Of a stretch of DNA of 36,136 bases, positions 1 through 36,136 are shown piece after piece. The position numbers and the translations under genes are program-made. Positions within the stretch are counted from its first letter, which is position 1, and every line of letters begins with the position of its first letter. Source of the stretch: Bacteroidales bacterium (GTDB lineage: Bacteria > Bacteroidota > Bacteroidia > Bacteroidales > UBA932). Under the pieces are notes generated by a model that saw only the letters and a list, made by a program, of their open reading frames with translations, was not told the origin of the DNA and searched no databases. The stretch is taken from the NCBI GenBank assembly GCA_017617035.1, contig JAFZWV010000022.1:1-36136 (forward strand), in the 5' to 3' direction.

Positions 1-4
1 AAAA

Positions 5-36
5 TTTGTAATTGAAATAAGAAAATAATATCTTTG
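5..36 (+). promoter_or_regulatory. Bacteroidota-type promoter of rpmH
   Basis: A TTTG at 5-8 and a TAtcTTTG at 29-36 are separated by 20 bases, which matches the Bacteroidota sigma-factor consensus (-33 TTTG, 19-23 bases, -7 TAnnTTTG). Transcription should begin a few bases after 36, giving rpmH an A-rich leader of roughly 30 bases with no Shine-Dalgarno sequence. Confidence 0.8.
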
Positions 37-72
37 CCCTCCCAAAATCGAAAAACAAAAAAATAGATAGAT

Positions 73-225
73 ATGAAAAGGACATTCCAACCCTCACGTC
101 GCAAGAGAGTCAACAAGCACGGTTTCCGTGAGCGTATGGCTTCTGCAAACGGCCGCCGCGTTCTGGCTGCCCGTCGCCGTCATGGCCGCAAGAAACTTAC
201 CGTTTCTTCCGAAGATCGCTTTTAA
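73..225 (+). CDS. rpmH: Large ribosomal subunit protein bL34
   Basis: This 50-residue, very basic protein is a component of the 50S ribosomal subunit. It begins [12 protein letters not shown], contains the family-typical HGFRERM stretch and [17 protein letters not shown], and ends in SSEDRF. The length is normal for bL34 and the ATG at 73 is the only sensible start. It stands alone behind its own promoter and is followed 21 bases later by a strong hairpin terminator, so it is probably monocistronic. It was too short to appear among longer reading frames but the identification is unambiguous. Confidence 0.97.
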
Positions 226-246
226 TTGATGCCGTCAGGCTCGATT

Positions 247-279
247 AAAAAAGGGTTGGCAGTGCGCCAACCCTTTTTT
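247..279. terminator. Bidirectional intrinsic terminator
   Basis: A14-base arm at 247-260 (A6 then GGGTTGGC) pairs with 266-279 (GCCAACCC then T6) around the loop AGTGC. The A-run on one side and T-run on the other make it work on both strands. It lies between the convergent rpmH and C1 peptidase genes, whose stop codon is only two bases away. Confidence 0.9.
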
Positions 280-280
280 G

Positions 281-1630
281 TTATTCTTCTCCGAGAAACA
301 TCGGATCCCAGGCGGGGAGTTTTATCGGCTCCTGATCGAGATAGCCTGCGAGGTCTTCCGGGATGTATTGGCGCTCGACAACGAGGCGGAACATATACTC
401 GTCGAACCACTCGTCGGTCATGATAAGGTTTCCGCGATAGCCGGCGGATTCACCCCAGCTGTTTTCGACCATCCACTTCACCGGCTTGCCATCCTTGATG
501 TCTACGGCGATGAGTGTCATTGCGTGGGAGGAACCGCTGGCGTGGGTGAGGATGCGCTCTTTTTTGTCCATGGTGAATTTCACTCCAAGCAGCGACTCGT
601 AGTCGTAGTTGGCGAGATCCATGACACCCTTTTTGCGGTCGAGGAACTTACCTACGTCGCAGGAGAAGTACATGGCTTTGTCGTCTTTGATTGAGGCAAT
701 AGCCATCTCCTTGATGCGATCTATAGGGAGGTTGAGGTAGAGCCAGTTGTCGCCGTCGTAGAGGTGACGGTCGTATTCAATCTCGTAGAGTTTGTAGTAC
801 TCGCGGCTGGGATCGTTCATCAGCATTACATAGTCGTGGTTCAGATCGAAGCCACACATCTCCTGATAGAACTCCTGAGGGGTGTAGGTCTTGCCCTTCC
901 ACTCGAACTCAACAGGCGGTTCGCCGTAGCTGAGGCAGAGGATGCGATAGATTTCCGAGAGCTGTTCGACCTTGAGCTTCTGGGCGCACTTGGGGCATTT
1001 CGCTGCGCGGAGGGCCAGGGCATCCTGCCTCAGGAGAGTCTTGAGCTGGCTGGCCATCTGTGAGGTGCTGTTGGCGATAAACGACTCGGGCATCACCTCG
1101 GCGGGAACAACGCCGTATTTCATTACGAGGTTGGCAACTCCTGTGAAGGTGCCGCCGTCGCTGATCGGGTTGCTCAGCAGCCAGTCGACCTGACGGTCGT
1201 CGATGGGAAGATCGCGGGTATCGATTATAGCCTGGAGGAAAAGGTTGGCCTTTTCGAGCTGGTCGTAGAAGAAGCAGTAGCTCTGCGAGAACTGGAAATT
1301 ACCGAGGTCGTGCTTGGTGATTGCGGCAGCACGCAGGACATTGAGACCGGTAAAAAGCCAGCAGCGGCCGGACTGTTTCTGGTCTGTGATTCCGGAGGTG
1401 TTTACCCTGTCGGAGAACTCGGTGTCGATCATGGCCGCATTCTCGGCATTCACTGCCAGAGTGTTGAGCGCAACGGCGTTGAGCGCGTTTCTGACTGCTT
1501 TGTCGGCTGAGGTGTTGGAGTAGCCCTTGCGGATAGTCTGGAGCATCAGGGAATCGATGCCTCCGCGGTTCTGGGCGAGAGCGCCGGCTCCGATGAGAGC
1601 GAGGGCGACAAGTGCGATCAGTCGTTTCAT
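281..1630 (-). CDS. Secreted C1-family cysteine aminopeptidase (bleomycin hydrolase / PepC type)
   Basis: This 449-residue papain-fold peptidase probably trims peptides outside the cytoplasm. The N-terminus MKRLIALVALALIGAGALAQ is a signal peptide, absent from the classic cytosolic enzymes. The catalytic residues are visible: Q84 and C90 in QKQSGRCWLF, H369 in SSHAMTL, and N390 in ENSWG. The C-terminus LPAWDPM is typical of the bleomycin hydrolase group. A CPKC pair at 212-215 in an insert could bind metal. The start at 1630 was chosen because it gives the signal peptide and forms an ATGA overlap with the stop of the upstream permease gene, suggesting translational coupling. A longer frame to 1714 only adds an arginine-rich antisense-like stretch. 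It is the last gene of the tyrS operon. Confidence 0.92.
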   Translation of the reverse strand: MKRLIALVALALIGAGALAQNRGGIDSLMLQTIRKGYSNTSADKAVRNALNAVALNTLAVNAENAAMIDTEFSDRVNTSGITDQKQSGRCWLFTGLNVLRAAAITKHDLGNFQFSQSYCFFYDQLEKANLFLQAIIDTRDLPIDDRQVDWLLSNPISDGGTFTGVANLVMKYGVVPAEVMPESFIANSTSQMASQLKTLLRQDALALRAAKCPKCAQKLKVEQLSEIYRILCLSYGEPPVEFEWKGKTYTPQEFYQEMCGFDLNHDYVMLMNDPSREYYKLYEIEYDRHLYDGDNWLYLNLPIDRIKEMAIASIKDDKAMYFSCDVGKFLDRKKGVMDLANYDYESLLGVKFTMDKKERILTHASGSSHAMTLIAVDIKDGKPVKWMVENSWGESAGYRGNLIMTDEWFDEYMFRLVVERQYIPEDLAGYLDQEPIKLPAWDPMFLGEE

Positions 1631-2730
1631 TTTTTTATTTCCTTTATACTTATTGTCGATACAAGTGCGCCGATGGCGGCAACGCCTCCGGCGGTAAGAA
1701 GTACGTCGGTCCATTTCAGAACTACCGGGTACGCGTTGACCAGATAGTTCCCGGGCATCTTTACGATGCCGGTGTACTGCTGGACCAGGACGAGCGCTAT
1801 TCCTGCTACCAGACCAATGACGAGGCCGAGCAGCGAGACGAACCAGCCTTCGAGCCAGAAGGTGCGGCGGACCATGGCCTGGTCTGCGCCGATGCTGCGA
1901 AGCGTTTCAATATCGCCCGTCTTGTCGATGATGAGCATAGAGAGCGAACCGAAGATGTTGAAGGCCACGATAAGGACCACGAAAATGAGTATCATGTAGA
2001 TGGCGGCCTTCTCGTAGCGCATCATCTTATAGACGGCGGGGTGTTGCTGATATTTGTCGAGCACCTCGAAGTCGGGGCCGAACAGTTCGCGGACCTGGCG
2101 TACGGATGCACCATGGCCGTAGATTTCGAAGGCGGTGACTTCCGAATCGATATGGAGCAGTTCACGGGCCTTTTCCATAGGCACCACGACAAGGCTTTCA
2201 TCCGACTGGAGTATCTCCTTCGGCCTCATCTTGATCGTCTCCAGCGATGCGGCTGGATTGGCCATGGAGAAACTCTCAGACTTGCTGGGGAAGAAGAGGG
2301 CGAGCTGGTCCGTGAAATAGGTCTTGATGCCGAGTTCCTGGGCCAGGGCAGAGCTTACGCTGCATTGCCATGCTCCTTCGAGGCCGCGCACGCGAGTGAT
2401 GGTCTGGCGGTCGCCGTAGCGGGCGGCGACGGTCTCCTCGAGGACGCCCTCGGCTGAGTCGACGCCCGCAAGCCCCGCGACCGCCGAGAAAGGCTCGCCA
2501 GAGGCCTCGAAGGTCTTCCCGCTTACGGGCTTAATGACCATGTCGGGGGTGTTGGCGTCGAGATTGTCCCTGATTATCTTGTCGAAACCGTTGTAGACCG
2601 ACATGATAACTATGAGCGCGGCGGTACCCACCGCCATTCCGGCGGCGCTGATTCCGGAGATCCAGCTTATCACGCTCCGGGACTTGCCGGAGAACAGATA
2701 GCGCCCGGCTATGAAGCCTGATACGCCCAC
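1627..2730 (-). CDS. FtsX/LolC-LolE family ABC transporter permease
   Basis: A 367-residue inner-membrane protein of the lipoprotein-releasing/FtsX-like permease family. The start FIAGRYLFSGKSRSVISWIS is the hallmark N-terminus. A transmembrane segment at about 21-45 is followed by a large periplasmic domain (about 60-230) and three more membrane segments near 236-260, 290-315 and 340-362. LolCDE complexes move lipoproteins from the inner membrane towards the outer membrane; the ATPase partner is not in this window. The start is a GTG at 2730, one base after the rbfA stop, and no ATG nearby would retain the conserved N-terminus. The rbfA-permease pairing is common in Bacteroidota. LolC, LolE and other FtsX-like roles cannot be separated from sequence alone. 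Confidence 0.85.
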   Translation of the reverse strand: MGVSGFIAGRYLFSGKSRSVISWISGISAAGMAVGTAALIVIMSVYNGFDKIIRDNLDANTPDMVIKPVSGKTFEASGEPFSAVAGLAGVDSAEGVLEETVAARYGDRQTITRVRGLEGAWQCSVSSALAQELGIKTYFTDQLALFFPSKSESFSMANPAASLETIKMRPKEILQSDESLVVVPMEKARELLHIDSEVTAFEIYGHGASVRQVRELFGPDFEVLDKYQQHPAVYKMMRYEKAAIYMILIFVVLIVAFNIFGSLSMLIIDKTGDIETLRSIGADQAMVRRTFWLEGWFVSLLGLVIGLVAGIALVLVQQYTGIVKMPGNYLVNAYPVVLKWTDVLLTAGGVAAIGALVSTISIKEIKK

Positions 2731-2731
2731 T

Positions 2732-3076
2732 CTATTTCTTGAGTAATTCTTCGATGTGCTCTACGTAATCGAGGGTAGTGTCGAGGTAGAAGTCCAGTTC
2801 GGGGACTATACGAAGCTGTTTTGCGACCTGCCTGCCGAGTTCGCCCCTTATGGCCTTGCTGTTTTCGTCGAGCAGTTTCATCACCGCTTCCTGTTTATCG
2901 GAAGGGAAGATGCTTACATAGACCTTGGCGATGGAAAGGTCCGGGCTGACCCTGACCTCGCTGACGGTCACCATGGCGCCGCCCCAGGCGGCCATGCCCT
3001 TGCTCCTTATTATTTCGGCCAGGTCGCGCTGAAGTTCGCGGCCCACCTTCTGCTGTCTGGTTGACTGTCCTTCCAT
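2732..3076 (-). CDS. rbfA: 30S ribosome-binding factor A
   Basis: This 114-residue KH-fold protein helps mature the 16S rRNA 5' end and 30S subunit, notably in the cold. The family pattern is clear: QQKVGRELQRDLAEII at the N-terminus, then VTVSEVRVSPDLSIAKVYVSIFP, then an amphipathic helix ending RGELGRQVAKQLRIVPELDFYLD with DTTLDYVEHIEELL. Length is normal. Its ATG at 3076 follows the tyrS stop by one base, so it is read from the tyrS message and leads directly into the permease gene. Confidence 0.95.
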   Translation of the reverse strand: MEGQSTRQQKVGRELQRDLAEIIRSKGMAAWGGAMVTVSEVRVSPDLSIAKVYVSIFPSDKQEAVMKLLDENSKAIRGELGRQVAKQLRIVPELDFYLDTTLDYVEHIEELLKK

Positions 3077-3077
3077 C

Positions 3078-4367
3078 TTACTTTATGTTGATTATGTAGT
3101 AGTCTTTCTTACCTTTCTGGGCGAGGATGTACTTGCCGTCGATGATGTCGGCATCAGTTATCTCGCGGGTGAAGTCGGTAACCTTCTCCTTGTTGAGCGA
3201 GAAGCCGTTGCCCTGGATCATTTTGCGGGCTTCGCCCTTGGAGGGGAAGACCTGGGTTTCGACTGCAAGGAAATCGAGAATTCCGAGAGGGAGTTTTGCG
3301 CGCTCTACATCAAAGGTAGGGACTCCGTCGAATACTGCCAGGAAGGTCTTTTCATCGAGGCTGCGAAGGTCTTCCGCGGTAGCCTTGCCAAAGAGCATCT
3401 GGCTGGCCTTGACGGCATTTTCATACTCCTTTTCGCCATGGACCATGATTGTAACTTCCTTGGCGAGAAGCTTCTGGAGCCTGCGCTGGCCGGGGTCCTC
3501 GGCATGCTCCGCTATCGCGGCTTCAATAGTCTCGCGGTCGAGCATGGTGAAGATCTTGATGTACTTTTCGGCGTCTTCGTCGCTTACGTTGAGCCAGAAC
3601 TGGTAGAACTGGTAAGGACTGGTCCTTTCCGGGTCGAGCCAGATGTTGCCCTTCTCGGTCTTGCCGAACTTTCCTCCGTCTGCCTTGGTAATAAGAGGGC
3701 AGGTGAGGGCGAAAGCTTCCTTGCCGAGTACGCGGCGGATGAGCTCAGTACCGGTAGTGATATTGCCCCACTGGTCTGCGCCTCCGAGCTGCAGGCGGAC
3801 GTCGCGATGCTCATATAGATACAGGAAGTCGTAGCCCTGGCGAAGCTGGTAGGTGAATTCAGTGAAGGACATACCCTCGGAAGAGTTGCGCTCAAGACGC
3901 TTTTTCACCGAGTCCTTGCTCATCATATAGTTGACGGTAATGAGCTTGCCGATATCGCGGGTGAAGTTGATGAAGGTGTAGTCCTTCATCCAGTCGTAGT
4001 TGTTGACCAGTTCGGCCTTGTTGGGCGCATCTGATTCGAAATCGAGGAAGCGCGCAAGCTGGGCCTTGATACACTCCACGTTGCGGGCCAACGTCTGCTC
4101 ATCTAGCAAGTTCCTTTCCTGGCTCTTCATCGAAGGGTCGCCTATCATACCGGTGGCGCCGCCGACGAGGGCGAAGGGTTTATTTCCGCACTCCTGGAAG
4201 TGCTTTAGGATCATTATACTGACAAGGTGACCGATATGAAGGCTGTCTCCTGTAGGGTCTATTCCCACATAAGCTGACATGGGACCTTTTGCGAGTTCTT
4301 CTTCCGTTCCGGGGGTGATATCCTTAATCATCCCTCTCCATTTGAGTTCCTGAACAAAATTCTTCAT
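3078..4367 (-). CDS. tyrS: Tyrosyl-tRNA synthetase
   Basis: A 429-residue class I aminoacyl-tRNA synthetase that attaches tyrosine to tRNA-Tyr. The HIGH signature is at 44-47 in DSLHIGHLV, the KMSKS-loop equivalent is the usual TyrRS variant in [10 protein letters not shown], and tyrosine-pocket segments include [10 protein letters not shown]-terminal S4-like RNA-binding domain starts near residue 360 ([21 protein letters not shown]). The ATG at 4367 ([12 protein letters not shown]) fits the family; an extension to 4433 would cross its own promoter. It heads the operon tyrS-rbfA-permease-C1 peptidase. Confidence 0.96.
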
Positions 4368-4388
4368 CGAATGATAATCTATAGTCCA

Positions 4389-4416
4389 CAAATTTAGCAA
4401 ATAATAGTTAAATTTG
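4389..4416. promoter_or_regulatory. Mirror-image divergent promoter for tyrS (-) and tpiA (+)
   Basis: CAAATTTA at 4389-4396 is the minus-strand -7 box TAaaTTTG of tyrS, and TAAATTTG at 4409-4416 is the plus-strand -7 box of tpiA. They are perfect inverted copies separated by 12 bases. Neither has a clear TTTG -33 element. Leaders would be about 17 bases for tyrS and 30 for tpiA. Confidence 0.65.
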
Positions 4417-4450
4417 CTTGTTTGAATATTCACTTAACACATTATAGCTA

Positions 4451-5206
4451 ATGAGAAAGAACATTGTCGCGGGAAACTGGAAGATGAACACCACCGTTCC
4501 CGAAGGAGTAGAGCTTGCAAAGGCAGTAGTAGCTGCAAGCGCACAGGTGCCGGCAGAGGTCGGTCTCGTAATCGCAACTCCGTTTACTCACCTTTGTCCT
4601 GTCAGCGAGGTCGTTAAAGGAACCCGCGTAGCGCTTTCCGCAGAGAACTGCGCAGATAAGGAGAAGGGCGCATACACCGGAGAGGTGTCTGCCGCAATGA
4701 TCAAGAGCGCCGGCTGCGAGTACACCATCCTTGGTCACTCCGAGCGTCGCCAGTACTACGGCGAGACCGATGAGAAGCTCGTCGAGAAGACTAAGCTCGC
4801 CCTTGCAAATGGTCTTAAGGTTATCCTTTGCGTAGGCGAGAACCTCGAAGAGAGGGAAGCAGGCAAGCATTTCGCAGTTGTCGAGGCCCAGACCAAGAAC
4901 GTCCTGAGCCAGTTTACTGCAGAGGATATGGCCTCCATCGTCATCGCTTACGAGCCCGTTTGGGCTATCGGAACCGGTAAGACCGCTACCGCAGATCAGG
5001 CCGAAGAAATCCACGCCTACATCCGCGGTCTTCTTAAAGACATCTTCGGAGCAAAGGTCGCAGACGACACCACCATCCTTTACGGCGGATCCTGCAAACC
5101 TTCAAATGCTGGTGAGTTGTTCGCGAAGCCCGATATCGACGGCGGCCTCATCGGCGGCGCATCGCTCAAGGCAGAAGACTTTATCGGAATCGCACTGTCA
5201 TTTTAA
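4451..5206 (+). CDS. tpiA: Triose-phosphate isomerase
   Basis: A 251-residue TIM-barrel enzyme interconverting dihydroxyacetone phosphate and glyceraldehyde 3-phosphate in glycolysis and gluconeogenesis. The substrate lysine K11 lies in AGNWKMN, the electrophile H96 in GHSERR, the catalytic base E168 in [11 protein letters not shown], and the phosphate-binding loop in [10 protein letters not shown] and GGLIGGASL. Length and start are standard. It is divergent from tyrS and its last 26 bases overlap the 3' end of the oppositely oriented exported-protein gene, so it probably has no dedicated terminator. Confidence 0.98.
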
Positions 5207-5597
5207 GCGACTCGCGGCTATACCATAGCCAGACAACATCGCCCTCCATCTTAACTACCTGGAGGACGATGTTTTTTCGTACCTCGTCGGCTCCGGTAGG
5301 GGAGGTCCAGCGCACGAGACCGGCGGTAATCATCTGGTCTTCCTCGGTAGGTTCGGCTTGAAGCCTTACGATGAAGTAGTCCGACATGTTGTCTGTGTGG
5401 AGCCTGAATTCCAGATTGTCGGCATTGTAGGCGTACTGGCAGGTGAGGGGATTGTAGGTGATTATTTCGGTCTTGCCAACCGCCATTCTGAGGGTGGCGT
5501 CGGTAAGGAACTCCGGAGTATAGGTTCCCGGTTCCACACACGCCGTCGGCGCGAGCAGAAGCACTAAGCAAACCAGTATGTAGCCTATACGTTTCAT
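5181..5597 (-). CDS. Small exported protein, probable lipoprotein, unknown function
   Basis: A 138-residue protein with a signal sequence ([20 protein letters not shown]) whose cysteine at 20 could be lipidated, although the residue at -3 is P rather than the usual L or V. The mature part is mostly beta-rich ([54 protein letters not shown]), suggesting a small beta-sandwich. I recognise no family. Its ATG overlaps the stop codon of the M6 peptidase gene as ATGA, so the two are translationally coupled and this may be a partner, inhibitor or chaperone of the peptidase (inference). Its 3' end overlaps tpiA by 26 bases. Confidence 0.75.
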
Positions 5598-7285
5598 TCC
5601 TTCACCGTCAATTCTTTAACTATAACGTCGGTCGTCCCGTCCGGCCATTTGACCTCCGCCCGGAGAGTCCCGCTCACGCTGAGCGTGAAATAGCCCTCGC
5701 CGTCGGTTACGGCCGGCCGGTCTCCGAAGTACCAGTGGATTTCCTCCGCCTCCGTGGCGTTATGGACATAGAGGGGGAAGCGCGCGCCCTTCTCGAAGGT
5801 GCCGTCTTTGTTTCGCACGCCGCCCACGAAGTAGATGAACGGGATCGTGTTGCGGTTGTCTATGACCATGGTCTTGAATGCGCCCGACTTGGAGTAGACG
5901 GCGTCGGGGGTGTAGACGGTCGCGAGCGAGGTGTAGTTCGTTCCGCCCTTGAGGCCCTCGGGCATGCAGGTAAGCAGGCCGTCCGGTCCGGGCATGAGCT
6001 TCTCGATTACCGGTTCTTCACGGCCCTTGGACAGGGCTACGGTGCAGCTGTCGATCTCGCCCAGCAGGCTTTCGTCGACCTGCCAGACCAGGATTGCGGA
6101 GCTCTGGAAGGCAGTCTGGCGTACCTGGGTGAGCGGTTCGATTACATTGAAGGTGACGCTGCTGTCGGGGTTCATGCGTATGTCTTTAAGGGCATAGCGG
6201 GCCTGGGCGCCGCTCCAAGACCGGAAAGCCGGGTCGCCGTCGGAGCAGAAGGTCTGCGTCTCGCTGTAGGGGAAGAAGACAGCCGTGATCGTATCCGCTT
6301 CAGGGCACGCCTCTACGAGGTCGGCGCATTGGTGGTCCGGGCGGGCGTTGACTTCGTTTTTCTGCCAGCGCTCGTAGGCGCGAAGGGTAATGCTGTAGTA
6401 GGTCGAATAACCCGCGCGGCCGGACGACTTGTCGATGTGGTAGACCAGCAGACCGTTTCCTCCGATGAAAGAGTCGCGCCCTTCCATGGCCCTGCACTCG
6501 AAGAGGTAGTACTCGCCCGGGCTGTCGGTAGGGTAGTAGAGGTAGTCATGGCCCCGCCCGAACGGCCGAAGGGTATACTCGCCGGGGGAGAGGGTGTCAC
6601 GCTGTCCCAGCCCGAGGATGTCGAAGTCTATTGCGCACAGGCCTGCGGGAGTGCGGGTGCTGTCGTTGTGGTCGCCTTTGTCCATGAGGGCGATGCTGCC
6701 CCACAGGCCCTTTGCGAGGCCGCCGCTGCCCTCCTCGTCGGTATCGTAGAGGTCCTGGAACCCGAGGGCATGGCCGAACTCATGGCAGACCGGCCCGATT
6801 TGCAGGGGCTTGCCATAGATAATCTCGCCCATGGCGGCATATTCGTCGATGACGACATGGTCCAGTCGCAGGGAGATGTTCTTATTTAGAAGATGGTGGT
6901 GCTGAGGCCATATCTCCTCGCCGGAAAAGATAACGGCCACGCAGTCTAGCTTTCCGTCGGAATCGCAGTCGTATTTCTGGAAGTTGACCGCGGTGTTGGC
7001 ATGGCGGCAGGCTTCGTCGACCGCGAGATGGACCGTTTCGTTGGTATAGGTTCCGGTGAGAGTTACTACAGGGCCAAGTTCAAAGCTGACGCTGATGTCG
7101 GGGGCGAGCTGTTCGTTGAAGTAGCGGGCGGATTCTGTGAGAATTGAATCCAGGTATTCTTCAGATACTGTGAAGGGAGTTCCGCCGAGCTCGGCGCGGA
7201 TGAAAATTACGCGGCGCTCCTGCTGGGCCCAGAGGCATAGGCAGCTCAGTAGAAGTGTTATTAATAAGACCGCGGTCCTTTTCAT
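5594..7285 (-). CDS. Secreted M6-family zinc metallopeptidase
   Basis: A 563-residue secreted protease of the M6 (immune inhibitor A-like) family. The signal peptide ends near LCLWAQ at 21. The zinc motif HEFGHALGFQD spans 168-178 (ligands H168 and H172, catalytic E169, third ligand presumably D178), followed by the met-turn-like ALMDKGDHND and PAGLCAID around 199-220. A DCDSDGKLDCV stretch at 106-116 looks like a calcium loop. The C-terminal third is beta-rich and probably Ig-like. The start at 7285 gives a clean signal peptide and lies just 4 bases after a -7 box, so the mRNA may be leaderless. It is followed by an overlapping small exported protein. Confidence 0.88.
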   Translation of the reverse strand: MKRTAVLLITLLLSCLCLWAQQERRVIFIRAELGGTPFTVSEEYLDSILTESARYFNEQLAPDISVSFELGPVVTLTGTYTNETVHLAVDEACRHANTAVNFQKYDCDSDGKLDCVAVIFSGEEIWPQHHHLLNKNISLRLDHVVIDEYAAMGEIIYGKPLQIGPVCHEFGHALGFQDLYDTDEEGSGGLAKGLWGSIALMDKGDHNDSTRTPAGLCAIDFDILGLGQRDTLSPGEYTLRPFGRGHDYLYYPTDSPGEYYLFECRAMEGRDSFIGGNGLLVYHIDKSSGRAGYSTYYSITLRAYERWQKNEVNARPDHQCADLVEACPEADTITAVFFPYSETQTFCSDGDPAFRSWSGAQARYALKDIRMNPDSSVTFNVIEPLTQVRQTAFQSSAILVWQVDESLLGEIDSCTVALSKGREEPVIEKLMPGPDGLLTCMPEGLKGGTNYTSLATVYTPDAVYSKSGAFKTMVIDNRNTIPFIYFVGGVRNKDGTFEKGARFPLYVHNATEAEEIHWYFGDRPAVTDGEGYFTLSVSGTLRAEVKWPDGTTDVIVKELTVKE

Positions 7286-7289
7286 ATCC

Positions 7290-7297
7290 CAAAGATA
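7290..7297 (-). promoter_or_regulatory. -7 promoter box of the M6 peptidase gene
   Basis: Read on the minus strand this is TATCTTTG, a perfect -7 element, ending only 4 bases before the ATG at 7285. No clear TTTG was found 19-23 bases upstream. The distance implies a leaderless or nearly leaderless message. Confidence 0.6.
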
Positions 7298-7403
7298 CGA
7301 AAAAAGGGGCAAAAGTCACGGGATAAATAAATCAAGGGGAGGGGTAAAAAAATCAAGGGCCGATACCTCACGGCATCAACCCCAGACGTGTACTAAAACC
7401 TAA

Positions 7404-7424
7404 ACCTGCACTATAGATGCAGGT
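7404..7424 (-). terminator. Possible weak terminator of the rplY-pth operon
   Basis: ACCTGCA (7404-7410) pairs with TGCAGGT (7418-7424) around a 7-base loop. On the minus strand the stem is followed by TTTAGGTTTT, a poor but T-rich tract, about 30 bases downstream of the pth stop. Confidence 0.4.
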
Positions 7425-7452
7425 GGTTTCAAGAACGTTGCATCAAATTGAA

Positions 7453-8037
7453 TTATTTTTCAGATTTTTTTGTGTTGACCCCGGTCATGGCTTTGTCGGG
7501 ACCGACAAAAATCCAATCCAGGACCCCCTGGGAGACCTTTTTGCAGAGCTCGGGCATTTTCTCGCTCTCTTCGGGGCTGAGTTCGCCGAGAACGTAGTCG
7601 ACCTGCTCTCCTTCGTGGAAGTCGTGGCCGACGCCCATACGGATGCGGCAATAGTTCTCGGTTCCGATGGTCTCGGCGATGTTGCGCAGGCCGTTGTGGC
7701 CGCCGTCGCTGCCGTTCATTCTCATTCGGAGCGTGCCGAACGGGAGATTGATGTCGTCGCAAATGACGACAAGACGCTCTTCGGTAATGGGGAGTTTCTG
7801 GAGGTAGTACCTCACGGCGTTGCCGCTGAGGTTCATATATGTAGAGGGCTTCAGGAGATAGAGCGTGCGGCCCTTTATGCTTAGAACCGCAAGATCTCCG
7901 TACCTCTGGGTATTAAAAGAAGTGTCGGATGCCTGAGCCCAGGCATCCAACACCATAAATCCCATATTATGGCGGGTCTTGGCGTACTCGGGGCCGATAT
8001 TACCGAGCCCTACAACAAGATAGCTCTCGCCTGCCAT
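7453..8037 (-). CDS. pth: Peptidyl-tRNA hydrolase
   Basis: A 194-residue hydrolase that recycles tRNA from peptidyl-tRNA released by stalled ribosomes. Catalytic H23 lies in TRHNMGF; N69 (STYMNLSG), D94 (VICDDINLPFG), H114 and N115 (GGHNGLRN) line the active site, in step with the E. coli enzyme residues N68, D93, H113 and N114. The first motif reads GLGNIG rather than GLGNPG. The start at 8037 lies 12 bases after the rplY stop; rplY-pth is a conserved pair in Bacteroidota. Confidence 0.96.
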   Translation of the reverse strand: MAGESYLVVGLGNIGPEYAKTRHNMGFMVLDAWAQASDTSFNTQRYGDLAVLSIKGRTLYLLKPSTYMNLSGNAVRYYLQKLPITEERLVVICDDINLPFGTLRMRMNGSDGGHNGLRNIAETIGTENYCRIRMGVGHDFHEGEQVDYVLGELSPEESEKMPELCKKVSQGVLDWIFVGPDKAMTGVNTKKSEK

Positions 8038-8049
8038 AATTCGGAGCTT

Positions 8050-8634
8050 TTACTCAGCTGCTGCTTCCTCGGTAGCGGCTGCCGCGGTGTTGCGGGTAGC
8101 ACGTACGCTGCAGATCACTGCATCCTTGTCGGTGAGGATCTGGAGGCCAGGGAAACTGAGATCACCAGCCTTGATCTTCTTGTCGAGACCGAGGTCGGAG
8201 ATGTCAACTGTAACGTCGTCCGGAAGGTTCTTCATGAGACCTGCGACGCGGATCGAACGGGAGTTCTGGGTAAACTTACCGCCGAGCTGAACGCCCTTGG
8301 AGTGGCCTGAGACCTTAACGGGAACGCTGATGCTGATGGGCTTGTCCTCGCTTACGGAAAGGAAGTCTACATGGAGGCAGATGTCCTCTACCGGGTGGAA
8401 CTGAAGTTCGTGGAGGATGGCTGTGTACTTTTTACCATCGAGGTTGAGGTCAACGATGTGGGAATAAGGGGTGTTGGTAAGACCCTTGAGATCCTTGGCG
8501 TTGACTGTGAAGAGGATGTTCTCAATACCTGCACCATAGAGGTTGCAAGGGACGAGACCCTGACGACGGAAAGCCTTGATGGTGGCTTTGTTGCCAACCT
8601 GACGAAGCTGGCCCTTAAGTTCGAAATGCTGCAT
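8050..8634 (-). CDS. rplY: Large ribosomal subunit protein bL25 (Ctc type)
   Basis: This 194-residue 5S rRNA-binding protein of the 50S subunit has the bL25 domain first (LKGQLRQVGNKATIKAFRRQGLVPCNLYG, with the family's YTAILHELQFHPVEDICLHVDFL) and then the CTC-type beta domain (IRVAGLMKNLPDDVTVDISDL). The tail is low-complexity AAAATEEAAAE, common in Bacteroidota. The ATG at 8634 is preceded by A-rich sequence. It has a complete promoter and a structured leader of roughly 80 bases, so it may be controlled at the RNA level. Confidence 0.95.
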   Translation of the reverse strand: MQHFELKGQLRQVGNKATIKAFRRQGLVPCNLYGAGIENILFTVNAKDLKGLTNTPYSHIVDLNLDGKKYTAILHELQFHPVEDICLHVDFLSVSEDKPISISVPVKVSGHSKGVQLGGKFTQNSRSIRVAGLMKNLPDDVTVDISDLGLDKKIKAGDLSFPGLQILTDKDAVICSVRATRNTAAAATEEAAAE

Positions 8635-8662
8635 TTTCTAAATGTTTAAAATGTGTTACTCA

Positions 8663-8710
8663 GTCCGAGTCTCGCCCGGACCCCATTGCACCAAATCGCC
8701 TGTGCGATTT
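8663..8710 (-). promoter_or_regulatory. Structured 5' leader of rplY
   Basis: Two hairpins lie between the predicted start site and the rplY ATG. AAATCGC (8693-8699) pairs with GCGATTT (8704-8710) around a 4-base loop, and GTCCG (8663-8667) pairs with CGGAC (8677-8681). Neither is followed by a T-run, so an autoregulatory ribosomal-protein leader is more likely than an attenuator (inference). Confidence 0.45.
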
Positions 8711-8722
8711 CCAAATGCGGCG

Positions 8723-8753
8723 CAAATATAGAAAGAATTATTCACTTGACAAA
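8723..8753 (-). promoter_or_regulatory. Promoter of rplY-pth
   Basis: On the minus strand TTTG (8753-8750) and TATATTTG (8730-8723) are separated by 19 bases, a complete match to the Bacteroidota consensus. The -33 element sits inside the last codons of the clostripain-like gene upstream. Confidence 0.8.
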
Positions 8754-9959
8754 ACCTGTCGCTACATTCCACGAAGTGGACTTGTATCTTTCGGTCAGTT
8801 TGGCCCAGGAGGTAGTGGGAAGGAACATGCTCAGGCCACTGTAGGTGATGATGTGGTTGCCGAGGAAGAACTCCGTGGCGTTTTTGTAGAGTATCAGATC
8901 GGCAAGCGCGGCGTCTACCGGAGCTAGTTCCTCGTCAGTAGCACCAAGTTTGACCAGGATATCCCTGAAGTCGTAGTGATACTGGTAGCTGTAGTTGAAA
9001 CTCTGGACCTGCGACGGGCTTACGTTCATGATCCTATCGCGATGGGCCTCGAAGATGGGAGCGCAGGCTTCGGCCAGTGCCTCTATCTTGCTGCAATCGT
9101 ACAAACCGACGGTGGCATCGCCGTTGGGGACATTCATGTTGTAGTAGTCTTCGCAGACGCCCAGGAGATCGGGCTTTTCACCGGAAAGAAGCCTGCGGGC
9201 GATGTTGACATAGTCAAAGCCGTCGGCCAGGACCTCGCCGGGGGAGGCTATAAGGTAATCGCAGAGGTCGCGCCATTCGTAGACAACCTCCACTCCGCCC
9301 ATCAGGCAGGCGTCCATCACTATATAATCAAGATGGTAGGGAAGGGCTTTCTTGAACTCGTCGATATCCATCTGATAACAGATGTAGTTGGAGTACGGTC
9401 CGTCGTACTGAGCTCCGATACTGCGCCTCATGCTCAAAGAGAATTCGTCGCTCTTTTTGTAGTCTTTCGGAATCCAGCCCGTTCCGTGGGAAGTATATAC
9501 CAGGCCATATGAATCGGACGGGTACTTATCCTTGATGTCGTTGAGCACCTTTTTCATAAAGGCGGTATCGACTGAGATAGTCTCGGCAGGATAGACGAAT
9601 ACCGTGTCGCGGATAATCTGGTCGTAGTGTTTGTAGATCCTGAACACTACAGGTTCAACGTCCGTGGTCCAGTTGCTGCGGTCTACCGATGCGTGGCTGA
9701 AAACGACTATAGCGTCGTTGTCCCATCTTCCGGGAACATAGCCGGTGCAAAGTTGGTCGAAATTCTCGTCCAGGAATCCTCTGAGGTTATTGTAACCCTC
9801 GCTGTAGAGGATCATGACCTTGTCGAAATGCAAGCCGGACACGCCCTCGCGACCAGCCCTTTTCGAAGGGCCGTTGTTGTCGAACGGTACCAGATCCCTG
9901 TTGCATGAGCAGAACGCAAGGATTACCGCTGCGATTAATACTGTCCACCTGAATTTCAT
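8742..9959 (-). CDS. Clostripain-like C11-family cysteine peptidase, probable lipoprotein
   Basis: A 405-residue exported cysteine protease of clan CD; C11 members usually cleave after Arg or Lys. The catalytic dyad is visible as H158 in VYTSHGTGW and C218 in VMDACLMGG, both in standard family contexts. The N-terminus MKFRWTVLIAAVILAFCSCNRD resembles a lipoprotein signal with C19 as the likely lipidated residue, so it probably sits on the cell surface or in the periplasm. The ATG at 9959 was preferred to an in-frame TTG at 9968, which overlaps the promoter box. The message should be nearly leaderless. It is divergent from xerD. Confidence 0.88.
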   Translation of the reverse strand: MKFRWTVLIAAVILAFCSCNRDLVPFDNNGPSKRAGREGVSGLHFDKVMILYSEGYNNLRGFLDENFDQLCTGYVPGRWDNDAIVVFSHASVDRSNWTTDVEPVVFRIYKHYDQIIRDTVFVYPAETISVDTAFMKKVLNDIKDKYPSDSYGLVYTSHGTGWIPKDYKKSDEFSLSMRRSIGAQYDGPYSNYICYQMDIDEFKKALPYHLDYIVMDACLMGGVEVVYEWRDLCDYLIASPGEVLADGFDYVNIARRLLSGEKPDLLGVCEDYYNMNVPNGDATVGLYDCSKIEALAEACAPIFEAHRDRIMNVSPSQVQSFNYSYQYHYDFRDILVKLGATDEELAPVDAALADLILYKNATEFFLGNHIITYSGLSMFLPTTSWAKLTERYKSTSWNVATGFVK

Positions 9960-9965
9960 GACTCG

Positions 9966-9995
9966 CAAAGATAGTCATCTTTTTCGTTATATTTG
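9966..9995. promoter_or_regulatory. Mirror-image divergent promoter for the C11 peptidase (-) and xerD (+)
   Basis: CAAAGATA at 9966-9973 is the minus-strand -7 box TATCTTTG, 6 bases before the peptidase ATG. TATATTTG at 9988-9995 is the plus-strand -7 box, 7 bases before the xerD ATG at 10003. The gap between boxes is 14 bases. No clear -33 TTTG is visible for either. Confidence 0.65.
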
Positions 9996-10002
9996 CATGT
10001 AT

Positions 10003-10890
10003 ATGGCGTCGGATATTCTTAAGGATTACTCATATTATTTGAGGGTGGAAAGAGGCATGTCTTCCAACACCGTCAGTTCCTACTGCTCGGATGTGAAGGC
10101 GTTCCTGGCCTGGATGTCCTCGCTTGGCGGCCATGGCTCTCTGGCTGCAGTGGATTCCGAAGATATCGCGGCTTTTCTGGCCGCTCACTCCGGGGCGCTG
10201 TCGAAGCGCTCGCAGTCCCGCGAGCTCAGCGCCCTGACTTCTTTTTTCGATTGGCTCGTGATCGAAGGCGAGCGCAAAGACAACCCCTGCGATGCTGTAG
10301 ACTCCCCGAAAATAGGGCGTTATCTGCCATCGGTGTTATCTGTCGAGGAAGTTTCTGCAATTATCGACGGAGTTCCTCTTGGCTCTCCTAAGGGCATACG
10401 AGACAAGGCGATTCTTGAAATCTTGTATGGTTGCGGACTTCGAGTAAGCGAGCTCTGCGGATTGCAGATTTCCCACGTTTACTTGGACGAAGGATTCGTC
10501 AGAGTAGTAGGAAAAGGTAATAAAGAGCGTCTGGTTCCGATGGGGGAGAGCGCCGCAGCGGCTTTTGAGGAATGGCTTGGTGTTCGCGGCGAAGCATTCG
10601 CTCCCGAATACTCGGATATCGCGTTCCTAAACCGTTTCGGGAAGCCCTTGAGCCGTATTTCAGTTTTTAAGCTCGTTCGCGAATACGCTCTTCTGGCTGG
10701 TATAACCAAGGAAATATCCCCTCATACTTTCCGCCATTCCTTCGCGACTCATCTCATTGAGAACGGCGCCGATCTTCGCGTCGTTCAGGAAATGCTCGGC
10801 CACGAAAACATCCTCACCACCGAAATCTACACCCACATCGACACCGCCACCTGGCAGGCAGCAGTATTAGAGCATCATCCCAGGCGATAG
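10003..10890 (+). CDS. xerD: Site-specific tyrosine recombinase XerD
   Basis: A 295-residue recombinase that resolves chromosome dimers at dif with XerC. An N-terminal SAM-like DNA-binding domain (about 1-100) precedes the catalytic domain with all expected residues: R147 (CGLRVSELC), K171 (GKGNKER), H241 and R244 (HTFRHSFATH), H267 (LGHENI) and nucleophile Y276 (TEIYTHID). It ends in HHPRR, as Xer proteins do. The start at 10003 (MASDILKDY) was chosen because the in-frame ATG at 9997 lies too close to the -7 box to be in the transcript. The setting is housekeeping, so it is chromosomal Xer rather than a mobile-element integrase; XerC cannot be fully excluded. Confidence 0.92.
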   Translation: MASDILKDYSYYLRVERGMSSNTVSSYCSDVKAFLAWMSSLGGHGSLAAVDSEDIAAFLAAHSGALSKRSQSRELSALTSFFDWLVIEGERKDNPCDAVDSPKIGRYLPSVLSVEEVSAIIDGVPLGSPKGIRDKAILEILYGCGLRVSELCGLQISHVYLDEGFVRVVGKGNKERLVPMGESAAAAFEEWLGVRGEAFAPEYSDIAFLNRFGKPLSRISVFKLVREYALLAGITKEISPHTFRHSFATHLIENGADLRVVQEMLGHENILTTEIYTHIDTATWQAAVLEHHPRR

Positions 10891-10904
10891 CCCGTCTGGG
10901 ATGA
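10875..10904 (+). other. Stem-loop spanning the xerD stop codon
   Basis: TCATCCCAG (10875-10883) pairs perfectly with CTGGGATGA (10896-10904) around 12 bases that contain the TAG stop. There is no T-run, so it is not a standard terminator. It may protect the 3' end or be a further palindromic repeat arm. Confidence 0.55.
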
Positions 10905-10980
10905 CGCTTAGCACTATTACCCCCGCTGCTTCGCGCCTTTAATTGTTCTTCGAATCAGTGTCTTTAATGCCTTCCTCCGT

Positions 10981-11064
10981 GCATACCCCCATCAGTTTAG
11001 GGGAGGGTATGAGCGTTTCAGGTCTTTTTTGCGCATACTCCCTTGTTTTTTTGGGGGAGTATGC
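10981..11064. repeat. Pair of hairpin repeats 52 bases apart in the xerD/HHH gap
   Basis: The 332-base gap 10891-11222 has no gene. Its first part holds two related hairpins: CATACCC (10982-10988) with GGGTATG (11005-11011), and GCATACTCCC (11033-11042) with GGGAGTATGC (11055-11064). Both begin GCATAC and start exactly 52 bases apart (10981 and 11033). The second could act as a terminator for convergent xerD. Confidence 0.75.
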
Positions 11065-11090
11065 ACGCCTTCATGTCTGGTGGGCTTGAA

Positions 11091-11212
11091 GGTGGGACAC
11101 CGGTCACACTTTAGCCCCATATTCGTGACTGGTATGCACGAAGTTGGGACACCGGTCACGTTTTTGCATCTATTTCGTGGCTGGTGGGCCGAACGGTGGG
11201 ACACCTGTCACA
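11091..11212. repeat. Tandem 52-base palindromic repeat, locus A
   Basis: Three copies of GKTGGGACACCKGTCAC start at 11091, 11143 and 11195, exactly 52 bases apart. Each of the two complete units continues through a divergent middle to TTCGTGrCTGGT and a tail ending in GAA or GAAC. The tail (GTGACTGG) is an imperfect inverted copy of the head, so each unit can fold. The same unit recurs at 14826-14913 in the opposite orientation. It has neither an open reading frame nor transposase. Confidence 0.85.
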
Positions 11213-11222
11213 CCGGCAGCTA

Positions 11223-12194
11223 TCAGTAGGAGATTTTGCAGTGTTTAAGTCGCGAGTAAAGCAGCGAATCTATCACCCCCGCGTTCAGCAGGCCTTCAAG
11301 AGTCCAGGATTCACGGGGATTATTGTCGCGGTACAGGACAATTCCGTGTGCAACAGACTTGTAGCGGATATGGGGGTGAAGTTTGAGCGAATCCTCCGGG
11401 AGGGTCCAGAGTCGCAGCGGTCTTAGCGGCTCTGAACACTCTATCAAATCCTTCAACTTCTCATAACGTTCTTCTCCGAAGTTATATATCTCGAGAAGTT
11501 GTTCTGGAGTAGAATACCCACCGAGTTGGTTCCGGTAACTAACCATCTTAGAGGCGAAATATGGACCGATTCCCGGTAGGGCGTCGAAGGCCGCCGAGTC
11601 CGCTGTATTTATATCCAGTTTCGGGATATCGATAAATGGCTCGAGCCTCCGATACACAGAATCTGCAACCACATACGATTTCGCAAAGTCTTCTTTACGC
11701 CTGAACCTCCCACCTTTCTGTCTATAGCTGTCTATGCTCCGCGCCTGTTTCTCGCTGAAGCCCAAACGCTGAAGGTCCTCGACGCTTACGGTATTGGGGT
11801 TAAACCTGAACGACTCACGCTTCCGCGTTTTAGCCCGCACTGCCTGAACGATCTGCGAATGGGACGCGTTATGTCTTTCCGTGGAGATTTCTCCACTCGG
11901 TAGTATTGACACTCCTTTTGTCATTTCGAGCGAAGCCGCAGGCGGAGTCGAGAAATCTCTGTACACAAAGACCGTGTCAGGAGAATCTCTGTTCGCTTCA
12001 ATTTTCAGCTTCGCAGTGTGTTGCACAAACAGACACACCTGGTACCCGAGTATCAGGAAGGTAAGGGATATTGCTCCGACTTTGAAGACTGTACCGACGC
12101 TACTGGTCCCGGTACTTGTTGACGTGTTGCCCTCGCGGTTCCTGCGGGGCTCCGGCGACGATGATGACGATCTCGCCTTTGGGTTCGTTCTCAT
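11223..12194 (-). CDS. Membrane-anchored helix-hairpin-helix (ComEA-like) protein
   Basis: A 323-residue protein with a basic Ser/Thr-rich cytosolic N-terminus (1-36), one transmembrane segment at about 37-57, and an extracytoplasmic region with helix-hairpin-helix DNA-binding motifs: FNPNTVSVEDLQRLGFSEKQA (131-151, split here by no gap) and the canonical ComEA-type DINTADSAAFDALPGIG at 194-210, with a possible third near 280-312. ComEA proteins bind incoming DNA in transformation; in Bacteroidota the role of this group is unproven. Residues about 79-105 are encoded by a dispersed palindromic repeat. The ATG at 12194 overlaps the end of rsmI by 95 bases; no later start would keep the membrane segment. 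Confidence 0.8.
   Translation of the reverse strand: MRTNPKARSSSSSPEPRRNREGNTSTSTGTSSVGTVFKVGAISLTFLILGYQVCLFVQHTAKLKIEANRDSPDTVFVYRDFSTPPAASLEMTKGVSILPSGEISTERHNASHSQIVQAVRAKTRKRESFRFNPNTVSVEDLQRLGFSEKQARSIDSYRQKGGRFRRKEDFAKSYVVADSVYRRLEPFIDIPKLDINTADSAAFDALPGIGPYFASKMVSYRNQLGGYSTPEQLLEIYNFGEERYEKLKDLIECSEPLRPLRLWTLPEDSLKLHPHIRYKSVAHGIVLYRDNNPRESWTLEGLLNAGVIDSLLYSRLKHCKISY
11884..11959. repeat. Palindromic dispersed repeat inside the HHH protein gene
   Basis: GGAGATTTCTCCACTCGG near 11884-11900 faces TGTCATTTCGAGCG...CGGAGTCGAGAAATCTC at 11919-11959, making a long imperfect hairpin. The right arm is the same sequence found in rlmN and rnhA. It is in frame and encodes a peptide such as STPPAASLEMTKG in the juxtamembrane linker. 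Confidence 0.8.
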
Positions 12195-12816
12195 TGAAGT
12201 AATTCGCTAGTTCTTGTAAGGTTCCCCGATGGTGGGTTTCGTGAAGTTTAGATATTTCGCGGGCTACGGAGCACTCGCGGTCCGGTCCGAAGGTTTCGGC
12301 GAACTGCGCCAGCGTTTTCGCAAGGCGGTGGGGCGATTCGTAAAAGACCATGGTCCTGGGCTCTGAAGCCAGCTCCGCAAGGAGGGTCGCCCTGCCCTTT
12401 TTCTGCGGGAGAAAACCCTCGAAGCAGAAACGGTCGCACGGCAGGCCGCTCGACACTATCGCCGGGATGCAGGCAGTTGCGCCCGGGAGCGTCTGGACCT
12501 CTATTCCTTCTTTAGCGCACTCGCGCACGAGCAGGAAGCCAGGGTCGCTGATTCCCGGGGTGCCGGCATCGCTGACCAGGGCGACGTTGAGCCCGCCGAG
12601 GATGCGCTCCTTAATCATCCCGACGGTCTGATGCTCGTTGTATTTGTGGTGAGACAGCAGGCGGCCCTTGATCTCATAGTGCTCCAGCAAAATACCGGTC
12701 GTTCTGGTGTCCTCGGCCAGGATGAGGTCGGCCTCTTTAAGGACCTCCAGCGCACGAAGGGTAATGTCGGCGAGATTGCCGACCGGAGTGGGCACTATGT
12801 AGAGCTTGCCTGCCAT
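12100..12816 (-). CDS. rsmI: 16S rRNA (cytidine-1402 2'-O)-methyltransferase
   Basis: A 238-residue SAM-dependent methyltransferase that 2'-O-methylates C1402 in the ribosomal decoding centre. The signature VPTPVGNLADIT is at 9-20, AEDTRTT near 35-41, SDAGTPGISDPG near 82-93, and LPGATACIPAIVSSGLP and FEGFLPQKKG follow. Its last 25 residues or so, after GEIVIIVAG, extend past the normal family end and are encoded in the 95-base overlap with the HHH gene. The start at 12816 is 4 bases after the stop of the upstream gene. tdk and rsmI are neighbours in many Bacteroidota. Confidence 0.95.
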   Translation of the reverse strand: MAGKLYIVPTPVGNLADITLRALEVLKEADLILAEDTRTTGILLEHYEIKGRLLSHHKYNEHQTVGMIKERILGGLNVALVSDAGTPGISDPGFLLVRECAKEGIEVQTLPGATACIPAIVSSGLPCDRFCFEGFLPQKKGRATLLAELASEPRTMVFYESPHRLAKTLAQFAETFGPDRECSVAREISKLHETHHRGTLQELANYFNENEPKGEIVIIVAGAPQEPRGQHVNKYRDQ

Positions 12817-12820
12817 CAGG

Positions 12821-13447
12821 TTATTTGAGTTTTCTACGGACTGCCATCATAAGGCGATAGACCACCTCAGAATTAAGATTCCAATCCGGGAAGTTCGCGA
12901 TTACGTAGGAAACCGCTTCCGAGATGCTCTCCATCTTATTGAATTCGGAAATGGTGTTCTGGAACAGTGCGGGATCCTCTTTGAAGAGGGTGTTGATAAA
13001 CAGCACGCGGTCGTTGAGCGAAATAGCGCTGATTACGTTAGCCACCGGCCCGCCGGGAAGGTCTATCATCCACTGGTAGTTCTTCGCATCAGGAACTGTT
13101 TTGGCACCAATTGAGGCCATATCGATTGACAGGTCGATAGGAGATTCGGGCTCAGATTCCTTCGCTTCATCTGCGACTTCGCTCGGAATGACAGGGATGT
13201 CATCCCGAGGAGTTTCAGCGACGAAGGGATCTGTCTCTTCGCTTGGCAGATCGACATCAACGGGTTCGGGGATCACATCTACCGGCTCGGGGTCTGGTTC
13301 GGGCTCGGGGGCGACTGCGACGGCGATAGGTTCAGCTACTTCTTCTTTAAGAGCCTCCAGTTTCTCCTCCAATTCATCCAACTGAGCGCGGAGTTCTTCG
13401 ATAGTTGTTTGTATTTCGTTGAAAACTTCTTTTACGGATTTTTCCAT
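12821..13447 (-). CDS. Bacteroidota-specific protein of unknown function with coiled coil and conserved C-terminus
   Basis: A 208-residue cytosolic protein. Residues 1-38 form a coiled coil ([20 protein letters not shown]), 45-100 are a Pro/Glu/Asp-rich linker ([19 protein letters not shown]), and 125-208 form a helical domain ([51 protein letters not shown]). I recall this C-terminal region as conserved in uncharacterised Bacteroidota proteins, without an assigned function. Part of the linker (about 72-99) is encoded by a dispersed palindromic repeat. It heads a leftward operon with rsmI and the HHH gene and is divergent from tdk, 48 bases away. Confidence 0.75.
13154..13232. repeat. Palindromic dispersed repeat inside the 208-residue protein gene
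   Basis: A left arm with CTTCGCTCGGAATGACA (ending 13192) and a right arm beginning TGTCATCCCGAG (from 13199) face each other across a few bases, and the outer ends AGATTCC and GGGATCT also match as inverted copies. It is a diverged relative of the repeat in the rlmN, rnhA and HHH genes and is in frame in the linker. Confidence 0.65.
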
Positions 13448-13465
13448 TTTTCTGCGAGCGTTTTT

Positions 13466-13473
13466 TATCTTTG
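13466..13473 (+). promoter_or_regulatory. -7 promoter box of tdk
   Basis: TATCTTTG is a perfect -7 element 22 bases before the tdk ATG at 13496. The following leader is A-rich (ACAAACACAAAACTACAA), the usual Bacteroidota alternative to a Shine-Dalgarno sequence. No clear -33 TTTG is visible. Confidence 0.65.
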
Positions 13474-13495
13474 TAAGACAAACACAAAACTACAA

Positions 13496-14086
13496 ATGTT
13501 TTCAGAAAACCACAAGAGATCGGGCTGCATTGAAGTCATTTGCGGCTCAATGTTTTCCGGTAAGACCGAAGAACTCATCCGCAGGCTCAAAAGAGCCCAG
13601 TTCGCAAACCTGAAGATAGCCATCTTCAAGCCGACTATAGATATAAGGTATTCAGATGTAGAGGTGGTGTCGCACGACCTCCACAGCATCAAGTCCACTC
13701 CCATCAGCGATCCGAAGCATATGCTCGAGATCCCGTCGGATATCGATGTAGTGGGTATCGACGAAGCCCAGTTTTTCGGAGAGGAACTTGTGGAAGTCTG
13801 CCAGACGCTTGCCAACCGCGGTGTACGCGTGATTATCGCCGGACTTGATACCGACTATCTCGGTAAGCCTTTCGGCCCCATGCCCGCCCTTATGGCTATC
13901 GCCGAAGACGTCCGTAAGGTCCACGCCATCTGCGTGAAGTGCGGAGACCTCGCGAACCATTCTCATCGTCTTTCGAAGAGCGATGATCTCGTGGTTCTGG
14001 GCGAAAAAGACGTCTACGAGCCCCTCTGCCGCGAGTGCTACAACAAAGCTGTCGCTGAGGAAGCCGCTAAGGCGAAGAAAAAATGA
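13496..14086 (+). CDS. tdk: Thymidine kinase
   Basis: A 196-residue type II thymidine kinase that phosphorylates thymidine to dTMP in pyrimidine salvage. The P-loop GSMFSGKT is at 17-24, DEAQFF at 89-94 carries the catalytic glutamate E90, and the zinc lasso uses C146, C149, C178 and C181 (CVKC and CREC). The C-terminus is Lys/Ala-rich. The start at 13496 fits the family and the promoter; the longer frame upstream crosses the -7 box. Its stop overlaps the start of the next gene as ATGA. Confidence 0.96.
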
Positions 14087-14814
14087 ACCCGCTGCTAAGC
14101 CGCATGCAAAGGCTGGCCGACCCCTCGCAGGTGGCCGGCCTTTCGCGTTTTTTCAAAACGGGCCCCGGCCAGTACGGCGAGGGCGACAAGTTCCTCGGAA
14201 TAAAGGTCCCAGGGACACGCCAGGCCGTTAAAGAATGTTGGAAGGAACTGACCATGGCCGACCTCGAGGAATGCATCGCCAGCGAGTATCACGAAGTTCG
14301 ACTCGCCGCGCTGCTTGCGCTGGTGGAAATGTTCAAGCACTCAAAGGGGCCTAAACGCGAAGAGTGCGTTCAGTTTTATCTGTCCCACACCGACCGTATT
14401 AACAACTGGGACCTCGTAGACCTATCCTGCTATCCTTTGTTGGGTGTGTGGCTGCTCGATAAAGACCGTTCGCTTCTGTACGATCTGGCCAGGAACGGCA
14501 AGAACATCTGGGAACAGCGCATCGGAATGGTCAGCACCATGACCTTCGTGCGGGCCGGTCAACTCGACGACACCTTTGCCATCGCCGATATCCTGCTTTA
14601 CCATCCCCACGACCTCATCCAGAAGGCCGTCGGCTGGCTCCTTCGCGAAGCGGGTAAGCGCGACCAGTCCGCGCTTGAATCATATTTGAAAGGCGTCATG
14701 CCCGGCGGCGACCGGGCACCCCGTTACCGGTCGATGCCCCGCACCGCCCTGCGTTATGCCATCGAAAAGTTCCCCGAACCCCTGCGCCAGCGATATCTGC
14801 TGAGCGAAGCGTAA
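14083..14814 (+). CDS. AlkD-like DNA alkylation repair glycosylase (HEAT-like repeats)
   Basis: A 243-residue all-helical protein of the DNA alkylation repair family, which excises N3- and N7-alkylated purines without base flipping. Residues reported for Bacillus cereus AlkD (W109, D113, R148, W187) have counterparts here: W109 and D113 in NNWDLVD, R146 in WEQRIG, and W185 in [12 protein letters not shown]. The start overlaps the tdk stop as ATGA, so the two are translationally coupled; nucleotide salvage plus base repair is a plausible pairing but not a demonstrated one. It ends just before a palindromic repeat in the gap with convergent trpS. Confidence 0.9.
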
Positions 14815-14825
14815 TCTCATATAAC

Positions 14826-14913
14826 GTGACAGGTGGGCCAAAGTATGGTCCACCTGTCGCGAAAAGGGGGCATAATCATGACAAGTGTCCCACATTCTGG
14901 CCCACCTGTCACG
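14826..14913. repeat. 52-base palindromic repeat, locus B
   Basis: The gap between the convergent AlkD-like and trpS genes holds the same repeat as 11091-11212, in opposite orientation. GTGACAGGTGGGCC (from 14826), a unit of exactly 52 bases (14843-14894 on the minus strand, starting TGTGGGACACTTGTCA), and GGCCCACCTGTCAC (ending 14912) can be recognised. GTGACAGGTGG and CCACCTGTCGC also form a hairpin by themselves. Confidence 0.82.
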
Positions 14914-14920
14914 ACATCAA

Positions 14921-16072
14921 TTATCCAGAATACTTTTCGGACTGTTCGCGGATGAGTTCTTCGAGGACTCCTTCGTCGAAGTAGTTGATCTTCATAGCAG
15001 CCTTGACTCCGGCGAGGGTCTGGGCCGCTTTCTTGCAAGCAGCTTCAGTACCCTTGCGAAGAACCTCATATACGTAAGGAAGATTCTGCTCGAGTTCTTT
15101 GCGGCGCTGGCGGATAGGCTCGAGGGTGTCGTTGAGGACTTCCGTGAGGAAGTTCTTGATCATGACATCGCCGAGTCCGCCGGCGCGGTACTGCGCCTTC
15201 ACTTCGTCCAGCGAATGGAACTCGAAGCTGACCTTTTTACCTACGAAGCACGAAGCGAATTTGTCGAAATGTTCGGGCTTGCAGAATGCGTCCAGATAGG
15301 TGAAGACGGTGTTGCCCTCTACCTTTCCGGGATCGCTGACCTGGAGGTGACCAGGGTCGGTGAACATTCCGCGTACCTTGGCGCGAACCTCATCTGCCGA
15401 GTCTGACAGATAGATGCAGTTGCCAAGCGACTTACTCATCTTTGCCTTTCCGTCTGTACCGGGTAGGCGCAGGCAGGCCGCATTGTCGGGTAGCAGAATA
15501 TCGGGTTCGGTAAGCGCGGGGCCATAGGTTGAATTGAACTTGCGGACTATCTCGCGGGTCTGCTCGATCATGGGTTCCTGGTCTTCTCCTACCGGGACTG
15601 TGGTAGCCTGGAATGCGGTAATATCCGCAGCCTGGCTGATAGGGTAGCAGAAGAAACCGACCGGAGTTCCGGCTTTGTTGTCGTTCTCGTCGGAATCGCC
15701 GAAACCGCGCATCTGGATTTCCTGCTTCACGGTAGGGTTACGCTGGAGGCGCTGGACAGTCACCAGGTTCATATAATAGAATGTGAGCTCGGTGAGTTCA
15801 GCCACCTGAGACTGAATCAGGATGTGGCTCTTCGCGGGATCGATACCTGCGGAGAGATAATCCAAGGCAACTTCTATGATATTCTGGCGGACTTTTTCCG
15901 GATTGTCTGCATTGTCTGTAAGGGCCTGGGCGTCGGCGATCATAATGTAAATCTCATCGAACTCACCGCTGTTCTGGAGTTCGACGCGGCGGCGCAGCGA
16001 CCCTACGTAGTGGCCAATATGAAGGCGACCGGTAGGACGGTCGCCTGTAAGGATAATCTTCTTTTTAGACAT
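14921..16072 (-). CDS. trpS: Tryptophanyl-tRNA synthetase
   Basis: A 383-residue class I synthetase that charges tRNA-Trp. The HIGH motif is at 18-21 ([10 protein letters not shown]), the KMSKS loop at 211-215 ([11 protein letters not shown]), and the tryptophan and adenylate region contains [14 protein letters not shown] and VPVGEDQ. It is longer than the 330-residue E. coli type, with an insert around 105-135 ([16 protein letters not shown]), as in a subgroup of bacterial TrpRS. The ATG overlaps the recA stop by one base (TAATG), so it is the second gene of a recA-trpS operon. Confidence 0.95.
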
Positions 16073-17100
16073 TAATCTTTGACTGATTTAAGCGCTTCGC
16101 GCACCTGTGCTTCGATCTCTTCGCAGAGCTCGGGGTTGTCTTTAAGGAGCTGCTTTGCGGCTGCAAGGCCCTGGGCGAGTTTCTCGCCGTTGTAGCTGAA
16201 CCAGCTGCCGCTCTTATGGATAATGTCGAATTCTACGGCGAGATCCAGAATCTCTGCGGACTTCGAGATACCCTCTCCGAAGACAATGTCGAACTCGGCC
16301 TTCTTGAAAGGCGGGGCCATCTTGTTCTTGACGACCTTCACGCGGGTACGGTTTCCGGTAGCTTCCTCACCGTCCTTGAGCTGGGTGACTCTGCGGACAT
16401 CCAGACGCACGGATGCGTAGAACTTGAGGGCGTTTCCTCCGGTTGTAGTCTCGGGATTACCGAACATGATGCCTATCTTCTCGCGGAGCTGGTTGATGAA
16501 GATGCAGCAGGTTCCGGTCTTACTGATGTTGGCTGTAAGTTTACGGAGAGCCTGTGACATGAGGCGGGCCTGGAGGCCGACCTTATTGTCTCCCATCTCG
16601 CCTTCGATTTCGGCCTTGGGGGTAAGAGCTGCGACGGAGTCGATTACTATGATATCAATAGCGCCTGAGCGGATGAGGTTGTCGGCAATCTCGAGAGCCT
16701 GCTCGCCGTTGTCCGGCTGGGAAATCAGGAGGTTCTCGAGGTTGACGCCAAGAGCTGCCGCATAGGTCCTGTCGAAGGCATGCTCTGCGTCAATCATAGC
16801 GGCTATGCCGCCCATTTTCTGCGCCTCGGCGATGGCGTGGATCGCGAGGGTAGTCTTACCGCTGGATTCGGGTCCGTAGATCTCGATGATGCGTCCGCGC
16901 GGGTAGCCCCCAATCCCGAGGGCATGGTCCAGGGCTATACTGCCCGAAGGGATGACCTGGACGTCTCCCTCAGGCTGGTCGCCGAGTTTCATGATCGTTC
17001 CTTTTCCGTAGTCCTTCTCGATCTTGTCGATAGTTGCCTGCAATGCCTTCAATTTAGCGGCATTGACTTCGGCGGCCTGGTTTTCTAATTCTTTTGCCAT
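16072..17100 (-). CDS. recA: Recombinase RecA
   Basis: A 342-residue ATP-dependent strand-exchange protein for homologous recombination and SOS activation. The Walker A motif GPESSGKTT is at 76-84, followed by the RecA signature ALRKLTANI and loop L2 [15 protein letters not shown]. The length is standard. The start at 17100 is preceded by an A-rich leader of about 60 bases with a short perfect palindrome at its 5' end. It shares a mirror-image promoter with divergent rlmN and is followed by trpS; recX is just beyond rlmN. Confidence 0.98.
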
Positions 17101-17142
17101 AATTAATTGAGTTTTTGATAATAGTTAAAGTTTGGGGAGGTA

Positions 17143-17157
17143 CGCTCACTATGAGCG
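17143..17157. promoter_or_regulatory. Palindrome at the 5' end of the recA transcript
   Basis: CGCTCA (17143-17148) and TGAGCG (17152-17157) are perfect inverted copies around CTA. The palindrome begins about 8 bases downstream of the recA -7 box, so it covers roughly the first 15 transcribed bases. It could be an operator for an SOS repressor or a 5' stabilising hairpin (inference). Confidence 0.4.
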
Positions 17158-17164
17158 CAGCAAA

Positions 17165-17192
17165 CAAATATAGTGATTTTTGCTTATTTTTG
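17165..17192. promoter_or_regulatory. Mirror-image divergent promoter for recA (-) and rlmN (+)
   Basis: CAAATATA at 17165-17172 is the minus-strand -7 box TATATTTG of recA. TATTTTTG at 17185-17192 is the plus-strand -7 box of rlmN. They are 12 bases apart. The rlmN box ends 6 bases before its ATG. Confidence 0.65.
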
Positions 17193-17198
17193 CAGGAG

Positions 17199-18248
17199 AT
17201 GAAAGAGAAACTTTTAGGCAAATCTCCGGAAGAGTTGAAGACGGTCGCACAGGCCGCCGGGCTGCCCGCATTCGCCGCGAAGCAAATAGCGGAATGGATG
17301 TACGTAAAGCGCGCAAAAAGCTTTGCGGAGATGACCAACATCTCCAAGTCCGGGCGCGAAAAACTGGCCGAACTCTACGAGCTCGGAGTCTCGGCGCCGG
17401 TGGGCATCGCTCAGAGCAGTGACGGAACAAAAAAGTATCTCTTTCAGGTCGAGATTTCTCCACTCGCTTCGCTCGGTCGAAATGACAACGACAAATACAT
17501 CGAGTCGGTAATGATTCCCGACGAGGATCGCAAAACCCTGTGCGTCTCTTCCCAGGCCGGATGCAAGATGGGCTGCAAATTCTGCATGACAGGCCGCCAG
17601 GGCTTCCATGGTAACCTGGAGCCAGCCGACATCCTGAACCAGTTCATAAGCATCGACGAGTCGGCCGTACTTACCAACGCCGTTTTTATGGGCATGGGCG
17701 AGCCGCTCGACAACACCGACAACGTCCTTCGGGCAATCGAGGTGCTTACTGCGCCATGGGGCTTCGCCTGGAGCCCTAAACGCGTGACCCTCAGCACTAT
17801 AGGCGTGCTTCCGAGCCTACGCCGCTATCTCGACGAAAGCCGCTGCCACCTCGCTATAAGCATCCACAACCCCTTCCAGGACGAGCGCCTCGAACTCATG
17901 CCCGTCCAGAAGGCATGGCCGGTAGCCGAAGTGATCCGCATGCTCAAGGACTACGACTGGACTGCCCAGAGGCGCGTGAGCTTCGAATACACCATGTTCG
18001 CCGGCTGGAACGACGACCGCCGCCATGCCGACGCGCTCGCGAGGCTCCTTCGCGACATCGAGTGCCGCGTGAACCTCATCCGTTTCCATAGGATTCCCGA
18101 TTTCCCCTACGAGTGCGCAAGCCCCAGGGCCATGGAAGCCTTCCGCGACAGGCTGAACTCGCTCGGCGTGACCTGCACCATCAGGGCTTCGCGCGGGGAA
18201 GATATACTCGCCGCCTGCGGCATGCTCGCCGGGAAACACAACAAGTAG
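17199..18248 (+). CDS. rlmN: Dual-specificity 23S rRNA/tRNA adenosine C2-methyltransferase RlmN
   Basis: A 349-residue radical-SAM enzyme that makes m2A in 23S rRNA A2503 and in tRNA A37. The iron-sulphur cysteines are C122, C126 and C129 (CKMGCKFC); the two mechanistic cysteines are C115 (LCVSSQ) and C340 (LAACGML). An N-terminal helical domain (1-75) and SAM motifs GMGEPLDN and STIGV are normal. Residues 85-98 (EISPLASLGRNDND) are an insertion encoded by a dispersed repeat, between the YLFQV strand and KYIESVMIP, where relatives have a short turn. The start at 17199 fits the family; AGGAG just before the ATG is too close for a usual Shine-Dalgarno. Confidence 0.95.
   Translation: MKEKLLGKSPEELKTVAQAAGLPAFAAKQIAEWMYVKRAKSFAEMTNISKSGREKLAELYELGVSAPVGIAQSSDGTKKYLFQVEISPLASLGRNDNDKYIESVMIPDEDRKTLCVSSQAGCKMGCKFCMTGRQGFHGNLEPADILNQFISIDESAVLTNAVFMGMGEPLDNTDNVLRAIEVLTAPWGFAWSPKRVTLSTIGVLPSLRRYLDESRCHLAISIHNPFQDERLELMPVQKAWPVAEVIRMLKDYDWTAQRRVSFEYTMFAGWNDDRRHADALARLLRDIECRVNLIRFHRIPDFPYECASPRAMEAFRDRLNSLGVTCTIRASRGEDILAACGMLAGKHNK
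17451..17487 (+). repeat. Dispersed palindromic repeat copy inside rlmN
   Basis: This 37-base segment begins GAGATTTCTC and ends GGTCGAAATGACA, with CTTCGCTC in the middle. It matches 21205-21241 at nearly all positions and the right arm at 11919-11959 in inverse orientation. It is read in frame as EISPLASLGRND. Confidence 0.88.
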
Positions 18249-18250
18249 CC

Positions 18251-18718
18251 ATGAACGACGCCGCTAAGAAAGTCCTCTGCAGGCTTCAGAACCTGTGCGC
18301 AAAGCAGGAATGCTGCTCGGTCGACATGCTCCAGAAGGCGCTGAAGGCCCTCGACTACGACCGGCAGGCCGCCGAAGAGGTCGTCGCGGCGCTCGTTAAA
18401 GACGGCTACGTCGACGACGCCCGTTACGCGGCGGCCTTCGCCCGTGAGAAAGCCTCCATTACCGGTTGGGGCCCCGTCAAAATAAAGTTCGCCCTGGCAG
18501 GGAAGGGAATAAAGGGCGAGGCGGTGGAAGCCGCGTTGGCAGAAATCGACGACGAAAGGGCCGACGCAAAGCTCCGAAAACTGCTCGAGAATAAATGGAA
18601 AACCCTGGCGGAAGATCCCCAGGGTAAGCTAAAACTGATCAAATTCGCCCTCTCGCGAGGCTATGAATACGATCAGGTCAAAAACGCCATACAAGATTTG
18701 CACAATACGCCCCAGTAA
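18251..18718 (+). CDS. recX: Regulatory protein RecX
   Basis: A 155-residue, helical three-repeat protein that binds RecA filaments and limits their growth. Recognisable family segments are KALDYDRQAAEEVVAALVKDGYVDDARYAAAF (second repeat), GPVKIKFALAGKGI, and FALSRGYEYDQVKNAIQDL at the end. The ATG at 18251 is 2 bases after the rlmN stop, so the genes are co-transcribed; recA lies just across the shared promoter. The C-terminal 41 bases overlap the convergent PAP2 gene. Confidence 0.88.
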   Translation: MNDAAKKVLCRLQNLCAKQECCSVDMLQKALKALDYDRQAAEEVVAALVKDGYVDDARYAAAFAREKASITGWGPVKIKFALAGKGIKGEAVEAALAEIDDERADAKLRKLLENKWKTLAEDPQGKLKLIKFALSRGYEYDQVKNAIQDLHNTPQ

Positions 18719-19271
18719 GGGGATCGATTGAAGGCGCGACCGAAAGGTTGCTCTCTTTTTTTGCCCCAAACTTACTGCCAAGGTCTAGCGCATCTGCCGT
18801 CCATCGGCCTATCCATGCGCTGAGAAAACCTATGCCCGCTCCGGCTGCGGTATCCCACCACCAATGGCGTTGATGCTGGACGCGGCCGTAGGCCACCGCC
18901 ATTCCACCGGCATAGAATAGCGCTCCCCAGCTCCAGCCGTAGTCCTGGCAGACCAGCTCCGCGCCGGTAAACGCGGCCGCGGTGTGGCCAGAGGGGAAGG
19001 AGTGGTAGTTGGAGCCGTCCGGTCTTTGTTCCTGAACAAGATGCTTGAGACCTTGGGTAATGCCGAACATGGCGGCGTAGCCGACTACATTGGCCACGCA
19101 CCTGTCGACCAAATTGTGGTTCGGCTGAATTCCGAGGTATTCGGCGCCAAGGTCAAAGACTATGGGCGTGAACTGAAGCGGGGTCTCCCAATACTGCCAG
19201 TCGCTGCGCTGGGCCCTCGAAAGGCCGCAGCAGCAAAAAATCAGCAGCAGTGAGAGAAGAATCCTACGCAT
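18678..19271 (-). CDS. PAP2-family phosphatase, exported
   Basis: A 197-residue phosphatase of the type 2 phosphatidic acid phosphatase superfamily. The three motifs are present: KHLVQEQRP at 76-84, PSGH at 93-96 and GRVQHQRHWWWD at 129-140 with H136 and D140; the usual SR start of motif 3 is GR here. An N-terminal signal sequence (ILLSLLLIFCCCGLSRAQ) and hydrophobic helices place it in the envelope. It may act on undecaprenyl pyrophosphate or lipid A (inference). Its start overlaps the rfbC stop by 8 bases, linking it to rhamnose synthesis; the 3' end overlaps recX. Confidence 0.87.
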   Translation of the reverse strand: MRRILLSLLLIFCCCGLSRAQRSDWQYWETPLQFTPIVFDLGAEYLGIQPNHNLVDRCVANVVGYAAMFGITQGLKHLVQEQRPDGSNYHSFPSGHTAAAFTGAELVCQDYGWSWGALFYAGGMAVAYGRVQHQRHWWWDTAAGAGIGFLSAWIGRWTADALDLGSKFGAKKESNLSVAPSIDPLTGAYCANLVWRF

Positions 19272-19836
19272 AGAGGTCTTCGCTGAAATCGGGCAGGTCG
19301 GCAGCGTCTTTGAGGCGCGGATGATGACGGTCTTTCTCGGAAAGGATTACCTTGTCTGCGGGAATCTGCCAGTCGATAGCGAGGTCCGGGTCGTCCCAGG
19401 CAATCGCACCCTCCGCCGACGGCTCATAAAAACGGTCGCACTTATACTGGATCACGGCCTCTTCTGACAGAACGCTGAAGCCATGGGCAAAGCCGCGGGG
19501 GATGAAGAGTTGGCGGTGATTGTCGCCCGACAGGACTACTGCGACATGCTTCCCGAAGGTGGGGCTGCCCCTGCGGATATCGACCGCGATGTCGAGGACC
19601 TGGCCCTTGATAACCCTGAGAAGTTTAGACTGGGCATAACGGCCTGTCTGGTAGTGGAGACCGCGCACCACTCCGTAGCAGGACTTGCTTTCATTGTCCT
19701 GAACGAAACTCAGGGGCTGCACGGCTGCGGCGAAATCCCTTTCGGAGAAGGATTCAAAGAAGTAACCGCGTGAGTCTCCGAAGACTTGCGGCTCGACTAT
19801 AACTACTCCTTCGATATCTGTCTTGATTACATTCAT
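19264..19836 (-). CDS. rfbC: dTDP-4-dehydrorhamnose 3,5-epimerase
   Basis: A 190-residue cupin-fold epimerase, the third step of dTDP-L-rhamnose synthesis. Family motifs include DSRGYFFESF (21-30), VRGLHYQ with the catalytic H61, KLLRVIKGQVLDIAVDIRRGSPTFG, and IPRGFAHGFSVL. The start forms an ATGA overlap with the rfbD stop. The glucose-1-phosphate thymidylyltransferase (rfbA) and 4,6-dehydratase (rfbB) are not in the window. Rhamnose is used in O-antigen or capsule. Confidence 0.95.
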   Translation of the reverse strand: MNVIKTDIEGVVIVEPQVFGDSRGYFFESFSERDFAAAVQPLSFVQDNESKSCYGVVRGLHYQTGRYAQSKLLRVIKGQVLDIAVDIRRGSPTFGKHVAVVLSGDNHRQLFIPRGFAHGFSVLSEEAVIQYKCDRFYEPSAEGAIAWDDPDLAIDWQIPADKVILSEKDRHHPRLKDAADLPDFSEDLYA

Positions 19837-20705
19837 ACGCGTTTGAGGCAGGCTTCGAGGGAATCTCTCCAGTAGGGGACTTCCACTCCGAAGGTTTTTT
19901 TGACGAGGCTCTTGTCGAGCACGCTGTATTGCGGTCTGCGGGCCTTAGTCCTGTAGTCGGACGTCAGGCAGGGTATCACCCTGCAGTCGTAGCCGCACAG
20001 GTCTTTGATCGCCATGGCGAAGTCGAACCAGCTGACAGCGCCCTCGCTCGAAAAATGATACAATCCGGTTTTAGCAAGCTGGCGGGTGGTGATTATATGC
20101 ATAATCAGGCCGGCCAGGTCGGTGGCGCTGGTAGGGGAGCCTACCTGGTCGCAGACGACCCTGACTTCGTCGCGCGAGCTCATTATCGAGCGCATGGTTC
20201 CTACGAAATTCTTGCCCTTGGGGGAATAGAGCCAGGCGGTCCTGATAATAATATACTTGCAGCCGGATTTCTGGATGGCTTTTTCGCCGGCGAGTTTAGT
20301 GCTTCCGTACACGCTTCTGGGGGCAGGAGCAACGGTTTCTTTGATGGGGGTGTTTCCCTCGCCTGAGAAGACATAGTCAGTAGAGATGTGGATCAAGGTG
20401 GCGCCGACCTCGGCCGCGATGCGCGCCAGGCTTTCTGGGGCGTCGCGGTTGATTGCGGCGGCAAACTCTACGTCGTCTTCGGCTTTGTCGACATTGGTAT
20501 AGGCGGCGCAATTTACTATTACGTCGATCTTTTCGTTCCTGACGATGATCTCCAGGGCCTCTTCATTGGTGATATCCAGATGAATAGTCTCCGCGCCCGG
20601 CATCTCTCCGATGTCGGTGAAGACGAACCTGTCTGTACTGTCTGCCGCAAGGCGGCGGAGCTCGCATCCAAGGTTGCCATTGGAACCTGTTACCAATACG
20701 TTCAT
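19833..20705 (-). CDS. rfbD: dTDP-4-dehydrorhamnose reductase
   Basis: A 290-residue short-chain dehydrogenase/reductase that performs the final reduction to dTDP-L-rhamnose. The nucleotide-binding motif TGSNGNLG is at 6-13, the catalytic STDYVFSG region near 108-115 and the YGSTK pair at 133-137. Length is typical. The ATG at 20705 follows its -7 box by 7 bases, so the message is probably leaderless; the longer frame upstream would run through the promoter and into rnhA. It heads rfbD-rfbC-PAP2. Confidence 0.95.
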   Translation of the reverse strand: MNVLVTGSNGNLGCELRRLAADSTDRFVFTDIGEMPGAETIHLDITNEEALEIIVRNEKIDVIVNCAAYTNVDKAEDDVEFAAAINRDAPESLARIAAEVGATLIHISTDYVFSGEGNTPIKETVAPAPRSVYGSTKLAGEKAIQKSGCKYIIIRTAWLYSPKGKNFVGTMRSIMSSRDEVRVVCDQVGSPTSATDLAGLIMHIITTRQLAKTGLYHFSSEGAVSWFDFAMAIKDLCGYDCRVIPCLTSDYRTKARRPQYSVLDKSLVKKTFGVEVPYWRDSLEACLKRV

Positions 20706-20712
20706 AATTGTA

Positions 20713-20730
20713 CAAAAATAGTTATTTTTG
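20713..20730. promoter_or_regulatory. Mirror-image divergent promoter for rfbD (-) and rnhA (+)
   Basis: CAAAAATA (20713-20720) and TATTTTTG (20723-20730) are perfect inverted copies separated by only GT. They are the -7 boxes of rfbD (7 bases before its ATG) and rnhA (6 bases before its ATG). The two genes are separated by just 31 bases. Confidence 0.65.
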
Positions 20731-20736
20731 CGGATA

Positions 20737-21264
20737 ATGGAGCAGAAGCAGACCATATATCTCTTCACCGACGGGGCTGCCAGCGGCAACCCGGGCCCCG
20801 GAGGCTACGGAGTCGTCCTCAAGTGCGGCGGCATCAGCAAAGAACTCAGCGGAGGCTTCCGCCTCACGACCAACAACCGTATGGAGTTGCTGGCCGTAAT
20901 TCGTGGTCTGGAGGCTATCAAGTGGGAAAACGCTACAGTTGAGGTCTACAGCGACTCGACCTATGTGGTAAAATCGGTCGAAGAGGGCTGGCTGGATACA
21001 TGGATAGCAAAAGGCTGGAAGAAGGTGAAAAATCCCGATCTATGGCAGGCTTTTCTCCCGCTCTACAGAAAACACAAAGTTACCTTCCACTGGCTTAAAG
21101 GCCATGCCGGGCATCCCGAGAACGAACGCTGCGACCGCCTCGCAGTAGCAGCCTACGGAGAGCCCGGCTTGCCTGTCGATGAAGGGTATGAAGCGCTTCG
21201 GAGCGAGATTTCTCCGCGCGCTTCGCTTGGTCGAAATGACAATAACGCAGACACATTATTTTAG
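20737..21264 (+). CDS. rnhA: Ribonuclease HI
   Basis: A 175-residue endonuclease that cleaves RNA in RNA-DNA hybrids. The catalytic acids are D12 (FTDGAASGNPGPGG), E50 (NNRMELLA), D73 (YSDSTYVV) and D133 (ERCDRLA), with H123 in KGHAGH. The conserved domain ends near residue 145; the tail 156-170 (EISPRASLGRNDN) is encoded by the dispersed repeat also found in rlmN. The ATG at 20737 was preferred to the in-frame TTG at 20728, which is part of the -7 box. pdxA follows after 3 bases. Confidence 0.95.
   Translation: MEQKQTIYLFTDGAASGNPGPGGYGVVLKCGGISKELSGGFRLTTNNRMELLAVIRGLEAIKWENATVEVYSDSTYVVKSVEEGWLDTWIAKGWKKVKNPDLWQAFLPLYRKHKVTFHWLKGHAGHPENERCDRLAVAAYGEPGLPVDEGYEALRSEISPRASLGRNDNNADTLF
21205..21241 (+). 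repeat. Dispersed palindromic repeat copy at the 3' end of rnhA
   Basis: This 37-base segment begins GAGATTTCTC and ends GGTCGAAATGACA; it is nearly identical to 17451-17487 and is read in the same frame (EISPRASLGRND). It forms most of the C-terminal extension of RNase HI. Confidence 0.88.
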
Positions 21265-21267
21265 AAT

Positions 21268-22362
21268 ATGCAGAAAGACAATAAACTCATTGTGGGTATC
21301 ACACAAGGAGATTCGAACGGAATCGGCTACGAAGTCATCATCAAGGCTCTGAGCGACGAGCGCATACTCGAGCAGTTCACTCCGGTGGTTTACGGTTCTC
21401 CGAAGCTTTTCGGCTTCTATCTCAAGACTATCCCCGAGATAGATAACCTGCCACTCAATCCCATAACAGAAGCAAAACAGGCTCAGCCTAAAAAGATAAA
21501 CATCCTGAACTGCCTGCCGGACAGCACTTACGCTGAGCCCGGCTTCCAGGGCCCGGAGGCGGCTAACTCCGCCATCAAGGCGTTGGACGCCGCCGTCCGC
21601 GACATCAAGGCCGGCCTCATCGACGTCCTGGTTACCGGCCCTATCAACAAGAAGTCCGTCTCTATCCAGGGCTTCCAGTTCCCCGGCCACACCGAGTACC
21701 TCATGAACCAGTTCGGGGTCAAGGATGTCACAATGCTCATGGTCAGCGACCGTATCAAGCTAGGCGTCGTGACGGGCCACATTCCGCTCAAGGACGTCCC
21801 TGGCGCCATCACCGAGGAGAAGATCCTGAGCAAGCTCCGTCTGATGAAGGAGTCGCTCATCAAGGATTTCGGCTACGATAACCCGACCATCGGCGTCCTT
21901 AGCCTCAATCCCCACAGCGGCGACGGCGGTCTGCTCGGAACCGAAGAGCAGGACATCATCATCCCTGCGCTCAAACGCGCAACAGAGGAGGGCATCGAAG
22001 CATTCGGCCCCTTCTCGCCGGACGGCTATTTCGGCCTTGGGAAGTACCAGCAGTTCGACGCCACCCTCGCCATGTACCATGACCAGGGGCTCTCGCCCTT
22101 CAAGACCATCGCTTTCTCCGACGGTGTGAACTATACCGCCGGACTGCCTGTGGTGAGGACTTCGCCCGACCATGGCACCGCCTACGACATGGCCGGCCGC
22201 GATATGGCTGACCCGGTCTCGATGCGCTCCGCGATCTTTACGGCCGTGGATATTTTCCGCCGCCGCCAGGCCCACGAAAAACTTGTCGAAGGCCGCATGA
22301 TTGACCGTACGCCGGTCGAGGAAGAGCGCCCGCAGCGCCCTGACCGTCCGCAAATTGCATAA
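21268..22362 (+). CDS. pdxA: 4-hydroxythreonine-4-phosphate dehydrogenase
   Basis: A 364-residue metal- and NAD-dependent dehydrogenase of the DXP-dependent pyridoxal phosphate pathway. The start ITQGDSNGIGYEV (ITxGDPxGIGPE in many relatives), the segment TGPINKKS and the metal ligands H171 (TGHIPL), H216 (LNPHSGDGG) and H271 (YHDQGL) match the E. coli enzyme's H166, H211 and H266 with a constant offset. The last 25 residues are a Pro/Arg/Glu-rich tail (TPVEEERPQRPDRPQ). It follows rnhA by 3 bases. Confidence 0.95.
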   Translation: MQKDNKLIVGITQGDSNGIGYEVIIKALSDERILEQFTPVVYGSPKLFGFYLKTIPEIDNLPLNPITEAKQAQPKKINILNCLPDSTYAEPGFQGPEAANSAIKALDAAVRDIKAGLIDVLVTGPINKKSVSIQGFQFPGHTEYLMNQFGVKDVTMLMVSDRIKLGVVTGHIPLKDVPGAITEEKILSKLRLMKESLIKDFGYDNPTIGVLSLNPHSGDGGLLGTEEQDIIIPALKRATEEGIEAFGPFSPDGYFGLGKYQQFDATLAMYHDQGLSPFKTIAFSDGVNYTAGLPVVRTSPDHGTAYDMAGRDMADPVSMRSAIFTAVDIFRRRQAHEKLVEGRMIDRTPVEEERPQRPDRPQIA

Positions 22363-22385
22363 GTGTCAAATTTTTCATACTTTTG
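22354..22385 (+). promoter_or_regulatory. Promoter of the polyamine uptake operon
   Basis: ATTG at 22354-22357 (one mismatch to TTTG) and TACTTTTG at 22378-22385 are 20 bases apart. The -33 part overlaps the last codons of pdxA. The first ATG of the operon follows 47 bases later. Confidence 0.65.
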
Positions 22386-22432
22386 CGCCGATATCTTAAG
22401 TTGAACCAAAACCTATTTTATGGTACTTGGAA

Positions 22433-23410
22433 ATGAGAAAACCATTCGTTATCGCAGCAATGTTGCTGTGCTCCTCTCTTGCGATCGCACAAGAGGCTGA
22501 CGAACTCGGTGGTAGCAATGCCGAGTTATCCGTTATTGCCAGGGCAGAATACCTTAATGGTGACCCACTCGGCAACTCCTCTCTTTATACCCTTCTCGAG
22601 GGTAACATTTCCGACAATCTTTCATACTCTGTCTGTAACCACTGGCTGTCTTCGGATCCCGGTGCACTTTATGGTGCAACCTTCCATGCCGACGATGTCA
22701 ACTGGTTGGACTTTGCGTATCTGACCTATTCGCTCGATAAAGTAGAGCTGTCTTTGGGAAAGTCTGATCTTTGCTGGGGAACCTACGAGATGGACGAATA
22801 CGACTGGGATGTCCATTATCCGATGGCTTCCTCATTGTGGTTTACGCTTCCGATCTACCAGTGGGGTGTCAAGGCCTCCTGGATGCCCATTGAGAACCTG
22901 ACCCTCGATTTCAAGGTCAGCAGCTCTCCGTATAGCGAGCACCCGTTCGAAGACGGTCTTCTGACCTACGGCCTCAGAGCCCGCTACGAAGAGGAAGACT
23001 CCTTCGGCGCCATGGTCGCTTACAACCTGTTCAATACCGGCTTCGGCGACCCCATCGGTGTCCTGTCTGCAGGCGCTCAGCTCTATGTTGGCGATGTCCG
23101 CCTTGTGGCCGACTTCAATAATAAGGTCGGTGACCTCAATTATCTGACTGTTTTCCTCGACGGCTTTACCTCTTCCCTTAAGTGTGTTGTGCCTTTCGGT
23201 GAGGAGAGCGAGTTTGAACTGTTCGGCCAGGCCGCTTACGAGCGCATTTCGTCCGGCAATCTCGAGGACCTCAGCGGAAGCCTCGGAGTCCATTGGAATC
23301 CGCTTGACTGGCTCCGTGTCCATGCCCTTGGCAACTACCGCCTCGGCGACATCAATCCTGGATTCTTTTTCAACGTAGGCGTTACCTGCAACATCCCCAT
23401 CTCTCTCTAG
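22433..23410 (+). CDS. Outer-membrane beta-barrel protein, first gene of polyamine operon
   Basis: A 325-residue exported protein. The signal peptide MRKPFVIAAMLLCSSLAIAQ is followed by alternating amphipathic strands with aromatic girdles (NLSYSVCNHWLSSDPG, LDFAYLTYSLDKVELSLGKSDLCWG, LRVHALGNYRLGD) and a hydrophobic last strand (FFFNVGVTCNIPISL), which is how small porin-like barrels look. I recognise no named family; the domain has neither a TonB plug nor SusC/D features. The ATG at 22433 is preferred to a TTG at 22427. It is 3 bases before potA, so it may be the outer-membrane channel for polyamines (inference). Confidence 0.7.
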   Translation: MRKPFVIAAMLLCSSLAIAQEADELGGSNAELSVIARAEYLNGDPLGNSSLYTLLEGNISDNLSYSVCNHWLSSDPGALYGATFHADDVNWLDFAYLTYSLDKVELSLGKSDLCWGTYEMDEYDWDVHYPMASSLWFTLPIYQWGVKASWMPIENLTLDFKVSSSPYSEHPFEDGLLTYGLRARYEEEDSFGAMVAYNLFNTGFGDPIGVLSAGAQLYVGDVRLVADFNNKVGDLNYLTVFLDGFTSSLKCVVPFGEESEFELFGQAAYERISSGNLEDLSGSLGVHWNPLDWLRVHALGNYRLGDINPGFFFNVGVTCNIPISL

Positions 23411-23413
23411 GAA

Positions 23414-24784
23414 ATGGCAAAAAGCGAAGTTATCATCAACATCGAGCACCTGTCGAAGTCTTTCGGCGATAAAAAAGTGCTCGAGGACATCAACTTGTAT
23501 ATCAACAGAGGAGAGTTCATCACCTTTCTTGGCCCTTCGGGCTGCGGTAAGACGACCCTCCTGCGAATGATCGCGGGCTTCCTCAATCCGGATTCTGGCC
23601 GCATCACGATGGACGGCAAGGACCTGTTGGGCGTTCCGCCCCACAAAAGGCCTCTCAATACCGTTTTTCAGCGCTATGCGCTCTTCCCGCATCTCGATGT
23701 CTACGACAACATCGCCTTTGGCCTCAAGCTCGCGAAGGTGCCTGAAAACGAGATCGAGACCCGCGTAAGGAAGATCCTTAAGCTAGTGGCCATGTCCGAC
23801 TACGAAGACCGTGACGTAACCACCCTTTCCGGCGGCCAGCAGCAGCGCATCGCAATCGCCCGCGCTCTCGTAAACCGCCCGAAGGTGCTTCTGCTCGATG
23901 AGCCTTTGAGTGCGCTCGACCTCAAGATGCGCAAGGACATGCAGATTGAGCTTAAGGAGATGCACCAGAAGCTCGGCATTACCTTTATATACGTAACCCA
24001 CGACCAGGAAGAGGCGCTTACGCTGTCCGATACGATTGTGGTTATGAACGAGGGTAAGATCCAGCAGATTGGAACTCCGGCAGATATCTACAACGAGCCC
24101 GTGAACTCTTTTGTCGCAGACTTCATTGGAGAAAGCAACATTCTCAACGCTACTATGATACGTGATAAGGAGGTCAACTTCATCGGCCACGATTTCAAGT
24201 GTGTTGACTCTGGGTTCGGCGAGAATAATCCGGTAGATGTGGTTGTTCGTCCGGAAGACATTTATTTCACCGAGAGCGAGAATAAATGCCAGTTTACCGC
24301 GACCGTCAAGTCATGCACCTTCAAGGGCGTCCATTACGAGATGTTCGTAGAGACCGACAAGGGCTACGAGCTGATGATTCAGGACTACGACGCCTACGAT
24401 GTTGGCGAGAAAGTGATGCTCTACATCAAGCCTCAGGATATCCAGGTTATGAAGAAAGAGCGCACCGCCAATGTCCTTCAGGGTGAGGTGATCGATTCTG
24501 AGACTATCGAAATACTTGGCGGTAAATTCCCTATACCCAACGAGTTGGAGGCAGGAACCGAGGTGACTGTGGAGGTGCCGTTCGACAAAGTCGACCTTGT
24601 CGACGATGCCGAGAGTGCAGTGCTCGAGGGCGAAGTCTACTTCATCCTTTACAAGGGCGATCGCTATCACCTTACTATTAAGACTGACGAGGGTTTCCTC
24701 TGGGTCGACACCAACGACATATGGGACAAGGGCGACCTTGTCGGTATAAACTTCATGGAAGGCGGAGCCAGGATAGTGGAATGA
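23414..24784 (+). CDS. potA: Spermidine/putrescine ABC transporter ATP-binding protein
   Basis: A 456-residue ATPase that powers polyamine import. Walker [10 protein letters not shown] is at 40-48, the Q-loop at Q86, the ABC signature LSGGQ at 138-142, Walker B LLLDEP at 159-164 and the switch histidine at H196. After residue 240 there are TOBE-like regulatory domains ([23 protein letters not shown]). It is about 80 residues longer than E. coli PotA (378), with an additional C-terminal beta domain ending [10 protein letters not shown]. The stop overlaps potB as ATGA. Confidence 0.92.
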
Positions 24785-25563
24785 AAACATTCAAAAGGTC
24801 ATACTGGTCGCTGCCTTACGTCATCTTTATGGCGGTGTTCGTGGTGTTGCCGCTGGTGATGGTCCTGCTGTACGCTTTCCGCGACGGCGCAGGCCATTTT
24901 ACCTTCGACAACTTCGTGAAGTTCTTCCAGACCAAGGAGGACTTGAACACTTTCCTTTATTCCATTGAGATAGCGTTGATAACGACCGTGCTCTGCTTGC
25001 TGCTGGGATATCCGGCGGCATGGATACTGAGCAACCCCAAACTCAACCGTTCGGCTGTGACCGTGATGCTGTTCATCCTCCCTATGTGGATCAACATGCT
25101 CATCCGTACGCTCGCGACTGTCGCCCTGTTCGACTTCTCGCGCATCCCGCTGGGGGAGGGGGCGCTCCTGTTCGGTATGGTCTATAACTTCCTGCCGTTC
25201 ATGATCTACCCCATCTACAACACCCTGAACAAGATGGATCGTTCGTATGCCGAGGCTGCCCAGGATTTGGGTGCCTCGCCCGTGAAGGTTTTCCTTAAGG
25301 TGACGGTTCCTCTTTCGATGCCCGGAGTGTGGAGCGGTATTCTGATGGTGTTTATGCCGACCATTTCGACTTTCGCGGTCGCCGAACTGCTCACCATGAA
25401 CAAGGTGAAGCTATTTGGTACCACCATTCAGGAGAACATCAACAACGGCATGTGGAATTACGGCGCCGCCCTGGCTCTTATAATGCTGGTAATCATAGGT
25501 TTGACTACTCTGTTGTCCGACAGCGGCAAGGAGGTTGAAGATGAAACGGGAGGTCTGATATGA
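24781..25563 (+). CDS. potB: Spermidine/putrescine ABC transporter permease PotB
   Basis: A 260-residue inner-membrane permease with six predicted helices. The EAA loop that docks on the ATPase is [23 protein letters not shown] in the second half. The N-terminus [17 protein letters not shown] and the [10 protein letters not shown] segment are typical of PotB/PotH. The ATG at 24781 overlaps the potA stop (ATGA) and the gene's own stop overlaps potC in the same manner. Confidence 0.92.
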
Positions 25564-26354
25564 AAAAGTTTTTCGCGCAGGCCTACCTCTGGCTCCTTCT
25601 GCTGTTGCTCTACAGCCCTATCCTGATTATCGCCATTTTCTCCTTTACCGAGGCTAAGGTGCTCGGCAACTGGACCGGTTTCTCGCTCGACCTCTACCGC
25701 AACCTCTTCGAAGGGGGAGTAAGCAATGCGATGCTCCGTTCGGTGGAGAATACTCTCACAATCGGTATCCTCGCCGCGATTCTGTCCACTATCCTGGGCT
25801 CGATCGCCGCAATAGGCATACATAATCTGAAGGGTCGCACGCGTCAGGCCGTGACCTTCGTCAACGACATCCCGATGCTCAACCCCGATATCATTACCGG
25901 TATCTCCCTGTTCCTGCTCTTCGTAGGCCTCGGAGTTACCCAGGGCTATACTACCGTCCTGCTGGCCCACGTCACTTTCTGCACCCCGTATGTGGTGCTT
26001 AGCGTGATGCCTAAACTCCAGCAGATGAACCCCAATATCTACGAAGCCGCGCTCGACCTGGGCGCCACCCCTTCGCAGGCGTTGTGGAAGGTGATAGTCC
26101 CGCAGATCAAGCCCGGAATGATCTCCGGTTTCATCCTGGCCTTCACCCTCTCGATCGACGATTTCGCCGTGACCCTCTTCACCAAGGGAAACCAGGGTCT
26201 GGAGACCCTCTCCACCTTCATCTATGCAGACGCGCGCAAGGGCGGCCTCACACCCGAACTGCGCCCGCTTATGACCGTGGTCTTCCTGGTAGTGCTGATT
26301 CTGCTGGCCGTCATCAACATTCGAACAATGAAATCAAACAAGAATAAGAAATGA
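25560..26354 (+). CDS. potC: Spermidine/putrescine ABC transporter permease PotC
   Basis: A 264-residue inner-membrane permease, the partner of PotB. The start WLLLLLLYSPILIIAIFSF, the NxGTGIS-like PDIITGISLFLLF segment and the EAA loop IYEAALDLGATPSQALWKVIVPQI, followed by SIDDFAVTLFTKG, are characteristic of PotC/PotI. It overlaps potB and potD by four bases each (ATGA), giving tightly coupled translation. Confidence 0.93.
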   Translation: MKKFFAQAYLWLLLLLLYSPILIIAIFSFTEAKVLGNWTGFSLDLYRNLFEGGVSNAMLRSVENTLTIGILAAILSTILGSIAAIGIHNLKGRTRQAVTFVNDIPMLNPDIITGISLFLLFVGLGVTQGYTTVLLAHVTFCTPYVVLSVMPKLQQMNPNIYEAALDLGATPSQALWKVIVPQIKPGMISGFILAFTLSIDDFAVTLFTKGNQGLETLSTFIYADARKGGLTPELRPLMTVVFLVVLILLAVINIRTMKSNKNKK

Positions 26355-27643
26355 AAAAACTACTTTGCATCGTTGCAGGCGCTCTAATGCTTGCCGGCTC
26401 CGCTTTCGCGGACGACAGGGCCCACACCCTCAAGGTCTACAACTGGGCCGACTACATCGACGAGGATCTCCTCGGTGAGTTCGAGAAGTGGTATGAGGAG
26501 CAGACCGGAGAGCCGGTCAAGATTATCTACCAGCTCTTCGACATCAACGAGATTATGCTCTCGAAGATTGAGCTCGGACACGAAGATTTCGACGTGGTGT
26601 GCCCTTCCGAGTACATCATCGAAAGGATGCTCCGCAATGATCTTCTCCTTCCTATTGACCGCGACTTCGGCGATACTCCGGACTATATCGGCAATGTAGC
26701 CCCGTATATGGTTGAGAAGTTCAACCAGATAAACGGTTCCGGCAAGAACGCCAACGATTATGCCGTAGGTTATATGTGGGGAACTGTAGGTATACTCTAT
26801 AACACCAAGTACGTCACCCGCGAGGAGGCTTCCGACTGGAATACCCTCAAGGATCCGAAGTGGCAGGGCAAACTCTTTATGAAGGATGCCTTCAGAGATA
26901 TCTACACCTCTCTTCTTATCGCTCTGAACCGCGACAAGATCGACCGCGGCGAGATCAGCGTAAAGGATATCACCTTCGACGCTTCCGACGAGTCCATCGC
27001 ACGGGTTGAGGAGTTCCTCAATACCTTCAAGGACAACGTCTCCGGTTGGGAGGCCGATTTCGGCAAGGAGCGCATGACCCAGGAGAAAGCGTGGATCAAC
27101 GTGACCTGGAGCGGCGATGCCCAGTGGGCTATGGAAGAGGCCGAGGCAGTAGGCGTTTCTCTCGACTATGCTGTTCCTTCAGACGGCTCCATCGTCTGGT
27201 TCGACGGCTGGGTAATCCCCAAGTATGCCAAGAACGTCAAGGCGGCGCGCTATTTCATCAACTATATGTGTAAGCCCGAGAACGCCCTTCGCAATATGGA
27301 CGTCATCGGCTACGTAAGCTGCATCGGCGGCGAGGAGATTCTCGAGGCCATGTCGGATCCCGAGTCCTTCGAGCCCGAAGACGCCAGCTATTTCTTCGGC
27401 CCTGAGGCCACTGCGGTTCCGCTCAACCCGGTTATGTACCCTTCGACCCAGATAGTCGAGCGCTGTGGCATTATGCACGACAGCGGCGAGAGGACCGAGA
27501 ACCTTCTCGCGATGTGGTCACGCGTCAAGGGCGACAACGCCGGAATGATTACCTACATAATCATCGCCGTGGCTCTGGTTGCAGTGGTTGTAGTCGTCCT
27601 CGCCTCCAGAGGCAAGAAAAAGCACACGCGCAAGCGCCGCTAA
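26351..27643 (+). CDS. potD: Polyamine-binding protein PotD with a C-terminal membrane anchor
   Basis: A 430-residue periplasmic binding protein for spermidine or putrescine. A signal peptide (MKKLLCIVAGALMLAGSAFA) precedes LKVYNWADYIDEDLLGEFEK, the standard PotD start; other family segments are YDVVCPSEY-like FDVVCPSEYII, GYMWGTVGILYNT and FDGWVIPKYAKN. Unusually, residues 399-419 (MITYIIIAVALVAVVVVVLAS) form a hydrophobic helix followed by a basic tail GKKKHTRKRR, so the protein is probably tethered to the inner membrane rather than free. The stop overlaps the acetyltransferase start by one base (TAATG). Confidence 0.93.
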   Translation: MKKLLCIVAGALMLAGSAFADDRAHTLKVYNWADYIDEDLLGEFEKWYEEQTGEPVKIIYQLFDINEIMLSKIELGHEDFDVVCPSEYIIERMLRNDLLLPIDRDFGDTPDYIGNVAPYMVEKFNQINGSGKNANDYAVGYMWGTVGILYNTKYVTREEASDWNTLKDPKWQGKLFMKDAFRDIYTSLLIALNRDKIDRGEISVKDITFDASDESIARVEEFLNTFKDNVSGWEADFGKERMTQEKAWINVTWSGDAQWAMEEAEAVGVSLDYAVPSDGSIVWFDGWVIPKYAKNVKAARYFINYMCKPENALRNMDVIGYVSCIGGEEILEAMSDPESFEPEDASYFFGPEATAVPLNPVMYPSTQIVERCGIMHDSGERTENLLAMWSRVKGDNAGMITYIIIAVALVAVVVVVLASRGKKKHTRKRR

Positions 27644-28362
27644 TGGATTTCAAGATTTACACTTCCGCTGATTCTGAAGAGTTCGTAAGGCTTTACGAGC
27701 TCTTCAGAACTATTTTTACCGATCCCGACGAGGCGGAAGATCTCGACGGTATCAAGGCGTCGCTGGCCCTGGTCGGCGATTCGGACTTGGTCACGGCCTA
27801 CGGGGATTTCCGTGAATACTGGGTCGCCGCGCTTGAAGATGGCCGGCCGGTCGGAGGTGTGAATTTCACCGCGTTCGAAGTGCCCTCGCAGGGCATCACG
27901 ACCGCACATATCAATTATCTTTTCGTGGCCACTGACCATCGGGGCCATGGCCTTGGGACTGACTTGCTTTCCCGCGTCCGCGAAATTTCTAAGGCCGATT
28001 ATATCTTCTGCGAGCAGAACGACCCGTCGCTGATGAGCCCTTCCGAGCTTGAGGAGGATTTGCGCGCTAGCGGGATCAGCTCCTCGGCGCGTATCGAGTG
28101 GTGGCAGCGCAGAGGCTTCGGACGCCTGGGAATGCGTTATATACAGCCGCCGCTGTCCTCCGACAAGGAGCCGGCAGAAGGGATGACGCTGAATGTGTGT
28201 CCTTCCGGCAGGCCTCTTGATGCTGCGGTTGCCGAGGCCCATCTTCGCAGGTTCTTCTATATTTCAGTCCTAAAAAACAGAGCAGGCTCCGACGGGTATG
28301 TCGAAAGCCTGCTTGAAGAGGTTTTGAAATTGGGAACTATCGCTATTTGTTCCTCATTTTAG
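27643..28362 (+). CDS. GNAT-family N-acetyltransferase at the end of the polyamine operon
   Basis: A 239-residue acetyltransferase. The acetyl-CoA loop is RGHGLG at 100-105, preceded by the strand HINYLFVATD; the FCEQNDPS segment and EWWQRRGFGRLG near 150-165 fit the GNAT fold. The C-terminal 60 residues are extra. The start forms TAATG with the potD stop. Polyamine acetylation is an attractive role given the position, but the substrate is not shown by the sequence. The last 20 bases overlap the convergent gene. Confidence 0.8.
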   Translation: MDFKIYTSADSEEFVRLYELFRTIFTDPDEAEDLDGIKASLALVGDSDLVTAYGDFREYWVAALEDGRPVGGVNFTAFEVPSQGITTAHINYLFVATDHRGHGLGTDLLSRVREISKADYIFCEQNDPSLMSPSELEEDLRASGISSSARIEWWQRRGFGRLGMRYIQPPLSSDKEPAEGMTLNVCPSGRPLDAAVAEAHLRRFFYISVLKNRAGSDGYVESLLEEVLKLGTIAICSSF

Positions 28363-30022
28363 TCCTTATCTCCCTGTCACTGAATCCCTTTATTTCGGTT
28401 TCTCCGACTATGGAGTCAGGAAGGCGTATGGTGGTTGTCACCGTGTATTTTCCGTTAATCTTTTCAATTATTCCCGCGGCAGCTATATCCCCATGCTGAT
28501 TACGTATGGCGATGATCAGGTTGCCTTTTCCGGCTATGTCCTTGAAGAGTTCGGAAATCTTCAAGTCGGCTTTCTTGCCATAAACTTTCCTGAAGAGAGG
28601 AACAAGGTCTCCGTATGATTCTGCCGGGAGCAGATCCCAGCCTTCGCTGCTGCCGAAGTGGGAGTCGATGGATTCCAACAGCTCGCCCATCTTGTATTCG
28701 TGGGCGAACGAAACATTTTTCATATCTCCGAGCTTTTCCCTGAGGACCTCTTCGGCATCCGAGTTTAGGGCGGCTACGAAGTGATACTTGAAGTGCTTGT
28801 TTGCAGGGTTCTTCATCTCCCTGATGAACTTGTCTGCGAGGATATCGTAGACGTTTTTGAGCGAGGTGTTGTTGCGATCCGCCAGGTTGGTATGCTCGAA
28901 GAACACAAGGCAGTCCGAGAAGCGCAGTTCGGGGAATTCCGACTTGGTCGTGTCGTGTGCGAGGAACATCGCCCAGATATAGGCGGTGAAGTAGTGATCG
29001 CACTTGTCGACGTTTTTCAGCGTATCTACGTCAAGTATATAGTCCTGATTTGAGCGGTATTGCTGCTTAATCCTATCAAGGAAAGGATAGGAGTCTTCGT
29101 TGAACGACTGCTCGTGTGAACTTACGTAGGATATAGGATTGACTATATGGCCGCTTATCTCGCAGGCGGTGCAGATAACTCCGTCGTTGAAATGGCTCTC
29201 AAAATGTGACCTGGGGATGGAGACGAAGATGCTCTGCGCCTCGTCGCTGAAGCCGTAAATGCCGAGAACATCGGCGCCTACGGTGTCGAGTTGCGCAGTC
29301 TGTATGCTCGGGCCCCACATCAGCCATGTGTAAGTGTAACTGAACACGGAGCGGGGCAGACTGTCCTTCTTGTTTGAGATTACGGCGAAATTGTCCATTA
29401 TGTCCCGCCAGTTTTCTTCGTAGCGGTCGTTGAGGCCCGCGATACGGGCGAGGGGAGCAAGGTAGCCGCCGCTGACGGTCACGACAGAGCAGAAAGCGTC
29501 TTTGCGCAACCTGCCGTCGTCGACATTTGCCTCAGGCCAGAATTTCTTGACCTTTTTCTCGCCGGCAAGGAAAGAAAAGTATTCGGCTATTATGCTTTTC
29601 ATTTCCTCGGAAATGATATCAGAGACCTGTTCGACGGCTATGGTGAATTGCGCATTCTTTTCATCGGCGTTCTTGTAAGTCGTCAGACGTTCCAGGAAAA
29701 GGCCGCGGAGTTTCCTCCAACCCTCAATATCCATAGGTTTGCCTTTGGTGGCGAAGATGGCGGATTCAATATAGAATCTGAGATACAGATACCGGTTGGA
29801 CTGGCAATTCCATAGAATCGCCACGGCTTCTCCGAACGTCAACCCATACTTTCCGAGGAACTTCCGGATAGGACGAACCATAGGAATAACCAGCGCGGCA
29901 ATGAAGATGCCGACCGCAATAACGACTGCCAGAAACTCGAAAATGTCGACTATGTAGCCGGACAAATTGCCGAACCATTCAAATCCATCTTTGAATAGTT
30001 CAAATATCTCTTTGGGACACAT
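28343..30022 (-). CDS. Large membrane-anchored protein of unknown function
   Basis: A 559-residue protein that I do not recognise. One transmembrane helix is at about 25-49 (IVDIFEFLAVVIAVGIFIAALVIPM is the core) followed by the basic stretch RPIRKFLGKYG, so the remaining 500 residues are probably cytoplasmic. The soluble part is mixed alpha/beta with many aromatic residues (FSYTYTWLMWGPS, CDHYFTAYIWAMFLAHD) and a C-terminal beta-rich module (GNLIIAIRNQHGDIAAAGIIEKINGKYTV is its start). No nucleotide-binding or protease motif was found. The -7 box is 4 bases before the ATG, implying a leaderless message. It is a single gene, divergent from the nucleoside kinase. Confidence 0.75.
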   Translation of the reverse strand: MCPKEIFELFKDGFEWFGNLSGYIVDIFEFLAVVIAVGIFIAALVIPMVRPIRKFLGKYGLTFGEAVAILWNCQSNRYLYLRFYIESAIFATKGKPMDIEGWRKLRGLFLERLTTYKNADEKNAQFTIAVEQVSDIISEEMKSIIAEYFSFLAGEKKVKKFWPEANVDDGRLRKDAFCSVVTVSGGYLAPLARIAGLNDRYEENWRDIMDNFAVISNKKDSLPRSVFSYTYTWLMWGPSIQTAQLDTVGADVLGIYGFSDEAQSIFVSIPRSHFESHFNDGVICTACEISGHIVNPISYVSSHEQSFNEDSYPFLDRIKQQYRSNQDYILDVDTLKNVDKCDHYFTAYIWAMFLAHDTTKSEFPELRFSDCLVFFEHTNLADRNNTSLKNVYDILADKFIREMKNPANKHFKYHFVAALNSDAEEVLREKLGDMKNVSFAHEYKMGELLESIDSHFGSSEGWDLLPAESYGDLVPLFRKVYGKKADLKISELFKDIAGKGNLIIAIRNQHGDIAAAGIIEKINGKYTVTTTIRLPDSIVGETEIKGFSDREIRTKMRNK

Positions 30023-30026
30023 ACTA

Positions 30027-30054
30027 CAAAAGTAAAAAATAAATCCTACATTTG
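30027..30054. promoter_or_regulatory. Mirror-image divergent promoter for the 559-residue protein (-) and nucleoside kinase (+)
   Basis: CAAAAGTA at 30027-30034 is the minus-strand box TACTTTTG, and TACATTTG at 30047-30054 is the plus-strand box. They are 12 bases apart. The minus box is 4 bases from its ATG; the plus box is 18 bases from the kinase ATG at 30073. Confidence 0.65.
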
Positions 30055-30072
30055 TGTATAACGGATTTTGTT

Positions 30073-31068
30073 ATGACAAAGATAGAGGCCGCAAGGCAGG
30101 AATATGCCGACTGGTGTTCGGCTATCGGGATCGACACTCTTCAGAAGGTAAACGAAACTCTTCTGGCTGGAAAGGCTATCCCCCTTATCAATCTGTGTGA
30201 AGCCCGTCAGGAGCGCAAGTACGCAGAGATAGCAAACGAGATATTCTGGCTCAAGGAAAAGAGTCGCATCGTTATGATGTCCGGCCCCTCGTCGAGCGGT
30301 AAGACTTCATCGTCGCTGCGTATCGCCCAGCAGTGCCGCGTGCTCGGCCTTAATCCTAAGGTTATCGAGCTTGACAACTACTTTGTCGACCGGGACAAAA
30401 CCCCGCGCGATGAAAATGGCGAATACGATTTCGAGTCGCTTTACGGCATGGACATAGATTTCCTGGGGCAACAGTTGAATGCGCTTCTCGCTGGCGAGGA
30501 AGTGGAGATCCCGAAGTTCAATTTCGTTAAAGGTGTCCGCGAGTTCGACGGGACTCGTATGCAGCTGGGGCCGAACGATATGTTGTTCATGGAGGGTATC
30601 CATGCCCTGAATCCAGCTCTTACGCCGGCCGTGGACCAGAGCAAGATCTTCCGCATCTATATTTCTGCACTTTCAGCCCTGCCCGGCGGAGAGAAAGTCC
30701 ATAATTCCACGACAGACAAGCGGCTTTTAAGGCGCATCGTGCGCGACGCCCGTACCCGCGGAATCTCGCCTGAGGAGAACATCCTCCGCTGGCCTTCCGT
30801 AAGGAGGGGAGAGACCCAGAACATCTTCCCGTATGAGGATCTGGCCAATGTCGTGTTCAACTCTTCTACGCTATATGATGTCCCGGTCTTGAAGTACTAT
30901 GCCGAGCCGCTTCTCAAGCAGATCGGTCCTAACTCGCCGGCTTACGAGAAGGCTCACGCTCTGGTTGAGTTCCTGGAGAAAGCGGTTGCTTTGAAGACGG
31001 AAGAGATTGAAGCTATCCCCGCGACCTCTATCATGAGGGAATTCATAGGCGGACAGAAACTCTACTGA
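30073..31068 (+). CDS. Uridine kinase-like nucleoside kinase, lacking the N-terminal TGS part
   Basis: A 331-residue P-loop kinase of the uridine/phosphoribulokinase type. Walker A GPSSSGKTSS is at 71-80; DNYFVDRDKTP, FMEGIHALNP and the RRIVRDARTRG segment are characteristic of the Bacteroidota nucleoside kinases. Those are usually about 550 residues with a TGS/ThrRS-like domain in front. Here only the short linker (ETLLAGKAIPLINLCEARQERK) and the kinase remain. The start at 30073 is fixed by the promoter, since the in-frame TTG at 30052 is part of the -7 box. It probably phosphorylates uridine or another nucleoside. Confidence 0.85.
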   Translation: MTKIEAARQEYADWCSAIGIDTLQKVNETLLAGKAIPLINLCEARQERKYAEIANEIFWLKEKSRIVMMSGPSSSGKTSSSLRIAQQCRVLGLNPKVIELDNYFVDRDKTPRDENGEYDFESLYGMDIDFLGQQLNALLAGEEVEIPKFNFVKGVREFDGTRMQLGPNDMLFMEGIHALNPALTPAVDQSKIFRIYISALSALPGGEKVHNSTTDKRLLRRIVRDARTRGISPEENILRWPSVRRGETQNIFPYEDLANVVFNSSTLYDVPVLKYYAEPLLKQIGPNSPAYEKAHALVEFLEKAVALKTEEIEAIPATSIMREFIGGQKLY

Positions 31069-31092
31069 TTATTGACAAAATGGCAGAGATAG

Positions 31093-31132
31093 TGTTCTGG
31101 CAGAGGTTTTGAAGAACTTATCTGCCAGAACA
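31093..31132 (+). promoter_or_regulatory. 12-base perfect inverted repeat before grpE (terminator or operator)
   Basis: TGTTCTGGCAGA (31093-31104) and TCTGCCAGAACA (31121-31132) form a perfect 12-base stem with a 16-base loop; TGTTTTT follows, as in an intrinsic terminator of the kinase gene. However, a third half-site TGGCAGA lies at 31081-31087, and the stem ends 12 bases before the grpE ATG, so a heat-shock operator is also possible. Confidence 0.6.
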
Positions 31133-31144
31133 TGTTTTTACGTT

Positions 31145-31651
31145 ATGGACGAAAATAAAGAAGAGGCAAAGGCCGCGAAGGCCCAGCCTAAAGACAACAA
31201 TAAGAAAAAGATAGCCGAGCTCACTGACAAATTGTCCAAGGAGCACGACGATTATCTCCGTTTGATGGCAGAATTCGAGACTTTCCGCAGGCGCAGCGCC
31301 GAGGAAAAGCTCAATCTGGTCGCTACAGCAGCATCCGATACCATAAAGGGACTCCTCCCGGTTCTGGACGACTGCGAGCGCGCGATGCAGATGCTCGAGA
31401 GTTCTTCTGACGAATCCGCGAAGCAGGGAACTGCCCTTATCTACGATAAGCTGATGGCCTATCTTAAGAGCCGCGGACTGGAGGAGATAAAGGCTAAGGG
31501 AGAAGTTTTCGATGTAGACTATCACGAAGCTGTTACCCAGTTCCCGGCTCCTTCCGAGGATATGAAAGGTAAGGTTATCGATGTAGTCCAGACCGGTTAT
31601 CTGCTTAACGGAAAGGTTATCCGTTACGCAAAAGTTGTAGTGGGAGCTTAA
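31145..31651 (+). CDS. grpE: Nucleotide exchange factor GrpE
   Basis: A 168-residue co-chaperone that releases ADP from DnaK. A long N-terminal coiled coil (KKKIAELTDKLSKEHDDYLR) leads to the family core LMAEFETFRRRSAEEK and the beta domain with GLEEIKAKGEVFDVDYHEAV and VVQTGYLLNGKVIRYAKVVV. The ATG at 31145 (MDENKEE) fits the family. dnaJ follows 2 bases after its stop, and dnaK is not in the window. The upstream inverted repeat may regulate it. Confidence 0.95.
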   Translation: MDENKEEAKAAKAQPKDNNKKKIAELTDKLSKEHDDYLRLMAEFETFRRRSAEEKLNLVATAASDTIKGLLPVLDDCERAMQMLESSSDESAKQGTALIYDKLMAYLKSRGLEEIKAKGEVFDVDYHEAVTQFPAPSEDMKGKVIDVVQTGYLLNGKVIRYAKVVVGA

Positions 31652-31653
31652 CC

Positions 31654-32829
31654 ATGGCAGAAAAAAGAGATTACTACGAAGTTCTCGGCCTCCAGAAAGG
31701 AGCGACCGAAGAAGATATCAAGCAGGCTTACAGGAAGGCTGCTTTGAAGTGGCATCCCGACCGCTGGGTAAATGGCACCGACGAAGAGAAGAAGACCGCC
31801 GAGGAGAAGTTTAAGGAAGCCTCGGAGGCCTATTCCGTTCTGAGCGATCCGGATAAGCGTCAGAAGTACGACCAGTTCGGTTTCGCAGGAGTTGACGGCG
31901 CTGGCGCCCAGGACTGGAGCCAGGGCTTCGGCAACCTTAACGACATCCTGAACAACCTGTTCGGCGGAGCTTTCGGAGGCGCTTTCGGCGGCTTCGGTGG
32001 CTTTGGCGGTTTTGGCGGAGGCCCTCAGGGAAGGCAGAAGCAGCGCGGTCGCGACATCCGTACACGCGTACGCCTGACCCTGGCCGAGATTGCGAATGGC
32101 TGCGTCAAAGAGGTTACCCTAGAGCGTAACCGTCCATGCCCCGATTGCGGCGGAAAGGGAGCGAAGAACTCTTCGGACATCAAGACCTGCCCTACCTGTA
32201 AAGGCGCCGGCCAGGTCCAACACGTCACCAACAGCCTCTTTGGAAGGACTATAACATACAATGTTTGCCCCCAGTGCGGCGGCGAAGGCGAGATCATCAG
32301 TAATCCCTGCCGCAGTTGCGGTGGAACCGGCCTTATCCGTAAGAAGGAAACAGTCTCTATCAAGATACCTGCCGGCATCGAAGCGGGAATGCAGATTACG
32401 ATCAGGGGCGAGGGCCACAGCGCGCCGCACAACGGAGTCAACGGCGACCTTCTGGTCGTAATTGAGGAGCTTGAGGACGCCAATCTCAAGAGGGAAGGTA
32501 ACAATCTGTTCTTTACCAAGATCATTTCGGTGACCGACGCAATCCTCGGCTGCGAGATTACGGTGCCATGCCTCGACGGCGAGCAGAAACTCAAACTCGA
32601 ACCCGGTACTCAGAGTGGCTACGTCACCCGCCTACGCGGAAAGGGATTACCTGCTCTGAATGGCTATGGTAAGGGTGATCTGTATGTAAAGATCCTCGTC
32701 TGGATACCCCACAAACTGTCCCGTGATGAGAAAAAGGCTATCGAAGAGATGCGTTCCAGCGGTAGCTTTACTCCGGATCCCTCGCGCGACGACAAAGCTA
32801 TCTTCGAAAAGGAGAAAAATATTTTTTAA
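31654..32829 (+). CDS. dnaJ: Chaperone protein DnaJ
   Basis: A 391-residue class A Hsp40 that delivers clients to DnaK and stimulates its ATPase. The J domain (1-75) has the HPD triad at 34-36; a Gly/Phe-rich region (about 95-125, repeated GGFGG) follows; then four zinc-finger repeats CPDCGGKG, CPTCKGAG, CPQCGGEG and CRSCGGTG; then the client-binding C-terminal domain (VKILVWIPHKLS). All parts are intact. It is co-transcribed with grpE. Confidence 0.97.
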   Translation: MAEKRDYYEVLGLQKGATEEDIKQAYRKAALKWHPDRWVNGTDEEKKTAEEKFKEASEAYSVLSDPDKRQKYDQFGFAGVDGAGAQDWSQGFGNLNDILNNLFGGAFGGAFGGFGGFGGFGGGPQGRQKQRGRDIRTRVRLTLAEIANGCVKEVTLERNRPCPDCGGKGAKNSSDIKTCPTCKGAGQVQHVTNSLFGRTITYNVCPQCGGEGEIISNPCRSCGGTGLIRKKETVSIKIPAGIEAGMQITIRGEGHSAPHNGVNGDLLVVIEELEDANLKREGNNLFFTKIISVTDAILGCEITVPCLDGEQKLKLEPGTQSGYVTRLRGKGLPALNGYGKGDLYVKILVWIPHKLSRDEKKAIEEMRSSGSFTPDPSRDDKAIFEKEKNIF

Positions 32830-32834
32830 ATAAT

Positions 32835-32865
32835 TTTGCATAGTTCGAAAATAGTCCTATCTTTG
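32835..32865 (+). promoter_or_regulatory. Promoter of rplS
   Basis: TTTG at 32835-32838 and TATCTTTG at 32858-32865 are separated by 19 bases, a complete consensus match. Transcription should start near 32870, leaving a leader of about 60 bases. Confidence 0.8.
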
Positions 32866-32877
32866 CAGTCCCATTTC

Positions 32878-32910
32878 GCAGCCTCTCTTCAAACGGTTCG
32901 ATGACGCTGC
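32878..32910 (+). promoter_or_regulatory. Possible leader hairpin of rplS
   Basis: GCAGC (32878-32882) can pair with GCTGC (32906-32910) in the leader between the rplS promoter and its ATG. The stem is short, so this is only a candidate for a ribosomal-protein autoregulatory leader. Confidence 0.3.
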
Positions 32911-32933
32911 ACTTTTAAGACATTTTTTTGACA

Positions 32934-33314
32934 ATGGACGCAATTAAACTGGTTGAGCAGGCATTTGCTCAGAATAAGACCGAGAAGTATCCTCAGTTCA
33001 AGGCAGGAGATACTATTACGGTTACATATAAAATCAAGGAAGGCGACAAGTTCCGTCTTCAGAACTTTAGGGGACAGGTAATCCAGATCTCCGGCGCAAC
33101 CCCCTTCACCAGGACTTTCACAGTCCGTAAGGTTACCGGCGGCGTAGGTGTTGAAAGGATTTTCCCTTACGAGTCACCCTTCATTGAGAACATTGAACTG
33201 AACAAGGTCGGCCATGTCCGTCGCGCCCGCATCTTCTACCTTCGTAAGCTCTCCGGCAAGAAGGCCCGCATCCGCGAGAAGAAGATGAGCGTAAAGCCTG
33301 CCACCGAAGAATAG
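32934..33314 (+). CDS. rplS: Large ribosomal subunit protein bL19
   Basis: A 126-residue 50S protein at the 30S-50S interface. The family pattern is clear: FKAGDTITVTYKIKEGDKFRLQNF, GQVIQISG, TFTVRKVTGGVGVERIFPYESPFIENIEL and GHVRRARIFYLRKLSGKKARI. The ATG at 32934 was preferred to an in-frame TTG at 32928. There is no terminator before the tRNA that begins 24 bases after its stop, so both are probably on one transcript. Confidence 0.97.
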   Translation: MDAIKLVEQAFAQNKTEKYPQFKAGDTITVTYKIKEGDKFRLQNFRGQVIQISGATPFTRTFTVRKVTGGVGVERIFPYESPFIENIELNKVGHVRRARIFYLRKLSGKKARIREKKMSVKPATEE

Positions 33315-33338
33315 TCGGGTATCAATCCCGGCAAACCT

Positions 33339-33412
33339 GGCTCCTTAGCTCAATTGAATAGAGCATTTGACTACGGATCAAAAGGTTACAGGTTTGAGTC
33401 CTGTAGGAGTCA
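33339..33412 (+). tRNA. tRNA-Arg (anticodon ACG) with an unusual elbow
   Basis: The cloverleaf is complete: acceptor GGCTCCT/AGGAGTC (one G-U), D-stem GCTC/GAGC, anticodon stem TTTGA/TCAAA with loop CTACGGA (anticodon ACG, read as ICG after deamination), variable loop AGGTT and T-stem ACAGG/CCTGT. A20 and A73, arginine identity elements, are present. The 3' CCA is not encoded. The D-loop AATTGAATA has A at position 19 and the T-loop TTTGAGT has T at 56, so the usual G19-C56 tertiary pair is replaced by A19-U56. It is followed by a strong terminator. Confidence 0.92.
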
Positions 33413-33414
33413 CG

Positions 33415-33451
33415 AAAAAAGCCCACTAGAGATACCTCTGGTGGGCTTTTT
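33415..33451 (+). terminator. Intrinsic terminator after the tRNA-Arg
   Basis: A6 plus GCCCACTAGAG (33415-33431) pairs with CTCTGGTGGGC plus T5 (33436-33451) around the loop ATAC, with one G-T wobble. It should end the rplS-tRNA transcript. Confidence 0.9.
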
Positions 33452-33481
33452 GGTTAAAACTTAACCACAATTTAACCACAA
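33451..33481. repeat. Short direct and inverted repeats behind the tRNA terminator
   Basis: TGGTTAA AAC TTAACCA is a perfect palindrome (33451-33467), and TTAACCACAA is directly repeated at 33461-33470 and 33472-33481. Such repeats next to a tRNA could be an integration scar or protein-binding site. Nothing else was found up to the promoter near 33528 apart from one 8-base inverted repeat (33484-33491 with 33542-33549). Confidence 0.5.
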
Positions 33482-33527
33482 GCGATTTTCAACGGGCACC
33501 TGTAAGACAAAAATAGGGAGCATGAAA

Positions 33528-33559
33528 GTTGATAGTGTCGCTGAAAATCAATACCTTTG
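33528..33559 (+). promoter_or_regulatory. Promoter of the small-ORF/FISUMP operon
   Basis: GTTG at 33528-33531 (one mismatch to TTTG) and TACCTTTG at 33552-33559 are 20 bases apart. Transcription would start near 33565 and give a leader of about 105 bases. Confidence 0.6.
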
Positions 33560-33569
33560 ATGGTCTTAC

Positions 33570-33638
33570 TGTCAGAAATGCGCCGAGGGCAAAACCATAC
33601 CACACTTTCTGACACGCTCTCCTGGAGATCGGGGGGGG
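33570..33638 (+). promoter_or_regulatory. Leader with 9-base inverted repeat and a G8 tract
   Basis: TGTCAGAAA (33570-33578) and TTTCTGACA (33606-33614) form a perfect stem with a 27-base loop. A run of eight G lies at 33631-33638, 31 bases before the small ORF. The stem lacks a following T-run. The leader may be a regulatory RNA structure, and the G tract could vary in length by slippage. Confidence 0.5.
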
Positions 33639-33669
33639 TAACAAGCTTATAATCAATTATTTACATATA

Positions 33670-33786
33670 ATGAAGGACGTTCAGTTTTATGAGGCGCCCT
33701 CGACAATCGTTGTCGAGTTGGCGCAGGAAGGCGTCGTGTGCGCCAGCGGTGGTAACTATCCAGAATGGGATCCAGAAAACATTTAA
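33670..33786 (+). CDS. 38-residue small protein before a fimbrillin-like/FISUMP gene
   Basis: The peptide is short and acidic: it starts MKDVQFYEAPSTIVVELAQ and ends CASGGNYPEWDPENI. There is no signal peptide. Its TAA overlaps the ATG of the lipoprotein gene (TAATG), which argues that it is translated. Small ORFs with a YEAP-like start and a Gly/Asn/Glu-rich end with PEW or similar precede surface-protein genes in many Bacteroidales genomes, from memory; their role is unknown. A strong hairpin (33694-33724) lies within the coding sequence. It is below normal length cut-offs and likely missed by automatic annotation. Confidence 0.7.
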   Translation: MKDVQFYEAPSTIVVELAQEGVVCASGGNYPEWDPENI

Positions 33787-35186
33787 TGATCAGGCGTATG
33801 AAAAGAGTATTTATGTTAGTATTACTGGCCGTCGGATTGATCTCCTGCACACAAGAGCCTCTTGATTCCATAAAAGAAGAATCCATCGGAAAACCGATGA
33901 CATTTAATATCTCAGTCGCAGATACCAAGGCGGCAAAAACGGATTGGGCCAATACGGATAAGATATATGTGTTTTTCAATGGCCTTGCAACAAAGTATCT
34001 TATCCTTGAGTATGATGGCAGCGCCTGGACAAATACCTCCGGCGGTGGTACACTTTTAAGTACCGACTTTGATGGCCTTGGAGTAAAAACACTCACTGCC
34101 GTCCACTTTCCGGTTGAGGTTGATGTGGCATACGCGGACAGCAAGTTCTCCTTTACTAGTGGAGGTAAGCCTGTCTACAACTACTACCTGTACGAAACCG
34201 GCAAGGCCTACACAGTGGACGGTGCAAACGTTACTGCCACACTTGCAATGGGCAAGCCCGCAGGCTTTACCCAGATTCATATAGCAGGCATCGATGCATC
34301 TGTAGCAGACTACACCTTCGGCTGCTCGCTCATCAGACCGGTAGCCTGCGCAAGCGTGGGGACTGATGGCACCATTACGGAGGATGTCCTTCAGGCCGGT
34401 GCCCGCCTGAGCGGCGTAGCCGATGCCGACGGCGGTATCTTCGCCGGACGGCTCACCAGCCCGGATGTGGCAGCTAATTATATCTTCACTCTGGCAAGCG
34501 ATGACAATATCTACACCCTGACACGCGACAGCAAAACCCTCACTGCCGGCAAGATGTACAACTTCCCTTCACCCAGTGTGACCGGCGGCTCCAACTGGGC
34601 CGTAACAGCCGCCTCTGATCTCTACGTTGACCTCGGCCTCAGTGTCAAGTGGGCTAAGTGTAATGTGGGCGCCAGCAGCGCAACAGACTATGGTAACTAT
34701 TACGCTTGGGCAGAAATCCAACCGAAAAGCAATTATGACTGGAGTACGAATATATACAATCCAAGTGGTGATGGTTCCACTTTCACTAGATACACCGGAA
34801 GTGACTATTCTGCCCTCTTGCCGGAAGACGATGCAGCATACTCAACCATGGGAGGAACGTTCCGCTCGCCTACCAACGCTGAATGGGTGGAACTGAGGGA
34901 CAATTGCAACCTTTCCAAGCAGACGAATTATAATGGTACCGGCATTAATGGTCTTCTGGTCACCAGCCGGAAGGTTGGGTATACCGATAAATCCATATTC
35001 CTTCCCTTCGCCGGGAATTATGGTGGGGAGACTCTATCCAATGCCAGTAAAACTGGCGCTTATTGGTCATCCTCGCTCAAAACTGATGAACCTGCCAATG
35101 CATTGTACGTCAGCATAGGGAATTCTATGGATTTCAGTTACATTGTCCGTTTAGTTGGACTATCTGTCCGCCCCGTTTCGGATTAA
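33786..35186 (+). CDS. Surface lipoprotein with fimbrillin-like N-terminus and FISUMP domain
   Basis: A 466-residue predicted lipoprotein (signal ending VGLISC, lipidated C21). Residues 35-270 resemble the fimbrillin/Mfa-like family of Bacteroidales (FNISVADTKAAKTDWANTDKIYVFF). From about 280 to the end is a Fibrobacter succinogenes major paralogous (FISUMP) domain, with YVDLGLSVKWAKCNVGAS, YYAWAEIQPK, FRSPTNAEWVELRDNC, YWSSSL and the terminal GLSVRPV. Such proteins are exported to the surface; a role in adhesion is inferred. The start at 33786 is coupled to the small ORF; 33798 (MKRVFML) is an alternative. The same promoter reads both genes. Confidence 0.85.
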   Translation: MIRRMKRVFMLVLLAVGLISCTQEPLDSIKEESIGKPMTFNISVADTKAAKTDWANTDKIYVFFNGLATKYLILEYDGSAWTNTSGGGTLLSTDFDGLGVKTLTAVHFPVEVDVAYADSKFSFTSGGKPVYNYYLYETGKAYTVDGANVTATLAMGKPAGFTQIHIAGIDASVADYTFGCSLIRPVACASVGTDGTITEDVLQAGARLSGVADADGGIFAGRLTSPDVAANYIFTLASDDNIYTLTRDSKTLTAGKMYNFPSPSVTGGSNWAVTAASDLYVDLGLSVKWAKCNVGASSATDYGNYYAWAEIQPKSNYDWSTNIYNPSGDGSTFTRYTGSDYSALLPEDDAAYSTMGGTFRSPTNAEWVELRDNCNLSKQTNYNGTGINGLLVTSRKVGYTDKSIFLPFAGNYGGETLSNASKTGAYWSSSLKTDEPANALYVSIGNSMDFSYIVRLVGLSVRPVSD

Positions 35187-35208
35187 CTAATATACACTAT
35201 TATAACAA

Positions 35209-35246
35209 CAAATCCCGCTACTACTTCTTGAAGGTGGCGGGATTTG
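35209..35246. terminator. Hairpin between convergent FISUMP and ATPase genes
   Basis: CAAATCCCGC (35209-35218) pairs perfectly with GCGGGATTTG (35237-35246), with an inner CTTC/GAAG pairing in the 18-base loop. The short A and T tracts suggest a bidirectional terminator. Confidence 0.7.
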
Positions 35247-35264
35247 ATGTTTAGTATATGCGAA

Positions 35265-36136
35265 TTAGAGGAGCACTTCCTTAGGAGGATTATCTTTAAT
35301 GAACATTGTGAAATAAATGGGAAGGTAGGTTAAATACCCATCCTGCTTGATATCTTTTGCATTGGACATGACATACGCCTGTTTTACCCTGTAATCCGGA
35401 TTTGACATAAAGGTATTTAGCGCCCGATGAATGGTGTAATCTTTTCCGGACTTTACTTCTATGGGCATTATGGCGGCATTGTCGTAGTCATCCAGAATGA
35501 ATTCAACTTCGCCGTGTGCTTTGTTGTCATAGTAGAACAATTGCTTGATGCCATGGGCCTTCAACTCAGATGCGACCACGGTCTCATATACGCTTCCGAG
35601 ATTGACGCTGAGCCGGTCATTCATCACTGCATCAATGTTATACTTGTACAGTTCGTTGGTGAGCAGTCCGACGTCGTTCATATACAGCTTAAGAAGGTTC
35701 TTGCTCTCCGATTCCTTCAACGGGAATGTCGGTGATGAAATGGCCTTAACATCAAGGCAAATCCCTGCGCCAATGATATAATCGAATTCATCCCGGTAGT
35801 CGTTGCTGCGTTTGTCTCCCTTTTCCGCGATATCCTTGTATACAATGCGTTTCTTCTTGTTAGCCATCAGGGATGGAACCATATTGTATATTCTGGTTAT
35901 CTGTAATTTATGATCTTCGTCATATTGGGCGGCATCCACTCCATATAAAGCATGGATGGAATCGTGTATTGCCCTTACGGCAACCATATTCCTGGACTGC
36001 AGGAATTCATTTACGGCATCGGGAAGGCCGCCGACCAACAAATACTTCTTGAAAAGATCAAGCATTTTTGCATGCATAGCATCATCAAGACTCTCCCGTG
36101 CTATGAACCTCTTCTCCAATGTACCAATTGCCGCAT
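35265..36136 (-). CDS. AAA-family ATPase with DUF4143 domain, 5' end outside the window
   Basis: The frame is open to the window edge (the sequence reads AAIGTLEKRF before residue ERFIARE-like MEKRFIARE), so at least 290 C-terminal residues are present and the N-terminal ATPase domain lies beyond. The visible part matches the ATP-binding proteins with a DUF4143 domain: KYLLVGGLPDAVNEFL, a winged-helix region around YKDIAEKGDKRSNDYRD, YMNDVGLL, and the nuclease-like end EVEFILDD...IMPIEVKSGKDYTIHRAL. These proteins are common in Bacteroidales accessory regions; function is unknown. The gene looks more A+T-rich than the core genes. Confidence 0.85.
   Translation of the reverse strand, partial: AAIGTLEKRFIARESLDDAMHAKMLDLFKKYLLVGGLPDAVNEFLQSRNMVAVRAIHDSIHALYGVDAAQYDEDHKLQITRIYNMVPSLMANKKKRIVYKDIAEKGDKRSNDYRDEFDYIIGAGICLDVKAISSPTFPLKESESKNLLKLYMNDVGLLTNELYKYNIDAVMNDRLSVNLGSVYETVVASELKAHGIKQLFYYDNKAHGEVEFILDDYDNAAIMPIEVKSGKDYTIHRALNTFMSNPDYRVKQAYVMSNAKDIKQDGYLTYLPIYFTMFIKDNPPKEVLL

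Follow-up and report, generated by a model that had tools for sequence, protein, structure and literature searches.

The rlmN gene of this Bacteroidales bacterium raises the question of how a 37-bp palindromic repeat came to lie, in frame, inside a conserved enzyme. The window, by which we mean the whole stretch of 36,136 nucleotides analysed here, is contig C7 of a 1.64-Mb draft genome (80% complete). We regard it as very probable that the repeat is a REP-type mobile palindrome that has spread in a Bacteroidales genus and whose in-frame insertions survive in loops, linkers and tails of proteins.

The host gene, rlmN (radical SAM, RlmN_N), lies at 17151..18248 on the forward strand, with an uncertain start codon (the candidates are 17115, 17151, which we adopted, and 17199, from the codon-usage gene caller). 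The palindromic unit at 17451..17487 (forward strand), which has a TTTC/GAAA outer stem and the tag TGTC on the reverse strand, encodes EISPLASLGRND, corresponding to residues 101-112 of RlmN numbered from 17151 and immediately preceding CKMGCKFC. Across a 26-row RlmN alignment, neither the radical-SAM cysteines C138, C142 and C145 nor C356 vary, and phmmer aligns the protein to E. coli RlmN (3rf9) with a 12-residue gap precisely at the insert. The insert is absent in all 75 readable named-genome loci (80 loci, five of them unreadable in both readings) and in all eight readable rows from 10 further genomes, and it is missing from distant relatives. The initial annotation had placed the repeat in frame at 17451-17487, just ahead of the radical-SAM motif of an enzyme that keeps its key residues, and its position, its frame, its absence from orthologues and the intact motif were all confirmed. 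The insertion site is a loop of 6 to 50 residues across relatives, a range that favours another explanation, namely that such peptides are native loops or linkers whose likeness in DNA arose by convergence or gene conversion and not by insertion. Loops of 35-50 residues occur at loci L088, L109, L075 and others without a recognisable repeat, and these are possibly older, worn inserts.

The window has three other sites. The rnhA gene (20737..21264, forward strand, with a Pfam match to RNase_H) contains a unit at 21205..21241 (forward strand) that encodes EISPRASLGRND near the RNase H C-terminus. This unit is a clean in-frame addition near the stop codon, just ahead of the conserved protein end: the window reads GYEALRSEISPRASLGRNDNNADTLF, compared with GYEAQKTDTLF or GYEATKTDTLF in L051, L052 and L054, and the insert was found in none of 20 relatives. 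As for a target duplication, none was established; the rnhA unit is compatible with 37 + 2 nt and the RlmN unit fits poorly. A gene with an HHH_3 motif (11223..12194, reverse strand, start uncertain) carries an inverted dimer, the outer half of which is a shortened, diverged unit with three mismatches (11884..11911, forward strand) and the second half, 7 nt apart, an intact 41-nt unit (11919..11959, reverse strand). Homologues match both sides of this dimer, and the HHH gene of L053 has a single unit at the same place (VSFRPSGASGEIS), so the insertion is older than their split. This gene was missed by the codon-usage gene caller, and its copy, genic by homology, is scored as intergenic in the counts below. 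The frame of the HHH gene also overlaps a TP_methylase gene by 95 bp (window 12100-12194), and probably one of the two start assignments is incorrect. Finally, a gene of 208 residues (12821..13447, reverse strand), which has no Pfam match and has homologues in relatives, contains, within a low-complexity linker, an inverted dimer whose units belong to related subfamilies, namely a TTCC/GGAA unit (13154..13193, forward strand) and, 4 nt away, a TCCC/GGGA unit (13198..13232, reverse strand), which together encode 27 residues; L053 has its own copy elsewhere within this gene. The copies that the initial annotation had listed in these three genes are thus all present, but those in the HHH and 208-residue genes are dimers and not single units. 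None of the four sites breaks the frame, as had been claimed.

Solved structures gave a mixed picture of what the inserts add. HutU, another host in this genome, aligns through residues 7-234 and 261-683 to residues 11-240 and 242-670 of PDB 6uek, and its 26-residue dimer peptide is left over with a single 6uek chain residue opposite. PrmC and TruB likewise show unaligned stretches at their inserts when compared with PDB chains. We rejected AroC and GH97 as clean insertion examples, since their repeat-derived residues align to an approximately equal number of native residues in the PDB chains. The absence of a net addition in these two proteins is the other point in favour of native loops, whereas rnhA and HutU are clean additions. 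In G113, a HutU that is 84% identical retains a garbled insert at the same site; copies would decay after insertion while the added residues stay.

Genome-wide, the repeat is by no means restricted to the four sites. With a gap of 10-25, the search pattern matched three times in the window, compared with none in 100 dinucleotide-preserving shuffles, and 37 times in the genome, compared with none for a reversed-pattern control; with a gap of 8-24, there were 47 genome copies (reversed-pattern control, 0), and a profile model raised the number to at least 91. This is a lower bound because scoring covered 150 of roughly 2,059 first-look candidates. The covariance model, R1, derives from an RNAalifold structure with three pairs and therefore acts mainly as a sequence profile. 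The initial annotation had proposed counting copies inside and between genes, and we did so with the flanks of 85 of the 91 copies, the genes being called by our own codon-usage script: 47 copies are wholly inside called genes, 32 are intergenic and six lie on a gene edge. Forty of the 47 in-gene copies are flanked on each side by 20 codons or more and seven are within 20 codons of a gene end, where a few, such as C4:15218 (with the called start within the repeat), may be non-coding. The 47 copies are spread over 30 genes, all but one with a Pfam match, and the hosts identified by Pfam match and by eye include UvrC, PrmC (three copies), a penicillin-binding protein, a TrmB-like methyltransferase, AroE, TruB, AroC, a FolC-like ligase, RsmH, an M16 peptidase, IF-2 (two dimers), HutU, DnaX, RibF, HypA and an amidase. 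While 83.6% of the sampled DNA is coding, the in-gene share is below chance (47/85 vs an assumed expectation of 0.80, p 3.6e-7), so most in-gene insertions seem to have been lost. A rough retention estimate of 0.26 (about one in four insertions inside genes kept) presupposes that insertion is even and that intergenic copies are neutral, and we do not use it as evidence.

The units themselves have sharp ends, GAGA and GACA, and all of them end in ATGACA, which is TGTCAT on the opposite strand. The TGTC tag (GACA on the given strand) is at the end of every pattern-matched unit, outside the compensated stem; as the search pattern itself requires GACA, this tests the position of the tag and not its frequency. 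The stem starts with AT (ATTTC/GAAAT, with the variants ATCTC/GAGAT and ATTCC/GGAAT), the 5-bp outer stem is followed by an internal loop and a variable inner arm, a 3-nt tail reads CTC, and the units span 29-44 nt. The two free outer-stem positions are complementary in 64 of 64 copies from this genome and in 45 of 47 other copies, in at least four states, and because the changes are compensated, we conclude that the unit is a true hairpin. Columns 11/33, 13/32 and 17/28 covary, and the drawn structure has 91.3% of cells paired, compared with 80.2% in shuffles and 30.9-47.5% when slid, in a test where the structure was drawn on the same sequences. The single-stranded DNA folding energy of single units was no better than that of shuffles (z 0.25 to 0.95), and RNAalifold did not recover the drawn hairpin. 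A wider paired-stem motif found 109 units in 182 kb of repeat-selected DNA, compared with none in a mononucleotide shuffle. Neighbouring units no more than 60 bp apart are arranged with tags inside (TT) in 21 cases, with tags outside (HH) in two and in tandem (HT) in 11; 10 of the 21 TT pairs have a 7-nt spacer and 15 are wholly within genes.

These results weigh heavily against native loops as the source of the peptides. It is the DNA itself that is common to unrelated genes and to intergenic DNA, on both strands and in several frames, with the sharp ends described above, and the intergenic copies and compensated stems already contradict an origin by convergence or gene conversion, which we consider highly improbable. 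The preferred reading, a mobile REP-type palindrome, would have an element with an unpaired TGTC tag, a CTC tail and an imperfect hairpin, in whose AT-starting outer stem compensatory changes preserve the pairing. It would move both as single units and as inverted dimers, in which a short spacer separates the two inward-facing tags, perhaps through a single-stranded hairpin intermediate. It would land both between and inside genes, and in genes the survivors would be those insertions that preserve the frame, contain no stop codon and lie within loops, linkers or tails, so that housekeeping proteins acquire peptides such as EISPRASLGRND and VISSEAEGEVEKSP. We infer movement, because no insertion event was seen between near-identical strains.

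To what extent the element is suited to coding can be judged from its reading frames. Units are readable in 4.72 of six frames on average, compared with 4.52 in dinucleotide shuffles (sd 0.09), which rules out an element specially open in all frames; because the units are no more open than shuffles, we see no design for coding. Two frames are favoured, EISPxAxLGRND and, on the other strand, VISSEAEGEVEKS. In this genome, 32 of the 47 in-gene copies use them, compared with 16.0 expected from the open frames (p ≤ 5e-5), and counting one copy per gene gave 19 of 30 against 10.0 (p 3.5e-4). These frames were picked after the data from this genome had been seen. The species G004 and G005 were tested afterwards: among 53 of their 92 copies tested, 29 are in genes, and 19 of these 29 use the favoured frames (9.4 expected, p 1e-4), or 16 of 22 with one copy per gene (7.0 expected). 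The peptide ISTERSEWRNL, which the initial annotation had named for the other strand as one of a kind common in hypothetical proteins, was found in frame in G005. Part of the bias may follow from dimer geometry, because, with a unit of 37 nt and a spacer of 7 nt, the dimer partner falls in the second favoured frame. The strong bias in three species could also mean that insertions were selected for a benefit at the protein level, for example new binding or regulation, and not merely tolerated. We consider such selection improbable: the hosts are functionally unrelated, the inserts decay, and genes hold fewer copies than chance would give, which is what the removal of most insertions would produce. 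Under the mobile-palindrome reading, the surviving insertions would be near-neutral for the proteins.

We compared the repeat with known palindromes through their published descriptions. The CGTC-tagged REP superfamily, in which TGTC is a frequent tag variant and CCTC another accepted one, the first stem pairs are AT and units occur in genes without a linked transposase, resembles our repeat as a short palindrome with a terminal unpaired TGTC tag, AT first stem pairs, genic units and no flanked transposase gene (PMC3733652). The two differ in that TT dimers predominate here whereas HH dimers are predominant and TT rare in the published families, in that an outer stem of about 5 bp, an internal loop and a longer, variable inner arm replace the published 8-9 bp stem and 4-5 nt loop, and in the larger in-gene share here (PMC3733652). 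A 3-nt tail lies on the side opposite the tag in both, but it reads CTC here and mostly CCA there. Our best reading is that the Bacteroidales repeat is a TGTC-tagged relative of this superfamily; because dimer type, loop and tail differ, we assign it to none of the four published CGTC families. RPE-4 and RPE-6 of Rickettsia have been assigned to the CGTC-tagged REPs, and this superfamily is known from some Bacteroidetes (PMC3733652). The resemblance to the protein-coding palindromic elements of Rickettsia that the initial annotation had pointed out therefore extends beyond behaviour to the tag and to the RPE-4/RPE-6 class. RPE-4, RPE-6 and RPE-7 share with our repeat the in-frame insertion in conserved proteins, the ATGAC motif, and the occurrence of decayed or different inserts at the corresponding position of orthologues, and their inserts have been reported at solvent-exposed positions (PMC3767692, PMC3733652); at the DNA level the comparison covered the published tag and ATGAC motif. 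Most of the listed RPEs are longer (84-192 bp for those tabulated in R. japonica) and belong to obligate intracellular Alphaproteobacteria, whereas short units and dimers are found here in gut Bacteroidales. RPE-1 is also inserted in frame in host proteins, including truB (PMC3733652), but is longer and has been described as of different origin and without the ATGAC motif (PMC3767692). REPINs and GTAG REPs with their RAYTs are similar in having hairpin units, inverted pairs and many copies but have a GTAG tag and a linked RAYT, neither of which was seen here, where units end in GAGA/GACA (PMC3116915, PMC2817692). In-frame RPEs and the activity of a guanylate kinase carrying an insert have been reviewed (PMC10969869, PMC2229807). 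Our literature search found no paper on such insertions in Bacteroidales, which is weak evidence that none exists, subscription papers being mostly outside the search.

The likeness of the inverted dimers to REPINs raises the question of whether the repeat is a classical REP/REPIN spread by a cognate RAYT of the host, that is, a Y1 HUH transposase. We searched for Y1_Tnp (PF01797) in 41 genomes and then in 24 more and scanned the flanks of the matches for units. Y1_Tnp is commoner in repeat-rich genomes (12/12, compared with 8/12 repeat-free genomes), and it is present in 6/6 genomes with at least seven copies, compared with 11/19 with fewer. This genome has six Y1_Tnp matches, one of them just 79 codons long, and none of the five Y1 genes examined has a unit in its 2-3 kb flanks. 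In the genus, none of 45 Y1 genes (of 51 matches) has a unit (≤ 3 mismatches) within 1.5 kb, and none of 29 further readable Y1 genes, in incomplete MAGs, has units on both sides. Units do lie 245 bp from a Y1 gene in G200 (two mismatches) and 482 bp from one in G268 (one mismatch), in both cases on one side, and a third Y1 gene has a poor match with three mismatches. The repeat-rich genomes with a single Y1 gene, G085, G066 and G268, have theirs from three different clades. That such a test can succeed is seen from the Y1 gene of contig C18, which has alongside it six copies (L133 3943-4219) of a 52-bp repeat that also occurs in the window, and a similar sequence on the other side, so that a linkage between units and Y1 genes would have been visible. 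In the window, this repeat forms three tandem 52-bp units (TGGGACACCGGTCAC core) at 11070-11225, downstream of the HHH gene, and the C18 gene is probably a transposase with its own 52-bp repeat. The Y1 transposases of the genus (L143 = G005:C18, L131-L136, L144-L182), which are about 290-370 residues long and score weakly against Pfam, fall into several clades that are very diverse. The suggestion of a REP-associated transposase was therefore not borne out, in that Y1 genes are present but none of those examined has the repeat on each of its two sides. With no linked gene and no single Y1 clade common to the repeat-rich genomes, we rejected a cognate transposase among the candidates and consider spread by a host RAYT unlikely. 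Instead, the mobile palindrome may be served in trans by an enzyme encoded at an unlinked locus.

The family is wide, as had been surmised, and its spread would be uneven through the species of one Bacteroidales genus and would continue, with other cores, through other Bacteroidota. The exact pattern is found in 78 of 300 genomes of the genus, each of these 78 having 1 to 53 copies (the maximum in G072); in the phylum it occurs in 39 of 395 genomes, which represent 21 of 171 genera, and this genome is counted in both surveys. The phylum copies often differ in their cores, which are nevertheless self-complementary, for example TCCCGAAGCCTCGGGA. In favour of mobility, G113, G085, G231 and G200 have copies that agree with those here in every base over 36-39 nt, although the long syntenic matches in these genomes are 65-79% identical, and the number of exact copies varies from 0 to 53 among the 300 genomes of the genus. 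The closest RlmN proteins from named genomes, 80-88% identical, are those of uncultured Bacteroidales, several of which are named for ruminant samples (RUG489, Tb.RUG.374, Yak_Rumen, Red_deer), and judging from these relatives the host bacteria look like ruminant-gut organisms. The exact pattern is also present in 18 stretches of viral contigs (L306-L323), which could possibly carry it from one species to another.

The hypervariable linker of TruB has been hit repeatedly. Recognisable units lie at several positions of this linker in nine of 25 repeat-rich relatives (G066, G231, G003, G079, G179, G113, G236, G200 and G247); the units of G003, G079 and G247 look alike and may represent one event, and a unit near truB in G004, which precedes the likely start, was left out of the count. 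If all genes were equal and each genome had about 30 hosts, we would expect considerably fewer than one hit in 25. The truB gene has been reported to carry REPs in three Proteobacteria and RPE-1 in R. conorii (PMC3733652). The repeated hits on the linker, together with the repeated truB and uvr gene hits in other phyla (PMC3733652), are further points for selection at the protein level, which, as argued above, we still consider improbable. In terms of mobile palindromes, we tentatively suggest, with somewhat less than even confidence, that the hypervariable TruB linker, and perhaps many loops that would pass for ordinary rapid divergence, consists of worn-down mobile DNA, and that palindromes which repeatedly insert in frame and then decay are a main source of the variation in length and sequence among loops and linkers of core proteins in these Bacteroidota. 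If this is true, some genes, truB above all, would be standing landing sites common to distant phyla.

Until now, protein-coding palindromes have largely been regarded as special to Rickettsia and Wolbachia, apart from isolated examples in other organisms. In the single genome studied here, dozens of core enzymes have been entered, in frame, by what are very probably mobile palindromes. Odd peptides such as VISSEAEGEVEKS in predicted proteins would accordingly be neither annotation errors nor domains. Because the genus has hundreds of sequenced species with widely differing copy numbers, the tolerance of proteins to insertion becomes measurable in it, including the rate of tolerance, the protein positions and frames that accept an insert, the decay that follows and whether the new loops remain.
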